A DNA stretch of 64,000 nucleotides from Sphingomonas swuensis (lineage in GTDB: Bacteria; Pseudomonadota; Alphaproteobacteria; Sphingomonadales; Sphingomonadaceae). The position numbers were made by a program, and so were the translations under genes. How positions within the stretch are numbered: position 1 is the stretch's first letter; each line of letters begins with the position of its first letter. Shown piece by piece: positions 1-64,000 of the stretch. The stretch covers positions 2,626,001-2,690,000 of the forward strand of contig NZ_BAABBQ010000001.1 of assembly GCF_039538045.1 (NCBI RefSeq). The letters run 5' to 3'. Below the pieces are notes generated by a model. The model was not told the origin of the DNA. It searched no databases and was given only the letters and a program-made list of their open reading frames with translations.

Positions 1-1155
1 GTCAGTGACGGTGTAGTTGAAGGTGAACAGCTGGTTGTTCTCGTCCTGCCCGGTGGCATGCAGGATCGCGGCGTTCTGGACGACGCTGTAGGCGCCGGTC
101 TGCGGATTGATCGTGACGGTCAGGACGAGCGTGTCGCCCTGGCGCACCAGCAGCGCGCCGCCGGCACCGATCGAATAGGAGAAGCCGGTCGGCGCGCCAC
201 TTGTCTGGAAGGCGAAGGTGAGCGGCCCGTCGCCGCCCGAGCCCGACAGGATCCCGGTGACGTTCACCGCGTCGGCATCGTCGCCGGTGCCGCCGGCATT
301 GCCGCCGGTCCGCACATCGTCGTCCATCTGGATCAGCGGGTTGGTGCCAACTTCGGGCTCGAGATCGATTTCGAGCGCGGTCTCGTTGAACTCGGGAGGC
401 GTATAGTCGAGCCGGGTCGGCGGAAGCAGGTCGCCGAGCGGAGTGCCCGGATCGAGCGGGCCGACCTCGGTGATGAAGTTGCCGCCGCTCGACTGCGGCA
501 CGCCGCTCGCCGGGCGCGGTTCCTGCTCGATCAGCAGCGCCGCGAGGTTGGTCGAGGGCACCTCGATGTCGTTGATCACCAGCTGCGGCACGAACACCGC
601 GCCGTCGACGATCAGCATCTGGGTGCCGTCGGGCAGCATGATGAGGAGGTCGCGGCCGACGATCCGGATGTCGCTGAGTTCGACTCCCGCCGGCAGGGTC
701 ACGACCCCGTCAGGACCGGGGACGATGCGCTGGGCATTCGCATCCACCACGGCCTGGGTCTTGCCGATCTCGATCATCAGCCGGGCCTGGCTGGTCCCGC
801 CGTCCGCGTCGGCGAGCGTGTAGGTGAAGGTGTCGCGGCTGTTCTCGGGAACGCCGGGCTTCGCGGTATAGCTATAGTCGCCGCGCGCGCTCAGGCTGAG
901 CGTGCCATGCTCGCCCTCGACCCGCAGCTGCCCGCTGGCGAAGCTGCTGTCGTTGCCGCCCGCGCCCTGGACCGAAGTGACCCGCGCGCCCGCCCCGACG
1001 TCGGCCCCCGCCGCTCCGGTCTCGGTGCCCGCACCCGTGATGACGTTGCCGGTGGCCGGCCCGCGATCGCCTGCCGCCAGCTGGTCGGCATCGTCCCGTG
1101 CGATCGGCCCGCGGTCCTGGAAAGACCCCGAAAGCGAAGCATCTTCGTAGCGCAT
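1..1155 (-). CDS. Large repeat-type surface adhesin (VCBS/cadherin-like), N-terminal part
   Basis: The 385 codons visible run off the left edge without a stop, so only the N-terminus is present. The start ATG at 1155 has a GAAGGGTG ribosome site upstream. There is no classical signal peptide. A VCBS-like beta repeat (about residues 60-125, with DTFTYTLADADGG) is followed by a conserved module with VVTLPAGVELSDIRIVGRDL and a second stretch around VFVPQLVINDIEVPSTNLA. An acidic Gly/Asp-rich linker and the start of another beta repeat come next. This architecture is typical of BapA-like, type I-secreted biofilm adhesins, whose secretion signal lies at the unseen C-terminus. Family placement is from recognised repeat style, not a search. 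The exact function and partner exporter cannot be seen. Confidence 0.75.
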   Translation of the reverse strand, partial: MRYEDASLSGSFQDRGPIARDDADQLAAGDRGPATGNVITGAGTETGAAGADVGAGARVTSVQGAGGNDSSFASGQLRVEGEHGTLSLSARGDYSYTAKPGVPENSRDTFTYTLADADGGTSQARLMIEIGKTQAVVDANAQRIVPGPDGVVTLPAGVELSDIRIVGRDLLIMLPDGTQMLIVDGAVFVPQLVINDIEVPSTNLAALLIEQEPRPASGVPQSSGGNFITEVGPLDPGTPLGDLLPPTRLDYTPPEFNETALEIDLEPEVGTNPLIQMDDDVRTGGNAGGTGDDADAVNVTGILSGSGGDGPLTFAFQTSGAPTGFSYSIGAGGALLVRQGDTLVLTVTINPQTGAYSVVQNAAILHATGQDENNQLFTFNYTVTD

Positions 1156-1733
1156 CGTTCACCCTTCAGCCCGTGGGCGGCGATCCCCATCGCCGGACCC
1201 GTGTCTCGCTGCAGCCGAAGGTCGATCGCATTTTCCGTTAAACGGAAAGGGTTAACGATGGAGCGCTTCGGCCGCGCGTTGCGACAAGAACAATCACAGG
1301 AAGCATGACGATTGCAAGACTCTGCCCTCTCGAGCCGTCTACATGCCCGTTCCTCATGCTTCTCCTACCAAAGTATATCTAGGTTAACGCTCCAGCAAAT
1401 GTCCCAACAACTCCGTTAACTCGCTTCGTTTTGGCAAGGGCAGGAGCCGTATGACTTGGACTACCAATCTGGACTTCAGTCTCTTGGTAGAACAGCATTC
1501 CACTTTCTTGCTGTGTCATTGATGGAACCAAAACGGCTGGCGAATATTTACGGTATGTTAAGGATATTGGTTGAACCGAGTTGCGGGCCAATGCCTGCGG
1601 GAAACTGACTCGGACACAGCGCGAAGATTCTTTCGCAGCGCGTCCCGAAACGGGAAGAGGCGCACCTTCGGCCCGCCGAATCGCAGCGACTCGGAGCCTC
1701 CTTGCGCACCCGCGCGGCGCCCTTCATCCTGTG
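1156..1733. other. Intergenic region with low-GC stretch, no convincing gene
   Basis: This 578-base gap lies between the leftward adhesin and the rightward sulfotransferase. It holds the adhesin promoter region (with the palindrome at 1232-1248) and, from about 1310 to 1570, a stretch visibly richer in A/T than the flanks. A 70-codon leftward frame at 1379-1591 is open, but its product is not recognisable and has no clear ribosome site, so it is not called as a gene. Both flanking genes probably have promoters here. Confidence 0.5.
1232..1248. promoter_or_regulatory. 17-bp perfect palindrome upstream of the adhesin gene
   Basis: TTTCCGTT-A-AACGGAAA is a perfect inverted repeat around one central base, about 77 bases ahead of the adhesin start codon. 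A symmetric site at this distance suggests a dimeric regulator. The identity of the regulator is unknown. A TTAA half of the palindrome and a second TTAA 10 bases further do not fit the CtrA spacing. Confidence 0.45.
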
Positions 1734-3332
1734 ATGGTGACTGCCGCCCTGCCCTCCGCCCCGCATCTTCCGCGCGACCTGCTCGAGGCCGGGCTGGCGA
1801 TGACCGACAACCGGATCGACATCGCCGAGCGGCTGCTCAAGGCCCGCCTCAAGCGCGATCCCGACGACCCGCGCGCGCTGCGCATGCTGGCCGAGGTCGC
1901 CGCGCGCATCGGTCGGCTCCACGACAGCGAGCTGCTGCTCCGCCATGCGCTGGAAGTCGCGCCCGGCTTCCACTCGGCGCGCGCAAACCTCGCGATGGTG
2001 CTCGGCCGCGCCGGCCGGCCGGCCGAGGCGCTGCCGCTGCTCGACGCGCTGTTCGAAGCCGAGGGCGAGGCGCTCGGCCACCTCAACCTCAAGGCCGCGA
2101 CGCTGGGCCGGCTCGGCAGCTTCGAGGAGGCGATCGCCATCTATCGCCGGGTCCTCGACGAGGCGCCCAACCAGCCGCGGCTGTGGCTGTCCTACGGCCA
2201 CATGCTCAAGACCATCGGCCGGCTCGACGAGGGCATCGCCGCCTATCGCGAGGCGATCGCGGTCAGGCCAGCCCTCGGCGAAGCCTGGTTCAGCCTGGCC
2301 AACCTCAAGACGGTCAAGTTCACCGATCCCGATGTCGCGACTATGGAGGCGCTGCTCGGAGGTTCGGACCTGTCTGACGAGGACCGCTTCCATCTCGAAT
2401 TCGCGCTCGGGAAGGCGTTCCACGATCGCCGCCAGCCCGAGCCGGCCTTTGCCCACTTCCAGCTCGGCAACGCCCTCCGCCGCAAGATGATCGCCTATGA
2501 GCCCGAGCGGATTACGCGGCGGGTCGATCGCTGCATCGCCACCTTCACGGCCGAGCGGCTCCAGCGCCCCGGTCCAGACCCCTGCCTTGCCCGCGATCCG
2601 ATCTTCGTCGTCGGAATGCCGCGCGCGGGCTCGACCCTCGTCGAGCAGATCCTGTCCTCCCACTCGATGGTCGAAGGCACGTCCGAGCTCGCCGACATGC
2701 CGGCGCTCGCGCGCGAGTTCGGGCGCTATCCGGAGGATTATGGGGCGCTCGAACCGGCAGCCCTGCGCAGGATCGGCGAGGAATATCTTCGCCGCACCGC
2801 CGTCCAGCGCCGAAGCGACCGACCGCTGTTCATCGACAAGCTACCCAACAACTGGCTGTTCGTCCCGCTGATCCACCTCGCCTTGCCGAACGGGACCATC
2901 ATCGACGCGCGCCGGCACCCCCTGTCCTGCTGCTTCTCCAACTTCCGCCAGCATTTCGCGCGCGGCCAGGGCTTTAGCTACGACCTTGCCGACCTTGGCC
3001 GTTACTATGCGGACTATGTCCGGCTGATGGCGCATGTCGACGCTGTCCTGCCCGGCAAGGTGCACCGGGTCATCTACGAACGGATGGTCGAGGATCCCGA
3101 GGCCGAGATCCGCCGCCTGCTCGACCATGTCGGGCTGCCCTTCGAGCAGAGCTGCCTCGAATATTGGAAGACCGAGCGCGCGGTCCGCACGCCAAGCTCC
3201 GAGCAGGTCCGCCAGCCCATCTTCCGCCAGGGCACCGAGGAGTGGCAGCCCTACGAACCTTTTCTTGGTCCACTGAAGCAGGCGCTCGGCCCGACGCTGG
3301 ACCACTATCCCGCGGCACCACCGCTACAATGA
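1734..3332 (+). CDS. TPR-repeat sulfotransferase family protein
   Basis: The product is about 532 residues. The N-terminal half (to about residue 250) is built of tetratricopeptide repeats with the usual alternating Ala/Gly/Leu helices. The C-terminal half is a sulfotransferase domain. The PAPS 5'-phosphosulfate loop is visible as FVVGMPRAGSTLVEQILSSH, and the family block DKLPNNWLFVPLIHLALPNG follows, with an RHP motif after it. It should transfer sulfate from PAPS to an unknown acceptor, probably a saccharide or protein. The frame is open further upstream to 1581, but that extension is Arg-rich and unlike a TPR, so ATG 1734 is preferred. A GTG at 1731 is possible. It stands alone between the adhesin and the TonB receptor. 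Confidence 0.8.
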   Translation: MVTAALPSAPHLPRDLLEAGLAMTDNRIDIAERLLKARLKRDPDDPRALRMLAEVAARIGRLHDSELLLRHALEVAPGFHSARANLAMVLGRAGRPAEALPLLDALFEAEGEALGHLNLKAATLGRLGSFEEAIAIYRRVLDEAPNQPRLWLSYGHMLKTIGRLDEGIAAYREAIAVRPALGEAWFSLANLKTVKFTDPDVATMEALLGGSDLSDEDRFHLEFALGKAFHDRRQPEPAFAHFQLGNALRRKMIAYEPERITRRVDRCIATFTAERLQRPGPDPCLARDPIFVVGMPRAGSTLVEQILSSHSMVEGTSELADMPALAREFGRYPEDYGALEPAALRRIGEEYLRRTAVQRRSDRPLFIDKLPNNWLFVPLIHLALPNGTIIDARRHPLSCCFSNFRQHFARGQGFSYDLADLGRYYADYVRLMAHVDAVLPGKVHRVIYERMVEDPEAEIRRLLDHVGLPFEQSCLEYWKTERAVRTPSSEQVRQPIFRQGTEEWQPYEPFLGPLKQALGPTLDHYPAAPPLQ

Positions 3333-3416
3333 CGCCATAATCGTTACGGGTCCGATTGACTTCTCGCCGCTACTTGGCAGCATTGCCGCGGGGTAAGTGG
3401 CACAGGGGGTCAATCG

Positions 3417-5936
3417 ATGGTTCTGCATGCTTCGCCGGCGCGCTGGTCGCTCGCGCTTCTGGCCGGGACGGCGCTCGCCTCTCCCGCCTTCGCGCAGGCG
3501 ACCGAACCTGCCGCTCCGCCTGTGGCGCAAGGCCAGCCGGCGGCCACGCCCGACAGCGACAGCTCCGAGATCGTGATCACCGCGCAGAAGCGCGAGGAGA
3601 ACCTCCAGGACGTTCCGATCAGCGTGCAGGCGATCGGCACCCGCCGCCTCGACCAGCTCAATATCTCCAATTTCGAGGATTATTCGAAGCAGCTGCCCTC
3701 GGTCAGTTTCCAGTCGGCGGGTCCGGGCTCGGCGATCGTCTACATGCGCGGCATCGCCACCGGGGGCGACGGCAACCATTCGGGCTCGCAGCCGAGTGTC
3801 GGCACCTATCTCGACGAGCAGCCGGTCACCACCATCGGTGGCACGCTCGACGTCCACATCTACGATATCGCCCGGATCGAGAGCCTCGCCGGCCCGCAGG
3901 GCACGCTGTACGGCGCCTCGAGCCAGGCCGGCACCATCCGGATCATCACCAACAAGCCCGAGCTCGGGGTCACCAGTGGCCGGGTCGATGCCGAGGTCAA
4001 CCGCACCTGGCACGGCGACTTCGGCGGCAGCCTCGAGGGCATGATCAACCTGCCCGTGTCGGACAATATGGCGCTCCGCGCGGTCGGTTTCGCCGAACGC
4101 AATGCGGGCTTCATCGACAATGTCGCGGCCAGCCGGACCTACATCAGCGACGACGGCGACATCACCGTCGACAATGACGAGTTCGTCGAAAAGGACATCA
4201 ATTCGGTCCGCACCTTCGGCGGCCGCGCCGCGCTCAAGATCGACCTCGACGAGAATTGGACGGTGACCCCCACGGTCATGCACCAGAACCAGAAGTCGAG
4301 CGGCGTCTTCTTCTACGATCCCGATCTTCCCGGGCTGAGCGCCGAGCGCTTCGCCGATGACAGGGGCCGCGACAAGTGGACCCAGGCCGCGCTGACGGTC
4401 GAGGGCAAGATCGCCAACTTCGACCTGACCTATTCGGGCGCCTATCTCGACCGCAAGGCGAACGGCTTCACCGACTACACCGACTACACCGATGCCTATG
4501 AGGCCTATTACATCGATGCCTCCGGGGTCGGGCTGATCGACTATCAGCGCTACCTCGACAACAACGGCAACAACATCAATCCGCAGCAGTTCATCGACGG
4601 CTCCAACCACTACCGCAAGATGAGCCACGAGGTCCGGCTCGCGAGCCCGGCGGACAAGCCGCTGAGGGCGATCGTCGGCGCCTATTTCTCGCGGACCAAG
4701 AACAACATCTTCCAGGACTATATCGTCCCCGGTCTTGCCGACGACCTTTCGGTCGACACCCGGCCCGGCACCATCTGGCTGACCAAGCAGAAGCGCGAGG
4801 ACAAGGACTACGCGCTGTTCGGCGAAGTCAGCTTCGACGTCACGCCGCAATTCACCATCACCGGCGGCGGCCGCCTGTTCAAGTTCGACAACAGCCTGTT
4901 CGGCTTCGCCGGCTTCGGCTCGGACAATCCGGGCGGCTTCAGCAGCGGCGTCGGCCGCTGCATCGTGGCCAACGGCCAGGCTGCGAACAGCCCGACCGCC
5001 TCGGGCGCGATCGTGGTCACCGGAAGCCTGCCGGGGACGCCCTGCACCAACGTCGGCAACCTCGTTGACGGCAAGCTGGTGCCGCGGCGCAGCAAGGGCG
5101 ACGGCTTCACCCATCGCTTGAACGCGCAGTACAAGTTCACCGACGACGTGATGGTCTATGCGACCTGGTCGCGCGGCTTCCGCCCGGGCGGCATCAACCG
5201 CCAGCCGGTCGCACCGGCCTACGACCCCGACTATCTCACCAACTATGAACTCGGCTGGAAGACCAGCTTCGGTCCGGTTCGCTGGAACGGCGCGATCTAC
5301 CGCCAGCGCTGGGAAGGCTTCCAGTTCAGCTTCCTCGGCGAGAACAGCCTGACGGTGATCCAGAACGGCCGCGACGCCATCGTCAAGGGCATCGAGACCG
5401 ACCTCAACTACACCGTCGGCGGGCTCACCCTGAATGCGGCGGCGGCCTACACCGACGCCAAGACGAAGGGCAACATCTGCAACTTCTCGCTCGGCAACGA
5501 GGATTGCAGCGGCCTCGACAGCCGCGGCCGCCGCGACTTCGTGGTGACCCCCGACGGCAGCCGCCTTCCGGTCACGCCAAGGTTCAAGGGCTCGGCGACC
5601 GCACGCTACGCCTGGCTGCTCGGTCCCGGCCGCGCCCATGTTCAGGGCAGCGTCTCCTACCAAGGCTCGGCCGCGGCCGATATCCGCCGCAACGCCGGCA
5701 GCTTCTCCAGCCCCATCGACCCCAACAGCGTGCTCGGACGAGTGAAGAGCTCGACCCTGGTCGACCTGTTCGCAGGGTTCGACTGGGCGAAGTACAATGT
5801 CGAACTGTTCGCGACCAACCTGTTCGACGAGAAGACCGAGCTGACCCGCGCGGTCGCCTGCTCGATCTGCACCAATACGCGAGTCTACATCGGTCGCCCG
5901 CGTACCATCGGCCTGAGGTTCGGGACCAAATTCTAG
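3417..5936 (+). CDS. TonB-dependent outer-membrane receptor
   Basis: The 839-residue protein has a signal peptide ending near SPAFAQ and a TonB-box-like segment (SSEIVITAQKREENLQDVPIS). A plug domain (about 45-160, with YMRGIA and GPQGTLYGASSQAGTIRIIT) and a beta-barrel ending in an aromatic C-terminus (RTIGLRFGTKF) follow. It is the sphingomonad type of receptor with the EIVVTAQKR start. The substrate is unknown; no siderophore or sugar genes lie nearby. A GGGGG run sits just before ATG 3417. The next gene encodes a TonB protein, so receptor and energy transducer are probably used together. Confidence 0.9.
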   Translation: MVLHASPARWSLALLAGTALASPAFAQATEPAAPPVAQGQPAATPDSDSSEIVITAQKREENLQDVPISVQAIGTRRLDQLNISNFEDYSKQLPSVSFQSAGPGSAIVYMRGIATGGDGNHSGSQPSVGTYLDEQPVTTIGGTLDVHIYDIARIESLAGPQGTLYGASSQAGTIRIITNKPELGVTSGRVDAEVNRTWHGDFGGSLEGMINLPVSDNMALRAVGFAERNAGFIDNVAASRTYISDDGDITVDNDEFVEKDINSVRTFGGRAALKIDLDENWTVTPTVMHQNQKSSGVFFYDPDLPGLSAERFADDRGRDKWTQAALTVEGKIANFDLTYSGAYLDRKANGFTDYTDYTDAYEAYYIDASGVGLIDYQRYLDNNGNNINPQQFIDGSNHYRKMSHEVRLASPADKPLRAIVGAYFSRTKNNIFQDYIVPGLADDLSVDTRPGTIWLTKQKREDKDYALFGEVSFDVTPQFTITGGGRLFKFDNSLFGFAGFGSDNPGGFSSGVGRCIVANGQAANSPTASGAIVVTGSLPGTPCTNVGNLVDGKLVPRRSKGDGFTHRLNAQYKFTDDVMVYATWSRGFRPGGINRQPVAPAYDPDYLTNYELGWKTSFGPVRWNGAIYRQRWEGFQFSFLGENSLTVIQNGRDAIVKGIETDLNYTVGGLTLNAAAAYTDAKTKGNICNFSLGNEDCSGLDSRGRRDFVVTPDGSRLPVTPRFKGSATARYAWLLGPGRAHVQGSVSYQGSAAADIRRNAGSFSSPIDPNSVLGRVKSSTLVDLFAGFDWAKYNVELFATNLFDEKTELTRAVACSICTNTRVYIGRPRTIGLRFGTKF

Positions 5937-5943
5937 ACGACAA

Positions 5944-5975
5944 GGACCACCTCTTCGTCAGCGGAGAGGTGGTCC
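5944..5975 (+). terminator. Hairpin after the TonB-dependent receptor gene
   Basis: A perfect 11-bp stem (GGACCACCTCT / AGAGGTGGTCC) with a 10-base loop starts 7 bases after the stop codon. The tail is ATCCTTCG rather than a T-run, so it may be a weak terminator or an mRNA 3'-end stabiliser between receptor and tonB. Confidence 0.6.
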
Positions 5976-6022
5976 ATCCTTCGATGGTGGGAGCGCCTCG
6001 CCCGCATCGGCGTTGCTTCCCC

Positions 6023-6751
6023 ATGCCGTGGCAACGAAGCCGGAATGATCGCCTGAAATCGGCCGTCCTGGTCGTCGGCGTCCACGCCGCGATCGGTCTT
6101 GCCCTGCTCTCCGGTCTCGCCGGCGAACCGCTTCGGCGGGCGACAGACGCGCTCGTCACCATCGACGTCGCGCCACCCCCGCCGCCACCCGAGCCCCCGC
6201 TGCCGCAACAGCCCGCCGAAGCCGCGAGGGAGGCTGCGGGCAGTCCCGACCTCGAGGCACGCCCCGCCCCCGTCGTGCTACCCCCGCCACCCGTCCGGCT
6301 ACCGCTCCCAACCCCGCTTCCGACCGCCGAAGACCGCGCGCCCGACACCGCCGCGGCGCCAAGTGCCGGGGCAGCGCCGGTCGATGGGCCCGGCCGAGGC
6401 GCCGACGGCAGCGGAGATGGAACAGGCGGAGGTGGCTCGGGCGGCGCGGGAGCGGGCGGTGGCGGAGTCATCGCCAGCGGTGCGCGGTTGCTCTCCGGCA
6501 ATCTGACCCGACGCGACTATCGCCGGATCCGCTCCTTCGGCAGCCCGCGGGGCGAGGCGGTGCTGGCACTCACGGTCAGCGCCGAGGGGAGCCTTCTCCA
6601 GTGCCTGCCGCTGACCGGCTCGGGCAATCCATCGCTCGACGCCGAGCTTTGCCGGCTGCTCGCCCGCACCCGCTGGGACCCGGCCCGCGACGGGCAGGGC
6701 CGCGCGGTGCCGGCAGCGCTGCGCTACGTCGCGACCTGGAACCGCGACTGA
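6023..6751 (+). CDS. tonB: Energy transducer TonB
   Basis: This is a 242-residue inner-membrane protein. One membrane segment (about residues 12-32, VVGVHAAIGLALLSGLAG) is followed by a long Pro-rich stretch (APPPPPPEPPLPQQP) that would span the periplasm. A Gly-rich linker and a C-terminal TonB-like domain (RRDYRRIRSFGSPRGEAVLA, then WDPARDGQGRAV) complete it. It couples the proton-motive force through ExbBD to outer-membrane receptors. The frame is open upstream of ATG 6023 (another ATG at 5984), but that extension overlaps the preceding hairpin. The poly-Gly linker (about residues 130-155) is unusually long. No exbB or exbD is in the window. Confidence 0.8.
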   Translation: MPWQRSRNDRLKSAVLVVGVHAAIGLALLSGLAGEPLRRATDALVTIDVAPPPPPPEPPLPQQPAEAAREAAGSPDLEARPAPVVLPPPPVRLPLPTPLPTAEDRAPDTAAAPSAGAAPVDGPGRGADGSGDGTGGGGSGGAGAGGGGVIASGARLLSGNLTRRDYRRIRSFGSPRGEAVLALTVSAEGSLLQCLPLTGSGNPSLDAELCRLLARTRWDPARDGQGRAVPAALRYVATWNRD

Positions 6752-6754
6752 CGG

Positions 6755-8050
6755 CTAGCGCGCCGCCAGCCGCTGCCGCGCCACCGCCGGCGCGTCACGC
6801 TTGTAGATGTCCTCATAATAAGCGAGCTCGCTGCCGCTCGGGACCACCGTCAGATAGGTGAGGTAGACCGGCACCGGCTGGGCCAGCGGGACCTTCTGCT
6901 CCGGCGCGGCGCCCTTGGCCTTGAGCGGCTTGCCGTAGAGCCATGCGCCAAGGCGATGCGCCGCCTCGAGCCGGACACAGCCGCCGCTGAACAGCCGCGC
7001 TGCTTCGCCGAACAGCTCGTCCTGCGGCGTGTCGTGGAGGTAGATGCCCTGCGGATTGGGGAACATGAACTTCATGTCACCCATGCTGTTCGCCGGCCCC
7101 GGGAGCTGGCGAAGCCGGACTTCCTTGCGACCGGCCGCGACCGCCTTCCAGTCGACGCTCGCCGGGCTGACCAGCTTGGCCTTGTCCGACCAGTCGGACA
7201 GCACCTGGTAGCCCTTGGCCTTGAGGTAGGGTGCGCCGCCCTTGATGACGTTGGGCACGATCCGCTCGGCGGCGAGGTCGCTCGGCACGTTCCAGTAGGG
7301 GCGAAGGCTGGTGTAGCGGATCAGGGCCGCCATCATCGGGGTCGGATAGACCGGCTTGCCGACCACGACGCGCATCATGTCGACGGCCTGCGTGCCCTCC
7401 ATCATGAACAGTCGCTGCGCCGCGGCATTGACCAGTACGTAGCGGCCGCTCGCGGGAAGGCTGCGGATCCGCGCCATGTTGACCTGAACCAGGCCGCGCT
7501 TTGCCGGGTCGAGCCGGTTGTCGGTGATCTGCCGGCGAAGCTGGGCGTAATAGGGATGGAGCCAGCCCATCTCGCGCATGTAGCGGGCAAGGTCGGGCGC
7601 GGCGGCGGCCTGGGCGAGCAGGGTCGCCGCGGCCGGTGCCTGCGGCTTCAGCTCGCCATCGACATAGATGACGCCCATGTTCGGCGCGCGGCGGAGGTCC
7701 TGCGCATAGCGGACATAGGCCTCGGACAACGCCCGCTCGGCGCGGGCCCGTGCCTGCGGATTGCCGCTGCGGGCCGAGCGGACCAGTCGCGGCAGCTCGC
7801 GCATGCGATAGCGCTTCGGGTCGAGCCCGTCGGCGCTCGACGTCGCCAGCAGCGTCAGCAGCTCGTTGGCTGCCGCCTCGTTGCCGGGACGGAAAAACAG
7901 CTCTCCCTGGGCTGGCACCAAGGCCATGGGCTGCGCCACGGCCGGCGCGCTCAGCGCGGCGGGGGTGAGGAACAGGGCCGCACAAAGAAGTGCCGGGCGC
8001 ACGAAGCGCCCGGCACCGGTGCGACCATCAACAGTGATGTTATGGTGCAT
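6755..8050 (-). CDS. L,D-transpeptidase (YkuD family)
   Basis: This 431-residue secreted protein should cross-link or trim peptidoglycan through L,D bonds. The N-terminus carries a signal peptide ending about AVAQP. A peptidoglycan-binding-like helical region (about 40-170) precedes the YkuD catalytic domain. The active-site pattern is present as YLHDTP and, about 15 residues later, SGGCVR with the nucleophile near Cys358. It starts at ATG 8050 with a strong AAGGAG site. The length and layout resemble the YcbB/LdtD type in shortened form. It lies 8 bases downstream of the glycine-zipper lipoprotein gene and is probably cotranscribed with it from the stress-type promoter at 8738-8763. Confidence 0.88.
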   Translation of the reverse strand: MHHNITVDGRTGAGRFVRPALLCAALFLTPAALSAPAVAQPMALVPAQGELFFRPGNEAAANELLTLLATSSADGLDPKRYRMRELPRLVRSARSGNPQARARAERALSEAYVRYAQDLRRAPNMGVIYVDGELKPQAPAAATLLAQAAAAPDLARYMREMGWLHPYYAQLRRQITDNRLDPAKRGLVQVNMARIRSLPASGRYVLVNAAAQRLFMMEGTQAVDMMRVVVGKPVYPTPMMAALIRYTSLRPYWNVPSDLAAERIVPNVIKGGAPYLKAKGYQVLSDWSDKAKLVSPASVDWKAVAAGRKEVRLRQLPGPANSMGDMKFMFPNPQGIYLHDTPQDELFGEAARLFSGGCVRLEAAHRLGAWLYGKPLKAKGAAPEQKVPLAQPVPVYLTYLTVVPSGSELAYYEDIYKRDAPAVARQRLAAR

Positions 8051-8058
8051 GTGGCTCC

Positions 8059-8631
8059 TTAGCCGCGCTCACCGCTCCGCGAGGGAGCGGGGGCCGGCTG
8101 CTGATAGCCGGTCGTTCCGGTCGAAGCCGGAGCGCCCGGGTAGTACTGGCCGTTCTGGACATAGCCGTCGACTCGTCCGTCACGATCCTGGTCGGCCCAG
8201 ATCGCGCCGGCAATACCGCCGACGACCGCGCCGGCGATCGCACCCTCGAGCGTGCTCACGCCCGGGATGAGAGCGCCACCCACGGCACCGGCAACGGCGC
8301 CGACGCCGGCACCGGTCGCGACACGACCGAGGGTCGAATCCCAGCCGCTCGGCTGGCCCTGGTAATACTGGCCGTTCTGGACATAGCCGTCGGCATAACC
8401 GTCGCTGTTGTTGTCGGCCCAGACGGCGCCCGACAGGCCGCCGATGGCCGCACCGACGGCAGCGCCGGTGATCGGGCTCACGCCCGGGACGATGGCACCA
8501 ACGGCGGCACCGCCAACGGCACCCACGGCAGCGCCGGTCGCGGCGTCAGCGAGAGTGTCGTTCGAGGTGGTGGCGCAAGCGCCGAGCGACAGCGAGCTTG
8601 CGGCCGCCAATGCGATGAAAGTCTTCTTCAT
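8059..8631 (-). CDS. Glycine-zipper lipoprotein with internal duplication
   Basis: The product has 190 residues. The signal peptide ends in an LGAC lipobox (Cys19), so it is probably lipid-anchored. Two tandem units follow, each a Gly/Ala-rich glycine zipper (GAAVGAVGGAAVGAIVPGVS and GAGVGAVAGAVGGALIPGVS) and then a polar segment with an EF-hand-like loop (DNNSDGYAD and DQDRDGRVD) ending GYVQNGQYY. Glycine zippers of this kind insert into or span the outer membrane. The DxDxDG loops suggest calcium binding, which is inference. The C-terminus is Pro/Ser-rich. It is the first gene after a consensus EcfG-type promoter and precedes the L,D-transpeptidase gene. Confidence 0.8.
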   Translation of the reverse strand: MKKTFIALAAASSLSLGACATTSNDTLADAATGAAVGAVGGAAVGAIVPGVSPITGAAVGAAIGGLSGAVWADNNSDGYADGYVQNGQYYQGQPSGWDSTLGRVATGAGVGAVAGAVGGALIPGVSTLEGAIAGAVVGGIAGAIWADQDRDGRVDGYVQNGQYYPGAPASTGTTGYQQPAPAPSRSGERG

Positions 8632-9036
8632 GAGCGTTCTCCCTTATCCGTGTCAGGCTTGCTTCTCCGTCCGAACAACGCAAACGGCGGGAAGGCCCGC
8701 TTGGGACGGATGGACGAAGCCAAGTCAGCGAGCCCCTAACGCGAGCCCTTGCAAACAGGTTCCGGCCCTGAAACAAACCCAACACTTCCAACGGGTTGTG
8801 ATCAGCTTGGAGGGCCGGCCCTGAGCGCCTGATGAACCAGCCGCTACGATGGCGAAATGATCGGGTAAGCCGCCGGTGACCGATTAACGATGGACTGGTC
8901 AGTGGTGCCGCCAGCCGTCCCGGTACGAGACCGTCGCTTGTTCTGGTGCAACAAGAAAGGCGCAGCTCGAACGCTGCGCTGCTGACGCCTCCTACAATGA
9001 AGAGGTGAACGTCCGCAGCAAGTCGAGCCTTGGCCA
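8632..9036. other. Divergent intergenic region with promoter and hairpin
   Basis: This 405-base gap separates the leftward lipoprotein from the rightward kinase. It contains the EcfG-type promoter at 8738-8763 and a perfect 7-bp hairpin GCGCAGC-TCGAAC-GCTGCGC at 8960-8979. Read on the minus strand the hairpin is followed by CTTTCTTGTT, like a weak terminator, although no leftward gene ends there. No coding frame is convincing. Confidence 0.5.
8738..8763 (-). promoter_or_regulatory. EcfG-type general stress promoter
   Basis: On the minus strand GGAAC (8763-8759) is followed after exactly 17 bases by CGTT (8741-8738). This is the known consensus for the EcfG sigma factor of the alphaproteobacterial PhyR-NepR-EcfG stress response. 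The implied start site is near 8731, giving a 5' leader of about 100 bases before the glycine-zipper gene. Confidence 0.6.
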
Positions 9037-11046
9037 GTGACCCATTTCGAACGCATCCCACTGCCACTGCCACTCCCGCTTTCCCGACCGGGAGCGCCGA
9101 TGATCGACTTCGGTGCCGACTGCAGCGAGAACCTCTCGCACCTCATCGCCGAGACCACGACCGACGCCTTTATCGCGATCGATCGTGACAATCGGATCAT
9201 CTACTGGAACACCGGAGCCGAGCGGATGCTTGGATGGGGAAGGGACGAGATCTTCGGCGAATCCCTCCACCTGATCATCCCGGCCGGACTTCGCGAGGCG
9301 CACCTTGCCGGCATGCACCGGCTTGCCGAAGGCGGCGTCCCTCGCCTGGTCGGCAAGCAGACCGAGGTGAGCGCTGTCTGCAAGGACGGCAGTACGATCC
9401 CGGTCGAGCTGTCGCTCATCATGTGGGTCGAGCCGGGGACGGATCGCCCCGCTGGCTTCGCTTCCATCATGCGCGACATCACCCAGCGCAAGCGGCTCGA
9501 GGAAGAGCGAAACGCCTTTGCCAGCCGCTTCGAGGAGCAGCTCGCCGCCATCCAGACCACGCGCGACGGCATCGCGATCACCGACCAGGAAGGCTACTTC
9601 ACCTTCATGAACCCGGCACATGCCGCGATGTTCGGATTTGCCAATGTCGACGATGCCATCGGCGTTCACTGGACTTCGCTCTACGAGCCGGCCGAGGCCG
9701 AGCGGATCGAGCGGGAGGCGATGCCCGAGCTCGCCTCGAGCGGCTCGTGGCGCGGCGAGGCGCACGGCCGTACCCGCGACGGCCGCGAAGTCGAACAGGA
9801 AGTCACCCTTGCCGCCGGCACCAATGGCGGGCTCATCTGCACCACCCGCGACATCGGCGAGCGGTTGAAGGCCTTGCGGGACCGCATCCGGACCCGTGAA
9901 CAACTGCTGCTCGCCGAACGACAGGAGACGATCGGCCGCGTGATGTCGGGCCTCGCGCATGACTTCAACAATCTGATGGCGGTGATCTCCGCCTCCGCCG
10001 CCGTCCTTGAGGAAGAGAGCGGCGTCACCCTCGACCAGGTGTCGCGGATCCAGACCGCCGTCGCCGCCGCCTCCAAGCTGCTCAACAAGATCCTCAAGCC
10101 CGAACGCCGCACCACCGAGCGCCAGTCGATCGACGTGGTCAAGGCGCTCCGCGAGGTCGCCGACCTTGTCGGGGTCAGCATGTCGCCGGGTCATTCGATC
10201 GACGTCGACCTGCCGGACTCGTCCATCACCATCCGCGGCGACGAGAGCGAATTCATGCAGGTCCTGATGAACCTCTGCACCAACGCCCGCGACGCGCTCG
10301 ATGCCTCCCTTCCCGGACAGATCATGTGCAGTGCCCATGTCGTCGACGGCAGCGACCTCGTCGGCGCGCCGGTCGTCGGTACGTCGCCGGCTGGTCCGTC
10401 GGCGGTCATCCGGGTCGAGGACAATGGCTGCGGGATCGCCGCCGACGACCTCACCCGCATCTTCGAGCCATTCGTCACCCGCAAGGCGCTCGGCACCGGG
10501 CTCGGTCTCGCGGTCGTCGGCAAGCTGGTGGTGGAGGCGGGCGGATGCATCTTCGTCCACACCAGCAGCCAGGGGAGCACCTTCGACCTCGTCTGGCCGC
10601 TCGACCCCGCAGAGACCCGCGACACGCAGGCGACGTCGCCGACCGGTCCGGCCAATCTCGCCGGCCGCACCATCCTGGTGGTCGACGACAATCCGGCGCT
10701 TCTCGACCTCATCACCCTGCACCTCGAGCGTGCCGGCGCCGAGGTCTGCCCCTGCCTCTCGCCGCGCGACGGCCTTGAGGTGCTCGAGGAGACCGCGACG
10801 GGCTGGCATGCGATCGTCGTCGACTACGACATGCCCGAGATGAACGGGGTCGAGTTCGCGACTCTCGCGCGCCAGCTTCGGCCCGAGATCCCGGTCGTGC
10901 TCTGTTCGGCCGTCGCCGAGGACCTGGTGCTCGCACCGCCGCAGCGCGCGCTGTTCGCCGCCATGCTGTCCAAGACCGACCTCCACCAGCTCCTGCCGCG
11001 GACCGTCGCGACCGTGATCCGCGCAACCGAGGCGAACTCCGCATGA
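9037..11046 (+). CDS. Hybrid PAS sensor histidine kinase
   Basis: The 669-residue cytoplasmic kinase has no membrane segment. Domains in order are PAS (about 25-150, DAFIAIDRDNRIIYWNTGAERM), a second PAS (about 165-285), and a HisKA-like dimerisation helix with the phospho-acceptor in SGLAHDFNNLM. An HATPase domain (G1 box DNGCGIAADD, G2 box GTGLGLAVVG) and a C-terminal receiver domain (VVDDNP, phospho-Asp in VVDYDMP) follow. The first PAS is redox/light-type in style but lacks an obvious LOV Cys motif. A second start at codon 22 (ATG 9100) is possible, because the Pro/Leu run before it is unusual. The next gene, overlapping by 4 bases, is the likely partner response regulator. Confidence 0.88.
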   Translation: MTHFERIPLPLPLPLSRPGAPMIDFGADCSENLSHLIAETTTDAFIAIDRDNRIIYWNTGAERMLGWGRDEIFGESLHLIIPAGLREAHLAGMHRLAEGGVPRLVGKQTEVSAVCKDGSTIPVELSLIMWVEPGTDRPAGFASIMRDITQRKRLEEERNAFASRFEEQLAAIQTTRDGIAITDQEGYFTFMNPAHAAMFGFANVDDAIGVHWTSLYEPAEAERIEREAMPELASSGSWRGEAHGRTRDGREVEQEVTLAAGTNGGLICTTRDIGERLKALRDRIRTREQLLLAERQETIGRVMSGLAHDFNNLMAVISASAAVLEEESGVTLDQVSRIQTAVAAASKLLNKILKPERRTTERQSIDVVKALREVADLVGVSMSPGHSIDVDLPDSSITIRGDESEFMQVLMNLCTNARDALDASLPGQIMCSAHVVDGSDLVGAPVVGTSPAGPSAVIRVEDNGCGIAADDLTRIFEPFVTRKALGTGLGLAVVGKLVVEAGGCIFVHTSSQGSTFDLVWPLDPAETRDTQATSPTGPANLAGRTILVVDDNPALLDLITLHLERAGAEVCPCLSPRDGLEVLEETATGWHAIVVDYDMPEMNGVEFATLARQLRPEIPVVLCSAVAEDLVLAPPQRALFAAMLSKTDLHQLLPRTVATVIRATEANSA

Positions 11047-11618
11047 CCAGCCTGCTCATCGTCGACGACCACGAACTGCTCCGCGGCGCGCTGTGCGCCT
11101 ACCTTCGCGCCGATCCCGAGTTCGAGGTCGAGGATGCCGAGGACGTGCCTTCCGCAATGCGCGCGATCCGTCGGCACGGCGGCTACGACCTCATCCTGCT
11201 CGACTTCCAGTTGCCCGGAATGGACGGGCTGAATGGAGTGCGCGAGGTCGTCGGCGCCAATTCCAACCGACCAGTCGTGCTGTTCTCGGGAACCGCCAGC
11301 TCGACGATCGGCGCCTCGGCCCTGCGCTGCGGCGCGGTCGCCTTCCTTTCGAAGACCATGCCGGTCGACGAATTGAAGCTCGAGATTCGCAACATTCTCG
11401 CTTCGGGCAGCTCGAGCTGGCTTCCCGCCAATCAGGAGATGGACGCTGCGACCGTCCAGCTGACCCCGCGGCAGGAGCAGGTGCTTCGCGGCATCCAGCG
11501 TGGCCTCTCCGCCAAGGAGATCGCGCACGAGCTGGACCTGCAGGAAACGACGGTCCGGATGACGATGAAGCTGCTGTTCGCCAAGCTCCACGTCCAGCAC
11601 CCGTCGGAGGTGTCCTGA
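11043..11618 (+). CDS. LuxR/NarL-type response regulator
   Basis: The 191-residue protein has an N-terminal receiver domain (IVDDHELLRGAL; phospho-Asp in LLDFQLPGMDG) and a C-terminal LuxR helix-turn-helix (LTPRQEQVLRGIQRGLSAKE). It is a DNA-binding transcription regulator controlled by phosphorylation. Its ATG overlaps the stop of the hybrid kinase gene by 4 bases (ATGA), so the two are translationally coupled and probably one phosphorelay. Target genes cannot be inferred from the sequence. Confidence 0.9.
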   Translation: MTSLLIVDDHELLRGALCAYLRADPEFEVEDAEDVPSAMRAIRRHGGYDLILLDFQLPGMDGLNGVREVVGANSNRPVVLFSGTASSTIGASALRCGAVAFLSKTMPVDELKLEIRNILASGSSSWLPANQEMDAATVQLTPRQEQVLRGIQRGLSAKEIAHELDLQETTVRMTMKLLFAKLHVQHPSEVS

Positions 11619-11641
11619 GGCACGAACGGGATGCTGAAAGC

Positions 11642-11734
11642 TGGCGGAGACGGAGGGATTCGAACCCTCGGTACGAGTAATCCCCGTACGGCGGTTTAGC
11701 AAACCGCTGGTTTCAGCCACTCACCCACGTCTCC
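11642..11734 (-). tRNA. tRNA-Ser (anticodon GCT)
   Basis: The acceptor stem GGAGACG/CGTCTCC, T-arm GAGGG-TTCGAAT-CCCTC, long class II variable arm GTACG...CGTAC and anticodon stem-loop GCGGT-TTGCTAA-ACCGC are all visible. The anticodon GCT reads AGC/AGU serine codons. A CCA end is encoded. It lies just after the response regulator gene, on the other strand. Confidence 0.97.
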
Positions 11735-12031
11735 GGATGCGGCGTCGGCGGGGGCTTAGCGGAGGGTCGCTGCGGGTTCAACCATGTTCCGAGCGCATTT
11801 GGAGAAGCCTGGCTGGGCCCTTCAAAGCCATGAACTTAGCGGCCGGACCGTCGTGCAGGCGACATTGCAGCGCTCGCATTTAAGTCGGTTAGCCGACACA
11901 AATATGACCTTAAGTGCATGAAAAATAAGCTATTGCCTCGTCTCGAAACACTAGCGTAATGCTTTGTTCAAGGGGCAGATCGGGCACCATTGTAGCGGAT
12001 GCACGGCGTTGCCTGGGGAGAAATGGGGCGA
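11735..12031. other. Upstream region of the Crp/Fnr gene with shared motif
   Basis: This is nearly 300 bases without a gene and relatively A/T-rich from 11870 to 11960. It holds ATTTAAGT followed at once by the inverted repeat GTCGG-TTAG-CCGAC (11884-11897). A similar ATTTAAGT plus CGGTTAGCCG arrangement occurs at 30951-30976. The promoters of the tRNA (leftward) and of the Crp/Fnr regulator (rightward) must lie here; no clear sigma-70 hexamers were seen. Confidence 0.4.
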
Positions 12032-12790
12032 ATGGACTCACCGGGCGAAACCATGTCCGTGCCGGCGCTTGACGCGGCGTTCAGCGGCAATCGGCTGCTG
12101 GCGACGCTTTCGGCTGAGGATCGTGCCCTGCTCGAGCCCTCGATGAGGGTCCTTACCCTTGAATCCGGCACCTGCATGCTCGATGCCGGCGATACCGTCA
12201 CCACCTCGCTCTTCCCGTTCGACGGCCTGATCGTTTCGCTCCAGATCGAGATAAGCGGCAACCGCTCGGTCGAGGTCGCCTCGATCGGCATGGAAGGCGC
12301 GGTCGGCGGGATCGTCAGCTGCGGTGTCGTGCCCGCCTTCGCCCAGACGGTGGTCCAGCTCGGCGGCCATGCGGCGGCGGTGCCGATGAAGGTGCTCGAG
12401 GCGGCCAAGCTCGCCAGCCCGCACATCAAGAACCTCTTCTGTCGCTACGCCGACGCCCTGCTCGCGCAGATCATGCAGTCGGTCGCCTGCAACGCCTTCC
12501 ACCCGATCGAGGCCCGCGCCGCGCGCTGGCTGCTCCATGCGCACGACCGCGCCGGGTCCGAGCGGCTGGCGCTCACCCAGGAGAGCCTCGCCGGGCTGCT
12601 CGGCGTGCAGCGCACCACGGTCAACGCGGTCGCCAGGGTGCTCCAGGAGCAGGGGCTGATCGCCTATCGTCGCGGCGCCATCCAGGTCGTCAACCGGGCC
12701 GGTCTCAGCAAGGCCGCCTGCGGCTGCTACCGGGCGGTCGAGGATCACTTCCAGTCCGTGCTCGGGCCGAGCGGTCGGGGCGGCGGCTAG
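12032..12790 (+). CDS. Crp/Fnr family transcriptional regulator
   Basis: The product is about 252 residues: an N-terminal cyclic-nucleotide-binding-like beta-roll (about 20-140), a dimerisation helix, and a C-terminal winged helix with recognition helix region [20 protein letters not shown]. It lacks the four Cys of Fnr, and the cAMP phosphate cassette is not recognisable, so the signal is unknown. The RTTVN segment matches the usual HTH of the Crp_2 family. The start is uncertain: in-frame ATGs exist at 11999, 12023, 12032 and 12053, with a GGGGAG at 12015-12020; 12032 is chosen for spacing. Its stop overlaps pyrC (convergent) by 4 bases. Confidence 0.85.
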
Positions 12791-13812
12791 GCCAGCGTCC
12801 AGCCGAGTTCCTCGCCGGCGTGGAACGGGACGAGCATCGATCCCGCCGCCGCGATCTCGCCCGGTACCTTCTGCGGCTTCCGCTCGAGGCTGATCGTGCC
12901 CTCGTTCAGCGGCAAGCCGTAGAAGCGCGGACCATGCTCGCTCGCAAACCCCTCGAAGCGGTCGAGCGCGCCTTCCTCGTCGAAGACCGTCGCATAGCTT
13001 TCGAGCGCGTGCGGCGCATTCCAGATGCCGGCGCAGCCGCAACCGCTTTCCTTGGCCTCGCGCAAATGCGGCGCGCTGTCGGTGCCGAGGAAGAATTTGG
13101 GACTGCCTGAGACCGCCGCCGCGCGCACCGCCAGTCGGTGCCGCTCGCGCTTCACCACCGGCAGGCAATAGGCGTGCGGCCGCAATCCCCCGGCGAACAG
13201 CGCGTTGCGATTGAGGTGGAGGTGCTGCGGCGTGATGGTCGCGGCAAGGTTCGGCCCGGCGTCGCGGACGAACTCGGCACTGTCGGCGGTGGTGATATGC
13301 TCGAGCACGATCTTCAGGTCGGGAAAGTCGCGCATCACCGGCGCGAGCACCCGCCCGAGGAACACCGCCTCGCGGTCGAAGATGTCGATTTCGGGATCGG
13401 TCACTTCGCCATGGACGCACAGCACCATGCCGATGGCCTGCATCCGCTCGAGCGCCGGAGCGATCCGGCGGATGTCGGTGACCCCGCTATGGCTATTGGT
13501 GGTCGCCCCCGCCGGATAAAGCTTGGCCGCGACCCACACGCCCTCGCGATGTCCGCGCTCGAGTGCGTCGGGATCGGCATCGTCGGTCAGGTAGCAGGTC
13601 ATCAGCGGCGTGAACCCCGGCCCGGCCGCGGCCCGGATCCGCTCGCGATAGGCACTCGCGGCCGCGACGCTCGTCACCGGCGGAACGAGGTTGGGCATGA
13701 TGATCGCCCGTGCGAACTGCCGCGCCGACCAGGGCGCCACCGCCTCGAGCATCGCTCCGTCGCGCAGGTGCAGGTGCCAGTCGTCGGGGCGGCGGATGGT
13801 CAGGGTCTGCAA
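12787..13812 (-). CDS. pyrC: Dihydroorotase, class II
   Basis: This 341-residue zinc enzyme of pyrimidine synthesis converts N-carbamoyl-aspartate to dihydroorotate. The metal-binding start [13 protein letters not shown], the carbamylated lysine in [16 protein letters not shown], the ligands in VHGEV and LEHITT, and the catalytic Asp in [10 protein letters not shown] are all present. The length matches the E. coli-type PyrC (about 348). It is transcribed away from ygfZ, with about 60 bases between the two starts. Confidence 0.95.
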
Positions 13813-13873
13813 CGAAGGCTCCGTCGGTCCAGAGCGGTTTGTATCTGGTCCGGCGGCTTCTTAGCTAAGCGCC

Positions 13874-14569
13874 ATGCCCCAGACCACCCTCGCCGATCGC
13901 GCCATCGTCCGCCTTGCGGGAGAGGATGTTCGCGGCTTCCTCCAGGGGATCGTCACCAACGACGTTTCCGCCGAACTTCCGGTCTGGGCCGCGCTCCTCT
14001 CGGCACAGGGCAAGTGCCTGTTCGACTTCCTGGTCTGGGCGGATGGCGAGGATTTGCTGCTCGACTGCGAGGCCGACGCCGCTGACGAGCTCGCCAAGCG
14101 CCTCCGCATGTATCGCCTCCGCCGGCCGATCACGATCGAGCGTGACGAGAACCTCGCCGTCCACTGGTCGCCGGAAGGAACGGAAGGCGCGCCCGATCCC
14201 CGCCTGTCCGCTCTCGGCCGCCGCTGGCTCGCCCCGGTGAGCGAAAGCGCCTCGGGCTGGCTCGCTCACCGCCTTGGGCTCGGCGTCTGCGAGGGCCGCG
14301 CCGAGCTTTCCGACCTCCTCTGGCTCGAATGCAACGCGGCCGAGCTCAACGGCGTCAGCTTCACCAAGGGCTGCTATGTCGGACAGGAGAATACCGCGCG
14401 GATGAATTGGCGACAGAAGGTCAACCGGCGGCTTGTCGTCGTCCCCGCGACCGAACCCGGGCCGCGCACCAAGGCCTTCTATCCCGACCTCGGCCTTGCG
14501 GTCGATCACCGCCGGGTTGACGACCTCGCAGGCCTCACGCTTCCGGAGTGGCTCGCCGCCGCGCTCTGA
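13874..14569 (+). CDS. ygfZ: YgfZ-type folate-binding iron-sulfur cluster repair protein
   Basis: The 231-residue protein belongs to the aminomethyltransferase-like YgfZ/GcvT family, which helps maintain certain Fe-S enzymes. The signature Cys motif is present as KGCYVGQENTARMNW, with the conserved Cys near residue 165. The start region (IVRLAGEDVRGFLQGIVTND) is also characteristic. Its 3' end overlaps the convergent small membrane protein gene by 35 bases. Confidence 0.88.
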   Translation: MPQTTLADRAIVRLAGEDVRGFLQGIVTNDVSAELPVWAALLSAQGKCLFDFLVWADGEDLLLDCEADAADELAKRLRMYRLRRPITIERDENLAVHWSPEGTEGAPDPRLSALGRRWLAPVSESASGWLAHRLGLGVCEGRAELSDLLWLECNAAELNGVSFTKGCYVGQENTARMNWRQKVNRRLVVVPATEPGPRTKAFYPDLGLAVDHRRVDDLAGLTLPEWLAAAL

Positions 14570-14804
14570 GCACACCCGCGATCGCGACCAGCCCGATCCC
14601 GGCCCAGACGACGTTCAGCGCCGCCGAGGGGATGGCGCCATTCCAGCTCGAATTGATGATGAAGCCGATCGCCCCGACGACGTTCATCGCCTGATAGGCG
14701 ATGCTCTTGGGGCCGAGCCGCCCGGCGGTCAGCAGCGCATAGGCACCGAGGATCAGCACCGCCGCGATCCAGCCCGCGACTTCCACGAACAGGTCCAACG
14801 TCAC
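14535..14804 (-). CDS. Small membrane protein, CBU_0592-like
   Basis: This 89-residue protein has three hydrophobic segments (about 8-27, 36-55 and 60-80) and an Arg-rich C-terminal tail. The GWIAAVLILGAYALL start and the GAIGFIINSSWNGAIPSAALN core resemble the CBU_0592 family of unknown function. Its ATG overlaps the stop of the GFA-family gene by 4 bases (ATGA), so it is the last gene of an acnA-GFA-membrane protein unit. Confidence 0.7.
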   Translation of the reverse strand: MTLDLFVEVAGWIAAVLILGAYALLTAGRLGPKSIAYQAMNVVGAIGFIINSSWNGAIPSAALNVVWAGIGLVAIAGVLRARRRATPEA

Positions 14805-15151
14805 CAGCTTGCTCCGTCCACGTCACGCACTTCGATATCCTTGAGCAAAGCCGGATCGATCAGCCGGGCATTGATCCCCATCCGCTCGTGCGGAGGAGGG
14901 GTGAGCGGCTCCCAGTGGGTAGCCACCCCGCAGGTCCGGCAGCGCAGGTTGCGGAGAAACGGCTCGCCGATGTCCTCGCGCACATAGCTGTCGAACTCGC
15001 CGGTGATCGCGACCTTGCCGGAAGGATAATAGATCCCCCGAAAACCGGTCTTCGCGCACAGGCTGCAGTTGCACTGGCTGACGTACTCGGGTCGCCCCGC
15101 CAGCCGGAGGGTCGCCCGCCCGCAGTGGCACGTGGCGACCAGCTCCGTCAT
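14801..15151 (-). CDS. GFA family (glutathione-dependent formaldehyde-activating-like) protein
   Basis: The 116-residue zinc protein of the CENP-V/GFA fold has Cys pairs CHCG (about 9-11), CNCSLC (about 28-33) and CRTC (about 70-73). Members include S-(hydroxymethyl)glutathione synthase, but most have unknown substrates, and no formaldehyde pathway genes are nearby. The gene begins 5 bases after the acnA stop, suggesting cotranscription. Confidence 0.82.
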   Translation of the reverse strand: MTELVATCHCGRATLRLAGRPEYVSQCNCSLCAKTGFRGIYYPSGKVAITGEFDSYVREDIGEPFLRNLRCRTCGVATHWEPLTPPPHERMGINARLIDPALLKDIEVRDVDGASW

Positions 15152-15156
15152 GTCCC

Positions 15157-17835
<2,679 letters not shown>

Positions 17836-17919
17836 GGGTCTGCTCGCGAAAGAGGAAGTGGAATTGCCAGCGCCCTTAGCAAGGGATTGAAGGGGCGGCA
17901 AAGGGCACGAAGGCCGCTC

Positions 17920-18372
17920 CTACTTGCCGTCCCCGACACGCTCGATCGCCCGCTTGGCATTCTCGCCGTCATCATGTTCGCCGCTTCGCTTGGCTGCCCG
18001 CTCGACGAGGTCCTTCGCTTCCTCGCGAAGTTCGCGGATCTCCTCCTCCTCGAGTTCCTCCTCGATGCCCACCATCTCGTCGCGGGCCCGCTTGGTCGCC
18101 TTGATCAGCTCGTCGAGCTTGGCGTGCATCGCGACGTCGCGGCGATGCGCCTCGGCTTCGCGGTCGTACTGGCCGTTGAGCACCATCTGCGTCAGCGTGA
18201 TCGCAAGGATCGACAAGGCCGCCGTCAGCCCCTCGGCATGAAAGCCGAACCAGAACCAGGCGGCGCAGAAGACGATGACCCCGATCTGCATGCCGGCATG
18301 GGCGAACAGGCGCGACATCGCATCCGAAATCCGGTCGCCCAGCTGGACCAGCCTGTTCTTGCGCAAAGCCAT
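17920..18372 (-). CDS. Low-affinity iron permease family protein
   Basis: This 150-residue protein has an N-terminal amphipathic part, two close membrane segments (about 28-45 and 48-66: IGVIVFCAAWFWFGFHAEGL and ALSILAITLTQMVLNGQ) and a long charged C-terminal coiled coil rich in Glu (EEELEEEEIRELREEAKD). This matches the small bacterial members of the iron permease family (named after yeast Fet4); actual iron transport by such short forms is unproven. It lies 84 bases upstream of acnA, in the same direction. Confidence 0.72.
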   Translation of the reverse strand: MALRKNRLVQLGDRISDAMSRLFAHAGMQIGVIVFCAAWFWFGFHAEGLTAALSILAITLTQMVLNGQYDREAEAHRRDVAMHAKLDELIKATKRARDEMVGIEEELEEEEIRELREEAKDLVERAAKRSGEHDDGENAKRAIERVGDGK

Positions 18373-18459
18373 GACGGGGGCTCAACGACCCTCGACCCTC
18401 TCTGTTGCATGCCACGGGTAAGTGACTCTCTTGGCGAGCAAAAAGAATCGCTTGGCCGT

Positions 18460-18484
18460 GGAACCAAGCAGCGCCCGACCGGTT
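18460..18484 (+). promoter_or_regulatory. Candidate EcfG-type promoter ahead of a small ORF
   Basis: GGAAC (18460-18464) is followed after 17 bases by GTT (18482-18484), preceded by G rather than the consensus C. It sits about 55 bases before the GTG of the small ORF at 18538. It is a weaker match than the site at 8738-8763. Confidence 0.3.
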
Positions 18485-18537
18485 GAGACGGGGTTGCCGC
18501 CGACAGTTGCGGCTGTGCTCAGCTGGGGGAGCAGAAC

Positions 18538-18732
18538 GTGTTCACATCCGCTTCTTTCGACCGCCGGCTGGCTGCCCTCGAGCGCGCCGAGGCTGGCCGC
18601 TTTGGTCGTCCGCTCGGCTCCGACACCTACGCCCGGGTAGCACTTGCCCGCCGGATCGCCGGGACCGCGCGCAACGCCGGGACCGACGCCGCGACGCTTT
18701 CGCAGGGTCCCTCGCTCCTCCTCCAGCGCTAG
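18538..18732 (+). CDS. Small hypothetical protein
   Basis: This 64-codon frame begins with GTG and has a good GGGGGAG ribosome site 6-7 bases upstream. Codon third positions are G/C-rich like the neighbours. The product is basic and soluble with no recognisable domain; it begins MFTSASFDRRLAALERAE. It ends 4 bases into the convergent corA gene. A possible stress promoter lies upstream. Support is moderate: ribosome site and codon use only. Confidence 0.4.
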   Translation: MFTSASFDRRLAALERAEAGRFGRPLGSDTYARVALARRIAGTARNAGTDAATLSQGPSLLLQR

Positions 18733-19709
18733 ATCCAGCCCTTCCGCTTCAGGATCCACAGCGGCAGCACCGCGCTCACCAGCATCAGCGCCAGCGAGGC
18801 GGGATAACCCCACACCTCGTCCAGCTCGGGCATGTAGTGGAAGTTCATTCCGAAGATGCCCGCGACCAGCGTCGGCGGCAGGAACACGATCGCCACCCAG
18901 CTGAACAGCTTCATCGCCGCATTCTGCTCGATGCTGATGAGCCCCAGGCTCGCGTCGAGCAGGAAGGTCAGCTGGCTGGCCTGGAAGGCGCTGTGGTCGA
19001 TCAGCGCGGCGACGTCGGTGCTGAGGCTTGAGATGAGGTCGCGGGTGCGCTCGCACTCCGGCAGGTGAAGCCGATCCGATGCCGCGAGGAAGCTCAGCGC
19101 CCGGGCGGTACTCACGGCCGTCACCCTGATCTTCGCGATCAGCGACTGCACCTGCCCGATCCGGTGCAGCACCGTCTCGAGCTGCTTGGTGGGAATCCGC
19201 TCATAGTCGCCGCGCACCCCGCCGCGGAAAGTCTCGCGCGACAGTCGCTCGATCTCCGCCGCCGCATCTTCCAGTTCGTCCGCCAGCCGGTCGACGATCG
19301 CGTCCAGCAGCCGGGTCAGCGCGGTGGTCGCGTCCTTGACCAGCCCGGCCTCGACCCGCGCCTCGCGGCTGAAGGCGAGCCATGGCTTGGGGGTGACGTA
19401 GCGCACCGTCACCAGCTTGCCGCCCTTGAGCATGAAGCTGATCGGCTCGCTCTGAGGGTCGCCTTCCTGCACCCCGAACAGAACGCTGACCGTCATCACC
19501 AGCGCCCCGCTCCGCTCGTAGAGCCGGCTCGAGGGCTCGATCTCGACCATGTCGTCGCGGGTCGGGACCGCGAAGCCGAGCGACTGCTCGACCAATTGCT
19601 CCTCCTCGCGGGTCGGCTCCTCGAGGTCGATCCAGGTCGCGCCCGCGGGGATCGTCCCCGTCGCGGTGATGACCGAACCATCGCAATCGGGACCGTAGGC
19701 GCGCAGCAT
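18729..19709 (-). CDS. corA: CorA family magnesium transporter
   Basis: This 326-residue inner-membrane divalent-cation channel has a large cytoplasmic N-terminal domain and a long helix. Two C-terminal membrane segments carry the signature GMNF (GIFGMNFHYMPELD) in between. The C-terminus ends with the usual basic WILKRKGWI. It takes up Mg2+ and possibly Co2+. It starts at ATG 19709. The divergent neighbour, dmeF, exports Co/Ni, a plausible functional counterweight. Confidence 0.93.
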   Translation of the reverse strand: MLRAYGPDCDGSVITATGTIPAGATWIDLEEPTREEEQLVEQSLGFAVPTRDDMVEIEPSSRLYERSGALVMTVSVLFGVQEGDPQSEPISFMLKGGKLVTVRYVTPKPWLAFSREARVEAGLVKDATTALTRLLDAIVDRLADELEDAAAEIERLSRETFRGGVRGDYERIPTKQLETVLHRIGQVQSLIAKIRVTAVSTARALSFLAASDRLHLPECERTRDLISSLSTDVAALIDHSAFQASQLTFLLDASLGLISIEQNAAMKLFSWVAIVFLPPTLVAGIFGMNFHYMPELDEVWGYPASLALMLVSAVLPLWILKRKGWI

Positions 19710-19774
19710 GCGCCTTCTTGGGGCCGCCTTCCGCGCCTTGGCAAGCCCATGTCGCTGCCCTAGCCAGAACCCAG

Positions 19775-20653
19775 ATGGACACGCACTCGCACGACTTCCT
19801 CGGAGAGGCCCACGACCGCAACGCCCGGCGCACCCGCTGGGTCGTGCTGCTGTCGGCGGTGATGATGGTCGCCGAGATCGTCGCGGGCACCATCACCGGA
19901 TCGATGGCGCTGGTCGCCGACGGCTGGCACATGGCCACCCATACGCTGGCGCTCGGGGTCAGCGCACTTGCCTATTCCTTCGCGCGCCGCCGTTCGAGCG
20001 ACAGCGCCTACAGCTGGGGTACCGGCAAGGTCGGGAGCCTCGCCGGTTTCGCCAGCGCGCTCGGACTGGTCGCGGTCGCCTTCGGCATCCTCTACGAAAG
20101 CGGCACCCGCTTCTTCGAGGCGCGCACCGTCGATTATGGCGAAGCGCTCGTGGTCGCGGTCATCGGCCTGCTGGTCAATCTCGCCAGCGCCCTGCTCCTT
20201 GGTCATGGCCACGATCACCACGATCGGGAACATGCCCACGACCACCATCACGATCATAATTTCCGCTCGGCCTATCTCCACGTCCTCGCCGACGCGCTGA
20301 CCAGCGTCATGGCGATCGCCGCGCTTGCCGCGGGCTGGTGGTTCGGGGTGAGCTGGCTCGACCCGCTGGTCGGGATCGTCGGCGCGCTCGTCATCCTCCA
20401 GTGGAGCCGCGGCCTCCTCTCCGAAACCGCCGCGGTCCTCCTCGATCGTGTTCCCGACCAGTCGCTGTGCGACGAGCTCCGCCGCCGGATCGAAGGGCCC
20501 GGCGACATCGCCGTCCGCGACTGGCACCTGTGGACCGTCGGACCCGGCCGCTATGCCGCGATCGTCTCGGCGAGCGGGGCGGACGCCGCCGAAATCCGCC
20601 GTCGCCTCGGGCCCGACCCCCGGATCGCCCACCTCACCATCGAATGCCAGTAA
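19775..20653 (+). CDS. dmeF: Cation diffusion facilitator, DmeF-type Co/Ni exporter
   Basis: The 292-residue transporter has six membrane helices. The metal site pattern is present in ADGWHMATH (helix II; the family HxxxD/HD position is WHMATH) and YLHVLADALTSV (helix V). A His-rich loop (about residues 147-165, HGHDHHDREHAHDHHHDHN) marks the DmeF subgroup that exports cobalt and nickel. The N-terminal MDTHSHDF is also typical. The start at ATG 19775 is chosen because upstream residues are unlike the family. The next ATG overlaps its stop. Confidence 0.9.
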   Translation: MDTHSHDFLGEAHDRNARRTRWVVLLSAVMMVAEIVAGTITGSMALVADGWHMATHTLALGVSALAYSFARRRSSDSAYSWGTGKVGSLAGFASALGLVAVAFGILYESGTRFFEARTVDYGEALVVAVIGLLVNLASALLLGHGHDHHDREHAHDHHHDHNFRSAYLHVLADALTSVMAIAALAAGWWFGVSWLDPLVGIVGALVILQWSRGLLSETAAVLLDRVPDQSLCDELRRRIEGPGDIAVRDWHLWTVGPGRYAAIVSASGADAAEIRRRLGPDPRIAHLTIECQ

Positions 20654-21219
20654 AGGGCCACGCTTCCGTGAAAGCCTCCATTCGCCCGCTCGGGGCCGCG
20701 CTCCTCGTCGTCCTCGGCGCGGCGGCGATCCTCTTCCTGATGGGCCGACCTCCGCTCTACCGCGGCGGGCTGATCGAATTGTGGGGTCCGGTCGGCCCCA
20801 AGCAGAGCCAGATGCTGTTCGACTGGTACAGCGCCAGCCATCTCGTCCATGGCTTCCTCTTCTACGGCCTGCTCCACCTCGCCGCGAAGAAGATGAAGTG
20901 GGAGCGCCGGCTGGTCCTCGCCACCATTGTCGAAGCCGCCTGGGAGCTGGTCGAGAACTCGCCGGTGATCATCGACCGCTACCGCGAGGTCACCATCGCG
21001 CTCGGCTATCGCGGCGACACGATCCTCAATTCGGTCAGCGACATCCTGCTGATGATGGTCGGCTTCCTCGTCGCCCGGCGCGTTCCGGTCTGGGCAAGCG
21101 TGATGATCGTGCTGGTGCTCGAACTCGTGCCGCTGGCGATCATCCGCGACAATCTGACGCTGAATGTCTGGATGCTGCTCGCGCCGAGCGACGCGCTGCG
21201 TCAGTGGCAGGCCGGCTAG
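20644..21219 (+). CDS. DUF2585 membrane protein
   Basis: This 191-residue protein has four predicted membrane segments. The conserved blocks WYSASHLVHGFLFYG, VEAAWELVENSPVIIDRYR and LGYRGDTILNSVSD are the DUF2585 family hallmark. The function is unknown. Its ATG overlaps the end of dmeF by 10 bases (a GTG at 20668 is the alternative start), so it is probably cotranscribed with dmeF. Confidence 0.85.
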   Translation: MPVKGHASVKASIRPLGAALLVVLGAAAILFLMGRPPLYRGGLIELWGPVGPKQSQMLFDWYSASHLVHGFLFYGLLHLAAKKMKWERRLVLATIVEAAWELVENSPVIIDRYREVTIALGYRGDTILNSVSDILLMMVGFLVARRVPVWASVMIVLVLELVPLAIIRDNLTLNVWMLLAPSDALRQWQAG

Positions 21220-21229
21220 CGCCCCTCGC

Positions 21230-21730
21230 CTACATCCGCCGCAGGTGGTCGAGGTGCATGCGGACCACCGGCACCGCGCTCGCCGCCGCGCCGCGAAGCG
21301 CCGGCACCGAGCCGTTGCGCGCATAATTCTGGTGAAGCGAAAGCGCCTGCTGGTGGCTCGTCAGCTGCTGTCCGCGATAGGCCGGATCGAAGGCCGCCGC
21401 GGAGGTCAGCTCCGCCAGCATCGCGGAATGCATCGGCAGCATCTCGCCTGGCACCGCCAGCCCCGCACTCGTCGCCGCCGAGGCGAGTTGCGCGCTCGTC
21501 TGGCCATGGTCGCGGATCATCATCTCGGCGTGCATCCGGATCATCGGGTCGCGGCTGCGTTGCAGCGCCAGCCGGCTGCTCTCGATCTCGAAGCGGTCGG
21601 TCGACGCCGCTAATGCAACGAAGGCCGGCGCCGCTTCGGGAGTAAGGTCCATCGCGCCGGTCGTCGCACAGCCCGACAGGCCAAGACCGCCCAGCGACGC
21701 CACCAGGGCAAGAGGAATGAGAGCACGCAT
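21230..21730 (-). CDS. DUF4142 lipoprotein
   Basis: The product is a 166-residue lipoprotein. The signal peptide ends in LSGC (about residue 21) and the start ATG 21730 has an AAGGAG site. The helical DUF4142 domain (AFVALAASTDRFEIESSRLA; MIRMHAEMMIRDH; QQLTSHQQALSLHQNYA) resembles a ferritin-like four-helix bundle. Family members are periplasmic or outer-membrane attached, with unknown function. It is convergent with the DUF2585 gene. Confidence 0.85.
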   Translation of the reverse strand: MRALIPLALVASLGGLGLSGCATTGAMDLTPEAAPAFVALAASTDRFEIESSRLALQRSRDPMIRMHAEMMIRDHGQTSAQLASAATSAGLAVPGEMLPMHSAMLAELTSAAAFDPAYRGQQLTSHQQALSLHQNYARNGSVPALRGAAASAVPVVRMHLDHLRRM

Positions 21731-21855
21731 CAGGGAACTCCTTGGCCAACCGGGAGATATCACTGCCAAGCCTTCACCATGCGTCAAGTTCCGCTCATCT
21801 ATCGCGGCCTAGCGGTGGCCGGATCGCAGTCGCACAAGCTCCAGGGAGTTCCTCC

Positions 21856-22365
21856 ATGCGTCTTCTCCTCGGCATCGCCCTCGCTGTTCTCGTCCCGGCT
21901 TCGGCCTCGGCGAGCGAGCTGTTCACCGGCGTCCACGCGCATGCGGTCAACACTCCGCTCAGCCTCGAAAGCGACCTCGAGGGGGGAACCGATCTCAGCC
22001 TCGGCATCCGCGGCGACCGCATCGGCCGGACCCCGCTCCAGCCCTACGCCTTCGTCTCGGTCAACACTGCGGGCGACACCAACTTCGCAGCCGCCGGCCT
22101 GTCCGCCCGTTTCGGTCGCCAGATCTACATTCGGCCAGGCATCGGGATCGCGGTCCACAGCGGCTCGGCCGCCAATAGCAACCGCCCAGACCGGATCGCC
22201 TTCGGCAGCCGGGTGCTGTTCGAGCCCGAGCTTGCGGTCGGCGCTGCGCTCAACGACCGCCTCAGCCTCGAGGCGAGCTGGGTCCATTTCAGCCACGGTC
22301 AGATCTTCGGCAAGCAGAACCCCGGGATCGACAACATCGGCGTCCGCCTGAATCTCAAGCTCTAG
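21856..22365 (+). CDS. pagL: Acyloxyacyl hydrolase, PagL-like lipid A 3-O-deacylase
   Basis: This 169-residue outer-membrane beta-barrel has a signal peptide ending near ASASA. The PagL catalytic His-Ser pair is visible in SWVHFSHGQIFGKQNPGIDNIG near the C-terminus, which ends in the aromatic/hydrophobic pattern of a barrel (VRLNLKL). It would remove the 3-O-acyl chain of lipid A. Sphingomonads often lack LPS and carry glycosphingolipids, so the true substrate is uncertain. A GGGAG ribosome site supports ATG 21856. It overlaps the convergent crcB stop by 4 bases. Confidence 0.8.
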   Translation: MRLLLGIALAVLVPASASASELFTGVHAHAVNTPLSLESDLEGGTDLSLGIRGDRIGRTPLQPYAFVSVNTAGDTNFAAAGLSARFGRQIYIRPGIGIAVHSGSAANSNRPDRIAFGSRVLFEPELAVGAALNDRLSLEASWVHFSHGQIFGKQNPGIDNIGVRLNLKL

Positions 22366-22703
22366 CGCGTCAGCAGCAGCCCCAGCGCGACCGCCGCGAG
22401 CGATCCCCCGAGGGTCGCGGCGGCATAGCAGAGCGCGGTCAGTGGCGAGCGGCTCCACAGTTCGACGCTGTCGAGCGCGAAGGCGCTCATGGTGGTGAAA
22501 CCGCCGAGCAGCCCCACGCCCAGCAGCAGGCGAGCCTGCTCGTTGCCGCCGGTGCGAAGCAGCCAGCCGGCGAGCAGTCCCATCGCAAGGCAGCCGACGA
22601 CGTTGACCGCGAGGATCCCGAACGGCGCCCGGACCTGCCCACCGAGCCACCAGCGGAGCAGCGCTCCGCCACCGCCCCCGACGAAGACCAGCAGTGCGTT
22701 CAG
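22362..22703 (-). CDS. crcB: Fluoride ion exporter CrcB/Fluc, apparent CTG start
   Basis: This 113-residue fluoride channel subunit has four membrane segments. The family motifs GGGGGALLRWWLGG, FGILAVNVVGCLAMGL and GFTTMSAFALDSV are intact. No ATG, GTG or TTG occurs in frame near the family's start. The expected first residues (NALLVFVGG) are preceded by CTG at 22703-22701, which overlaps the stop of the DUF808 gene as CTGA, with GAGGTGG upstream. The call assumes CTG initiation. No fluoride riboswitch is visible, as expected for an internal operon gene. Confidence 0.85.
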   Translation of the reverse strand: MNALLVFVGGGGGALLRWWLGGQVRAPFGILAVNVVGCLAMGLLAGWLLRTGGNEQARLLLGVGLLGGFTTMSAFALDSVELWSRSPLTALCYAAATLGGSLAAVALGLLLTR

Positions 22704-23668
22704 TGCGCCGCCACCTCGGCCGGAGCCTTGCGCTTGGGCAAGGCGTGAAGCGCGACGACGATGATGGCCCCGACCACGATTCCGACGATCGCTCCACCCA
22801 AGGCGTTCAGCGCCCAGTTCCACAATCCGGTCCAGAAGCCGATCGCCGCGGCGCCCTTGGCCGCAAGGTCGTGGACAAGGTGCGGAAGAGCTTCGCCGAT
22901 ATGCAGCACTTCCATGCCGTGGAGGAGGATCTGTCCACCAACCCACAGCATGGCCGCCGTGCCGATCACCGACAATGCTGCGAGCAACTTGGGAACGCCG
23001 CGCACCATGGCTCGGCCGAAGCCCGCACCCGGGCCTCCGCGCGCCGCCATGTGCAGGCCGATGTCGTCCAGCTTCACGATGATCGCCACTGTTCCATAGA
23101 CCAGGACCGTGATGACGATGCCGACCACCGCAAGCACCACCGCCTCAAGCCAGAAGGCGCTGAGCTCCAGCGCGGCAAGCGCGATGACCATGATCTCGGC
23201 CGACAGGATGAAGTCGGTCCGAATTGCGCCTGCGACCTGCCTTTTCTCCAGCTCGGCCGGTTCGTCGCACTCCATCAGCTCGGCTTCCGCCTCGTGATGA
23301 CCGGCGACCTTCTCCCACAGTTTCTCCGCGCCTTCGAAGCAGAGATAGGCACCGCCGATCATCAGCAGCGGTGTGATGATGTCGATGCCGAACCGCTCTC
23401 CGGCCCATGACAACAGCAGGATCACCGGAAGGATGATCAGCAATTTGTTCTTGAGGCTCCCGATCGCGATCTTGCCGATGATCGGAAGCTCACGGTCCGG
23501 GCTGAGCCCGGTGACGTAGCGCGGGGTCACCGCCGTGTCGTCGATAACCACGCCGGCCGCCTTGGACCCGGCCTTGCCCACCGCCGCGCCGATATCGTCC
23601 ATGCTCGAGGCGGCGAGCTTGGTCAGGGTGGCGACGTCGTCGAGCAGTGCGATCAGGCCGGAGGGCAT
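22700..23668 (-). CDS. DUF808 membrane protein (YedI-like)
   Basis: This 322-residue inner-membrane protein has about six hydrophobic segments. The DUF808 signature start MPSGLIALLDDVATLTKLAASSMDDI and the VVIDDTAVTPRYVTG block are present, and GAYLCFEGAEKLWEK is conserved. The function is not known; family members are often annotated as putative transporters. It is the upstream partner of crcB, with a 4-base stop/start overlap. Confidence 0.9.
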   Translation of the reverse strand: MPSGLIALLDDVATLTKLAASSMDDIGAAVGKAGSKAAGVVIDDTAVTPRYVTGLSPDRELPIIGKIAIGSLKNKLLIILPVILLLSWAGERFGIDIITPLLMIGGAYLCFEGAEKLWEKVAGHHEAEAELMECDEPAELEKRQVAGAIRTDFILSAEIMVIALAALELSAFWLEAVVLAVVGIVITVLVYGTVAIIVKLDDIGLHMAARGGPGAGFGRAMVRGVPKLLAALSVIGTAAMLWVGGQILLHGMEVLHIGEALPHLVHDLAAKGAAAIGFWTGLWNWALNALGGAIVGIVVGAIIVVALHALPKRKAPAEVAAH

Positions 23669-23809
23669 GGCAATCCTTCTATGGTCTTCCCGGAGTTCGT
23701 CCGGGGTCTGCCTTCTAGTGCTTCGTGGAAGAGGAAGGCGGTCGCGCGGTCAAGCCGGCAACATGCGAAAGGTTGCATCCTTGCCCCTTCTCAAGCATCC
23801 CGCGCCCCC

Positions 23810-25069
23810 ATGCTGGACCTCGCCTTCATCCGCCAGAACCGCGACCTCGTCGCCCGCGCCGCCGCCGACAAGAATGTCGCGGTCGACCTCGACCGGTTGC
23901 TCATGCTCGACGGCGAGGTTCGCTCGGCCAAGACCGAGGTCGACAAGCTCCGGGCCGAGCGCAACGCCATTTCGGCCGGTTTCAAGAGCGCCGCTCCGGA
24001 GGAGAAGGCCGAGCTTGGACGCCGGGCAAAGGAGGCGGGCGCCCGCGCGACCGAGCTCGAGACCAATGCCGCCGCCGCCGATGCGGAGCTTCGCGGGCTG
24101 CTCCTGCAGATCCCCAACATTCCCTTCGCCGGCTCGCCTGTCGGGCCCGACGAGGACAGCAATGTCGTCGTCCGCACCGAGGGCATCGTTCCCGACTTCG
24201 GCTTCACTCCGCGCGACCATGTCGAACTCACCGAGATGAACGGCTGGGCCGACCTCAGCCGCATCGTCCAGGTCGCCGGAAGCCGCCAATATTGCCTCAA
24301 GGGCCGGCTCGCGATCCTCGAGACCGTCCTGATGAGCTGGGCGCTTCAGAAGATCGCCGCCCACGGCTTCACCCCGATCACGGTTCCCGCGCTCGCCCGC
24401 GGCGAGGCGTTCGAGCGCCAGGGCATGTTCCCCGGCGCCGAGGACGAGGTCTATGCCCTCGAAAAGGACTCGCTGTTCCTCGCCGGCACCGCCGAGGTCG
24501 CGCTAACCTCGCTCCACTCGGGCGAGATCCTCGACCTGTCGAACGGCCCTGTCCTCTACGCCGGCTACTCCCCCTGCTTCCGCCGCGAGGCCGGCAGCGC
24601 CGGGCGCGACGTCCGCGGCTTGCTCCGGGTCCACCAGTTCCTCAAGGTCGAGCAATATGTAATCTGCGAGGCCGACGAGGCGGTCTCCGCCGAATGGCAC
24701 GCCAAGCTGCTCGCGCTCGCCGAGGAGCTGCTGACCGATCTCGAGATCCCCTATCAGGTGATCGAAACTTCGACCGGCGACATGGGGCTCGGCAAGTATC
24801 GCATGAATGACATCGAGAGCTGGGTGCCCAGCCTCGGCAAGTATCGCGAGACGCACAGCTGCTCGACCCTGCATGACTGGCAGGCCCGCCGCGCCAACCT
24901 TCGCTACCGCGACAAGGACGGCAAGGTCCGCTTCGCCCACACCCTCAACAACACCGCGCTCGCCAGCCCGCGGATTCTCGTCCCGCTGCTCGAGAACCAC
25001 CAGACCGAGGATGGACGGGTCCGCCTGCCCAAGGCCCTGCAGCCGCTGATGGGCGGGGAGTGGCTCTGA
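23810..25069 (+). CDS. serS: Seryl-tRNA synthetase
   Basis: This 419-residue class II synthetase charges tRNA-Ser. It begins MLDLAFIRQNRDLV with the N-terminal coiled-coil tRNA-binding arm (about 30-110). Motif 2 (SPCFRREAGSAGRDVRGLLR) and motif 3 (GRVRLPKALQPLMGG) are complete, as is the seryl-adenylate region SCSTLHDWQARR. The frame is open upstream to 23681, but ATG 23810 matches the universal family start. The following hydrolase gene overlaps it by 10 bases. Confidence 0.96.
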   Translation: MLDLAFIRQNRDLVARAAADKNVAVDLDRLLMLDGEVRSAKTEVDKLRAERNAISAGFKSAAPEEKAELGRRAKEAGARATELETNAAAADAELRGLLLQIPNIPFAGSPVGPDEDSNVVVRTEGIVPDFGFTPRDHVELTEMNGWADLSRIVQVAGSRQYCLKGRLAILETVLMSWALQKIAAHGFTPITVPALARGEAFERQGMFPGAEDEVYALEKDSLFLAGTAEVALTSLHSGEILDLSNGPVLYAGYSPCFRREAGSAGRDVRGLLRVHQFLKVEQYVICEADEAVSAEWHAKLLALAEELLTDLEIPYQVIETSTGDMGLGKYRMNDIESWVPSLGKYRETHSCSTLHDWQARRANLRYRDKDGKVRFAHTLNNTALASPRILVPLLENHQTEDGRVRLPKALQPLMGGEWL

Positions 25070-25770
25070 GCAGGGCCGACCATCTCGCCCCGCCGGGCTA
25101 CCGCCGGCTGAGCGAGGCGCTGAGCCTCGCCCCCCGCCTGCTCAACGGCTTTGGCCACCTCGGCCCGCGCGGCCCAGCGGACGGTCCGCCCGCCCTCGTC
25201 ATCCCCGGTTTCGTCGCCACCGACCGGACCACGCTGGAGCTTCGCCGCGCCTTCGCTGCGGGCGGCTTCCGGACCTACCCCTGGGCGCTCGGCCTCAACC
25301 GCGGCGCGCGCGCCGACACGCTCGACCGGCTCGAGCGGCGGCTGCTCGAGATCGGCGGCGGCGCCCCGGTGCTGGTCGTCGGCTGGAGCCTCGGCGGCCT
25401 GTTCGCGCGCGAGCTCGCCCGTCACCGGCCCGATCTCGTCTCGGCCGCCGTCTCGCTCGGATCACCCTTCTCGGGCGACCTTCGCGCCAACAACGTCTGG
25501 CGCCTCTACGAGTGGGTCGCCGGGCATCCGGTCGACAATCCGCCGCTCCCGAGGATCTGCGACAAGCCGCCCGTCCCGACCCTCGCCCTCTGGTCGCGCG
25601 GCGACGGGATCATCGCGCCCGCCTGCGCCCGCGGCCAGCCGCACGAGAGTGACGAGGCGGTCGAACTCGCCTCCAACCACATGGGCTTCGGAGTCTCGCG
25701 CCCGGTAACCCGCAAGGTCGTCGAAACGACCCTGCGCTTCCTCGCCGAGCGGGACCTGCCCCGGCCCTAG
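25060..25770 (+). CDS. Alpha/beta hydrolase, lipase-like
   Basis: The 236-residue protein has an alpha/beta hydrolase fold. The nucleophile elbow GWSLGG gives Ser near residue 109, and ALVIPGFVATDRTTLELR carries the oxyanion loop. An Asp (WSRGDGII) and a His (ASNHMGFG) complete a likely triad. The substrate is unknown; close relatives are annotated as permease or lipase-like proteins. It starts with GTG inside the end of serS, so it is translated after it. Confidence 0.8.
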   Translation: MALSRADHLAPPGYRRLSEALSLAPRLLNGFGHLGPRGPADGPPALVIPGFVATDRTTLELRRAFAAGGFRTYPWALGLNRGARADTLDRLERRLLEIGGGAPVLVVGWSLGGLFARELARHRPDLVSAAVSLGSPFSGDLRANNVWRLYEWVAGHPVDNPPLPRICDKPPVPTLALWSRGDGIIAPACARGQPHESDEAVELASNHMGFGVSRPVTRKVVETTLRFLAERDLPRP

Positions 25771-26201
25771 CCGCGCTCGGCCGGGATCACCGCCAGCGTG
25801 ATCCGCGACAGGCAGACGAGCTTGCCCCGCTCGTCGCTGATCCGGATCGTCCACACCTGCGTCGTCCGCCCGATCGCCTCGGCCGTCGCCCGAGCCGTAA
25901 CCAGCCCCTCGCGCACCGGGCGCAGGTGGTTGGCGTTGATCTCGAGCCCGACCACCACCTTCTGCGCGGTGTCGATCGTCAGCGCCCCGGCCATGCTCGC
26001 CACCGTCTCGGCCAGCGCCACGCTCGCCCCGCCATGGAGCCGCCCGAACGGCTGGTGGGTGCGGTGGTCGACCGGCATGGTCGCCTCGAGCCAGTTCTCG
26101 CCCCGCGCGGTGATGCGGATCCCGAGATGACCGGGCATGGTCGCCTCGCCCATCCGCGACACGGCCTCGAGGTCGATTTCGTCGTGATGCCAGATACTCA
26201 T
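25767..26201 (-). CDS. PaaI-type hotdog thioesterase
   Basis: The 144-residue single hotdog domain contains HQPFGRLHGGASVALAETVAS, the catalytic signature of the 4HBT/PaaI group (LHGG plus a catalytic Glu in ALAE). It should hydrolyse an acyl-CoA thioester, with an aromatic acyl-CoA possible given the neighbouring aromatic catabolism genes (inference). It lies 16 bases downstream of phhA in the same direction and may share its attenuated transcript. Confidence 0.85.
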   Translation of the reverse strand: MSIWHHDEIDLEAVSRMGEATMPGHLGIRITARGENWLEATMPVDHRTHQPFGRLHGGASVALAETVASMAGALTIDTAQKVVVGLEINANHLRPVREGLVTARATAEAIGRTTQVWTIRISDERGKLVCLSRITLAVIPAERG

Positions 26202-26217
26202 GGCCCGGCTCTAGCCG

Positions 26218-26973
26218 TCAAAGCGCAGCCGTGGCCAGCGCTTCGACCGCCTCGTCCAGCGAGTCCGCAACCAAGTAGAGCGGCTGCATCGCGTCGTGCC
26301 GGTAGGGCGTCGCCGCCGCCGCCTCGACAGTGAAGCGCCGTCGCTCGATCCCCGGATCCTCAAGGCTCTTCGCTGCCTCGCCGAAGCTCGAGGCCAGCCC
26401 GGCGCCGAGAATTCGGAGCTCGCCCTCCTCGCGGGCCAGCCCGAACTCGACCGTATGCCAATAGAGCCGCGCCACCGCGTCGCCGCGCCCGGCCGCGATG
26501 GCACGGCAGCCCTCCGCCGCGAACCGCGCCATCGCATCGGCAAGCCCGCGATGCGCCAGCATCGGCACATGGCCGTAAATGTCGTGGAAGCAGTCGGGCT
26601 CCTCGAGGTAATCGAGTTGCGCCCGGCTGCGGATGAAGTTGCCGATCGGGAAGACGCGCTGGGCGAGCATCGCGAAGAAGGCCGCGTCCGGCACAAGCCC
26701 GGCGACCGCGACGCAGCGCCAGCCGGTCAGCGGGTGGAGCCGCCGGTTCAACCCCATAAGCTCGGGAATTCCGCCCTCGCCCAGCCCGAGCGCCGCCAGC
26801 CCGTCGAAGAAGGGCGAGACGATCCGTCCCTCGAGCAGCTTCGTCTGCCGCTGGTAGAGGATGTCCCACGTCTCATGCTCCTCGGCGTTGAAGCCGGCCC
26901 AGCCCTGGTCGACGACATAACCGCGCCAGCCGTCCTGCTCGGCGCGGTTGGGGTCGGTGAAATCCTTGAACAT
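26218..26973 (-). CDS. phhA: Phenylalanine 4-monooxygenase
   Basis: This 251-residue pterin-dependent iron enzyme converts Phe to Tyr. The iron ligands are visible: His130 and His135 in CFHDIYGHVPML and Glu176 in LYWHTVEFG. The fold region SRAQLDYLEEPDCFHD is the bacterial-type signature, and the length matches (about 260-290 in the family). The start is ATG 26973; an in-frame GTG at 27000 would lie inside the terminator tail. Transcription must pass a leader peptide and a strong terminator at 27001-27122. The pterin recycling enzyme phhB and hpd are a few hundred bases away. Confidence 0.95.
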   Translation of the reverse strand: MFKDFTDPNRAEQDGWRGYVVDQGWAGFNAEEHETWDILYQRQTKLLEGRIVSPFFDGLAALGLGEGGIPELMGLNRRLHPLTGWRCVAVAGLVPDAAFFAMLAQRVFPIGNFIRSRAQLDYLEEPDCFHDIYGHVPMLAHRGLADAMARFAAEGCRAIAAGRGDAVARLYWHTVEFGLAREEGELRILGAGLASSFGEAAKSLEDPGIERRRFTVEAAAATPYRHDAMQPLYLVADSLDEAVEALATAAL

Positions 26974-27000
26974 GGTCGGGGTCCTTGGTTGAGAAGACAC

Positions 27001-27034
27001 AAAAAACCCCGCCGGACCGGATGGTCGGGCGGGG
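27001..27034 (-). terminator. Rho-independent terminator/attenuator ahead of phhA
   Basis: Read on the minus strand: CCCCGCC, then GACC-ATCC-GGTC inside, then GGCGGGG and six T. The stem is 7 bp plus an inner 4 bp around one mismatch. It lies between the leader peptide stop and the phhA start, so it can only act as an attenuator for phhA. The upstream arm can alternatively pair with GGTGGGG at 27078-27072 inside the leader ORF. Confidence 0.85.
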
Positions 27035-27062
27035 CGGAAAAGACGCTTCTGTCAGACGCGCG

Positions 27063-27122
27063 TCAGCCGATCCCCACCAGGCAGGGATAATAAGCGGCAG
27101 CGGCGGCGAGACGGTTCGTCAT
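27063..27122 (-). CDS. phhA leader peptide with tandem Tyr codons
   Basis: This 19-residue peptide, MTNRLAAAAAYYPCLVGIG, begins at ATG 27122 with GGGAG six bases upstream and ends 28 bases before the terminator hairpin. Two consecutive TAT codons (27092-27087) form the control pair; TAT is the rarer Tyr codon choice in such high-GC DNA. The stretch CTGGTGGGG just after them contains the antiterminator half. By analogy with trp and phe leaders, a ribosome stalled for lack of Tyr-tRNA would free the antiterminator and allow phhA expression. Function is inferred. Confidence 0.7.
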   Translation of the reverse strand: MTNRLAAAAAYYPCLVGIG

Positions 27123-27200
27123 GACATGCTCCCTATCGCAGGCGGCGGCTGAACGGAAGCTGGCCCTTCCATTCGCGCCCGCGCTTCCCACCTCACGGTC

Positions 27201-27530
27201 ATGAACGAGCCCGCCGATTTCCACGTTCACCTCTATTTTGACGAGGCCGAGGTCGATCTCGCCCGAGCCGTCGCCGCAGAGGTCGCGAGCTGCTTCGGAG
27301 CGTCGGTCGGCCACTTCCATACCCGCCCGGTCGGCCCGCATCCGCGCGGCTCGGTCCAGCTGACGGTCGCCCCCGAGCGCTTCGGCGCGGTCGCCTGCTG
27401 GCTCCCGCTCCACCGCCGCGGCCTGACCGTCTTCGCGCATCCTTCGACCGGCGACGACCGTTCGGACCACACTTCCCATGTCATCTGGTTCGGTCCGAGC
27501 GAGCCGCTCAAGACCCAGATGTTCGAATAG
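27201..27530 (+). CDS. DOPA 4,5-dioxygenase family protein
   Basis: This 109-residue small protein has FHVHLYFDEAEVDLA at the start, GHFHTRPVGPHPRGSVQLTV in the middle and SDHTSHVIWFG at the end; these His-containing blocks are the DOPA_dioxygenase family pattern. Plant and fungal members open the ring of DOPA; bacterial members are mostly uncharacterised. Its position between phhA and phhB/hpd suggests a role with tyrosine-derived catechols, which is inference. Transcription is divergent from the phhA leader. Confidence 0.8.
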   Translation: MNEPADFHVHLYFDEAEVDLARAVAAEVASCFGASVGHFHTRPVGPHPRGSVQLTVAPERFGAVACWLPLHRRGLTVFAHPSTGDDRSDHTSHVIWFGPSEPLKTQMFE

Positions 27531-27541
27531 GAGAGAAGACC

Positions 27542-27694
27542 ATGACCACCGAAGGCAAGCGCCTCGCCAAATACACCGCCGTCGGCGCCCTCATCGGGAT
27601 CCCAATGCCGATCATCGGCCCCGTCATCGGCGGCATCGTCGGCGCGGTTCTGGGCGCCCGCAAGAACCAGCGGCTCCACGGCCGCAGCTACTAG
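27542..27694 (+). CDS. Small glycine-zipper protein
   Basis: This 50-residue peptide starts at ATG 27542 with a GGAGAG ribosome site. It carries one hydrophobic glycine-zipper segment ([20 protein letters not shown], then VGAVLGA) and a basic tail ending RLHGRSY. It lies 11 bases after the DOPA-dioxygenase-family gene and overlaps the convergent phhB stop by 4 bases. It is probably membrane-associated; function unknown. Confidence 0.65.
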
Positions 27695-27921
27695 GCCAGG
27701 CCGTCGATCGCCGCGGCCAGTGCATGGTCGCGGTCGGTCACCCCGCCGGCGTCATGGCTGGTCAGGCGGAAATCGACCCGGTTCCACACGCTGGTGAACT
27801 CGGGATGGTGATCCACCTTCTCGGCATGCAGCGCGACCCGCGTGAGAAAGCCGAATGCCGCGCTGAAGTCGGCGAAGCGGAAGCTCTTCACCAGGGCGCC
27901 GTCCTGTTCCTTCCACTCCAC
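27691..27921 (-). CDS. phhB: Pterin-4a-carbinolamine dehydratase
   Basis: This 76-residue protein regenerates the tetrahydropterin cofactor consumed by PhhA. The conserved active-site region [23 protein letters not shown], with the HHPE histidines, is intact. It starts with GTG at 27921. The length is slightly below the usual 95-110 residues, because the N-terminus is short. It is separated from phhA by the divergent DOPA-dioxygenase and glycine-zipper genes rather than being in the same operon. Confidence 0.9.
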
Positions 27922-27989
27922 CGTCCGTCTCCTGTGGCCTTGAAATGCGCTTAGCCCGGGCGCAGGGAAACCGCGACAAGGAGATGTTC

Positions 27990-29078
27990 ATGGCCAGTAC
28001 CGCCACCCTCGAAAAGGGCCCGCTCGGTTTCGACAATCCGATGGGCACCGACGGCTTCGAGTTCGTCGAATATGCCGCGCCCGATCCCCAGCTGCTGCGC
28101 GACCTGTTCGCCAAGCTCGGCTTCCCGGCCATCGCCCGCCACAAGAGCCAGGACATCACCCTCCACCGCCAGGGCGACATCAACTTCCTGATCAACGCGC
28201 ATGACGAGAGCCACGCCGCCGACTTCTCGGCCGAGCACGGCCCGTCGGCCGTCGCCATGGCCTTCCGGGTCAAGGACGCCGCTGCCGCCCATGCCCGCGC
28301 GCTCGAACTCGGCGCCACCGACGTCACCGCCAAGGGCCTCGGCTGGCCCGCGATCGAGGGCATCGGCGGCTCTTTGCTCTATCTCGTCGACCGCTATGGC
28401 GACCATGGCGATGCCTATGCCGACAGCTTCGACTATCTGCCGGGCTATGAGGAAGCGATGCAGGCCTCGGCCAGCTGCCTCACCTATCTCGACCACCTCA
28501 CCCACAACGTCCAGCGCGGCCGGATGGTGGTCTGGGCCGACTTCTACGAGAAGCTCTTCAACTTCCGCGAGATCCGCTACTTCGACATCGAGGGCAAGGT
28601 CACCGGCCTCTTCTCCAAGGCGATGACCAGCCCCTGCGGCAAGATCCGCATCCCCCTGAACGAGAGCCAGGACGACAAGAGCCAGATCGAGGAGTTCCTC
28701 CGCGAGTATAAGGGCGAGGGCATCCAGCACATCGCGCTCGGCACCACCGACATCTACAAGAGCGTCGACATCCTCTCCTCGCGCGGCATCCCCTTCCAGG
28801 ACACGATCGACACCTATTACGACCTGCTCGACGAGCGGGTGAAGGGCCATGGCGAGCCCCTCGACGAACTGAAGAAGCGCAAGATCCTCGTCGACGGCGC
28901 CCCGACCGAAGGCCAGGGCCTGCTGCTCCAGATCTTCACCCAGAACGTCATCGGCCCGATCTTCTACGAGCTCATCCAGCGCAAGGGGAACGAGGGCTTC
29001 GGCGAGGGCAACTTCAAGGCGCTGTTCGAGTCGATCGAACTGGACCAGATCCGGCGAGGCGTGATCAGCGCGGACTAA
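27990..29078 (+). CDS. hpd: 4-hydroxyphenylpyruvate dioxygenase
   Basis: This 362-residue Fe(II) enzyme converts 4-hydroxyphenylpyruvate, the transamination product of Tyr, to homogentisate. Iron ligands are His169 (LDHLTHNV), His247 (GIQHIAL) and Glu327 (FYELIQRKG). An AAGGAG site six bases before ATG 27990 fixes the start; an ATG two codons earlier is too close. It follows phhB divergently. Together with phhA/phhB it takes Phe to homogentisate, but the later steps (hmgA, maiA, fahA) are not in the window. Confidence 0.96.
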   Translation: MASTATLEKGPLGFDNPMGTDGFEFVEYAAPDPQLLRDLFAKLGFPAIARHKSQDITLHRQGDINFLINAHDESHAADFSAEHGPSAVAMAFRVKDAAAAHARALELGATDVTAKGLGWPAIEGIGGSLLYLVDRYGDHGDAYADSFDYLPGYEEAMQASASCLTYLDHLTHNVQRGRMVVWADFYEKLFNFREIRYFDIEGKVTGLFSKAMTSPCGKIRIPLNESQDDKSQIEEFLREYKGEGIQHIALGTTDIYKSVDILSSRGIPFQDTIDTYYDLLDERVKGHGEPLDELKKRKILVDGAPTEGQGLLLQIFTQNVIGPIFYELIQRKGNEGFGEGNFKALFESIELDQIRRGVISAD

Positions 29079-29086
29079 GGGACAAG

Positions 29087-29149
29087 GTTCGTCCTGAGCG
29101 AAGTCGAAGGACAGATGACAGCAGTGCTTCGACTTCGCTCAGCACGAAC
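29087..29149. repeat. REP-like inverted repeat
   Basis: Two 23-base arms (29087-29109 and 29127-29149) are reverse complements with a single mismatch, separated by 17 bases. Each arm contains CTGAGCGAAGTCGAAG or its complement, a repeat sequence I recognise as common between genes in sphingomonad-type genomes. It lies between hpd and the thiolase gene and can fold as a long hairpin, possibly ending the hpd transcript. Confidence 0.8.
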
Positions 29150-29164
29150 GAGAATGGGTTGAAA

Positions 29165-30367
29165 ATGTCCGACGCCTTCATCTGCGACTACATCCGCACC
29201 CCGATCGGCCGCTACGGCGGCGCGCTCAGCTCGGTCCGTGCCGACGATCTCGCCGCCATCCCGGTCCGTGCGCTGAAGGATCGCAACGAGGGCGTCGACT
29301 GGGCCGCGCTCGACGACATCATTCTCGGCTGCGCCAATCAGGCCGGCGAGGACAATCGCAACCTCTCGCGCATGGCTGGCCTCCTCGCCGGCCTCCCCCA
29401 GGACAGTGGCGGCGTGACCCTCAACCGCCTGTGCGGCTCGGGCCTCGACGCGGTCGCAATGGCTGCCCGGACGATCCGCTCGGGCGAGGCCGATCTCATC
29501 ATCGCCGGCGGCTCCGAAAGCATGAGCCGCGCGCCTTTCGTCCTGCCCAAGGCGCAGTCCGCCTTCGACCGCAACGCGGAAATCTACGACACCACCATCG
29601 GCTGGCGCTTCGTCAATCCCAAGCTCCGCGACGCCTATGGCGACGACACCATGCCGAGCACGGCCGAGAACGTCGCCGACGACTTCAAGGTCAGTCGCGA
29701 GGACCAGGACGCCTTCGCTCACCGCAGCCAGGAGAAGGCTTCCGCCGCGCAGGCAAACGGCCGTCTCGCCGCAGAGATCGTCGGGGTCGAGATCGCCGGC
29801 CGCAAGGGCGAGACGACTACCGTCGATCGCGACGAGCATCCGCGCCTGACCGGCCTCGACAAGCTGGCGGCGTTGAAGCCGATCGTCCGCAAGGACGGCA
29901 CCGTCACCGCCGGCAACGCCAGCGGCGTGAACGACGGCGCCGCCGCCCTGCTGATTGCCTCGGAGGAAGCGGTGAAGCGCTTCGGCCTGACGCCCAGGGC
30001 GCGGGTCCTCGGGGCCGCGGTCGCGGGCGTCCCCCCACGCATCATGGGCATCGGCCCCGCGCCTGCCACCACCAAGCTCATCAAACGGCTCGGCCTCACC
30101 CTCGACCAGCTCGACGTCATCGAGTTGAACGAAGCCTTCGCCGCGCAAGGCCTCGCCGTCCTGCGCGAGCTCGGTCTTCCCGATGACGACGCGCGCGTGA
30201 ACCCCAACGGCGGGGCGATCGCGCTCGGTCATCCGCTCGGCATGAGCGGCGCGCGTCTCGCCGGAACCGCCGCCCTCGAGCTTGAACGCACCGGCGGCCG
30301 CTATGCGCTCGCCACCATGTGCATCGGCGTCGGACAGGGAATCGCGCTGGTCGTCGAGCGCATCTAG
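29165..30367 (+). CDS. pcaF: 3-oxoadipyl-CoA/acetyl-CoA acyltransferase (thiolase)
   Basis: The 400-residue thiolase has the catalytic Cys in LNRLCGSGLDAVAMA (about Cys90), the His in GHPLGMSGAR and the second Cys in ATMCIGVGQG. The IRTPIGRYGGALSSVRADDLA start is closest to the 3-oxoadipyl-CoA thiolase (PcaF/PaaJ) subgroup of aromatic degradation. The start is ATG 29165 rather than the TTG two codons before. Acetoacetyl-CoA thiolase activity cannot be excluded. Confidence 0.85.
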   Translation: MSDAFICDYIRTPIGRYGGALSSVRADDLAAIPVRALKDRNEGVDWAALDDIILGCANQAGEDNRNLSRMAGLLAGLPQDSGGVTLNRLCGSGLDAVAMAARTIRSGEADLIIAGGSESMSRAPFVLPKAQSAFDRNAEIYDTTIGWRFVNPKLRDAYGDDTMPSTAENVADDFKVSREDQDAFAHRSQEKASAAQANGRLAAEIVGVEIAGRKGETTTVDRDEHPRLTGLDKLAALKPIVRKDGTVTAGNASGVNDGAAALLIASEEAVKRFGLTPRARVLGAAVAGVPPRIMGIGPAPATTKLIKRLGLTLDQLDVIELNEAFAAQGLAVLRELGLPDDDARVNPNGGAIALGHPLGMSGARLAGTAALELERTGGRYALATMCIGVGQGIALVVERI

Positions 30368-30464
30368 TTCGACCGCCCCTTCCCCTCCAGGGGAGGTGTC
30401 AGCGTGGCTGACGGAAGCGGGCTTGGCCTTGCGGATTGATCGGAAGCGGCCAATCTCTCGAGCG

Positions 30465-30905
30465 ATGCCCGATCCCGACGCCATTCGCGCCGTCCTCGCC
30501 GACGTCCCCGATCCCGAGATCCCGGCCGTCTCGGTGGTCGAACTCGGAATCGTGCGCGACGTTTCGGCGGAGCGCGTGGTCATCACCCCCACCTACTCGG
30601 GCTGCCCCGCGACGCTCTTCATCGAGCAATCGATCCGCGCCGCGCTCGACGCCGCCGGCTATCGCAGCACCGCCATCGAGACTGTCATCAGCCCGCCCTG
30701 GACGACCGAGTGGATCACCCCTGAGGGCCGCGACAAGCTGCGCCGCTACGGCATCGCCCCGCCCGAACCGTCGGGTGAAGTCCATTGCCCGCAGTGCGGC
30801 TCGGGTGAGGTCGAGGAGGTCAGCCGCTTCGGATCGACCCCGTGCAAGAGCCAGTGGCGCTGCCGCGACTGCCTCGAACCGTTCGATCGCTTCAAATGCC
30901 ACTGA
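30465..30905 (+). CDS. paaD: PaaD-like phenylacetyl-CoA epoxidase subunit
   Basis: The 146-residue protein has an N-terminal MIP18/DUF59 domain (VPDPEIPAVSVVELGIVRDV; TPTYSGCPAT) and a C-terminal zinc ribbon (HCPQCGS ... STPCKSQWRCRDC). Both are the defining parts of PaaD, thought to help assemble the Fe-S reductase of the PaaABCE epoxidase. It begins 97 bases after the thiolase stop. None of paaABCE is in the window, so PaaD is isolated here. Confidence 0.88.
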   Translation: MPDPDAIRAVLADVPDPEIPAVSVVELGIVRDVSAERVVITPTYSGCPATLFIEQSIRAALDAAGYRSTAIETVISPPWTTEWITPEGRDKLRRYGIAPPEPSGEVHCPQCGSGEVEEVSRFGSTPCKSQWRCRDCLEPFDRFKCH

Positions 30906-31052
30906 CAGCCTCCCCATTGCGAGAGGCCTTGAAAAGTAGGATTTCGCCTGATTTAAGTACCTGAGCGGTTAGCCGCGCGTCGCTTCAGATCAAGGGAGAA
31001 CAAGCGCTTCGGGACCGTCTCACAGTGGGAACTTGGGTAACTTCGCTGTGGC
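30906..31052. other. Short gap between convergent genes with possible small transcript
   Basis: TTGAAA (about 30930) and TTTAAG (about 30953), 17 bases apart, resemble a weak sigma-70 promoter reading right. They are followed by the small hairpin GCGG-TTAG-CCGC (30965-30976). ATTTAAGT plus CGGTTAGCCG recurs from the Crp/Fnr upstream region. No open frame is convincing. Confidence 0.3.
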
Positions 31053-31967
31053 CTACGAACCACATTGGCCACGATTCAGCAGTTTCTGGTCGGCTAGTAC
31101 GAGCGCTACCATCGCCTCGACGACCGAGGCACCGCGGATCCCGACGCAGGGGTCGTGCCGCCCGCCGATCCCGATGCTGCTGGTCGGCTTAAAGGCCGCG
31201 CGCAGCCTGATCGGCTGGCCGGTCGCGATGCCGCCGTCGATCCCGCTCTCCGCCATCGCCGCTTGGCTCGCCCGGCCGCTGGCCCGCCCCGCTGCGAAGC
31301 CCTCGCCGATCTCGACGCCCTTGACCGCGTTGATCCCCATCACCGCCGCCGCGAGTTCCGCGTCGAGCTTGGCGTAGATGGGTGCGCCCCAGCCCGCGGG
31401 CACGCCCCTGGCGACGCACTCGATCACCGCACCCAGACTGTCCTGGTCGGCCCGTGCCGCGTCGAGCATCGCCTCCCACCGATCCGGGTCGGGCTCGCCC
31501 CCGATCTCCGCCACGCGCGCGGTGACCGTCACCTCGGGAATGACCAGCCGCGCGACCGCTCCCGCGGCGACCCGCATCGCCGTCTCGCGCGCGCTCGCCC
31601 GGCCCCCACCGCGCGGGTCTCGGAAGCCATATTTGAAGTCGTAGGCCGCATCGGCATGCCCGACGCGCGGCGGCAGGCCGGCATAGTCCTTCGACCGCTG
31701 GTCGACATTCTCGATCATCATCGCGATCGGCGTGCCGGTGGTCCGTCCCTCGTACAGCCCCGACAGGATCCGCACCCGGTCTGGCTCCTGCCGCGGCGAG
31801 ACGTTGCGTCCCGTCCCCGGTCGCCGGGCATCGAGGAAGCGCTGGACATGCGCGTCGTCGAGGTTGAGCCCCGGCGGGCATCCGTCGACCACCACCCCGA
31901 TCGCCGGCCCGTGGCTCTCGCCCCAGGTGGTGAAGCGGAAGAGGCGCCCGAAGCTGTTCCAGCTCAT
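31053..31967 (-). CDS. aroC: Chorismate synthase, compact form
   Basis: This FMN-dependent enzyme makes chorismate from EPSP, the last common step to Trp, Phe and Tyr. The three family signatures are present: [34 protein letters not shown] and [18 protein letters not shown]. The catalytic His residues lie in GESHG and VGHAD. At 304 residues it is about 50 shorter than usual. The RPGHADYTY-type loop is trimmed, the SNNAGGILGGISTGQ FMN loop is reduced to [13 protein letters not shown], and the insertion before GRHDPC is missing. The frame is intact. It is the last gene of the trp-aro operon, overlapping aroA by 4 bases. Confidence 0.88.
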
Positions 31968-33253
31968 TGCGCCACCTCCTCGATCCGGGCACCGATCCCG
32001 CGCATCGCCTCGCGGAAGGTCGGGAAGCTGGTCGCGATCATGTCGGCCTCGTCGACCGTGACCGGCTGCTCGGCGGCAAGTCCGAGCACGAGATGGCTCA
32101 TCGCGATCCGGTGATCGCCTTCGGTCCTGACCTCCGCCCCGCCGCGGATCGGGCCGCCGTCGATCACCAGCGCGTCACCCTCGGACCGCGCCGCGACCCC
32201 GCAGGCGGCAAGCCCCTCGGCCATGAGTGACAGCCGGTCGCTCTCCTTGTGGCGGAGTTCGTCGAGCCCCTCGATCCGTGTCTCCCCGCGCGCGCCGGCG
32301 GCGACCACCGCCAGGATGGGGATCTCGTCGACCATCGAGGGGATTTCCTCGGGCGTGAACTCGGCCCCGAACAGCGGGCCGAAGCGCACCCGCACGTCGC
32401 CGATCGTCTCGCCCGACTGGCCGCGGATGTTGCTCATCGCGAGGTCCGCGCCCATCCGCTGAAGCGCCATCACGAAGCCCGAGCGATGCGGGTTGAGGAG
32501 CATGTTCTCGACCCGCACCTCCGACCCCGGGACGATCGCCGCCGCGCCGAGCGCGAAGGCCGCCGAGGAAGGATCGCCGGCGACGCTGACCAGCCGTCCG
32601 GACAGCGATCGCTGGCTGCCGAGCCGGACCGTTCCGCCGCTCCGCTCCACCGCCACCCCGAACTCGGCGAGCATGATCTCGCTATGGTCGCGGCTCGGCA
32701 CCGGCTCGCTGACCTCGACCGGCTGGTCGGTTCCGAGCCCGGCGAGCAGCACCGCCGACTTGACCTGCGCGCTGGCCGGCACGTTGACGTGGGCGATCCC
32801 GCGCGTGACCGGTCCCGCGACCGTCAACGGCAGTGTGTCACCGCCTTCGAAGCGCGCGCCCATCGCCTCGAGGGGGCCGCGGACCCGCCGCATTGGCCGC
32901 TTCGACAACGAGGCGTCGCCGGTGAAGGTCGCGCGCACGCCCTGACCCGCCGCCGCGCCCATCAGCAACCGCACCGAAGTCCCGCTGTTGCCGCAGTCGA
33001 TCGACGCGTCGGGAGACCGCCACGGCCCGCCGATCACCCGCCAGCGCCCGGGTCCGAACCGCTCCACCCGCGCGCCGAATGCCCGCAGCGCCGCGGCGGT
33101 GGCGAGCACGTCCTCGCTCTCGAGCAGTCCCGCGATCACCGTCTCGCCCGTCGCCAGCGCGCCAAGGATCAGCGCCCGATGCGACTGCGACTTGTCACCG
33201 GGAACGACGAACCGGCCGGTAAGGGCCTCGCCCTGACGGGCGCGCAGCCTCAC
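31964..33253 (-). CDS. aroA: EPSP synthase (3-phosphoshikimate 1-carboxyvinyltransferase)
   Basis: This 429-residue enzyme joins shikimate-3-phosphate and PEP. The signatures [33 protein letters not shown] and [16 protein letters not shown] are complete. It starts with GTG at 33253 in a GTGA overlap with the DAHP synthase gene. In related genomes aroA usually sits near cmk and rpsA; here it is inside a trp-aro operon, which is unusual. Confidence 0.94.
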
Positions 33254-34338
33254 GCCGCGTCCCGCTGGCTCAGCGCCTCGACGAAGGCGCGGACCGTGCT
33301 CGCGGCCTGGCGCGGGTTGAGCCTCGGGTCACAGGCGCTGGTCCAGCCCATGCCCTCGTCGCTTCCGCTGCACTCGGCGACGTCCTCGGGCGTCATCTCG
33401 AGGTGAAGCCCGCCGGCATGCACGCCTTCGCTCCGCGCGATGGCGACGAAGTCGCGCACTTCGCGAAGCACCGCATCCATCCGCCGGACCTTGCGCGCGC
33501 CGCCCCGCTCGGTGTTGCCGTGAAGCGGATCGCTGACCCACAAGGGCGTCCGCCCATCCTGGCGAAGCGCTCGCATCAGCCCCGGGAGTCGAGCGCCGAT
33601 CATCGTGCCCATGCGCACGATCAGGGTCAGCCGCCCCGGCTCATGATGTGGATCGAGCCGGTCCGCCAGTTGCCGCAGTTCGTCGGCCTCGATGACGCCG
33701 AGCTTGACCCCGAGCGGATTGTCGATCCCCGCGGCAAAGGCGACATGCGCCCCGTCCGGCTGCCGGCTGCGCTCGCCGAGCCACAGGAAATGAGCCGACC
33801 CGCTCCACCAGCGACCATCGCCCGAGCGCCGGACGAGCGCCTGCTCGTAGGGCAGCAGCAGGGCCTCGTGACTGGTGAACAGCCGAGGCGGAAGCTTGCC
33901 GACGATGGCCCGGCTGTGCGCAAGCGCGGTGCGCATCCGCTCGGGATCGGGCTCGAGGTCATCCCGGCCGTTGACGATTTCACCGCGCCAGACCCGACCC
34001 TCGACTGTCCTTGGCTTGGCGAACTGTCCGGCAATCCGGGCGATCGTCACCGCCGGCAGCGGAAGCTGCTCCGCCAGCGTGTCGAACAGGGAGCCCAGCC
34101 CGGCAAGGTCGGGCTCGGCGAAGGTCTCGGCGCAATCGCCGCCCTGGAGCAGCAGCGCCCGACCCGCGGCGGCCTCGGCGAGCAGTTGACGGAGCCGTTC
34201 GACATCGTCGCGGCGGACCAGCGGGTCGGCTTTCGCAAGATCGGCCTCGACCGCCGACAGCGCGGCGGCATCGGCATAGTCCGGCTGCTGCGCCGCAGGG
34301 GTGCCACGCCAGATTGCCGGATGCCAGCCGTCGCTCAT
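33250..34338 (-). CDS. Class II DAHP synthase, compact form
   Basis: This 362-residue enzyme would start the shikimate pathway by joining PEP and erythrose-4-phosphate. The class II motifs LLQGGDCAE, IAGQFAKPRT, FTSHEALLLPYE and SDPLHGNTERGG are present. The four metal ligands can be assigned as Cys69, His273, Glu314 (LHLEMTP) and Asp337 (CDPRLNPRQ). It is about 100 residues shorter than typical class II enzymes (about 460). In the M. tuberculosis enzyme the extra N-terminal and helix-2 insertions bind Trp and Phe. Loss of such insertions would predict weaker feedback inhibition (inference). It resembles the short PhzC-like forms. Confidence 0.88.
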   Translation of the reverse strand: MSDGWHPAIWRGTPAAQQPDYADAAALSAVEADLAKADPLVRRDDVERLRQLLAEAAAGRALLLQGGDCAETFAEPDLAGLGSLFDTLAEQLPLPAVTIARIAGQFAKPRTVEGRVWRGEIVNGRDDLEPDPERMRTALAHSRAIVGKLPPRLFTSHEALLLPYEQALVRRSGDGRWWSGSAHFLWLGERSRQPDGAHVAFAAGIDNPLGVKLGVIEADELRQLADRLDPHHEPGRLTLIVRMGTMIGARLPGLMRALRQDGRTPLWVSDPLHGNTERGGARKVRRMDAVLREVRDFVAIARSEGVHAGGLHLEMTPEDVAECSGSDEGMGWTSACDPRLNPRQAASTVRAFVEALSQRDAA

Positions 34339-35214
34339 TCAGGCACCGAGCGCCTTGCCGAGCTCGACCTGGCCCTGCTCGAGGCCCGAGGCGGGGATGG
34401 TCGCGGTGGCGGGATCGCCGATCTCCTGCAGCCGCTCGAGGATCGCCGAAGCGGCGTCGAGATCGTCCATGCCCTTGATCGAGATCCCCCGAGTCAGCGT
34501 GACGTGCGCCTGCTCGACCCCCTGCGCGCCGGCGGCGAGGATGGCCCTGGTCGGCGCCTCGTCCGCGACGAGCGCGAGCAGCACCGGGCTGACATAATCG
34601 GGCTTGAGCAGTTCAAGCGCCTGCGGTGGAAGGAGGTTCTCGGTCATCGCCGTACGCGCGGTCGGGGCGAGACAGTTGATCCGGACATTGTTCTTTGCGC
34701 CCTCGATCGCGAGGGTCTGCATCAGCCCGACCAGCGCCATCTTCGCGGCACCGTAATTGCTCTGGCCAAAGTTGCCGTAGAGTCCGCTCGAGCTGGTGGT
34801 CATGACAATGCGGCCATAATTGCGCTCGCGCATGCCGTCCCACACCGCCTTGGTGCAGATGACGCTGCCCATCAGGTGGACGTCGACCACCAGCCGGAAC
34901 TCGTCGAGACTCATCTTGGCGAAGCTCTTGTCGCGCAGGATGCCGGCATTGTTGACGAGGATGTCGACCGTTCCGGCCCGTGAGACCATCTCGGACACCG
35001 CCGCCTCGTCGGTGACGCTGGCGCCCGCCGCATCGGCCTTGCCGCCCGCGGCACGGATTTCCTCGACCACCGCTTCGGCCTGCCCGAGGCTCTGCGGGAT
35101 ATCGTTGACGATGACCCTGGCCCCGGCCCGCGCCAGCAGCAGCGCATGGGTCCGACCGAGCCCGCCGCCGGCCCCGGTAACGATGGCGGTGCGTCCTTCA
35201 AGCGAAACGGCCAT
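34339..35214 (-). CDS. SDR-family NAD(P)-dependent oxidoreductase
   Basis: The 291-residue short-chain dehydrogenase has the NAD(P) motif TGAGGGLGRTHALLLARAGA, NNAG, and catalytic Ser-Tyr-Lys (SSSGLYGNFGQSNYGAAK). It is closest in style to the (3R)-hydroxyacyl-CoA dehydrogenase part of multifunctional enzyme type 2 rather than to shikimate dehydrogenase (AroE), which has a different fold. It sits between trpA and the DAHP synthase gene with almost no spacing, so it is cotranscribed with aromatic amino acid genes. Its role there is unexplained. Confidence 0.85.
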   Translation of the reverse strand: MAVSLEGRTAIVTGAGGGLGRTHALLLARAGARVIVNDIPQSLGQAEAVVEEIRAAGGKADAAGASVTDEAAVSEMVSRAGTVDILVNNAGILRDKSFAKMSLDEFRLVVDVHLMGSVICTKAVWDGMRERNYGRIVMTTSSSGLYGNFGQSNYGAAKMALVGLMQTLAIEGAKNNVRINCLAPTARTAMTENLLPPQALELLKPDYVSPVLLALVADEAPTRAILAAGAQGVEQAHVTLTRGISIKGMDDLDAASAILERLQEIGDPATATIPASGLEQGQVELGKALGA

Positions 35215-35217
35215 GGC

Positions 35218-36018
35218 TCAACCCTTCATCTGTTCGAGGAGGCCAGTAGCGCCCTTCATCGCGCTGACAAGATTGGCGAGCGCGTGCCCGTCGGCCCCGC
35301 ACTTGACCAGCGCCGAGCCGGCGATCACCCCCGCCGCCCCGCTGGCCAGCGCCTGGCCGACCTGCGCGGGCGTCGAGATTCCGAAGCCGAGCACCGGCGG
35401 CGGCGCGCCCGCCTCGGCGAGGCCGGCGAACAGCCGGTCATGGTCGAGGCTCAGCCCCTCGCTGGTGCCGGTCACCCCGGCCCGCGCGACGCAATAGGTG
35501 TAGCCGCCCGACAGCTCGGCGATCCTTGCAAGCACCGGCGGCGGGGTATTGGGTGCCGCGATCATGACGAGGTCGAGCCCTGCCGCTCGTGCCGCCGCGC
35601 TGTAGGGTTCGGCCTCGAGGCTGGGCACGTCGGCGACCAGGATCGAGTCCGCGCCCGCCTCCGCCGCGTCGGCCATGAAGCGATCGCGCCCGCGCGCGGC
35701 GAGCAGATTGGCATAGGTGAGGATCCCGATCGGGATCGCCGGGTGCCGAGCGCGGAGCCGGGCGATGAGGGTGAAGCTGTCGTCCACCCGCATTCCGTTC
35801 TTCAGCGCGCGGTCCGCCGCGGCCTGGATCACCGGGCCATCCGCGACCGGGTCGCTGAACGGGATGCCGACCTCGATCATGTCGGCGCCGGCCTCGACCA
35901 GCGTGTCGAGCAGCTGCGCGCTCGTCTCCATGTCAGGGTCGCCAAGCATCAGGAAGCCGCCGAACGCGCCTTCGCCGCGCTGCTTCAGCCGAGCGAACAT
36001 CTCGTCGTAGCGGCTCAC
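35218..36018 (-). CDS. trpA: Tryptophan synthase alpha chain
   Basis: The 266-residue TIM barrel cleaves indole-3-glycerol phosphate. Key residues are Glu in [17 protein letters not shown] and Asp in [12 protein letters not shown]; the substrate phosphate site VIAGSALVK is present. It starts with GTG at 36018 and overlaps trpB by 4 bases. It is followed after 3 bases by the SDR gene. Confidence 0.96.
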
Positions 36019-37196
36019 GCTGCGTCCTCCTTCAGCAGCTTGACCGCGCTTGCCATGTCCTTGTCGCCGCGGCCCGAGAGATTGACGACGATTACCATTT
36101 CGCGCTGCGCCTCTCGGGCGAGCTTGATGGCGTGGGCGATCGCATGGGCACTCTCGAACGCCGGAATGATCCCCTCCGACCGGGCGAGTGCTTGGAAGGC
36201 GCCGAGCGCCTCGTCATCGGTCACGCCGACATAGTCCGCCCGCCCGCTCTCCTTGAGCCAGGCATGCTCGGGCCCGACCCCCGGATAGTCGAGTCCGGCC
36301 GAGACCGACCAGGTGTCGGCGATCTGCCCGTCGCTGTCCTGGAGCAGCAGCGTCTCGGTCCCGTGGAGGATCCCGACCGTGCCCTTGAGGATGGTCGCGC
36401 CATGCTCCTCGCCGTTGAGACCCTTGCCGGCCGCCTCGGTCCCGACCAGCCGAACGCCCTCGTCGTCGACGAATTCGGCGAACATGCCGATCGCGTTCGA
36501 ACCGCCACCGACGCAGGCGAGGACCACGTCAGGCAGGCGGCCCTCGGCTTCGATCACCTGCGCCCGCGCCTCCTTGCCGATCACCCGCTGGAACTGGCGG
36601 ACCATGGTCGGGAACGGGTGCGGGCCGGCGGCGGTGCCGAGCAGGTAATGGGTGTGCGGGAAGCTCGCGGTCCAGTCGCGCAGCGCCTCATTCACTGCGT
36701 CTTTGAGCGTCCGGCCGCCGGCGGTCACCGGAATGACCTTCGCCCCCATCAGCTCCATCCGGAACACGTTCAGCTGCTGCCGGGCGACATCGTCGGCGCC
36801 CATGTAGACCTCGGTCTCGAGCCCGAACAGCGCGCCGGCGAGCGCGGTCGCGACGCCGTGCTGTCCCGCCCCGGTCTCGGCAATCAGCCGGGTCTTGCCC
36901 ATCCGTTTGGCGAGGAGGGCCTGGCCGAGCACCTGGTTGGTCTTGTGCGCGCCGCCGTGGAGCAGGTCCTCGCGCTTGAGGTAGATCCGCGCCGGACTGT
37001 CGCCTGCCAGGTTGCGGCACAGCGTCAGCGGGGTCGGGCGACCGGCGTAGGTGGCGAGCAGCCCATCGAGTTCGGCGCGGAAGGCCGGATCGGCCTCGGC
37101 TTCGAGGAACGCACCTTCCAATTGCTCCAGCGCCGGAACCAGGATCTCGGGCACGTAGCAGCCGCCGAAGCGGCCAAAGCGTCCGTCATGCTTCAT
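36015..37196 (-). CDS. trpB: Tryptophan synthase beta chain
   Basis: The 393-residue PLP enzyme condenses indole and serine. The PLP lysine is in [18 protein letters not shown], the phosphate-binding loop is [11 protein letters not shown], and the substrate loop is [12 protein letters not shown]. It overlaps the end of trpCF by 11 bases and trpA by 4, so translation of all three is coupled. Confidence 0.97.
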
Positions 37197-38532
37197 CAGT
37201 CATTCTCCGGTCGGGCAGGCGCAGCGCGTCGAACAGCGCGGCAAGCTTGTCATGATCCTTGATGCCCGCTGCTTGTTCCAGGCGGGAGCTGGCATCGATG
37301 CCGTAGACTCCGGTGGCTTGCGCGGCGCGGGCGTTGTCGGTCCCGATCCCGCCCGCGAGGAAGGCGCTGGCCTTGGCCGGGTGAGCCGTGACCGCTCCCC
37401 AGTCGCAGGTCGCACCGGTGCCGCCGCCGGGCGAGTCGAACAAGAGACGGTCGCCGCCACGCTCCTCGAAGCCGGCTGTCCAGACTTCGCCGTCGATCCC
37501 GGCCTTGATCCGTGCCACCTCGTCGGAGCTTTCCGAACCGTGGAGCTGCACCGCGGCGAGCGACAGCTGCTGCGCAACCTCGGTCACGAATTCCGGCTGC
37601 TCGTTGCGGAATACGCCGACGGGCTTCAGCCCCTCCGCGCGGGCGACCGCCGCAAGGTCGGCGGCCTGCTCCTTGTCCAGGCACCGGGGCGTGCCCGGTA
37701 CCATGATGAGGCCCGCGTGGGTCGCTCCGGCGTCGGCAGCCGCGATGAGGTCCTCTTCGCGGGTCAGTCCGCAGATCTTGACCCGCCCGAACACCAAAGC
37801 CCGGGCCGCCTCATGCACGTCCGCCGCAGCCATCAGCGAGGAGCCAACCAGAAAGGCATCGGCGTGCGCCGAGAGCCGTTCGGTGTCGGCCCTCGTGGCG
37901 ACGCCGGATTCGCTGACCAGTGTCACGTCCTCGGGCACCAGGCGCGCGAGCCGCTCGGTCACGGCGAGATCGGTCTTCAGCGTCTTGAGGTCGCGATTGT
38001 TGATCCCGACAAGCGTCGCGCCAAGCGCCAGCGCGCGCGCCAGTTCGGCCTCGTCATGCACCTCGACCAGCACGTCCATGCCGAGGCGCTCGGCCTCGGC
38101 CATGACCCTTCGCGCCTCCTCGTCGCCAAGCACCGACATCATGCACAATATGGCGTCGGCGCCATGCCGCCGGGCCTCGGCGACCTGCTCGGGAACGACC
38201 ACGAAGTCCTTGGCGAGGATTGGTCCGTCGAAGCGCGCGCGGACGGTCTCGAGCGCCGCGAACGAGCCGCCGAAGTAGCGCTCGTCGGTCAGGCAGCTGA
38301 CTCCGTCGGCGACCCCGGCATAGGCGTCGATCGCCGTCTCGACCGAATGGCTGGAGCGATGTCCGGACGGCGAGGCGCGCTTCACCTCCATGAGGAAGCG
38401 CGCACCCGGCCGGGCGAGCGCCGCCCGCAGGCTCCGGCGGGTCGGCGCGATGCCGCTTGCATCGAACCCGCGCAGCCGCTCGGCCACTTCGCGGCGCTTG
38501 TTGACGACGATCTCGCCCAGCACGTCAGCCAT
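37186..38532 (-). CDS. trpCF: Fused indole-3-glycerol-phosphate synthase / phosphoribosylanthranilate isomerase
   Basis: This 448-residue fusion carries two successive Trp pathway steps. Residues 1-250 are TrpC ([20 protein letters not shown] with Lys108, [22 protein letters not shown]). Residues 250-448 are TrpF ([11 protein letters not shown] with Cys254, [16 protein letters not shown] with Asp366, [11 protein letters not shown]). The layout copies the enterobacterial TrpCF, whereas alphaproteobacteria usually have separate genes. It starts at ATG 38532, overlapping trpD by 8 bases; the frame is open upstream but unlike the family. Confidence 0.95.
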
Positions 38533-39595
38533 GGCTCGCCTCGACATAGGCCTCGAGGGTGCGGCCGGCGGCGCCGGAGCGAAGCGAGTCGAGCGCCTTT
38601 GCGGTGCCCTCGCGGAAATCGGCGGCGCGCCCGGCAATCCACAGCAGCGCGCCGGCATTGAGCGCCACCGCCTCCTGCTCGGCGACACTGCCGCCGCCAT
38701 CGAGCAGCGCCTTCAGCCGGGCCGCATTCACCTCGGGGTCACCGCCTTCGAGCGCCTGCAGCGCCGAGCGGGTGCAGCCCGCATCCTCGGGCGTGAGGCT
38801 GATCTCTTCCAGTTCGCCGCCGGTGAGGCGGATCGCGCGGGTCTCGGCGTGGAGCGCGATCTCGTCGAGCCCGCCGCCATGCACCACCAGCGCCTCGGCG
38901 ACGCCAAGCGCCTGGAGCACCTGGGCGACCCTGCGCAGCATCCGGGCGTCGGCCACGCCCAGCAGCTGGACCGAGGGCCGAGCCGGGTTCACGCACGGCC
39001 CGAGCAAATTCATCACCGTTCGGACGCTGAGCTGGCGGCGGACCAGCGCGGCGTGCTTCATCCCCGGATGGTAGGCCGGCGCGAAAAGGAAGGTGAAGCC
39101 GGTCTCGTCGAGGAGCCGGCGCGCCCTTGCGGGCTCGAGCTCGAGCCGGGCGCCGAGCACTTCGAGCACGTCTGCCGAGCCGCAGCGGCTCGAAACCGAG
39201 CGATTGCCATGCTTGGCGACCGGCAGCCCGCAGGACGCCGCCACCAGGCCGGCCGCGGTCGAGACGTTGATCGTCCCCGACCCGTCCCCGCCCGTTCCGC
39301 AGCAGTCGGCGAACAGTCCCTCGGGCCGCTCGAACGGCGTGGCCGCGGCGAGCAGCGCCTGCGCCGCGCCGATCATCTCTTCGGGCGTCTCGCCCTTCAT
39401 CCGCAGCGCGATCAGCATCCCGCCGATTTCGCCCGGCTCCAGGCGCCCGAGCACCAGCCGCTCGAACAGATGCTGGCTATGCTCGGCGCTGAGGTCCTCC
39501 CCCGCCAGCAGGCGAGGGAGCGGATTCTGGACGGGGCCGTGATCGACCGGCGGCTCGGCCGGGATGACGGCGGTGAACTGGGCAGTGGGGGTCAA
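38525..39595 (-). CDS. trpD: Anthranilate phosphoribosyltransferase, TTG start
   Basis: This 356-residue enzyme adds phosphoribosyl pyrophosphate to anthranilate. The PRPP loop CCGTGGDGSGTINVST, the AKHGNRSVSSRCGSADVLEVLG block and the LGPCVNPARPSVQLLGV region are complete. No ATG or GTG is in frame near the expected start; TTG at 39595 with GGAG eight bases upstream is the only fit. It is the first structural gene behind the trp leader. trpE and trpG are not in the window. Confidence 0.94.
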   Translation of the reverse strand: MTPTAQFTAVIPAEPPVDHGPVQNPLPRLLAGEDLSAEHSQHLFERLVLGRLEPGEIGGMLIALRMKGETPEEMIGAAQALLAAATPFERPEGLFADCCGTGGDGSGTINVSTAAGLVAASCGLPVAKHGNRSVSSRCGSADVLEVLGARLELEPARARRLLDETGFTFLFAPAYHPGMKHAALVRRQLSVRTVMNLLGPCVNPARPSVQLLGVADARMLRRVAQVLQALGVAEALVVHGGGLDEIALHAETRAIRLTGGELEEISLTPEDAGCTRSALQALEGGDPEVNAARLKALLDGGGSVAEQEAVALNAGALLWIAGRAADFREGTAKALDSLRSGAAGRTLEAYVEASHG

Positions 39596-39613
39596 GAGAC
39601 ATGCTCCGGCAAC

Positions 39614-39638
39614 AAAAAACCCGCCTGGTGGGGCGGGT
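39614..39638 (-). terminator. trp attenuator terminator
   Basis: On the minus strand ACCCGCC-CCACCA-GGCGGGT is followed by a T-run (39619-39614). It lies between the trp leader peptide and trpD. GGCGG at the end of the leader ORF (39682-39678) can pair with the upstream arm as an antiterminator. Confidence 0.85.
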
Positions 39639-39674
39639 CACGTAGGTCAGACTGGGATGAAATGACGAGTCAGC

Positions 39675-39737
39675 TCACCGCCAGCGCCATCGCGCCGCCG
39701 CTTGGGTGTTCCGCCAGTTGTGCCAGCTCTGTGCCAT
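39675..39737 (-). CDS. trpL: trp operon leader peptide
   Basis: This 20-residue peptide, MAQSWHNWRNTQAAARWRWR, has four Trp codons, two of them nearly adjacent at the end (WRWR). It precedes the attenuator terminator and trpD. Low charged tRNA-Trp would stall ribosomes at the final Trp codons and favour antitermination, the classical trp mechanism. Confidence 0.9.
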   Translation of the reverse strand: MAQSWHNWRNTQAAARWRWR

Positions 39738-39746
39738 CGCCGGGCA

Positions 39747-39775
39747 CCTTTTCCGGCGCGCGTCCTTCTTGTCAA
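39747..39775 (-). promoter_or_regulatory. Candidate trp operon promoter
   Basis: A perfect TTGACA (39775-39770) lies about 17 bases upstream of a weak -10 position (AAAAGG). The implied start site is within a few bases of the trpL ATG at 39737, making the leader almost leaderless. The -10 is a poor match, so the exact start is open. Confidence 0.35.
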
Positions 39776-39803
39776 CCGGGATTAAGGCCAGCATCACCCC
39801 GCC

Positions 39804-40802
39804 ATGGACGGTGACATCGTGATCGCGGGTGCCGGCAGCATCGGCTGCTTCGTCGGCGGGCTGCTTGCCGTCGGAGGCGAACGGGTCACGCTCCTCGCAC
39901 GCCCACGGATCGCCGCCGAGGTCGCGGCTCATGGCCTGACCCTCGGCAGCTTCGAGGGCTGGAGCGAGACGGTCGACGCCGACGCACTCGCGATCGAGAC
40001 CGACCCTGCCCGTGCCCTTGCACGGGCGTCGCTCATCCTCGTCACGGTCAAGAGCGGCCAGACCGAGGAGATGGGCCGGCTGATTGCTGCTCACGCCCCA
40101 TCCGTCGCCCCCGTGATCAGCCTCCAGAACGGCCTCGACAATGCCGCGCGGCTTCGCGCGCTCCTTCCTGGCAGGCCGGTGTTCGCCGGGATGGTCAGCT
40201 TCAACGTGCTCCACCGCGGCGAGGGACGCTTCCATCGCGGAACCAGCGGGCCGCTGGTGATCGAGGCCGGCGCGCCGCCGCTCGAGGCTCCGCATCTCGA
40301 CATCGTCCAGCACCCCGACATAACCGCGGTGCTGGCGGGCAAGCTCGTCTACAACCTCAACAATGCTCTGAATGCGCTGTCCGGGCTGACCCTCCGCGAG
40401 CAGCTCGGCGATCGCGCGTGGCGACGGCTTCTCGCCGACTGCCAGGACGAGGCGCTGCGGCTGTTCGAGGCGATGCAGGTCGAGCCTTGGAGCCTCGGCG
40501 GGCTGCCCGTGCGTCGCTTCCCCTTCGTGCTCCGCCTGCCCAACCTTCTCTTCCGCATCGCAGCGCGGCGCGGGGTCAGGATTGATGCCACCGCGCGCTC
40601 GTCGATGATGGAGGATCTGGAGCGCGGCCGCCCGACCGAGATCGACGAATTGCAGGGCAAGGTCGTTGCCCTTGGCGGCGATCACGGCATTGCGACGCCT
40701 GCCAACCGCGCCGTGTTCGAGGCCATCCGCAAGGCCGAAAAGAAGGGTCCCGGCTCGCCCCGGCTCACCCCGCAAAAGCTTCTGGAAGACGTCAGCTCTT
40801 AA
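39804..40802 (+). CDS. panE: 2-dehydropantoate 2-reductase
   Basis: This 332-residue NADPH enzyme of pantothenate/CoA synthesis (ApbA/PanE family) has the nucleotide-binding start IVIAGAGSIGCFVGGLLA, the catalytic Lys region AGKLVYNLNNALNAL, and a conserved Glu/Asp in the C-terminal helical domain (RGRPTEIDELQG). It is divergent from trpL, with 66 bases between. Confidence 0.9.
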   Translation: MDGDIVIAGAGSIGCFVGGLLAVGGERVTLLARPRIAAEVAAHGLTLGSFEGWSETVDADALAIETDPARALARASLILVTVKSGQTEEMGRLIAAHAPSVAPVISLQNGLDNAARLRALLPGRPVFAGMVSFNVLHRGEGRFHRGTSGPLVIEAGAPPLEAPHLDIVQHPDITAVLAGKLVYNLNNALNALSGLTLREQLGDRAWRRLLADCQDEALRLFEAMQVEPWSLGGLPVRRFPFVLRLPNLLFRIAARRGVRIDATARSSMMEDLERGRPTEIDELQGKVVALGGDHGIATPANRAVFEAIRKAEKKGPGSPRLTPQKLLEDVSS

Positions 40803-40857
40803 CTCGGCTTCAACCCTCTTGGCGGTAGCAGGACCCTTCAAGGAGCCATTGCCACCG

Positions 40858-43185
40858 ATGTACGAAGCCCCGGACCGCTACAAGCGCATGATCGCCGCCC
40901 GGTTGCCGGATGGCGAATCTCCCGGGCTCGCCCGAGACAATGGTGCCGGGTCCTCGCCCTTGCGCGACGTTCAGCTGATCGCCCGCGGCCAGCTGGCACC
41001 CTTCTTCGCGATCGCCAGCATCGTCGCGGCCGTCCTCTTCGGAGCGGGCCTGTGGGGCTCGGTCTCGCCGGCATGGCTGCTTGGCTGGGTCGCCGGGGTG
41101 GGTGCCGTCAACTATCTCGCGATGCGCTGGTCGCAGTCGCAGGCGGTGACTTGCGTCGGACGCTCGGGCAAGCCGGTTCCGCCGGCACTGATGATCGGCG
41201 ACGTGGTGATCCGCGCCGCCGTCTGGCTGAGCCTTCCGCTCTACGTCTTCCCGACCCTCGACACCGCCAGCCAGGTCATTGCCGGGACCCTCATCGCCGG
41301 AGTCGGCATTGCCGGCCTCGGCCTCATCGTCATCTTCTCCTCGGCGCTGGCCTGGATGATCGCCTTCACCGCCGGCCTCTCCGCGGCGCTGCTCATGGGC
41401 TCGACCATGGCCTTCCAGCAGATGATCGCCATGCAGTTTGTGCTCGGGGTGGCGATCGTCGGCGTGCTCACCGTCGCCCGCTGGGCGGCCGGGCAGCTCA
41501 AGACCAATGCCGACATGGGCAGCCAGTCCGAAAGCGCCTCGCTCCTGCTCCAGGAGTATGAGCAGCGCGGCGTCGGCTGGCTTTGGCAGATCGATTCGGA
41601 AAACCGCGTCTTCTACGTTTCGAGCCGTCTGAGCTCGCTGGTCGGTCGGCCATCGACCCAGATCCTTGGCCACAGCCTACCTGCGCTGCTCGGCGGAAAC
41701 AGCGAGCTTGGCCGGGTGCTGCTCGACAAGCAGGCCTTCTCCAACCTCGAGATGGAGCTCAAGACCGCCCGCGGCAATCGCTGGATCTCGCTCTCGGGTG
41801 ACCCGATCATCGACACCGCCGGGCGCTTCGAAGGCTTCCGCGGGGTCGGGCTCGACATCACCGACGTTCGTCACACGCAGGAGCGGCTGACCCACCTCGC
41901 CAACGTCGACGTGCTGTCGGGCCTGCCCAACCGCGGCCGGGTCCGCCAGCTGCTCGGCGAGGCGCTGCGCGCCGCAACCGCCGGCAATGTGCCCTGCGCG
42001 ATCATGTTCCTCGACCTCGACGGCTTCAAGCCGGTCAACGACACCTTCGGCCACCCCAAGGGTGACGCGGTGCTCCAGGCGGTCGCCAAGCGGCTGTGTG
42101 ACGAGGTCTCCTCCGACGGGCATGTCGGGCGCCTCGGCGGCGACGAGTTCGCGATCGTCATTCCTGACGCTCAGAGCCGCCGCAAGGTCGAGCAGATGGC
42201 CGACCGGATCATCGTCGCCATCGCCGAACCCTTCTCGATCGACGGGACCGAGATCCGGATCGGCGTCTCGGTCGGATGCGCCTTCGGACCCATCGACGGG
42301 GCGACGGTCGACGACCTCATCCTCAAGGCCGACCTCGCCCTCTACCAGGCCAAGGATGCCGGCCGCGGTGTGGTCCGCTACTTTTCGTCCGAGCTCCAGT
42401 CGGAGCAGGAGGACCGGGTCCGGCTCGAGGCGGACATCCGTGCCGCGCTCGAGAGCCGCCAGTTCCACCTCGCCTTCCAGCCGCTGGTCAGCGCCAAGAA
42501 CCAGAAGCTGGTCGGTTTCGAGGCGCTGGTCCGCTGGAATCATCCGAAGCGCGGCTTCGTGCCGCCCAACGTCTTCATCCCGGTGGCCGAGGAATGCGGC
42601 CTTATGGGCCCGCTCGGCGACTTCATCATCGAGGAGGCCTGCCGCGCCGCCGCGACCTGGCCCGAGCCGATCACCGTCGCGCTGAACGTCAGCCCCAAGC
42701 AGATCCTGCCGAGCCTCCCGACCGTGCTCAGCCAGGCGCTCGCCCGCTACAAGCTGCCCGGCAACCGGATCGAGCTCGAAGTCACCGAGGGCGTGTTCAT
42801 CGACAGCTCGAGCCGAAGCCTCGACATCCTCGGCCGGCTTCGCGCACTCGGAGTCGGGATCGCGCTCGACGACTTCGGCACCGGCTATTCGTCGATCGGC
42901 TATCTCAACAAGGCGGTTTTCCACAAGTTGAAGATCGATGGCAGCTTCGTCCGTGACGCCGGTACCCGGCCCGGAAACGTCGCGATCATCAAGTCAATCG
43001 TGGCGCTGGCGAAGGACTTCCGCATGTCGGTCACCGCCGAGGGCGTGGAGACTGCCGAGGACTTCGAGCGGATGCGCGAGCTCGGCTGCGACACCATCCA
43101 GGGCTATCTGTTCGGCAAGCCGCTTTCCTACGAGCGGGCCAACCAGCTGGTCACCGGGCTGGGCGCACGCAAGCTCGCCAGCTGA
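40858..43185 (+). CDS. Membrane GGDEF-EAL cyclic-di-GMP protein with PAS
   Basis: This is a 775-residue protein. The N-terminal part (about 35-210) holds five to six membrane segments, a likely MASE-type sensor. A PAS/PAC domain (about 235-345) precedes a GGDEF domain whose active site is intact (RLGGDEFAIV near residue 427). The EAL domain starts near 555 (GFEALVRWNHPKRG) and keeps the metal/catalytic blocks NVSPKQ, EVTEGVFID and DDFGTGYSSIGYL. Both diguanylate cyclase and phosphodiesterase activity are possible. ATG 40858 is chosen because upstream sequence overlaps panE. No operon partner is seen. Confidence 0.9.
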   Translation: MYEAPDRYKRMIAARLPDGESPGLARDNGAGSSPLRDVQLIARGQLAPFFAIASIVAAVLFGAGLWGSVSPAWLLGWVAGVGAVNYLAMRWSQSQAVTCVGRSGKPVPPALMIGDVVIRAAVWLSLPLYVFPTLDTASQVIAGTLIAGVGIAGLGLIVIFSSALAWMIAFTAGLSAALLMGSTMAFQQMIAMQFVLGVAIVGVLTVARWAAGQLKTNADMGSQSESASLLLQEYEQRGVGWLWQIDSENRVFYVSSRLSSLVGRPSTQILGHSLPALLGGNSELGRVLLDKQAFSNLEMELKTARGNRWISLSGDPIIDTAGRFEGFRGVGLDITDVRHTQERLTHLANVDVLSGLPNRGRVRQLLGEALRAATAGNVPCAIMFLDLDGFKPVNDTFGHPKGDAVLQAVAKRLCDEVSSDGHVGRLGGDEFAIVIPDAQSRRKVEQMADRIIVAIAEPFSIDGTEIRIGVSVGCAFGPIDGATVDDLILKADLALYQAKDAGRGVVRYFSSELQSEQEDRVRLEADIRAALESRQFHLAFQPLVSAKNQKLVGFEALVRWNHPKRGFVPPNVFIPVAEECGLMGPLGDFIIEEACRAAATWPEPITVALNVSPKQILPSLPTVLSQALARYKLPGNRIELEVTEGVFIDSSSRSLDILGRLRALGVGIALDDFGTGYSSIGYLNKAVFHKLKIDGSFVRDAGTRPGNVAIIKSIVALAKDFRMSVTAEGVETAEDFERMRELGCDTIQGYLFGKPLSYERANQLVTGLGARKLAS

Positions 43186-43188
43186 TCG

Positions 43189-43473
43189 TCAGCGCTGGCT
43201 CGAAGCCAGCGTCGGCAGCCGCGCCTTGACCGCCTGAAACTCGGCGACCGACACCCGTCCGTCGCGATCGGTGTCGGCAAGCGCCTTCAGGGCGGCCAGG
43301 GCCGGCTGCGCCTCGAAGGTGGTCAGCCATCCATCGCCATTCTGGTCGAAGCGGCGGATCGCCCAGGCGGCGAGGACCGGATCGCGGTCGAACAGGTCGG
43401 TCGCGCGCGGATTGACCGGCGTGGCTTCGGCGGCTGCCACCTGCAGGGCGGCACTCATCAACAAGGCGAACAT
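43189..43473 (-). CDS. Secreted EF-hand protein
   Basis: This 94-residue protein has a short signal peptide (MFALLMSAALQVAAAEA) and two EF-hand loops, DQNGDGWLTTFE and DTDRDGRVSVAE, so it probably binds calcium in the periplasm. A GGGAG site supports ATG 43473. An upstream GGAAC and CGTT pair spaced by 18 bases (43535-43509) is near the stress-sigma consensus. It is convergent with the GGDEF-EAL gene. Confidence 0.78.
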   Translation of the reverse strand: MFALLMSAALQVAAAEATPVNPRATDLFDRDPVLAAWAIRRFDQNGDGWLTTFEAQPALAALKALADTDRDGRVSVAEFQAVKARLPTLASSQR

Positions 43474-43508
43474 CGCTCGACACTCCCGAGAGTAATCTTC
43501 GTCCGTCA

Positions 43509-43535
43509 AACGTCCGAGAACGGACCGGGGGTTCC
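43509..43535 (-). promoter_or_regulatory. Weak EcfG-like promoter ahead of the EF-hand gene
   Basis: Minus-strand GGAAC (43535-43531) and CGTT (43512-43509) are separated by 18 bases, one more than the accepted 16-17 spacing. The predicted start lies about 30 bases before the EF-hand gene. Confidence 0.25.
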
Positions 43536-43664
43536 CGAGCCTCGTCATCGACTCGTCACGCGACGGAAACCTGACCGCCAAGGACCGGCAACAATGCTGT
43601 CGCCTGACTTCCCTAGGGCCCCCTGACAGCCGGCGCGCAGCCGCCGGGGGGACAAGGGAACAAC

Positions 43665-46178
43665 ATGAACGCTCACGCTTCCGCCGGCCTCCGGGCCGCT
43701 TTCATCCTGCTCATGTCGGGAGCGGCCGTTCCGGCCTTCGCCCAGGCTGGCACCACCCTTCCGCCGCAGGAGCAGACAACCACCGGAACGCCGAGCAGCG
43801 CGCCGGAAGTGCCGGGCGACGCTCAGCGCGCCGACTCGGCGCTTGCCGAGCAGGGCGCTCGTGACGAGACACCGCGCAGCAATGCCGGCGGACTGCAGGA
43901 AATCGTCGTCACCGCGACCAAGCGCGAGACCAACCTCCAGCGGACGCCGATCGCCATTTCGGTCGCCAACGCCCAGGCGCTCGAGGATCGCTCGGTGCAG
44001 AGCCTGCTCGACCTCGGCGACGGTTCGATCCCCGGCCTTCGCGTCGCGACCTTCGAGGCGCGCCAGTCGGCGGTGACCATCGGCATCCGCGGCATCGTGC
44101 CGCTCGACGCCAACCAGCCCGCCCGCGAGCAGGGCGTCGGCGTTTACCTCGACGGCGTCTACCTCGGCCGGCAGCAGGGCCTTGGCGCGGCGCTGCTCGA
44201 CATCGAGCGGATCGAGGTCCTCAAGGGCCCGCAGGGCACGCTCTTCGGACGCAACACCTCGGGCGGCGCGGTCAGCATGGTGACCAAGGCGCCGACCGGC
44301 CGCTTCGGTCTTCGCGGCAGCATCGGCGCGGGCAATTACGGCGCGGTCAATGGCAACGTCCACGTCGACTTGCCCGCGATCGGCCCTTTCTCCTTCAAGT
44401 TCGACGCAGCCGCCGACTATCGCGACGGGATCACCAGGAACCCGATGCCGGGGCAGAAGGACTTCGGCTACTATGATCGCCAGGGCTTCCAGGCGAAGCT
44501 CCGCTTCCGCCCGAGCCCGTCCTTCACCGCCGACTTCGCCTATGATGCGGGCAAGGACAAGAACACGCCCTTCTACAGCCAGCTGATCAACTTCAATCCC
44601 AACGGCTATCCGGTCGGAACGCTGACCGGCTCGCTGCCGTCGAGCCAGGTCCGGCCCTTGCCGCCGCTCGTCGTGATCGAGGGCGACAAGGTGCAGAAGG
44701 TCGCCGACATCGGCGTTCCGCAGCGCCCCTCGGTCGACAAGACCCGCGGTGCCTCGGCCAATCTGCGCTGGAACGTCGCCGACTGGCTCGAGCTGCGCTC
44801 GATCACCGCCTATCGCGACGTCAGCGTCGACCAGTGGGACAATGTCGGCGGCGCCCACCGCCCGCCGGTCTTCTCGCCCAACGGCCTCTTCTCGCGCTAC
44901 TCGCTCTCCTACCTCGAGCAGAACCAGTACAGCCAGGAGTTCCAAGCCGTCGGCCGGATCGCCGACCAGCTCGACTATGTGTTCGGCGTCTACTGGTTCC
45001 GCGAGAAGGCCTTCGAAGAAGCCGCGACCCCGAGTTCGCTGCGCTGGAATGCCGACGGTACCGCCTACACGGTGGTCGATGCGTGCACCGGCTCGGGCGG
45101 GTTCGGCTCACTCCCGGGCTGCCGCTCGATCGACCGCGGAAGCCGGGTCAAGTCAACCAGCCGTGCGGTCTTCGGCCAGGCGACCTGGACTCCCCCGGGG
45201 CTCGAGCAGCTCAAGCTCACCGTCGGCGGCCGCTACACCGCGGACAAGAAGGACGGCGTCCTCTATCTCCTCAACAACCAGCCGTCGCGCTGCCCGCCGA
45301 CGTCGACGACGGCGCCGCTCTGCACGCTCGACCTCGACACCAACCGCTTCAACCCGCTGGTGACGATCGCCTACGAGCCGACCCGCTCGATCAACCTCTA
45401 TGCCAAATATGCCACCGGCTATCGCTCGGGCGGCGCCAGTTCGCGCTCGGTCACCTATCGCGAGTTCGGGCCCGAGGACGTCAAGAGCTACGAGGTCGGG
45501 GCAAAGACCGAGTGGTTCGACCGCCGCCTGCGCGTGAATGCCGCCGCCTACCTCATGGACCGCACCGGCAGCCAGGTCGACTTCTCGAGCGTCGTCTCGA
45601 CCGGTGGTACCTCGACCCGCAACACGCTCGACACGATCAATGCGCCGGGCAAGACCAAGATCCGGGGCGTCGAGATCGACTTCATCGCCCGGGTCACCGA
45701 CAACCTCCAGCTGTCAGGCGCCTACGCCTACACCTACACCAAGGTGCCCGACACGTCCGATCCGCAGCGTCCGGGAAGCCCGAGGGTCCCGGTGTTCATC
45801 GTCTACACGCCGCGCAACGTCGCCAATGGCGCGATCGACTATGAGCTGCCGCTCAACTGGAACGAGACCAAGCTGCGCTTCCACATCGATGGCAACTACA
45901 ATCAGGCGACGCAGAGCTTCGCCGAATATGCCACGAAGAACGATAGCAGCTTCGTCGTGAACGCGCGGCTTGCGCTGGCCGACATCGCGCTCGGCAACAA
46001 CCAGTTCACGCTGGCGGCCTGGTCGCGCAACCTGTTCAACGAACAGTATATCTACCGCCGCGACCCCTCGACCAGCCTGCCCAATCCGACCACCGGGGCA
46101 GTCAACGGCATCACCGGCGAATATGCCAACTTCGGCGTGCCCCGGACCTACGGCCTGGAGCTCAGCGTCAAGCTCTGA
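43665..46178 (+). CDS. TonB-dependent outer-membrane receptor
   Basis: The 837-residue receptor has a signal peptide ending near AVPAFAQ, a low-complexity linker and a TonB-box-like start (LQEIVVTATKRETNLQRTPIAI). The plug (about 75-190, GIRGIVPLDANQPAREQG; GPQGTLFGRNTSGGAVSMVT) and a beta-barrel ending TYGLELSVKL complete it. It is the classical sphingomonad receptor type, related to but clearly distinct from the one at 3417. AAGGGAAC precedes ATG 43665. Ligand unknown; the next gene, on the other strand, is a hybrid kinase. Confidence 0.92.
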   Translation: MNAHASAGLRAAFILLMSGAAVPAFAQAGTTLPPQEQTTTGTPSSAPEVPGDAQRADSALAEQGARDETPRSNAGGLQEIVVTATKRETNLQRTPIAISVANAQALEDRSVQSLLDLGDGSIPGLRVATFEARQSAVTIGIRGIVPLDANQPAREQGVGVYLDGVYLGRQQGLGAALLDIERIEVLKGPQGTLFGRNTSGGAVSMVTKAPTGRFGLRGSIGAGNYGAVNGNVHVDLPAIGPFSFKFDAAADYRDGITRNPMPGQKDFGYYDRQGFQAKLRFRPSPSFTADFAYDAGKDKNTPFYSQLINFNPNGYPVGTLTGSLPSSQVRPLPPLVVIEGDKVQKVADIGVPQRPSVDKTRGASANLRWNVADWLELRSITAYRDVSVDQWDNVGGAHRPPVFSPNGLFSRYSLSYLEQNQYSQEFQAVGRIADQLDYVFGVYWFREKAFEEAATPSSLRWNADGTAYTVVDACTGSGGFGSLPGCRSIDRGSRVKSTSRAVFGQATWTPPGLEQLKLTVGGRYTADKKDGVLYLLNNQPSRCPPTSTTAPLCTLDLDTNRFNPLVTIAYEPTRSINLYAKYATGYRSGGASSRSVTYREFGPEDVKSYEVGAKTEWFDRRLRVNAAAYLMDRTGSQVDFSSVVSTGGTSTRNTLDTINAPGKTKIRGVEIDFIARVTDNLQLSGAYAYTYTKVPDTSDPQRPGSPRVPVFIVYTPRNVANGAIDYELPLNWNETKLRFHIDGNYNQATQSFAEYATKNDSSFVVNARLALADIALGNNQFTLAAWSRNLFNEQYIYRRDPSTSLPNPTTGAVNGITGEYANFGVPRTYGLELSVKL

Positions 46179-46200
46179 GGAAAGCAAAGCTGGCGGCGGG

Positions 46201-48531
46201 TCAGACCGTCGCCAGCACTTGCCTTACCGCCTTGCCCAGCGCGTCGGCACGGAACGGCTTGGGCAGCAGGATCGCATCTGGCGCGGCCGCGCGAATCGCG
46301 TCGGTCTCGCTGTAGCCCGAGACGAACAGGATCGGCTGCTCGGCCCGCTCCGACCGGATCACCCGGGCGACCTCGGCGCCCGACATTCCGGGCATCAGAT
46401 AATCGAGCACGACCAGGTCGGGGGCAGCTTCGCGGAACAGGGCCAGCCCCTCGCCGCCGTCCGATGCCTCGCGCACGGCGTAGCCGAGCTCCTCTAGGCT
46501 GGCGCAGATGAAGGCACGCACGTCGGGATCGTCGTCGACCACGAGCACCTGCGCCGAGGCGTGCGGCGAGCCGTGGTCGTCGTTGGCGGGAACGATCGGC
46601 TCCTGCACGACCGAGCCCTCCTCGGCATGGCGGAAGTAGAGCCGCACCACCGTACCCTCGCCGACCTTGCTCTCGATCCGCGCAGTGCCGCCCGACTGGC
46701 GTGCGACCCCATAGACCATCGACAGCCCCAGTCCGGTGCCGCGTCCGACCTCCTTGGTGGTGAAGAAAGGTTCGAAGGCGCGCTCGATGGTATCGGAATC
46801 CATCCCCTCGCCGGTGTCGGCGATGCTCAGTTCGAGATAGTCGCCCGGGTCCAGCTCGGCGTCGTCGTCGATCCGCAGCTTGCGCAACGTGATGGTCAGC
46901 AACCCGCCGCCCGGCATCGCATCGCGTGCATTGATCGCGAGGTTGAGCACCGCCAGCTCGAGCTGGGTCGGGTCGGCGAGAACCGGCTTGGGATCCTCGT
47001 CGAGTTCGAACTGCTTCTCGATTCCGGGGCCGAGCACGTTCCGCAGCAGCGGCCGCATGTTCTCGATCAATGGGGCGACGAGGGTTGGCCGGACTTCGAG
47101 CCGCTGCACCCGGCTGAACGCCAGTAGCTGTGCCGTCAGCCGCGCCCCGCGCTCGGCGGCTTCGAGCGCGTTGCGGGCGTAGCGCTCCAGCTTGGCGTCC
47201 TCGGCGCGCTTGACGATGAGGTCGAGCCCGCCGACCACCACCGTCAGGAGATTGTTGAAGTCGTGGGCGATGCCGCCGGTCAGCTGGCCGAGCGCTTCCA
47301 TCTTCTGGCTCTGGCGGAGCTGCTCCTGGGCTCCGCGCAATTCGGACACGTCGCGTGCCTCGCCGACCAGATAGACCGGGCGACCGTCGGGACCGATCAC
47401 CGGCTTGATCGAGGTGAGATGGGTCTGGCGCACTCCGTTGACCGAGACGTGCAGCTCGGCCTCGGCGGTCTCGCCCTCGGCTCCGCGGCGGATGAGGTCG
47501 CGCATGACGCGGGTCGCCTCGGGGTTGCCGGCGACCGGCGGCATTTCCCACGCCTTGTGCCGGTGCACCTCGTCGATCGGGCAGCCGAGCGCCTCGAGCG
47601 CGGTCCGATTGACCTCCAGATAATCGCCCTCGACCGTCATCAGGGCCATCATCTCGAGCGCGGTGTCGAACACGGCCCGGAACCTGACCTCGCTGGCTGA
47701 GAGCTCGGCCGTCCGTGCCTCGACCTCGGCCTTGAGCTGCAGTTCGCCGCGCTTGGCGACAGTGATGTCGAAGGCTGCGCCGATGAAGCCGAGCAATTCC
47801 CCGTCAGGCCCGAAGCGCGGGCTCGAGACCGAGCGCAGCCAGCGCCATTCGCCGTCGGCCCGCCGGTAGCGCGCCTCGATGGTGAAGGGGCGCAGGGTCG
47901 CTTCGCCGGCGATGCTCTCGCCCGCGACCCGCTCCCAGTCCTCGGGGTGGATGAAGTCCTTCCAGTCGTGACGCTCGACCTGGTCGCGCGTGATCCCGGC
48001 AAAGGAGAGATAGCCGTCGTTGACGAACTCGCGGCGGCGGTCGAGCCGGGTCACCCACATGATCACCGGCGCACTGTTGGCGATCCGCCGGAAGCGCGCT
48101 TCGGATTCGCGCAGTGCGCGCTCGGCGACCCGCTGCTCGGTGACGTCCTGCACCAGCACGACGACCCCGGTCACCCGCCCTGACTCGTCCTTCTGGGGAA
48201 GATATTCGGTCTGGAGCGCGATCGGCCCGCGCGAGGGATGCTCGAACGGCGCTGCGAACCACTGCCGCTCGCCCTGAAGCGCGGCGAGCATCATCGGCTC
48301 GCGCACCCGGAAGGCCTTCTCGCCCACCACTTCGCGCAAGGTCCGGCCTAGGATCGCCGCCCGCTTCATCTCGAAGAACTCGGCCAGCGCCTTGTTGCAG
48401 AAGCGGTAGCGCTGCTGCCTGTCGAGCAGCGCGATCGGCATCGGCAGTGCGTCGGCGATCGCCAGGACTCGAGAGAAGTCGAAGCCCTGGTCGGCAATCA
48501 CCTGTCGCGCGTCGGCGTCGGCCTCGTCCAT
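46201..48531 (-). CDS. Multi-PAS hybrid sensor histidine kinase
   Basis: This 776-residue soluble kinase has three PAS/PAC domains (about 20-135, 140-260 and 275-395) followed by HisKA with [17 protein letters not shown], HATPase ([30 protein letters not shown]) and a C-terminal receiver ([11 protein letters not shown]; phospho-Asp in [13 protein letters not shown]). The first PAS ([19 protein letters not shown]) has no obvious cofactor motif. No dedicated response regulator is adjacent; the LytTR regulator gene 51 bases upstream is in the same direction but has its own kinase. Confidence 0.9.
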
Positions 48532-48582
48532 CCTGCCGTTTTACGCCAATGCGGCGACAGGCCAAGCGGACAATGCGCAAGG

Positions 48583-49386
48583 TTAGTGAACGAAGCGCGC
48601 CACCACGTCGCGATAGGAGCGGCTGACCTTCACCTGCGCGCCCGAGTTGAGCACCAGGAAGCATTCGCCGTTGGTGTGCGGCTTCACCTGACGCACGAGG
48701 TCGAGGTTGACGATGGTCGACCGGTGCACCCGCTGGAAGCGGCGCGGGTCGAGCCTCTTCTCCAGATCCTTCATCGTTTCGCGCAGGATCAGCGTGTTGT
48801 CGCCGGTCTGGATGCACATGTAGTCGCCGGCCGCGTCGATCCGCTCGATCGTGTCGACGTCGACCCGGAAGATCTGCCCCTGGTCCTTGATGTTGATCAT
48901 CTTCTCGAAGCGACCCGGGGCAAGGTCGGCGGGACCTTCCTCTTCCAGTTCGCCAGCAGCCTCGGGCGCATGCTCGGCAAGCACCTCCTTCAGTCGCTCG
49001 GCCTGGCTTGCCGCCCCGCGTTCCGCGAGCCGCTGACGGACCCGTTCCATCGTCGTTGCGAGCCGGTCCTCCAGTACGGGCTTTTCGAGATAATCGACCG
49101 CCTGCACTTCGAACGCGCGAAGCGCATGCTCGGAATAGGCCGTGACGAACACGAACAAGGGCGGCTCGACGTCCATCAGTCCCTGGATGACCGAAAAGCC
49201 GTCGAACCCCGGCATCTGGATGTCGAGGAAGACGAGGTCGGGCTTGTGGGTCTTGATCGCGCGGATCGCCTCGCGGCCGTTGCTGGCGGTGGCGATCACC
49301 TCGACATCGTCATGCGCCTCGAGCCGGAGCCGGAGCCCCTGGGTGGCCAGCGGCTCGTCGTCGACGAGGATGGTGCGAATGCTCAT
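48583..49386 (-). CDS. LytTR-family response regulator
   Basis: The 267-residue regulator has a receiver domain (ILVDDEPLATQGL; phospho-Asp in LVFLDIQMPGFDG) and a C-terminal LytTR DNA-binding domain (IERIDAAGDYMCIQTGDNTLILRETMKDLEKRL; FQRVHRSTIVNLDLV). It starts at ATG 49386, 26 bases after the LytS-type kinase gene, its evident partner. Regulated genes are unknown. Confidence 0.92.
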   Translation of the reverse strand: MSIRTILVDDEPLATQGLRLRLEAHDDVEVIATASNGREAIRAIKTHKPDLVFLDIQMPGFDGFSVIQGLMDVEPPLFVFVTAYSEHALRAFEVQAVDYLEKPVLEDRLATTMERVRQRLAERGAASQAERLKEVLAEHAPEAAGELEEEGPADLAPGRFEKMINIKDQGQIFRVDVDTIERIDAAGDYMCIQTGDNTLILRETMKDLEKRLDPRRFQRVHRSTIVNLDLVRQVKPHTNGECFLVLNSGAQVKVSRSYRDVVARFVH

Positions 49387-49412
49387 TGAGATCCTTCTGG
49401 TTGGGCCGCCCG

Positions 49413-50582
49413 TCACTCGCCCAGCGGGCGTGCGTCGAGCGGTATCTCCACAATAACGCTGAAACCCCCCTGTTCGTTCGTCCTGGTCGTAAAGCGATGC
49501 CGCTGACCATAGGCTTGCGCCAGACGGTCGCGGGTGTTCGCCAGACCGACCCCGGTGCTCTGCGTGGCGACCAAGGCGTCCTGCCCGCCCGAGCCGTTGT
49601 CGGCCACTTCGATCCGGACCATTTCGCCATCGGGGATCGCCGTCAGCCAGATATCGGCGCCAGTTTCGCTCGGAGTCACCGCATATTTGATCGCATTCTC
49701 GATCAGCGGCTGGAGCAAGAGGCTCGGGAGCCGGGCGCCGATGGTCTGGGCCTCGATCCGGAAGTGCGGACGGAGCCGGTCCTCGAAGCGCATCTTCTCG
49801 ATCTCGAGGTAGAGCTTGAGGGTCTCGACCTCCTGCGCCAGCGTCACCTGCGCGGTCGGCTCGTTGGCCAGCGTGTAGCGCAGGAAGCTGCTCAACCGCG
49901 CCAGCATGGCGTTCGCCCGCTCGGTCTGCTTCAGAAGTACCAGGGTCGAAATCGAGTTGAGCGTATTGAACAGGAAATGCGGGTTGAGCTGGTAGCGCAG
50001 CATCGCCAGCTGCGCCGAGCTCGCCTGGGTCTCGAGCAGCGAACGCTGGTCGATCTCCTCCTCGAGCAGCAGGTAATAGTTGATCCCGTAGTAGAGCGCC
50101 GACCAGGCCGCGAGCAGCGCGAAGTTGAGCAGGATCGGGCCGAGCAGCTGGACCCCCACCGGGCTCGCTCCAGGCCGGACGAAGGTTGCATGGCTCCATG
50201 TCTCGATGACCGAGAAGGCGGCCGAGGCGACCACCACCGCGGCGAGGCTCAGGATCACCGTGTAGAGCGCCTTCATGACGATCAGCCGGCGGTAGAGCGA
50301 GGCGAGCAGCAAGGTCAGCGAATAGCCGGTCGCGGTCAGCAGCAGCGTGTGGACCACGAACATCGCCGGCACCGCATTGGCGATCCCGCTCAGCGTCCGG
50401 AGGATGAAGTAGCCGGCCCACCCCGCCGACTGGAGCACCCAGAAAGCGCGGTTCTTGTCGGCGAAGAAGGGCGCGTCCAGCCCGACCGTGCGCGCGATCG
50501 GACCCGACCGCGGCTGCAGCGCACGTGCCCGTTTCGATCGCGGCTCCACCCGCTGGAGGAGTGCCGCGCTATCGCTGGCCAT
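49413..50582 (-). CDS. LytS/YehU-type sensor histidine kinase
   Basis: The 389-residue membrane kinase has four membrane segments (about 50-170), then the His_kinase domain with RYQLNPHFLFNTLNSISTLV (phospho-His) and an HATPase (LLLQPLIENAIKYAV; DNGSGG; GVGLANTRDRL). It forms a pair with the LytTR regulator that follows. A basic N-terminal extension of about 45 residues precedes the membrane part. Confidence 0.92.
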   Translation of the reverse strand: MASDSAALLQRVEPRSKRARALQPRSGPIARTVGLDAPFFADKNRAFWVLQSAGWAGYFILRTLSGIANAVPAMFVVHTLLLTATGYSLTLLLASLYRRLIVMKALYTVILSLAAVVVASAAFSVIETWSHATFVRPGASPVGVQLLGPILLNFALLAAWSALYYGINYYLLLEEEIDQRSLLETQASSAQLAMLRYQLNPHFLFNTLNSISTLVLLKQTERANAMLARLSSFLRYTLANEPTAQVTLAQEVETLKLYLEIEKMRFEDRLRPHFRIEAQTIGARLPSLLLQPLIENAIKYAVTPSETGADIWLTAIPDGEMVRIEVADNGSGGQDALVATQSTGVGLANTRDRLAQAYGQRHRFTTRTNEQGGFSVIVEIPLDARPLGE

Positions 50583-50708
50583 GACGGATCGAGCCGCTGA
50601 GCATCAGCGCGATATAGCGGCGGGCGTCCGCCATTGCGAGCCACCGCTCGCCGCGACGTTGCCACGGGCGACGGCGGGTGCCATCCCATGGGTCGAGGAG
50701 TCGAAGCC

Positions 50709-51293
50709 ATGACCGACCATCCCGCCCACGCCAGCTTCACCGCGATGGAGCACGGCACCGCCGAGGACTGGCAGGTCATCGCCAGCCACTTCTCGCCCTT
50801 CGCCAAGGCCCTGCCCGACCGGGTGCTCGCCCACCTTCGGCTGCTCGACGGCGATTATGGCGGCTTCCCGATCGATCGGCTCCAGCACAGCCTGCAGACC
50901 GCCACCCGCGCCCACCAGGCCGGCGAGAGCGAGGATTATGTCGTTATGGCGCTCCTCCACGACATCGGCGACACGCTCGGCAGCTACAATCATCCCGACA
51001 TCGCCGCGGCGATCCTCAAGCCGTTCGTGAGCGAGGAGCTGCACTGGATCACCGCCCAGCACGGCATCTTCCAGGGCTATTACTTCTTCCATCACCTCGG
51101 CATGGATCGCGACATGCGCGAGGCCTATCGCGGCCACCCGCACTTTGAGGCGACCGCGCGCTTCTGCGAGCGCTACGACCAGGCCGCCTTCGATCCCGCC
51201 TTCGCCAGCGCCCCGCTCGACTTCTTCGAGCCGATGGTCCGCCGGGTCATGGCGGCGCCGCTCAGCAGTATCTACAAGTCGGCGGTCGACTGA
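50709..51293 (+). CDS. HD-domain phosphohydrolase
   Basis: This 194-residue metal-dependent hydrolase has the HD pattern in HSLQTATRAHQAGESEDYVVMALLHDIGD (His, then HD), with further candidate ligands in NHPDIAAAILKPF. Similar proteins act on phosphorylated small molecules; the substrate is not known. ATG 50709 has a GAGGAG site. It is divergent from the LytS-type kinase. Confidence 0.8.
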   Translation: MTDHPAHASFTAMEHGTAEDWQVIASHFSPFAKALPDRVLAHLRLLDGDYGGFPIDRLQHSLQTATRAHQAGESEDYVVMALLHDIGDTLGSYNHPDIAAAILKPFVSEELHWITAQHGIFQGYYFFHHLGMDRDMREAYRGHPHFEATARFCERYDQAAFDPAFASAPLDFFEPMVRRVMAAPLSSIYKSAVD

Positions 51294-51346
51294 CGCTATC
51301 GCCTTCATTCACCTGTCATTACAGGGCTCTGCACAAAGGAGCCTTC

Positions 51347-53245
51347 ATGACCCGCCTCGCCATCCTGCTCGCTTCCGCCGTCGCCCTGTCCGCCTGCCAG
51401 AGCCTTTCCGGCCCGGTGACCGGTGCCCGCCAGATCGCCCCCGTGCTCGCCACGGCGGACGCGGTCGACCCGCACAGCTTCGCCCGGCCGCTCGAGGCGA
51501 GAGTGACCAATGTCGCGCTCGACCTCGCCGTCGACTTCGCTGCCCGCCAGGTCGCCGGCAGCGCGACGCTCGACATCCAGCGTCAGGCCAGCGCCCGCGA
51601 GATTGTCCTCGACAGCAAGGGCTATCAGGTGTCGCGGGTTGTCGACGCCGACAGCAACGCGCCGCTCGCCTACAATTTCGGGACCGGTACCGAGGCGCTC
51701 GGGCGTCCGCTGAGCATTGCGCTCGCGCCGACCACCCGGCGGATCCGGATCGATTATCGAAGCGCCGGCGACGGCTCGCTCCAGTGGCTCCAGCCCTCGC
51801 AGACCGCGGGCAAGCGCCAGCCCTATCTCTTCAGCCAAGGCCAATCGATCTTCAACCGCAGCTGGATCCCGACGCAGGACAGTCCCGGAATCCGCCAGAC
51901 CTGGGAAGCGCGGATCACCGTCCCCGAGGCGCTGACCGCGGTGATGAGCGCTCCGTCCGCTAGCGCTCGGCCGCTGGCCGGACCGGGCACCCGCACCTTC
52001 ACCTACCGGATGGCCGAGCCGGTCGCGCCCTACCTGATCGCGATCGCGGTCGGCGACCTCAAGTTCCAGCCGCTCGGCGCGCGCACCGGCGTCTGGGCCG
52101 AGCCGGTCACCCTTCCGGCCGCCGCCCGCGAGCTCGAAGACACCGAGAAGATGGTCGAGACCGCCGAGCGGCTGTTCGGCAAGTATCGCTGGGGCCGCTA
52201 CGATATGATCGTGCTCCCGCCCTCCTTCCCCTTCGGCGGGATGGAGAATCCGACCCTAACCTTCCTGACCCCGACTTTCATCGCCGGCGACAAGAGCCTC
52301 ACCAGCCTGATCGCGCACGAGCTGGCCCACAGCTGGTCGGGCAATCTCGCCACCAACGCCACCTGGGCCGACTTCTGGCTCAACGAGGGCACCACCACCT
52401 ACGCCGAGCGGCGGATTGTCGAGGAGGTCTACGGACCCAAGGTCGCCCGCCAGCAGGTCGCGCTCGGGATCGACGCGCTCGAAAGCGCGATCCAGGACAA
52501 TGGCGGGCCGACCGGCGCCGACACGCGGCTCGCGATCGACCTTCGCGGTCGCCACCCCGACGATGGCCTCACCGACATCGCCTATGAGAAAGGCTCGGCC
52601 TTCCTCCGCATGGTCGAGGCCAACGTCGGTCGGCAGCGCTTCGACACCTTCCTGCGCGGCTGGTTCGACCGCCACGCCTTCCAGCCGGTGACCAGCGCGA
52701 TGTTCCTCGCCGACCTCCGCCGCGAGCTGGTGCGGGGCGACGCCGCGCTGGAGCAGCGGCTCCAGCTCGACCGCTGGGTCTATGGCACCGGAATTCCGAC
52801 CAACACGATCGCCGCCGATCCGCAGGCCTTCGCCGAGGTCGATGCCGCGGTCGCCGCCGCCGCACGCGGCACCCTCCCCTCGGCAGCCTGGACCGGCTGG
52901 ACCACCGACGAGCGTCTGCGCTTCCTCACCCGTCTGCCGCGAAAGCAGAGCCCGGCGCAGCTCGACGCGCTCGAGCGCAGCTTCGGCCTCAACGAAACCG
53001 GCAACAACGAAGTGCTGTTCGCCTGGCTGACGCTGGCCGTCGCCAACCGCTACCAGCCCGCAGTTCCCGCGCTCGAGCGCTTCCTCACCGCCCAGGGCCG
53101 CCGCAAGTTCGTCCGGCCGCTGATCAAGACGCTTGCCGAGGACCGGAGCTGGGGCCGGCCGATCGCGGTCCGGGTCTATCGCCAGGCGCGCCCGCTCTAC
53201 CATCCGCTGGTCACCGCCGAGCTCGACAAGCTCGGCCTCAACTAG
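51347..53245 (+). CDS. M1 family zinc aminopeptidase (LTA4 hydrolase-like)
   Basis: The 632-residue protein has an LSAC lipobox (Cys17), so it is probably a periplasmic lipoprotein. The exopeptidase motif GGMEN (297-301) and zinc motif HELAH (324-328) plus Glu347 (NEGTT) are intact. The C-terminal helical domain (about 490-632) matches the leukotriene-A4-hydrolase C-terminal domain of this subfamily. It removes N-terminal residues from peptides. Its stop overlaps the convergent receptor gene by 4 bases. Confidence 0.93.
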   Translation: MTRLAILLASAVALSACQSLSGPVTGARQIAPVLATADAVDPHSFARPLEARVTNVALDLAVDFAARQVAGSATLDIQRQASAREIVLDSKGYQVSRVVDADSNAPLAYNFGTGTEALGRPLSIALAPTTRRIRIDYRSAGDGSLQWLQPSQTAGKRQPYLFSQGQSIFNRSWIPTQDSPGIRQTWEARITVPEALTAVMSAPSASARPLAGPGTRTFTYRMAEPVAPYLIAIAVGDLKFQPLGARTGVWAEPVTLPAAARELEDTEKMVETAERLFGKYRWGRYDMIVLPPSFPFGGMENPTLTFLTPTFIAGDKSLTSLIAHELAHSWSGNLATNATWADFWLNEGTTTYAERRIVEEVYGPKVARQQVALGIDALESAIQDNGGPTGADTRLAIDLRGRHPDDGLTDIAYEKGSAFLRMVEANVGRQRFDTFLRGWFDRHAFQPVTSAMFLADLRRELVRGDAALEQRLQLDRWVYGTGIPTNTIAADPQAFAEVDAAVAAAARGTLPSAAWTGWTTDERLRFLTRLPRKQSPAQLDALERSFGLNETGNNEVLFAWLTLAVANRYQPAVPALERFLTAQGRRKFVRPLIKTLAEDRSWGRPIAVRVYRQARPLYHPLVTAELDKLGLN

Positions 53246-55161
53246 CGGCGAAGGGTCAGTCCGAGCCACAGTCGCCGCGGGGTCGCGCGTTCGTCGATCC
53301 CGTCGGCGCTGCGGGCGGCGAGCACCCGCGCGTTGGTCAGATTTTCGCCTCGCACCCGAAGCGCCAGCCCGTCGCGCAGCGGCCATGACGCGCTCGCGTC
53401 GAGAGTCGTCGCGGCCGGCAGCCGGAGCGTTCCAAGATCGTCCTCATTCTGCGCGCCGACATGGCGCAGCTGCAGCCCGAGTTCGCGCCAGCCGATCTCG
53501 GCGGTCGCGGTGAGCCGCGGGACCTGCGCCGGCCGCAGCCCGTCGAGCGGCCCGCTGTCCCGGACGTGCGCGGAAACCATGCTCAGCGTCCCGCTCGCGC
53601 GCCAATCGCCCCGGCTCCAGCCGAGCGCCGCCTCCACGCCCTTCGTGTCGAGCGCAGCGACATTCTCGCGCCGGCGGTAGGTACCCGCGACGAAACCGAC
53701 GCCGGGGAAGGTCCCGGGTCCAGTCCCGCGGGTGACGTTGATGATCGGATTCCGCAGACGATTGGCGAACAGCGTCGCCGACGCGCTCCACGGACCCCGT
53801 TTCCACTCGGCCCCGGCCTCGATCCCGCGCAACCGCTCGGGTTTAAGCGCCGCATTGGCCGCCACCGCGTCGCGCCCGACCCGGAAGGGCCGCACCAGCT
53901 CGTTCAGTGTCGGCAGCCGCCACCCGAGATAGGCCGCGCCACGAAGCGTCAGCGCGCGTCCGAGTGGCAGCCGGGCACCGACGCGGCCGCTCGGCACCGT
54001 ACCCTCGCGGTCGGGCGCCTGTTCGGACAGGAGGAGCGCGCCCGTCGACCGGTTCCGCTCCTCGAGCGACAGGCCGCGCAGCCACCAGCGATCGACCCGA
54101 AGGGCTCCGCTCAGCGTCACTGATCCGACCGGCAAGGTGAGGTCGCCGTACAGGCCGGCAGTCGCCTGCCGGCCCTCGGCCACGCGGTCCCGGGTCGGAC
54201 GCCCGGCGACAAAGCTTGCCTCCTCTTCCGATGCTCCCCGCGCCACTCGCCCATCGGTCCCGAGCCTGAGGGTCGCCAGCGGCTGCCATTCCGCATTCCA
54301 CCCGGTCGCCTTCGCCGGCACGAACTGGCTGAGGGTCGGCGAGACGCTCGATCGGTCGGCCGAGGCGCTGGCGAAGGCGCTCTCGAAGCGCCGTTCCTGG
54401 TGGAAGAGGGTGACGCTGCCGCGGTTCGCCCGGCGCCAGCGGAGCGACAGGTCTGCGCCGCGGCTGGCGTTGGCGGTACCCGGAAGTCCGCGCTCGCGCC
54501 GATCCGCGAACAGTGCCGCCGCCGCGCTGAAAGCCCCCGCGCGAAGTCCAAGCCGGGTGCCGCCATACGCAAATGGCGAGCGCCGGTCGGCCACTCCGCG
54601 ATCCTCCGCCACCACCGGGATGAAGCCCGCGTCGGTGCCGCCCCAGGCCGCAAGCGAGGTTCCGCCGTGGACCGCCGCCAGCCGTGCCTCGCCCGCTCCG
54701 TGCAGCCCGCCGTCGAGAGCCGCGCGCAGCCCCGGCGTCCGGTCGCTGTCGAGTTCGATCGCTCCGGCCAGCGCGCCAGGCCCGACCGTGACGTTGCCGC
54801 CGCCACGGGTCACCCGCACCTCGGCGAGCCCGGCGGCGTCGAGCGACGGCCAGACCAGCCAGCCGCCGAACGGATCGCCCTGCGGAACGCCGTCGAGCAG
54901 CACCACCATCCGGCTTGCGGCATTGCCCCCGAGCCCGCGCGCGCTGATGCCCTGCGTCGTCGGATTGGCGCTCCGCGCGCCCGAGCGGCGGAACAGCTGC
55001 ACCCCCGGCACCGCCCGGACGATATCCTCGAGCGCCTGGCTGGGCGCCCGCTCCAGAGCCGGCCGGCCGAGCACGACCACGTCCTGCACCGCCTCCCCCG
55101 CAAGCGGCGGAAGCGCGCGGGCGGTAATGACGATTGGCGGCGGCGAAGGCTGGTCGATCAC
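53242..55161 (-). CDS. TonB-dependent receptor lacking a visible signal peptide
   Basis: The product has 639 residues. A plug domain (about 20-130, EDIVRAVPGVQLFRRSGARS; LRGLGGN-like SARGLGGNAASRMVVLLDGV) and a short beta-barrel are recognised, related to cobalamin/BtuB-size receptors. It begins with GTG at 55161 directly with a TonB-box-like PIVITARALPP. No signal peptide is encoded between this and tRNA-Ser(GGA), whose 3' end is 21 bases upstream. Either the start is truncated or the leader was lost; expression may depend on tRNA read-through. Confidence 0.82.
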   Translation of the reverse strand: MIDQPSPPPIVITARALPPLAGEAVQDVVVLGRPALERAPSQALEDIVRAVPGVQLFRRSGARSANPTTQGISARGLGGNAASRMVVLLDGVPQGDPFGGWLVWPSLDAAGLAEVRVTRGGGNVTVGPGALAGAIELDSDRTPGLRAALDGGLHGAGEARLAAVHGGTSLAAWGGTDAGFIPVVAEDRGVADRRSPFAYGGTRLGLRAGAFSAAAALFADRRERGLPGTANASRGADLSLRWRRANRGSVTLFHQERRFESAFASASADRSSVSPTLSQFVPAKATGWNAEWQPLATLRLGTDGRVARGASEEEASFVAGRPTRDRVAEGRQATAGLYGDLTLPVGSVTLSGALRVDRWWLRGLSLEERNRSTGALLLSEQAPDREGTVPSGRVGARLPLGRALTLRGAAYLGWRLPTLNELVRPFRVGRDAVAANAALKPERLRGIEAGAEWKRGPWSASATLFANRLRNPIINVTRGTGPGTFPGVGFVAGTYRRRENVAALDTKGVEAALGWSRGDWRASGTLSMVSAHVRDSGPLDGLRPAQVPRLTATAEIGWRELGLQLRHVGAQNEDDLGTLRLPAATTLDASASWPLRDGLALRVRGENLTNARVLAARSADGIDERATPRRLWLGLTLRR

Positions 55162-55182
55162 GAGATCCTGACGGCAGGCGAA

Positions 55183-55273
55183 TGGCGGAGCGGGAGGGAT
55201 TCGAACCCTCGATACGGTTTTGCCGTATACTCACTTTCCAGGCGAGCGCCTTCGACCACTCGGCCACCGCTCC
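55183..55273 (-). tRNA. tRNA-Ser (anticodon GGA)
   Basis: The acceptor stem GGAGCGG/CCGCTCC, T-arm GAGGG-TTCGAAT-CCCTC, long variable arm TACGG...CCGTA and anticodon loop CTGGAAA with stem CTCGC/GTGAG are visible. The anticodon GGA reads UCC/UCU. A CCA is encoded. The receptor gene starts 21 bases downstream on the same strand. Confidence 0.97.
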
Positions 55274-55339
55274 GCATTTCCGTGATGCCTGGACGGGCGG
55301 GTCCTTAGGGCCTGTGTGCGCCGGGAACAAGCCGTGCGG

Positions 55340-56056
55340 CTAGGGCGTCTCCAGCCGTCCCGCGACCACCTGCGGCCAGCCCTGCCAGTCGAGCCGGTGC
55401 GAGAAGCGCGCGGTCGCGCCGGTCGCCTGCATGTAGTTGAACAGCGCCCGCGTCTCGTGCCCGGAGAATTCGTCGAAGATGACGTCGTAGGCCTTGAACC
55501 GCGACCCCAGCGCGAACAGCAGGAAGATGGTCGAGGAATAAAGGTCCGCGTCATAGTGGACGACCAGGTGCTTGCCCCGCGCGAGCTCCTCCAGCTCGTC
55601 GAGCAGGGGTGGCACGCTGTCGCGGAACCAGCCCCGGACGAAACGCACTCGCGGATCGTCGACGACCGGCAGCGCCCCGCCCTGGTCGAAGCGCTCGGCC
55701 GCCATGCCGCGCCAGTCCTCGGGCAGTCCCTCGAAACTGTCGAAGCCGAGGAAGCAGCTGTCGGAATGGCGGTTGAGACCGGCGAGGTAGCGCATCGATT
55801 CGCCCTGCCACGAGCCGAACTCGAGCAGCAGGATCGGCGTCTCGGGATCAGGCAGCGCTTCCTGCCAGAGCTTCTCGCGCCCACGCTCGATGATCGCGGC
55901 CCAGCTGCTCCCCGGCGGGCGATGATGCTTCGCTCCCGCAAGAGTGAGCTCGGTTTCCGCGATGTTGTACTCGGTGAGCTTCTCGAGGAAATCACGCGAC
56001 AGTCGGCGTCCGATCAGCGACTTGAGACGCGCCTTGGCGGTAAGCAGCACATTCAT
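55340..56056 (-). CDS. TylF/MycF-like SAM-dependent methyltransferase
   Basis: This 238-residue protein has the SAM-binding motif ILLLEFGSWQGESMRYLAGL, an acidic motif (FLGFDSFEGLPEDW) and a catalytic-metal type DADLYSSTIFLLFALG region with VHYDADLYSS. This resembles the macrocin O-methyltransferase (TylF) group acting on sugars. The target is unknown; no glycosyltransferases are nearby. ATG 56056 is preceded by a promoter-length gap and the divergent metallopeptidase gene. Confidence 0.8.
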   Translation of the reverse strand: MNVLLTAKARLKSLIGRRLSRDFLEKLTEYNIAETELTLAGAKHHRPPGSSWAAIIERGREKLWQEALPDPETPILLLEFGSWQGESMRYLAGLNRHSDSCFLGFDSFEGLPEDWRGMAAERFDQGGALPVVDDPRVRFVRGWFRDSVPPLLDELEELARGKHLVVHYDADLYSSTIFLLFALGSRFKAYDVIFDEFSGHETRALFNYMQATGATARFSHRLDWQGWPQVVAGRLETP

Positions 56057-56149
56057 GGGGCAAAACTAGGCCGGGGTTCGGGATTGTCTACACCCACTTC
56101 GGCAACTTGCCCTTGGGTCGGGGTCGCCTTCCCGCTAGTGACATGCCCT

Positions 56150-56551
56150 ATGCGCCCGTTCGGACTGGCCCCCTCGCTCGAGGAAATCGAGGCGCTTGCG
56201 CGCACGGCGCTGGAGCGCCTGCCCGAGCCCTTCGCGGCGACCGCCCGCAGCGTTCTGCTGAGCGTCGAGGAATTCGCGGACGAGGCGACTCTCGCCGAAA
56301 TGGGGATGGAAGACCCCTATGAACTCACCGGTCTCTATGTCGGCCGGCCACTCACCGAACGGAGCTTCGATGAGAGCGGGCGCTTCCCCGACCGCGTGTT
56401 CCTGTTCCGATCACCGATCCTGCTCGAATGGTGCGAGACGAACGAGAGCCTCGAGCATCTCGTCACCCATGTCCTGGTCCATGAGATCGGCCACCATTTC
56501 GGGCTCAGCGACGAGGACATGCACTTGCTCGAACAGGCTGCAGGCGCCTGA
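56150..56551 (+). CDS. Small zinc metallopeptidase family protein (zincin_1)
   Basis: The 133-residue protein ends with the zinc site HVLVHEIGHHFGLSDEDMHLLE, the signature of the short metallopeptidase (DUF1025/zincin_1) family found just upstream of ccmA in related genomes. Its biological substrate is unknown. The start is ATG 56150; an earlier ATG is out of frame. The TGATG junction couples it to ccmA. Confidence 0.88.
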   Translation: MRPFGLAPSLEEIEALARTALERLPEPFAATARSVLLSVEEFADEATLAEMGMEDPYELTGLYVGRPLTERSFDESGRFPDRVFLFRSPILLEWCETNESLEHLVTHVLVHEIGHHFGLSDEDMHLLEQAAGA

Positions 56552-57102
56552 TGCATCTCGCCGCCGAGGGGCTGGCGCTGGAGCGCGGCGGACGATTGCT
56601 GTTTCAGGGGCTCGACCTCGCCCTTGCCGCGAGCGACGGCGTCGCGGTGACCGGTCCCAACGGAGCCGGCAAGTCGAGCCTTCTGCGCTGCCTTGCCGGA
56701 CTGCTCGCGCCCACGGCGGGCCGCATTCATCGCCAAGCCCAACTCGCCCTTGCCGACGAGCGCCTCCCGCTCGACCCCGAACTGCCGCTTGCCCGGGCGC
56801 TTGCCTTCTGGGCCGCCGGAGACATCAGCCCGGCAGTGAACGCACTCGGCCTTGCCCCGCTCGCTGAGGTGCCCGTCCGGATCCTCTCGTCGGGCCAGCG
56901 AAAGCGGGCCGCGCTCGCGCTCGCGGCAAGCGCCGAGGCTCCTGTGTGGCTGCTTGACGAGCCGTTGAACGCGCTCGACGCACCATCCGCTCGGGCGCTC
57001 GACCGCCTGATCGCCGAGCATCGCGAGGCGGGCGGGGCGGTGGTCGTCGCGACCCACCAGCCGCTCGGCGGCGAGTGGCGCCGGCTGGAGCTCGGCCGCT
57101 GA
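56551..57102 (+). CDS. ccmA: Haem exporter ATP-binding subunit CcmA
   Basis: The 183-residue ABC ATPase has Walker A GPNGAGKS (35-42), the signature region ILSSGQRKRAALALA and Walker B VWLLDEPLNALD. It works with CcmB in cytochrome c maturation. The TGATG junction couples it to the preceding metallopeptidase gene. Length is at the short end of the family (about 200). Confidence 0.9.
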   Translation: MHLAAEGLALERGGRLLFQGLDLALAASDGVAVTGPNGAGKSSLLRCLAGLLAPTAGRIHRQAQLALADERLPLDPELPLARALAFWAAGDISPAVNALGLAPLAEVPVRILSSGQRKRAALALAASAEAPVWLLDEPLNALDAPSARALDRLIAEHREAGGAVVVATHQPLGGEWRRLELGR

Positions 57103-57737
57103 TCGTCCGCCTGATCCTGCGCGACCTGCGCCGCTCGCTCGGCGGCGGAGCGTGGCTTCCGCTCGCCTTCTTCCTGCTGGTGGCCATGCTCGTCCCGTTC
57201 GCGGTCGGCCCCGATCCGCGCCTGCTCGGCCGGATCGCCCCTGGGATGCTGTGGGTCGCGGCGCTGACCGCTGCGCTGCTCCCGGTCGAACGGCTGATCG
57301 AACCCGACCGGGCCAGCGGAGTCATCGACCAGCTCGCCGTCCGCGGACTGCTGATGGAGGAGGTCGCGCTTGCCAAGCTCGTCGCTCACTGGCTGAGCTT
57401 CGGGCCGCCGCTGCTGCTCGCCGCGCTTCCCGCCGCCGCCCTGCTCGGGATGGACGGAGCGGCGCTTGGCCGAACCCTCCTTACCCTCGCCATCGGCACG
57501 CCCGGGCTGGCCGCGCTCGCGGTCGCGGTCGCAAGCCTGACCGCTGGCCTGCCGCGCAGTGGGGCGCTCGCCGCGCTGCTCCTTTTGCCACTCGCCATTC
57601 CGCTGCTGATCTTCGCCGCCGGGGCAGCCGGGGACCCCCGCGCCGGCGCGCTTGCGCTCGAGGCCGCGGTCAGCCTGTTCCTTGTCGTCGGCACGCCGTT
57701 CCTCGCCGGCGCGGCGCTTCGGATGGGACGGACCTAG
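57099..57737 (+). CDS. ccmB: Haem exporter membrane subunit CcmB, start uncertain
   Basis: The roughly 212-residue membrane protein has six membrane segments and the conserved start (LIVRLILRDLRRSLG) and PVERLIEPDRASGVIDQL region of CcmB. No ATG lies near the family start. Candidates are CTG at 57099, overlapping the ccmA stop as CTGA, or GTG at 57075, which would add 8 residues within ccmA. CTG is placed here because it fits the family start and the overlap style. ccmC and later genes do not follow; the next gene is convergent. Confidence 0.8.
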   Translation: MIVRLILRDLRRSLGGGAWLPLAFFLLVAMLVPFAVGPDPRLLGRIAPGMLWVAALTAALLPVERLIEPDRASGVIDQLAVRGLLMEEVALAKLVAHWLSFGPPLLLAALPAAALLGMDGAALGRTLLTLAIGTPGLAALAVAVASLTAGLPRSGALAALLLLPLAIPLLIFAAGAAGDPRAGALALEAAVSLFLVVGTPFLAGAALRMGRT

Positions 57738-58594
57738 GGCGCCCAGCGGGCAAAGATGGCAGTCGGGAGCAGCAGGCCGCGCGCTTCCTCGCGCACCGCC
57801 ATCTCGCCGCAGGTCACCGTCCCGCCGAGTGCCCCGAGCTTCTGCCGCACCAGCTCGGCGATGCTGAGCGCACTCATCCGGACCGCATAGACCGTCAGCA
57901 CAAGGAAGCGGCTGTCCTTGTCGAGCAACCGCGCGCAATCCTCGATCAGGCCGGGCAGATGCTCTTCCAGCCGCCACGTCTCGCCGGTCGGCCCGCGCCC
58001 GAACTTGGGAGGATCGAGCAGGATCCCGTCATAGCGCCGCCCGCGCCTTACCTCGCGCGCGGTGAACTTGGCCGCATCGTCGATCATCCAGCGGATCGGG
58101 CGCTCGTCGAGCTCGGCCAGGTGCGCATTGTTCTTGCCCTGCTCGACGCTCTTCTTGGACGCATCGACATGGGTCAGCCGGGCTCCCGCGTCGCTCAGCA
58201 GGAGCGTCCCGACCCCGGTGTAGCCGAACAGGTTCATCACCTCGGCCCCCTCGGCGCGCGCACGCATCCAGTCCCATTGAGGCGCCATGTCGGGGAAGAA
58301 CTGGAGATGCCGGAAGGGCGTCAGGCTGGCCTCGAAGCGCACTCCGTCGCGACTTAGCGGCCAGCTTCTCGGGACCTGCCGATGGTGGACCCAGCGTCCG
58401 CCGCCATCCTCGTCGCTGCCGGGCACGAAGGTCGCGTCCGGGTCCCAGTCGTCGCGCGCCGGCGCCCACATCGCCTGCGGCTCGGGCCGGACCACGCGGA
58501 TGTGGCCATAGCGCTCATATTTGGCGCCGTTGCCGCAGTCGATCAGGCCCCAATCGGCCCACGGCTCGGCGACGATGGTCTCGAGCCCGCTCAT
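57734..58594 (-). CDS. Class I SAM-dependent rRNA-type methyltransferase
   Basis: This 286-residue protein is related to RlmI/RlmK-like 23S rRNA methyltransferases. It has MNLFGYTGVGTLLLSDAGA (SAM motif), HVDASKKSVEQGKNN and the catalytic-type LLDPPKFGRGP. The N-terminal PUA part is small or absent. Its ATG overlaps the stop of the M16 peptidase gene by 4 bases, so it is the last gene of the cytochrome-oxidase-assembly run. The substrate base is not assignable. Confidence 0.85.
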   Translation of the reverse strand: MSGLETIVAEPWADWGLIDCGNGAKYERYGHIRVVRPEPQAMWAPARDDWDPDATFVPGSDEDGGGRWVHHRQVPRSWPLSRDGVRFEASLTPFRHLQFFPDMAPQWDWMRARAEGAEVMNLFGYTGVGTLLLSDAGARLTHVDASKKSVEQGKNNAHLAELDERPIRWMIDDAAKFTAREVRRGRRYDGILLDPPKFGRGPTGETWRLEEHLPGLIEDCARLLDKDSRFLVLTVYAVRMSALSIAELVRQKLGALGGTVTCGEMAVREEARGLLLPTAIFARWAP

Positions 58595-59817
58595 GCCGCC
58601 TTCGCCGCCGGAAGGCCGATGGTCGCTTCCGCCCGTCGCCCGGCGAGAAGCCCAGCGCCCGCCGCGCGGACCGTCTCGACGTCCAGCGCCTGAAGCCGCG
58701 TGGTCAGCTCGTCGGGCGAGATCAGCCGCCCGTGGATCAGCCACTGCCGAGCCGCCAGGGTCGCCAGCCCCCACGGGGTCTCGCGGCCCATCGCCTGCCC
58801 CGCGCGGACCTGAGTCCGGGCGCGGTCGAGCTCGCGCTGGTCGAGGGTCGCGGCGGTCTCGCGGAGCACCTCGTCGATCAGCCCCTGCGCCGCCCGAGCC
58901 TGATTCCGGGCCATCGCCGAATGGACGTAGAACAGGCCGATCTCCTCGTGGCCGTGAAGTCCGGCGCTGACCGTATAGGCGAGGCCGCGCTCTTCGCGCA
59001 CCGCCTGGAACAGCCGCGACGAGGTACCTCCGCCCGCGATGTCGGCGAACAGCCGCGCCGGCAGATGGTTCTCGGCACGGATCGCGGGCGCCGCCCAGCC
59101 GGCGGTCAGCTGGGCCTGGTCGGCCTTGGCCCGGGCGCGGCGCAGCCGCGGGGTGAAAGTCGCCGCCTCCGACCGCTCCGAGCGACCGCTTCCGAGCCCC
59201 CCGAGGTGAGTCTCGGCGAGCGCGACCAGCGCATCATGCTCGATCCGCCCCGCGGCCGAGAGGACGATGGAGCCCCCGCGATAATGGTCGTCGCGCCAGG
59301 CAAACAGGTCGGCCGGCCCGATCGAGCGAACGCTCTCCTCGCTGCCGAGGATCGAGCGGCCGAGCGACTGGCCGGAGAAGGCCGCGCCCCACAGCTCGTC
59401 GAAGATGATGTCGGACGGCGTGTCCTCGGCCTCGGCCAGCTCTTGGAGCACCACCTCGGCTTCGCGCGCGAGGTCCGCGCCCTCGAAATGCGGCCGGCTC
59501 ACAAGCGCGCCGAGCAGCTCCACCGCGAGCGGCACATGCTCGGCGAGGACCGCGGCGGTGAAGCTCGTCGAGTCGCGCTCGGTATAGGCGTTGAGTTCGC
59601 CGCCGACGTCCTCGATCGCCTCGGACAGTGCCCGCGCCGAGCGCCCGCCCGCACCCTTGAAGACCATATGCTCGAACAGGTGCGCGAGCCCGTTCAGCCT
59701 CGCCTCCTCGTGGCGCGAGCCGACGTCGACGAACAGACCGACGCTAGCGGTCTCGAGACCGGCCATCGGGCTGCTGATGACGGTCACGCCATTGGCGAGA
59801 TGACTGATCCGGCTCAC
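58591..59817 (-). CDS. M16 family zinc peptidase (processing peptidase-like)
   Basis: This 408-residue peptidase has the inverted zinc motif HLFEH (GLAHLFEHMVFKG) and the second-half Glu region (LAREAEVVLQELAEAEDTP). It is similar to the mitochondrial processing peptidase beta family (YmxG/PqqL type). It starts with GTG at 59817 in a GTGA overlap with SURF1. It probably degrades or processes peptides; a link to cytochrome oxidase assembly is only positional. Confidence 0.92.
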   Translation of the reverse strand: MSRISHLANGVTVISSPMAGLETASVGLFVDVGSRHEEARLNGLAHLFEHMVFKGAGGRSARALSEAIEDVGGELNAYTERDSTSFTAAVLAEHVPLAVELLGALVSRPHFEGADLAREAEVVLQELAEAEDTPSDIIFDELWGAAFSGQSLGRSILGSEESVRSIGPADLFAWRDDHYRGGSIVLSAAGRIEHDALVALAETHLGGLGSGRSERSEAATFTPRLRRARAKADQAQLTAGWAAPAIRAENHLPARLFADIAGGGTSSRLFQAVREERGLAYTVSAGLHGHEEIGLFYVHSAMARNQARAAQGLIDEVLRETAATLDQRELDRARTQVRAGQAMGRETPWGLATLAARQWLIHGRLISPDELTTRLQALDVETVRAAGAGLLAGRRAEATIGLPAAKAA

Positions 59818-60425
59818 GCTCGTCCCTTCCTCCGGCCGCGAAGCGCCAGACCATAGATGATGAGCGCACTGACGGCGAAGGCAAACCACTGGAATGCATA
59901 GCTGCGGTGATTGTTGGGCACTTCGGCAAGGCTCGGGGCGGGGTTGGCCGACAGGCCGGCGAGCGGGGGATCGGCGACGATCATCGGGTCCGGCACCGCA
60001 TGGTCGAAGCCGCGCCGGAGCACCGAGCGCTTGTCGGGTGCCGGAGTGAGGTAACCCGCGACCGGTCCGCCGTTCCACCTGGCGCCGGTAGCAGGCCGCG
60101 GGGTCGTGCCGAGCTGGACGACCAGCGTTCGCCCGCCGTCCATCGCCGTGCAATCGGCGAGCAGGCGGAAACCGAATTTGCCGGCACCCTCGATCCGCGT
60201 CGGACGAGGCCCGCCGCCGCAGATGGTTCGCGCCCGTCGGAACAGGTCGGAGTCGAGGTCGACCCGGTCGGTCACTTCGAGTGGAGCGCTGCGCAAATTT
60301 GCTTCGTAGCGGGCGAGCAGCGCTTCCTTCTCGCTTGCCCGCCCAAGCTGCCAGAAACCGAGCGCGACCATCGCCGCGACCGCCGCGACCACCACCAGCG
60401 TCGCCAGGATCGGAAGGCGCGTCAC
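59814..60425 (-). CDS. SURF1 family cytochrome oxidase assembly protein
   Basis: The 203-residue inner-membrane protein has one membrane segment near each end (about 8-26 and 175-195). The family core WQLGRASEKEALLARYEANL and the C-terminal PNNHRSYAFQWFAFA are present. It is required for haem a3 insertion or stability of aa3 oxidase. GTG at 60425 overlaps the DUF983 stop (GTGA); the upstream in-frame residues are not family-like. Confidence 0.92.
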   Translation of the reverse strand: MTRLPILATLVVVAAVAAMVALGFWQLGRASEKEALLARYEANLRSAPLEVTDRVDLDSDLFRRARTICGGGPRPTRIEGAGKFGFRLLADCTAMDGGRTLVVQLGTTPRPATGARWNGGPVAGYLTPAPDKRSVLRRGFDHAVPDPMIVADPPLAGLSANPAPSLAEVPNNHRSYAFQWFAFAVSALIIYGLALRGRRKGRA

Positions 60426-60790
60426 GGGACCAGCCGTCCCTCGCGCGCGGCGTTGCGATATTCGGCGCCGAGCAGCCACGCCTTGGCCAGACGAAGCCCG
60501 CCGAGCGTCAGCCCGAGCCCGAGCGGAAGCCAGACGAGATGGACGTAGAAAGGCGGCTCGGCGGCGGCATCGAGCAGGAGCGCACCGACGACCAGGATCG
60601 CACCGACGATCAGGATGAGGAAAGCGGCCGGGCCGTCACCGACGTTGAACTGGGTGAAGTCGAGCCCGCAGGACTCGCAGCGGTCGCGGAAACGAACAGG
60701 GCCGGCGAACAGCCGGCCCTTGCAACATCGGGGGCAGGTGCCGGCGAGCCACTGGCCCGCCGGTCCCTTCAGCCCGCTCAGCCGTGCCAC
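60422..60790 (-). CDS. DUF983 small membrane protein
   Basis: This 122-residue protein has a zinc-ribbon-like start (CPRCCKGRLFAG, CESCGLDFTQFNVGDG) and two membrane segments (AAFLILIVGAILVVGALLL; WLPLGLGLTLGGLRLAKAWLL). The family is regularly found between coxC and SURF1 in alphaproteobacteria. GTG 60790 is chosen (GGGG upstream); an ATG at 60811 is an alternative, and both overlap the end of coxC. Confidence 0.82.
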   Translation of the reverse strand: MARLSGLKGPAGQWLAGTCPRCCKGRLFAGPVRFRDRCESCGLDFTQFNVGDGPAAFLILIVGAILVVGALLLDAAAEPPFYVHLVWLPLGLGLTLGGLRLAKAWLLGAEYRNAAREGRLVP

Positions 60791-61608
60791 TCGGCACCCC
60801 ATCCACCCCACAGGTAGATGGAGATGAACAGGAACAGCCAGACCACGTCGACGAAGTGCCAGTACCAGGCCGCCGCCTCGAAGCCGAAATGCTTCTCGCG
60901 GGTGAAGTCGCCCTTCACGGCGCGAACGTAGCAGACGATCAGGAAGATGGTCCCGATCAGCACGTGCGCGCCGTGGAAGCCGGTCGCCATCATGAAGGTC
61001 GAGCCGTAGACGTTGCCGCCGCTGGCGCTGACGAAGCCGAACGGCGCATGCGCATATTCGTAGGCCTGGATCGCGCTGAACACGATGCCGAGCGCGATAG
61101 TCGCGAGAAGGCCCTTCTTGAGCCCGTCACGGTCGCCGTTGATCAGGCTGTGGTGGGCCCAGGTCACCGTCGTGCCCGAGCAGAGCAGGATCAGCGTGTT
61201 GAGAAGCGGAAAGCCGAGCGGATTGATGACCGGCATGTCCTTGGGCGGCCAGACGCCGCCGACGCTCTCAACCGCGCTCGGGAAGAGCGCGTTGTCGAAG
61301 AAGGCCCAGAACCAGGCGAGGAAGAACATCACCTCCGAGGCGATGAACAGGATCATCCCGTAGCGCAGGTGCAGCTGGACGATCGGCGTGTGGTCGCCCG
61401 CGCGGCTCTCGTGGACGACATCGCGCCACCAGCTGAACATGGTCAGCAGCACGCCCGCGAGCCCGGCAAGGAGCACGAAGCGGCCGTAGGGATTGTCGTG
61501 CATCCACAGCACGCCGCCGGCGGTCAGCGCCAGCGCCGAGAAGCTCCCGATCAGCGGCCACAGGCTCGGCGGAAGGATGTGGTAGGGATGGTTGCGGGTC
61601 GCGGCCAT
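60778..61608 (-). CDS. coxC: Cytochrome c oxidase subunit III
   Basis: This 276-residue inner-membrane protein is part of aa3-type oxidase. It has seven predicted membrane helices. The family sections YHILPPSLWPLIGSFSALAL, GMILFIASEVMFFLAWFWAFF and AAWYWHFVDVVWLFLFISIYLWGG are complete. Subunits I and II (coxA, coxB) are not in the window. The gap to ctaG upstream is 43 bases. Confidence 0.96.
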   Translation of the reverse strand: MAATRNHPYHILPPSLWPLIGSFSALALTAGGVLWMHDNPYGRFVLLAGLAGVLLTMFSWWRDVVHESRAGDHTPIVQLHLRYGMILFIASEVMFFLAWFWAFFDNALFPSAVESVGGVWPPKDMPVINPLGFPLLNTLILLCSGTTVTWAHHSLINGDRDGLKKGLLATIALGIVFSAIQAYEYAHAPFGFVSASGGNVYGSTFMMATGFHGAHVLIGTIFLIVCYVRAVKGDFTREKHFGFEAAAWYWHFVDVVWLFLFISIYLWGGWGAEWHG

Positions 61609-61651
61609 GGGTCCTCGGAGTAGCGCGTGAATGACGAACGTGGATGGCGCT

Positions 61652-62215
61652 CTAGCCGGGTTGGCCGGGCTTTTCTACGGGATAAAAAGTGTAGGAGAGG
61701 GTGATTTCCTCGATGTGACTGGTCGCAGGATCGGTCCGGATCTTGGGGTCGACGAAGAACACCACCGGCATCTCGACCCGCTGCCCGCCGCGTAGCGTCT
61801 GCTCGGTGAAGCAGAAGCATTCGAGCTTGCTGAAATATTGTCCGGCCGCCGCCGGCGAGACGTTGAAGGTCGCGCTTCCCGTGGTCGCCCGAGCGACCAG
61901 GCTCTTCGCCGAATAATAAGTGACGATCCGTTCGCCCGGAACGACCTTGACCGTGTTGGTCCCGGGCTTGAACTCCCAAGGCAGCGCGGGATTGATGTTG
62001 GCGTCGAAGCGCACTCCGACCGGGGCTAGCGCGGTCTGGCCGCCCGGCGCGAGCGCGGCACGCATCGGGGTCCCGCCGAAGCCCGTCACCTGGCAGAAGA
62101 TCCGGTAGAGCGGGACGCTGGCGAAGGCGACGCCGACCATGAACATGACGAACAGCACCGCCCGCGCCGCGACCTTGCGGTTGCGGACAGCGAGTTCGGC
62201 GCTCGCGGCCGTCAC
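61652..62215 (-). CDS. ctaG: Cytochrome c oxidase assembly protein CtaG/Cox11
   Basis: The 187-residue copper chaperone inserts CuB into subunit I. It has one N-terminal membrane segment (VLFVMFMVGVAFASVPLYRIFCQVTG) with the conserved CQVTGFGG. The C-terminal copper site appears as FSKLECFCFTEQTL. It starts with GTG at 62215 in a GTGA overlap with the small membrane protein gene. Confidence 0.95.
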   Translation of the reverse strand: MTAASAELAVRNRKVAARAVLFVMFMVGVAFASVPLYRIFCQVTGFGGTPMRAALAPGGQTALAPVGVRFDANINPALPWEFKPGTNTVKVVPGERIVTYYSAKSLVARATTGSATFNVSPAAAGQYFSKLECFCFTEQTLRGGQRVEMPVVFFVDPKIRTDPATSHIEEITLSYTFYPVEKPGQPG

Positions 62216-62343
62216 CGGTTCACCGTCAGCTTCGCGATGGTGATGGCGAAGGTCAGCGCGATGAAGGCGAAGAGGAGGATCGCGGTCACCCGCGCCGCCT
62301 TGCGCTGCCGCGCCCGGATCACCTCGTCCTCGGGCGCACTCAC
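62212..62343 (-). CDS. Small membrane protein between ctaB and ctaG
   Basis: The 43-codon frame encodes a basic N-terminus ([16 protein letters not shown]) and one hydrophobic helix ([20 protein letters not shown]). It starts with GTG in a GTGA overlap with ctaB and ends in a GTGA overlap with ctaG. A small CoxF-like protein at this position is common in alphaproteobacterial cox operons; role unproven. Confidence 0.75.
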
Positions 62344-63239
62344 AGGAAACGATCCAAGACCAGGGCTCCGAACAAGGCGAACAGATAGAGGATGGAGAAA
62401 GCGAACAGCTTCTTCTCCGGCTTCATGCCGGCCGGCTCGGTCGCCTTGTTGGCCAGCACCATCAGGCTAAGCCCGACGAACAGCAGGCTGAGCAAGGCGG
62501 CCGTGAGGCCGTAGATGGCGCCGGTCAGCCCGAGCGCCCAGGGCGCCACCGCGCAGGCCGCCATCGGCAGCGTGTAGAGCGCGATCTGCCGCCTCGTGTG
62601 GGTCGGGCCCGACACGACCGGAAGCATCGGCACGCCCGCCGCGGCATAGTCGGAGCGGACGAACAGGCTCAGCGCCCAGAAATGCGGCGGGGTCCAGAGG
62701 AAGATGAGCAGGAACAGCAGCACCGGCAGGAGCGCCAGCTCGCCGGTCGCCGCGACCCAGCCGATCAGCGGCGGGAAGGCGCCTGCCGCGCCGCCGATGA
62801 CGATGTTCTGCGGTGTCCGGCGCTTGAGCCAGACGGTGTAGATGCCGACGTAGAAGAAGATGGAGAAGGCGAGGATTGCCGCCGCGAGGTGATTGGCGGC
62901 GAGGTCCATCAGAACCACGCTTCCCGCGCTCAGGCCGACTCCGAATTGCAGCGCGGTCTGGGGGCTGAGCCGACCGCCCGGCAGCGGCCGGCCTTGCGTC
63001 CGCTTCATCTTGGCGTCGAGGTCCGCTTCATACCATTGGTTGAGCGCCCCGGCTCCGCCAGCGCCGAGCGCGATGCAGAGCACGGCGGTGAAGGCAAGGA
63101 CCGGGTGCATCGTGACCGGGGCCGCGAGCAGTCCGCACAGGCCGGTGAACACCACCAGGCTCATCACCCGTGGCTTGGTCAGCGCGAACAGGTCGCGCCA
63201 GTCGGCCGGGAGGTCGCGGGTGGAGACGGCGGTGCTCAT
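62340..63239 (-). CDS. ctaB: Protohaem IX farnesyltransferase
   Basis: This 299-residue UbiA-family membrane enzyme makes haem O. The first Asp-rich motif ([23 protein letters not shown]) and the second ([12 protein letters not shown] region) are intact. Nine membrane helices are plausible. The start is ATG 63239. It is the first gene of the leftward run that includes ctaG, coxC, DUF983, SURF1, M16 peptidase and methyltransferase. Confidence 0.95.
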
Positions 63240-63268
63240 GATGCGGCGGGCATATAGGTCATGATGTC

Positions 63269-63286
63269 CCCCGGCGGAAGCCGGGG
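63269..63286. repeat. Short REP-like hairpin CCCCGGC-GGAA-GCCGGGG
   Basis: A perfect 7-bp stem with a GGAA tetraloop lies between the divergent ctaB and peptidylprolyl isomerase genes. The sequence resembles the GCCGGGGTCC-type palindromes often repeated between genes of alphaproteobacteria. Confidence 0.5.
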
Positions 63287-63353
63287 TCCCGCACCTTCGA
63301 CAGAGGGAAGAACTGGCTTCCTGCTTTCGCGCTTGTGCAGCTAGGGTGAAGCC

Positions 63354-63974
63354 ATGACCATCCGAATCGCTTTTGCAATCATCAGCTTGGCGCTGGCCGG
63401 CGCCCCGGCGTGGGCCCAGGCTTCAACGCAGGCCTCACCCGCGGCGACCCCCGCTCCGCTGGCCGATCTCGTCCAGGTCGAGCTCCAGACCGAGAAGGGC
63501 CGGATCCTCCTCGCGCTCGATCGCGGCCGGGCTCCGCTGACCACCGCCAACTTCCTGCGCTACGTCGATGCCGGCCGCTTCGACGGGATCACCTTCTACC
63601 GCGCCATGCCCTACGGCAGCGGCAACGGACTCATCCAGGGTGGCATCACCAAGGATTCGCGCCTGCTCTACCCGCCGGTCGCGCACGAGCCGGCGAGCAA
63701 GACGGGAATCGCGCACGAAGCGGGGACCATCCTCCTCGCCAACGCCGGCCCGGGCACTGCCCGGAGCGACTTCTTCATCACTCTGGGTTCGATCCCCTTC
63801 GACGACGACTTCGCGCCGTTCGGCAAGGTGGTCGAGGGAATGGACGTGGTGAAGGCGATCTTCGCTTCGCCGACGTCGCCCACCAAGGGGGTCGGCGCGA
63901 TGAAGGGCCAGATGCTCGAGCCCGGTATCGTCATCCGCTCGGCGAAGCGCGTTCCGGCCAGCACCGCGAACTAG
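63354..63974 (+). CDS. Secreted cyclophilin-type peptidylprolyl isomerase
   Basis: The 206-residue protein has a signal peptide ([13 protein letters not shown]), so it probably works in the periplasm on protein folding. The cyclophilin domain (about 40-195) contains TVELQT-type [38 protein letters not shown] and the conserved [27 protein letters not shown]. It starts at ATG 63354 and is complete, ending 26 bases before the window edge. Confidence 0.92.
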
Positions 63975-64000
63975 GCGAGACGAGCATCGGGCGGCGGGAC

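Follow-up and report, generated by a model that had tools for sequence, protein, structure and literature searches.

The window, by which we mean the whole 64-kb stretch of DNA analysed (64,000 nucleotides), belongs to the 2.79-Mb genome of Sphingomonas swuensis. On its minus strand, between positions 26960 and 27200, it carries a promoter-like block, a 19-codon open reading frame (ORF), a terminator rich in G and C with a run of six T, and the gene phhA, in this order (Table 1). The PhhA protein scores above the cut-off of its Pfam family (140.2 bits, cut-off 22.7), and the solved structures that it matches best are phenylalanine-4-hydroxylases. It falls just short of the NCBIfam equivalogs for phenylalanine 4-monooxygenase (233.2 vs 247 for NF008877 and 232.7 vs 264.75 for TIGR01267), both of which are passed by its relative in the basal genome G017 (273 and 310.1). 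Judging from the family, its substrate would be phenylalanine. The program-listed ORF (26218-27000) begins with a GTG and opens right behind the T tract; the ATG at 26973 is the likelier start. Two further genes lie close by, one for pterin-4a-carbinolamine dehydratase, which usually accompanies PhhA to recycle its cofactor, and one for 4-hydroxyphenylpyruvate dioxygenase (HPPD), an enzyme of tyrosine degradation. In bacteria, phenylalanine hydroxylase is mostly treated as catabolic.

Table 1. Features of the phhA locus, in positions of the window
Feature	Position	Strand	Basis
phhA, aromatic amino acid hydroxylase, 251 aa	26218..26973	-	Pfam Biopterin_H, PF00351
Intrinsic terminator, stem from 27035 to about 27007, T6 at 27006-27001	27001..27035	-	folding
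Arm 3, CCCCGCC, also part of the terminator 5' arm	27028..27034	-	folding and helix comparison
Leader ORF, 19 codons, MTNRLAAAAAYYPCLVGIG, ATG 27122-27120, stop TGA 27065-27063	27063..27122	-	read from the sequence
Arm 2, GGTGGGG, downstream of the Tyr codons and ahead of the leader stop	27072..27078	-	duplex and helix comparison
Regulatory codons, two adjacent TAT (Tyr)	27087..27092	-	read from the sequence
Promoter-like block: CTTCCGTTCA at 27159-27150, 12 nt, GATAG at 27137-27133	27133..27160	-	sequence pattern; putative promoter
Pterin-4a-carbinolamine dehydratase	27691..27921	-	PF01329
4-Hydroxyphenylpyruvate dioxygenase (HPPD)	27945..29078	+	PF14696

Leader and terminator are confirmed in the window: the leader ORF, its tandem TAT codons, the terminator with T6 and the coordinates of the two arms, all taken from a preliminary description of this DNA, hold on re-reading and folding. 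The 5' arm of the terminator is GCCCCGCC (27035-27028, minus strand), and the isolated terminator folds at -24.9 kcal/mol (z -4.4), a value equalled or bettered by none of 200 shuffles. Three sites in the window passed a filter for T5 with a single hairpin below -12 kcal/mol. The phhA terminator is the sole one of them with a YY frame ending just upstream; another, near 7897, has FF in its upstream frame. A consensus scan of the window did not list the phhA-leader terminator, perhaps owing to the mismatch in its stem, and returned one other site vs 1.4 expected from shuffles. At gathering scores, Rfam gave no match at the leader for a T-box or any other known RNA family; below these scores three weak matches were obtained, the best with E 0.0041 (21.8 bits vs 49.5 required).

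The promoter-like block stops 10 nt short of the leader ATG; a consensus scan of the window listed no promoter. A box of the TTCA-N12-nATAn type precedes the leader ATG in 47 of the 65 records compared and ends 9-10 nt upstream of it in 39 of these; the choice of ATG is uncertain in some of the 65. The ribosome site of the preliminary description is present in the window as GGGAG. It is not kept in relatives, as Shine-Dalgarno-like letters occur in 17 of the same 65 records. Since the -10-like box so often lies 9-10 nt upstream and such letters are found in so few records, transcription of the leader may begin practically at the ATG and give a nearly leaderless mRNA. An inverted repeat, GAATGGAAG-N6-CTTCCGTTC (27151-27174, minus strand), spans the upstream part of the promoter block and occurs in some close relatives too; it is a possible operator for a protein regulator.

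Conservation and pairing of the leader

PhhA was found in 65 of the 71 genomes of the genus, at 69 places. Upstream DNA could be taken from 129 of 132 loci (the genus places and 64 loci from a collection scan) and was scanned by script. A covariance model of 62 sequences, named R1, placed the element 12-165 nt upstream of phhA at 66 of the 69 places and in 64 of the 65 phhA-bearing genus genomes, counts that are not an independent test of conservation, as many of the same sequences went into the model. In G055 the element is an R1 match alone. It is missing at three places, namely both phhA copies of G031 and the second copy of G013, and both of these genomes have a TyrA match.

The script retained 68 leader records, four of which belong to two genera outside this one (g41 and g50), and the leader stop lies 26-35 nt before the terminator in 67 of the 68. 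All 59 distinct leaders from the genus have Tyr within their last 16 residues; 55 have two or more, 49 have YY and 31 YYY, so that YY is missing in 10, and four have a single Tyr. The script took the frame with most Tyr among the candidate stops, which biases single cases. Another four leaders, outside this count through failed filters or lack of a BLAST match, show on reading Y.Y (G016, L097), YY (G070, L118, and G053, L129) and YYY (G069, L130). With one further distinct leader (L037), from a close Sphingomonadales record outside the 71 genomes, Tyr occupies position -10 from the stop in 42 of 60 leaders, and positions -9 and -8 in 50 each; counted over all positions, the Tyr codons are 134 TAT and 20 TAC. 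Because both codons are used and split forms such as YAY are found, selection seems to keep the Tyr residue rather than a DNA repeat. The peptide is variable save for Tyr and the stretch dictated by arm 2. The upstream alignment proposed in the preliminary description has thus found the leader ORF and its Tyr codons kept in the genus, and also in two further genera.

Conservation is the strongest argument against a chance element. Short ORFs and hairpins are common, and a chance terminator behind a meaningless ORF might look like the present one; the kept Tyr codons, the narrow spacing between stop and terminator and the pairing described below nevertheless refute this explanation, which we regard as practically negligible.

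Pairing was compared in 62 distinct records, between the last codons of the leader and the segment before or inside the terminator 5' arm. Matched arm 2/arm 3 duplexes had a mean of -21.9 kcal/mol vs -18.6 for permuted ones (sd about 0.35), and none of 5000 permutations was as low. True arms gave a z of -9.4 and a control with arm 2 reversed -4.2; when the set was reduced to 28 dissimilar records, these became -6.2 and -3.0, respectively. Part of the signal is thus due to relatedness, since the reversed control still reaches -4.2. The score of the best continuous helix of each record, selected as the best, gave z 9.6 against permutation and 5.5 for the reversed control.

Changes on both sides of the arm 2/arm 3 pairs, a compensatory pattern also sought on the advice of the preliminary description, were seen at several positions among the 62 records: C-G in 11, G-C in 13 and U-A in 1 at helix position -16; G-C in 40, C-G in 5 and G-U in 1 at -15; C-G in 19, A-U in 21 and G-C in 4 at -14; U-A in 28, C-G in 13 and U-G in 18 at -11; G-C in 38, U-A in 14, U-G in 4 and G-U in 1 at -10. 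The terminator itself has two-sided changes in three of its nine predicted pairs across 62 sequences.

Where arm 3 ends varies by clade. Its end lies clearly within the terminator 5' arm in 23 of 62 records, the window included, and barely touches the terminator (offset 0 or -1) in 14; in the other 25 the covarying helix stops at least 2 nt ahead of the terminator anchor, and there pairing does not exclude the terminator. A mutually exclusive antiterminator, as first described, is therefore found in the window, where the duplex has seven pairs, one of them G-U, inside the terminator 5' arm, and in roughly half of the relatives, not in all.

For folding, 59 records were used (3 of 62 were dropped for lack of Tyr in the last 12 residues); the script placed the stem of L020 wrongly. 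With a ribosome at the first Tyr codon and the terminator 3' arm not yet made, at least half of the terminator 5' arm was occupied in 30 of 59 records. With the 3' arm present, the same stalled ribosome led to loss of the terminator in four minimum-energy folds and left it in 55. In a model of the RNA alone, the stretch below the leader stop formed the terminator in 58 of 59. When the leader of the window was folded without the terminator 3' arm, the antiterminator was absent from its minimum-energy fold. In these models, antitermination must be kinetic, because the full-length minimum-energy folds keep the terminator in 55 of the 59 stalled-state records. For the abutting records, one may speculate that a helix set against the terminator base blocks the closure of its last pairs in the polymerase exit channel.

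These observations bear on a control without overlap, in which leader translation acts by coupling or through a helix abutting the terminator, and the pairing of arm 2 with arm 3 serves some other purpose in some members of the clade. The helices that stop short of the terminator, and full folds that mostly hold both structures, speak for it; we find it rather unlikely, however, as pairing lies within the terminator 5' arm in the window, in its close relatives, in all three records tested from g41 and g50, and in basal genomes.

Distribution of the leader and of TyrA

TyrA, the usual enzyme for making tyrosine, was searched for with PF02153 and had no match in the source genome. It was over the cut-off in 4 of the 71 genus genomes (controls 14/14 positive). 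Among 249 family genomes, each at least 90% complete, 221 had it over the cut-off (controls 13/14). Seven of the 28 TyrA-negative family genomes were scored so from gaps in the match list, and G014, whose weak match stays under the cut-off, is included among the negatives. PhhA is present in 213 of the 249.

R1 matches with E below 1e-10 were obtained in nine of the 249 family genomes (five from the genus and two each from g41 and g50), all before phhA. None of these nine has TyrA over the cut-off, and none of the 221 TyrA genomes has a strong match; 15 candidates were scored per genome under strict filters, and weak leaders may be missed in these counts. Upstream DNA of phhA was also read in 34 TyrA-bearing genomes and in 17 genomes from seven TyrA-less genera (g7, g17, g48, g51, g56, g61 and g76), and no such leader was seen in either set. 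TyrA and leader co-occur in G017, G013 and G062, the TyrA match of G013 being split.

That the leader comes as a rule after loss of TyrA was considered and rejected, as seven of ten TyrA-less genera are without it in the 17 genomes read and the leader-bearing PhhA fall in one clade. In a tree of 101 PhhA sequences, 37 leader-bearing ones group with a leaderless copy from G031 in a single clade, 38 rows in all (support 100/99, midpoint root). In this tree L025 of G013 bears the label TyrA-less in spite of the split TyrA match of its genome, an error that leaves its position unchanged. The association between leader and TyrA loss apparently rests on about one origin, which Fisher values for it disregard, so that they are not to be read as probabilities, and the leader may be older than the loss, because the TyrA-bearing G017 also has it. 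The seven leaderless TyrA-less genera with PhhA perhaps represent independent moves to PhhA-made tyrosine. As a separate observation, five near-complete genomes, G029, G038 and G041 of the genus and G119 and G192 of g50, have neither a PhhA match nor TyrA over the cut-off (for G192, PhhA is scored absent from its absence in the match list). They are possible tyrosine auxotrophs or may use another route.

The surroundings of phhA in basal relatives point to a role in biosynthesis. In G017, genes for prephenate dehydratase (PDT), chorismate synthase, dehydroquinate synthase and shikimate dehydrogenase are followed by the leader and phhA, all in one direction (PDT-aroC-aroB-aroE-leader-phhA), with an EPSP-synthase-like frame, identified by eye, ahead of the cluster. 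Also by eye, PDT-like and aroC-like frames were recognized upstream in G285 (g50), and aroC-, aroB- and aroE-like frames in G069. We further noted by eye that phhA lies behind aroE-like frames at L203, L204, L131 and L132, and that a leaderless phhA copy follows aroE in G031 and G013.

Such a context has to be weighed against a catabolic one, in which phhA opens phenylalanine breakdown via the adjacent HPPD and the attenuator, as a tyrosine feedback, halts it when tyrosine is plentiful. The HPPD and pterin dehydratase genes that adjoin phhA in the window favour this explanation. We nevertheless consider it unlikely, since TyrA was not found, leaving the cell without another known tyrosine source, and since in basal relatives phhA is the last gene of a cluster for aromatic biosynthesis. 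The same two points support the earlier proposal that phhA serves here as a gene of tyrosine biosynthesis.

As to the phenylalanine that this would require, neither prephenate dehydratase (PF00800), which is present in 14 of the 71 genus genomes, nor the PheC-type fold (PF00497; controls 12/14 positive) was found in the source genome. The organism either imports phenylalanine or makes it by another enzyme, and the tyrosine argument stands in both cases.

Other amino-acid leaders in the genus

Twenty second-tier R1 matches of the genus search were read. Nine look like Thr/Ile/Met-rich leaders with terminators (L223-L228 and L230-L232, in G013, G019, G021, G022, G031, G050, G053, G054 and G069) preceding genes that resemble aspartokinase or homoserine dehydrogenase; two of these genes were tested against NCBIfam, as fragments, and stayed below the cut-offs, and the rest were assigned by eye. 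Four are Trp leaders (..WWR...) before trpD-like genes (L229, L234, L236 and L242, in G003, G034, G038 and G048), two of which were tested against NCBIfam and both passed the cut-off. One more, in the source genome itself, is a Trp leader, MLRTPSSLLARRWWRWQVSSGVPA (WWRW), with a terminator before a DAHP synthase gene (L238, G000:C1:2350505-2350608, plus strand). The remaining matches (L233, L235, L237, L239, L240 and L241) look like ordinary gene ends or unrelated terminators.

Leaders with WW or WWW precede DAHP synthase at 29 of the 30 genus loci read, 28 of them found by script and L270 by eye; L255 is a locus that starts at a contig edge. That DAHP synthase has a Trp-only leader because the Phe and Tyr branches were lost was considered and dropped, as WW or WWW occur regardless of whether prephenate dehydratase is present. 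The Tyr leader before phhA fits this habit of amino-acid leaders in the genus.

Proposed mechanism and comparison with known attenuators

We consider it likely, from comparative sequence evidence, that the element is a ribosome-mediated attenuator responding to charged Tyr-tRNA and setting transcription into phhA for tyrosine synthesis. With ample Tyr-tRNA, the ribosome would reach the leader stop and, going by its usual footprint, cover arm 2; the terminator would then form and phhA would be off. With scarce Tyr-tRNA, the ribosome would stall at the tandem Tyr codons and leave arm 2 free to pair with arm 3 in the terminator 5' arm, allowing read-through into phhA, whose product would convert phenylalanine to tyrosine. 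A conserved RNA switch before phhA thus probably opens at tyrosine shortage. The preliminary description had already read the locus as a Tyr-sensing attenuator, and this reading is supported by the conserved leader with its Tyr codons, the two-sided changes in the pairing and the absence of TyrA.

In a fuller account, which we hold with about as much doubt as confidence, PhhA would be the only tyrosine-making enzyme of the lineage, controlled by a ribosome-mediated attenuator that is specific for tyrosine and whose leader mRNA is nearly leaderless. This attenuator would have arisen once, in an ancestor with phhA in an aromatic-biosynthesis cluster, before most descendants lost TyrA, and in one sub-clade the antiterminator would abut the terminator instead of overlapping it.

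If the element responds to tyrosine as proposed, it would be the first Tyr-specific ribosome-mediated attenuator and the first on a phenylalanine hydroxylase, as far as our literature search reaches: among the matches listed in a search of the open-access literature, titles and abstract openings revealed neither. It would also explain how tyrosine synthesis is controlled in a TyrA-less lineage, and would caution against naming such genomes tyrosine auxotrophs. The overlapping, touching and abutting helices would offer a natural series on the distance between antiterminator and terminator that silencing needs.

Proteobacterial attenuators have reportedly been surveyed by Vitreschak and colleagues (2004). 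The trp, phe, his and thr attenuators of proteobacteria likewise combine a leader ORF with tandem regulatory codons and a terminator, and in them too a segment after the codons pairs alternatively with the 5' side of the terminator. Here, in contrast, the regulatory codons are Tyr codons and the gene encodes an aromatic amino acid hydroxylase. One study lists, for other species, His, Thr and Phe under attenuators and Tyr under T-boxes (PMC1262725).

Putative attenuators have been predicted before tyrA gene clusters of several bacteria, and there too genes of the tyrosine pathway would be attenuated (PMC1173090); they stand ahead of tyrA clusters, not of phhA. The same source describes the phh operon of Pseudomonas aeruginosa, whose hydroxylase belongs to the same family as the PhhA studied here, under a sigma-54 promoter and the activator PhhR, in phenylalanine and tyrosine catabolism (PMC1173090). 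A precedent for PhhA as tyrosine supplier is given by Legionella, which needs phhA for growth in tyrosine-depleted medium (PMC3458870). In Corynebacterium glutamicum, the aroR leader, with Phe-Tyr-Phe, precedes an operon with DAHP synthase; according to a review, it answers phenylalanine limitation and not tyrosine availability, unlike the leader proposed for phhA (PMC11802643).

Another alphaproteobacterial attenuator is trpL (rnTrpL) of Sinorhizobium meliloti, whose RNA starts at the leader ATG; both an sRNA and a leader peptide derived from it act in trans (PMC7298713). By analogy, the leader and terminator before phhA might mainly yield a short stable RNA or peptide acting elsewhere, control of phhA being secondary, and the nearly leaderless look of the phhA leader agrees with this. 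We judge it very unlikely, however, given that the element stands before phhA at nearly all places of the genus and that the peptide varies outside its Tyr residues and the arm 2-dictated stretch. The attenuator proposed here for phhA differs from that of S. meliloti, which has Trp codons and precedes trpE(G).
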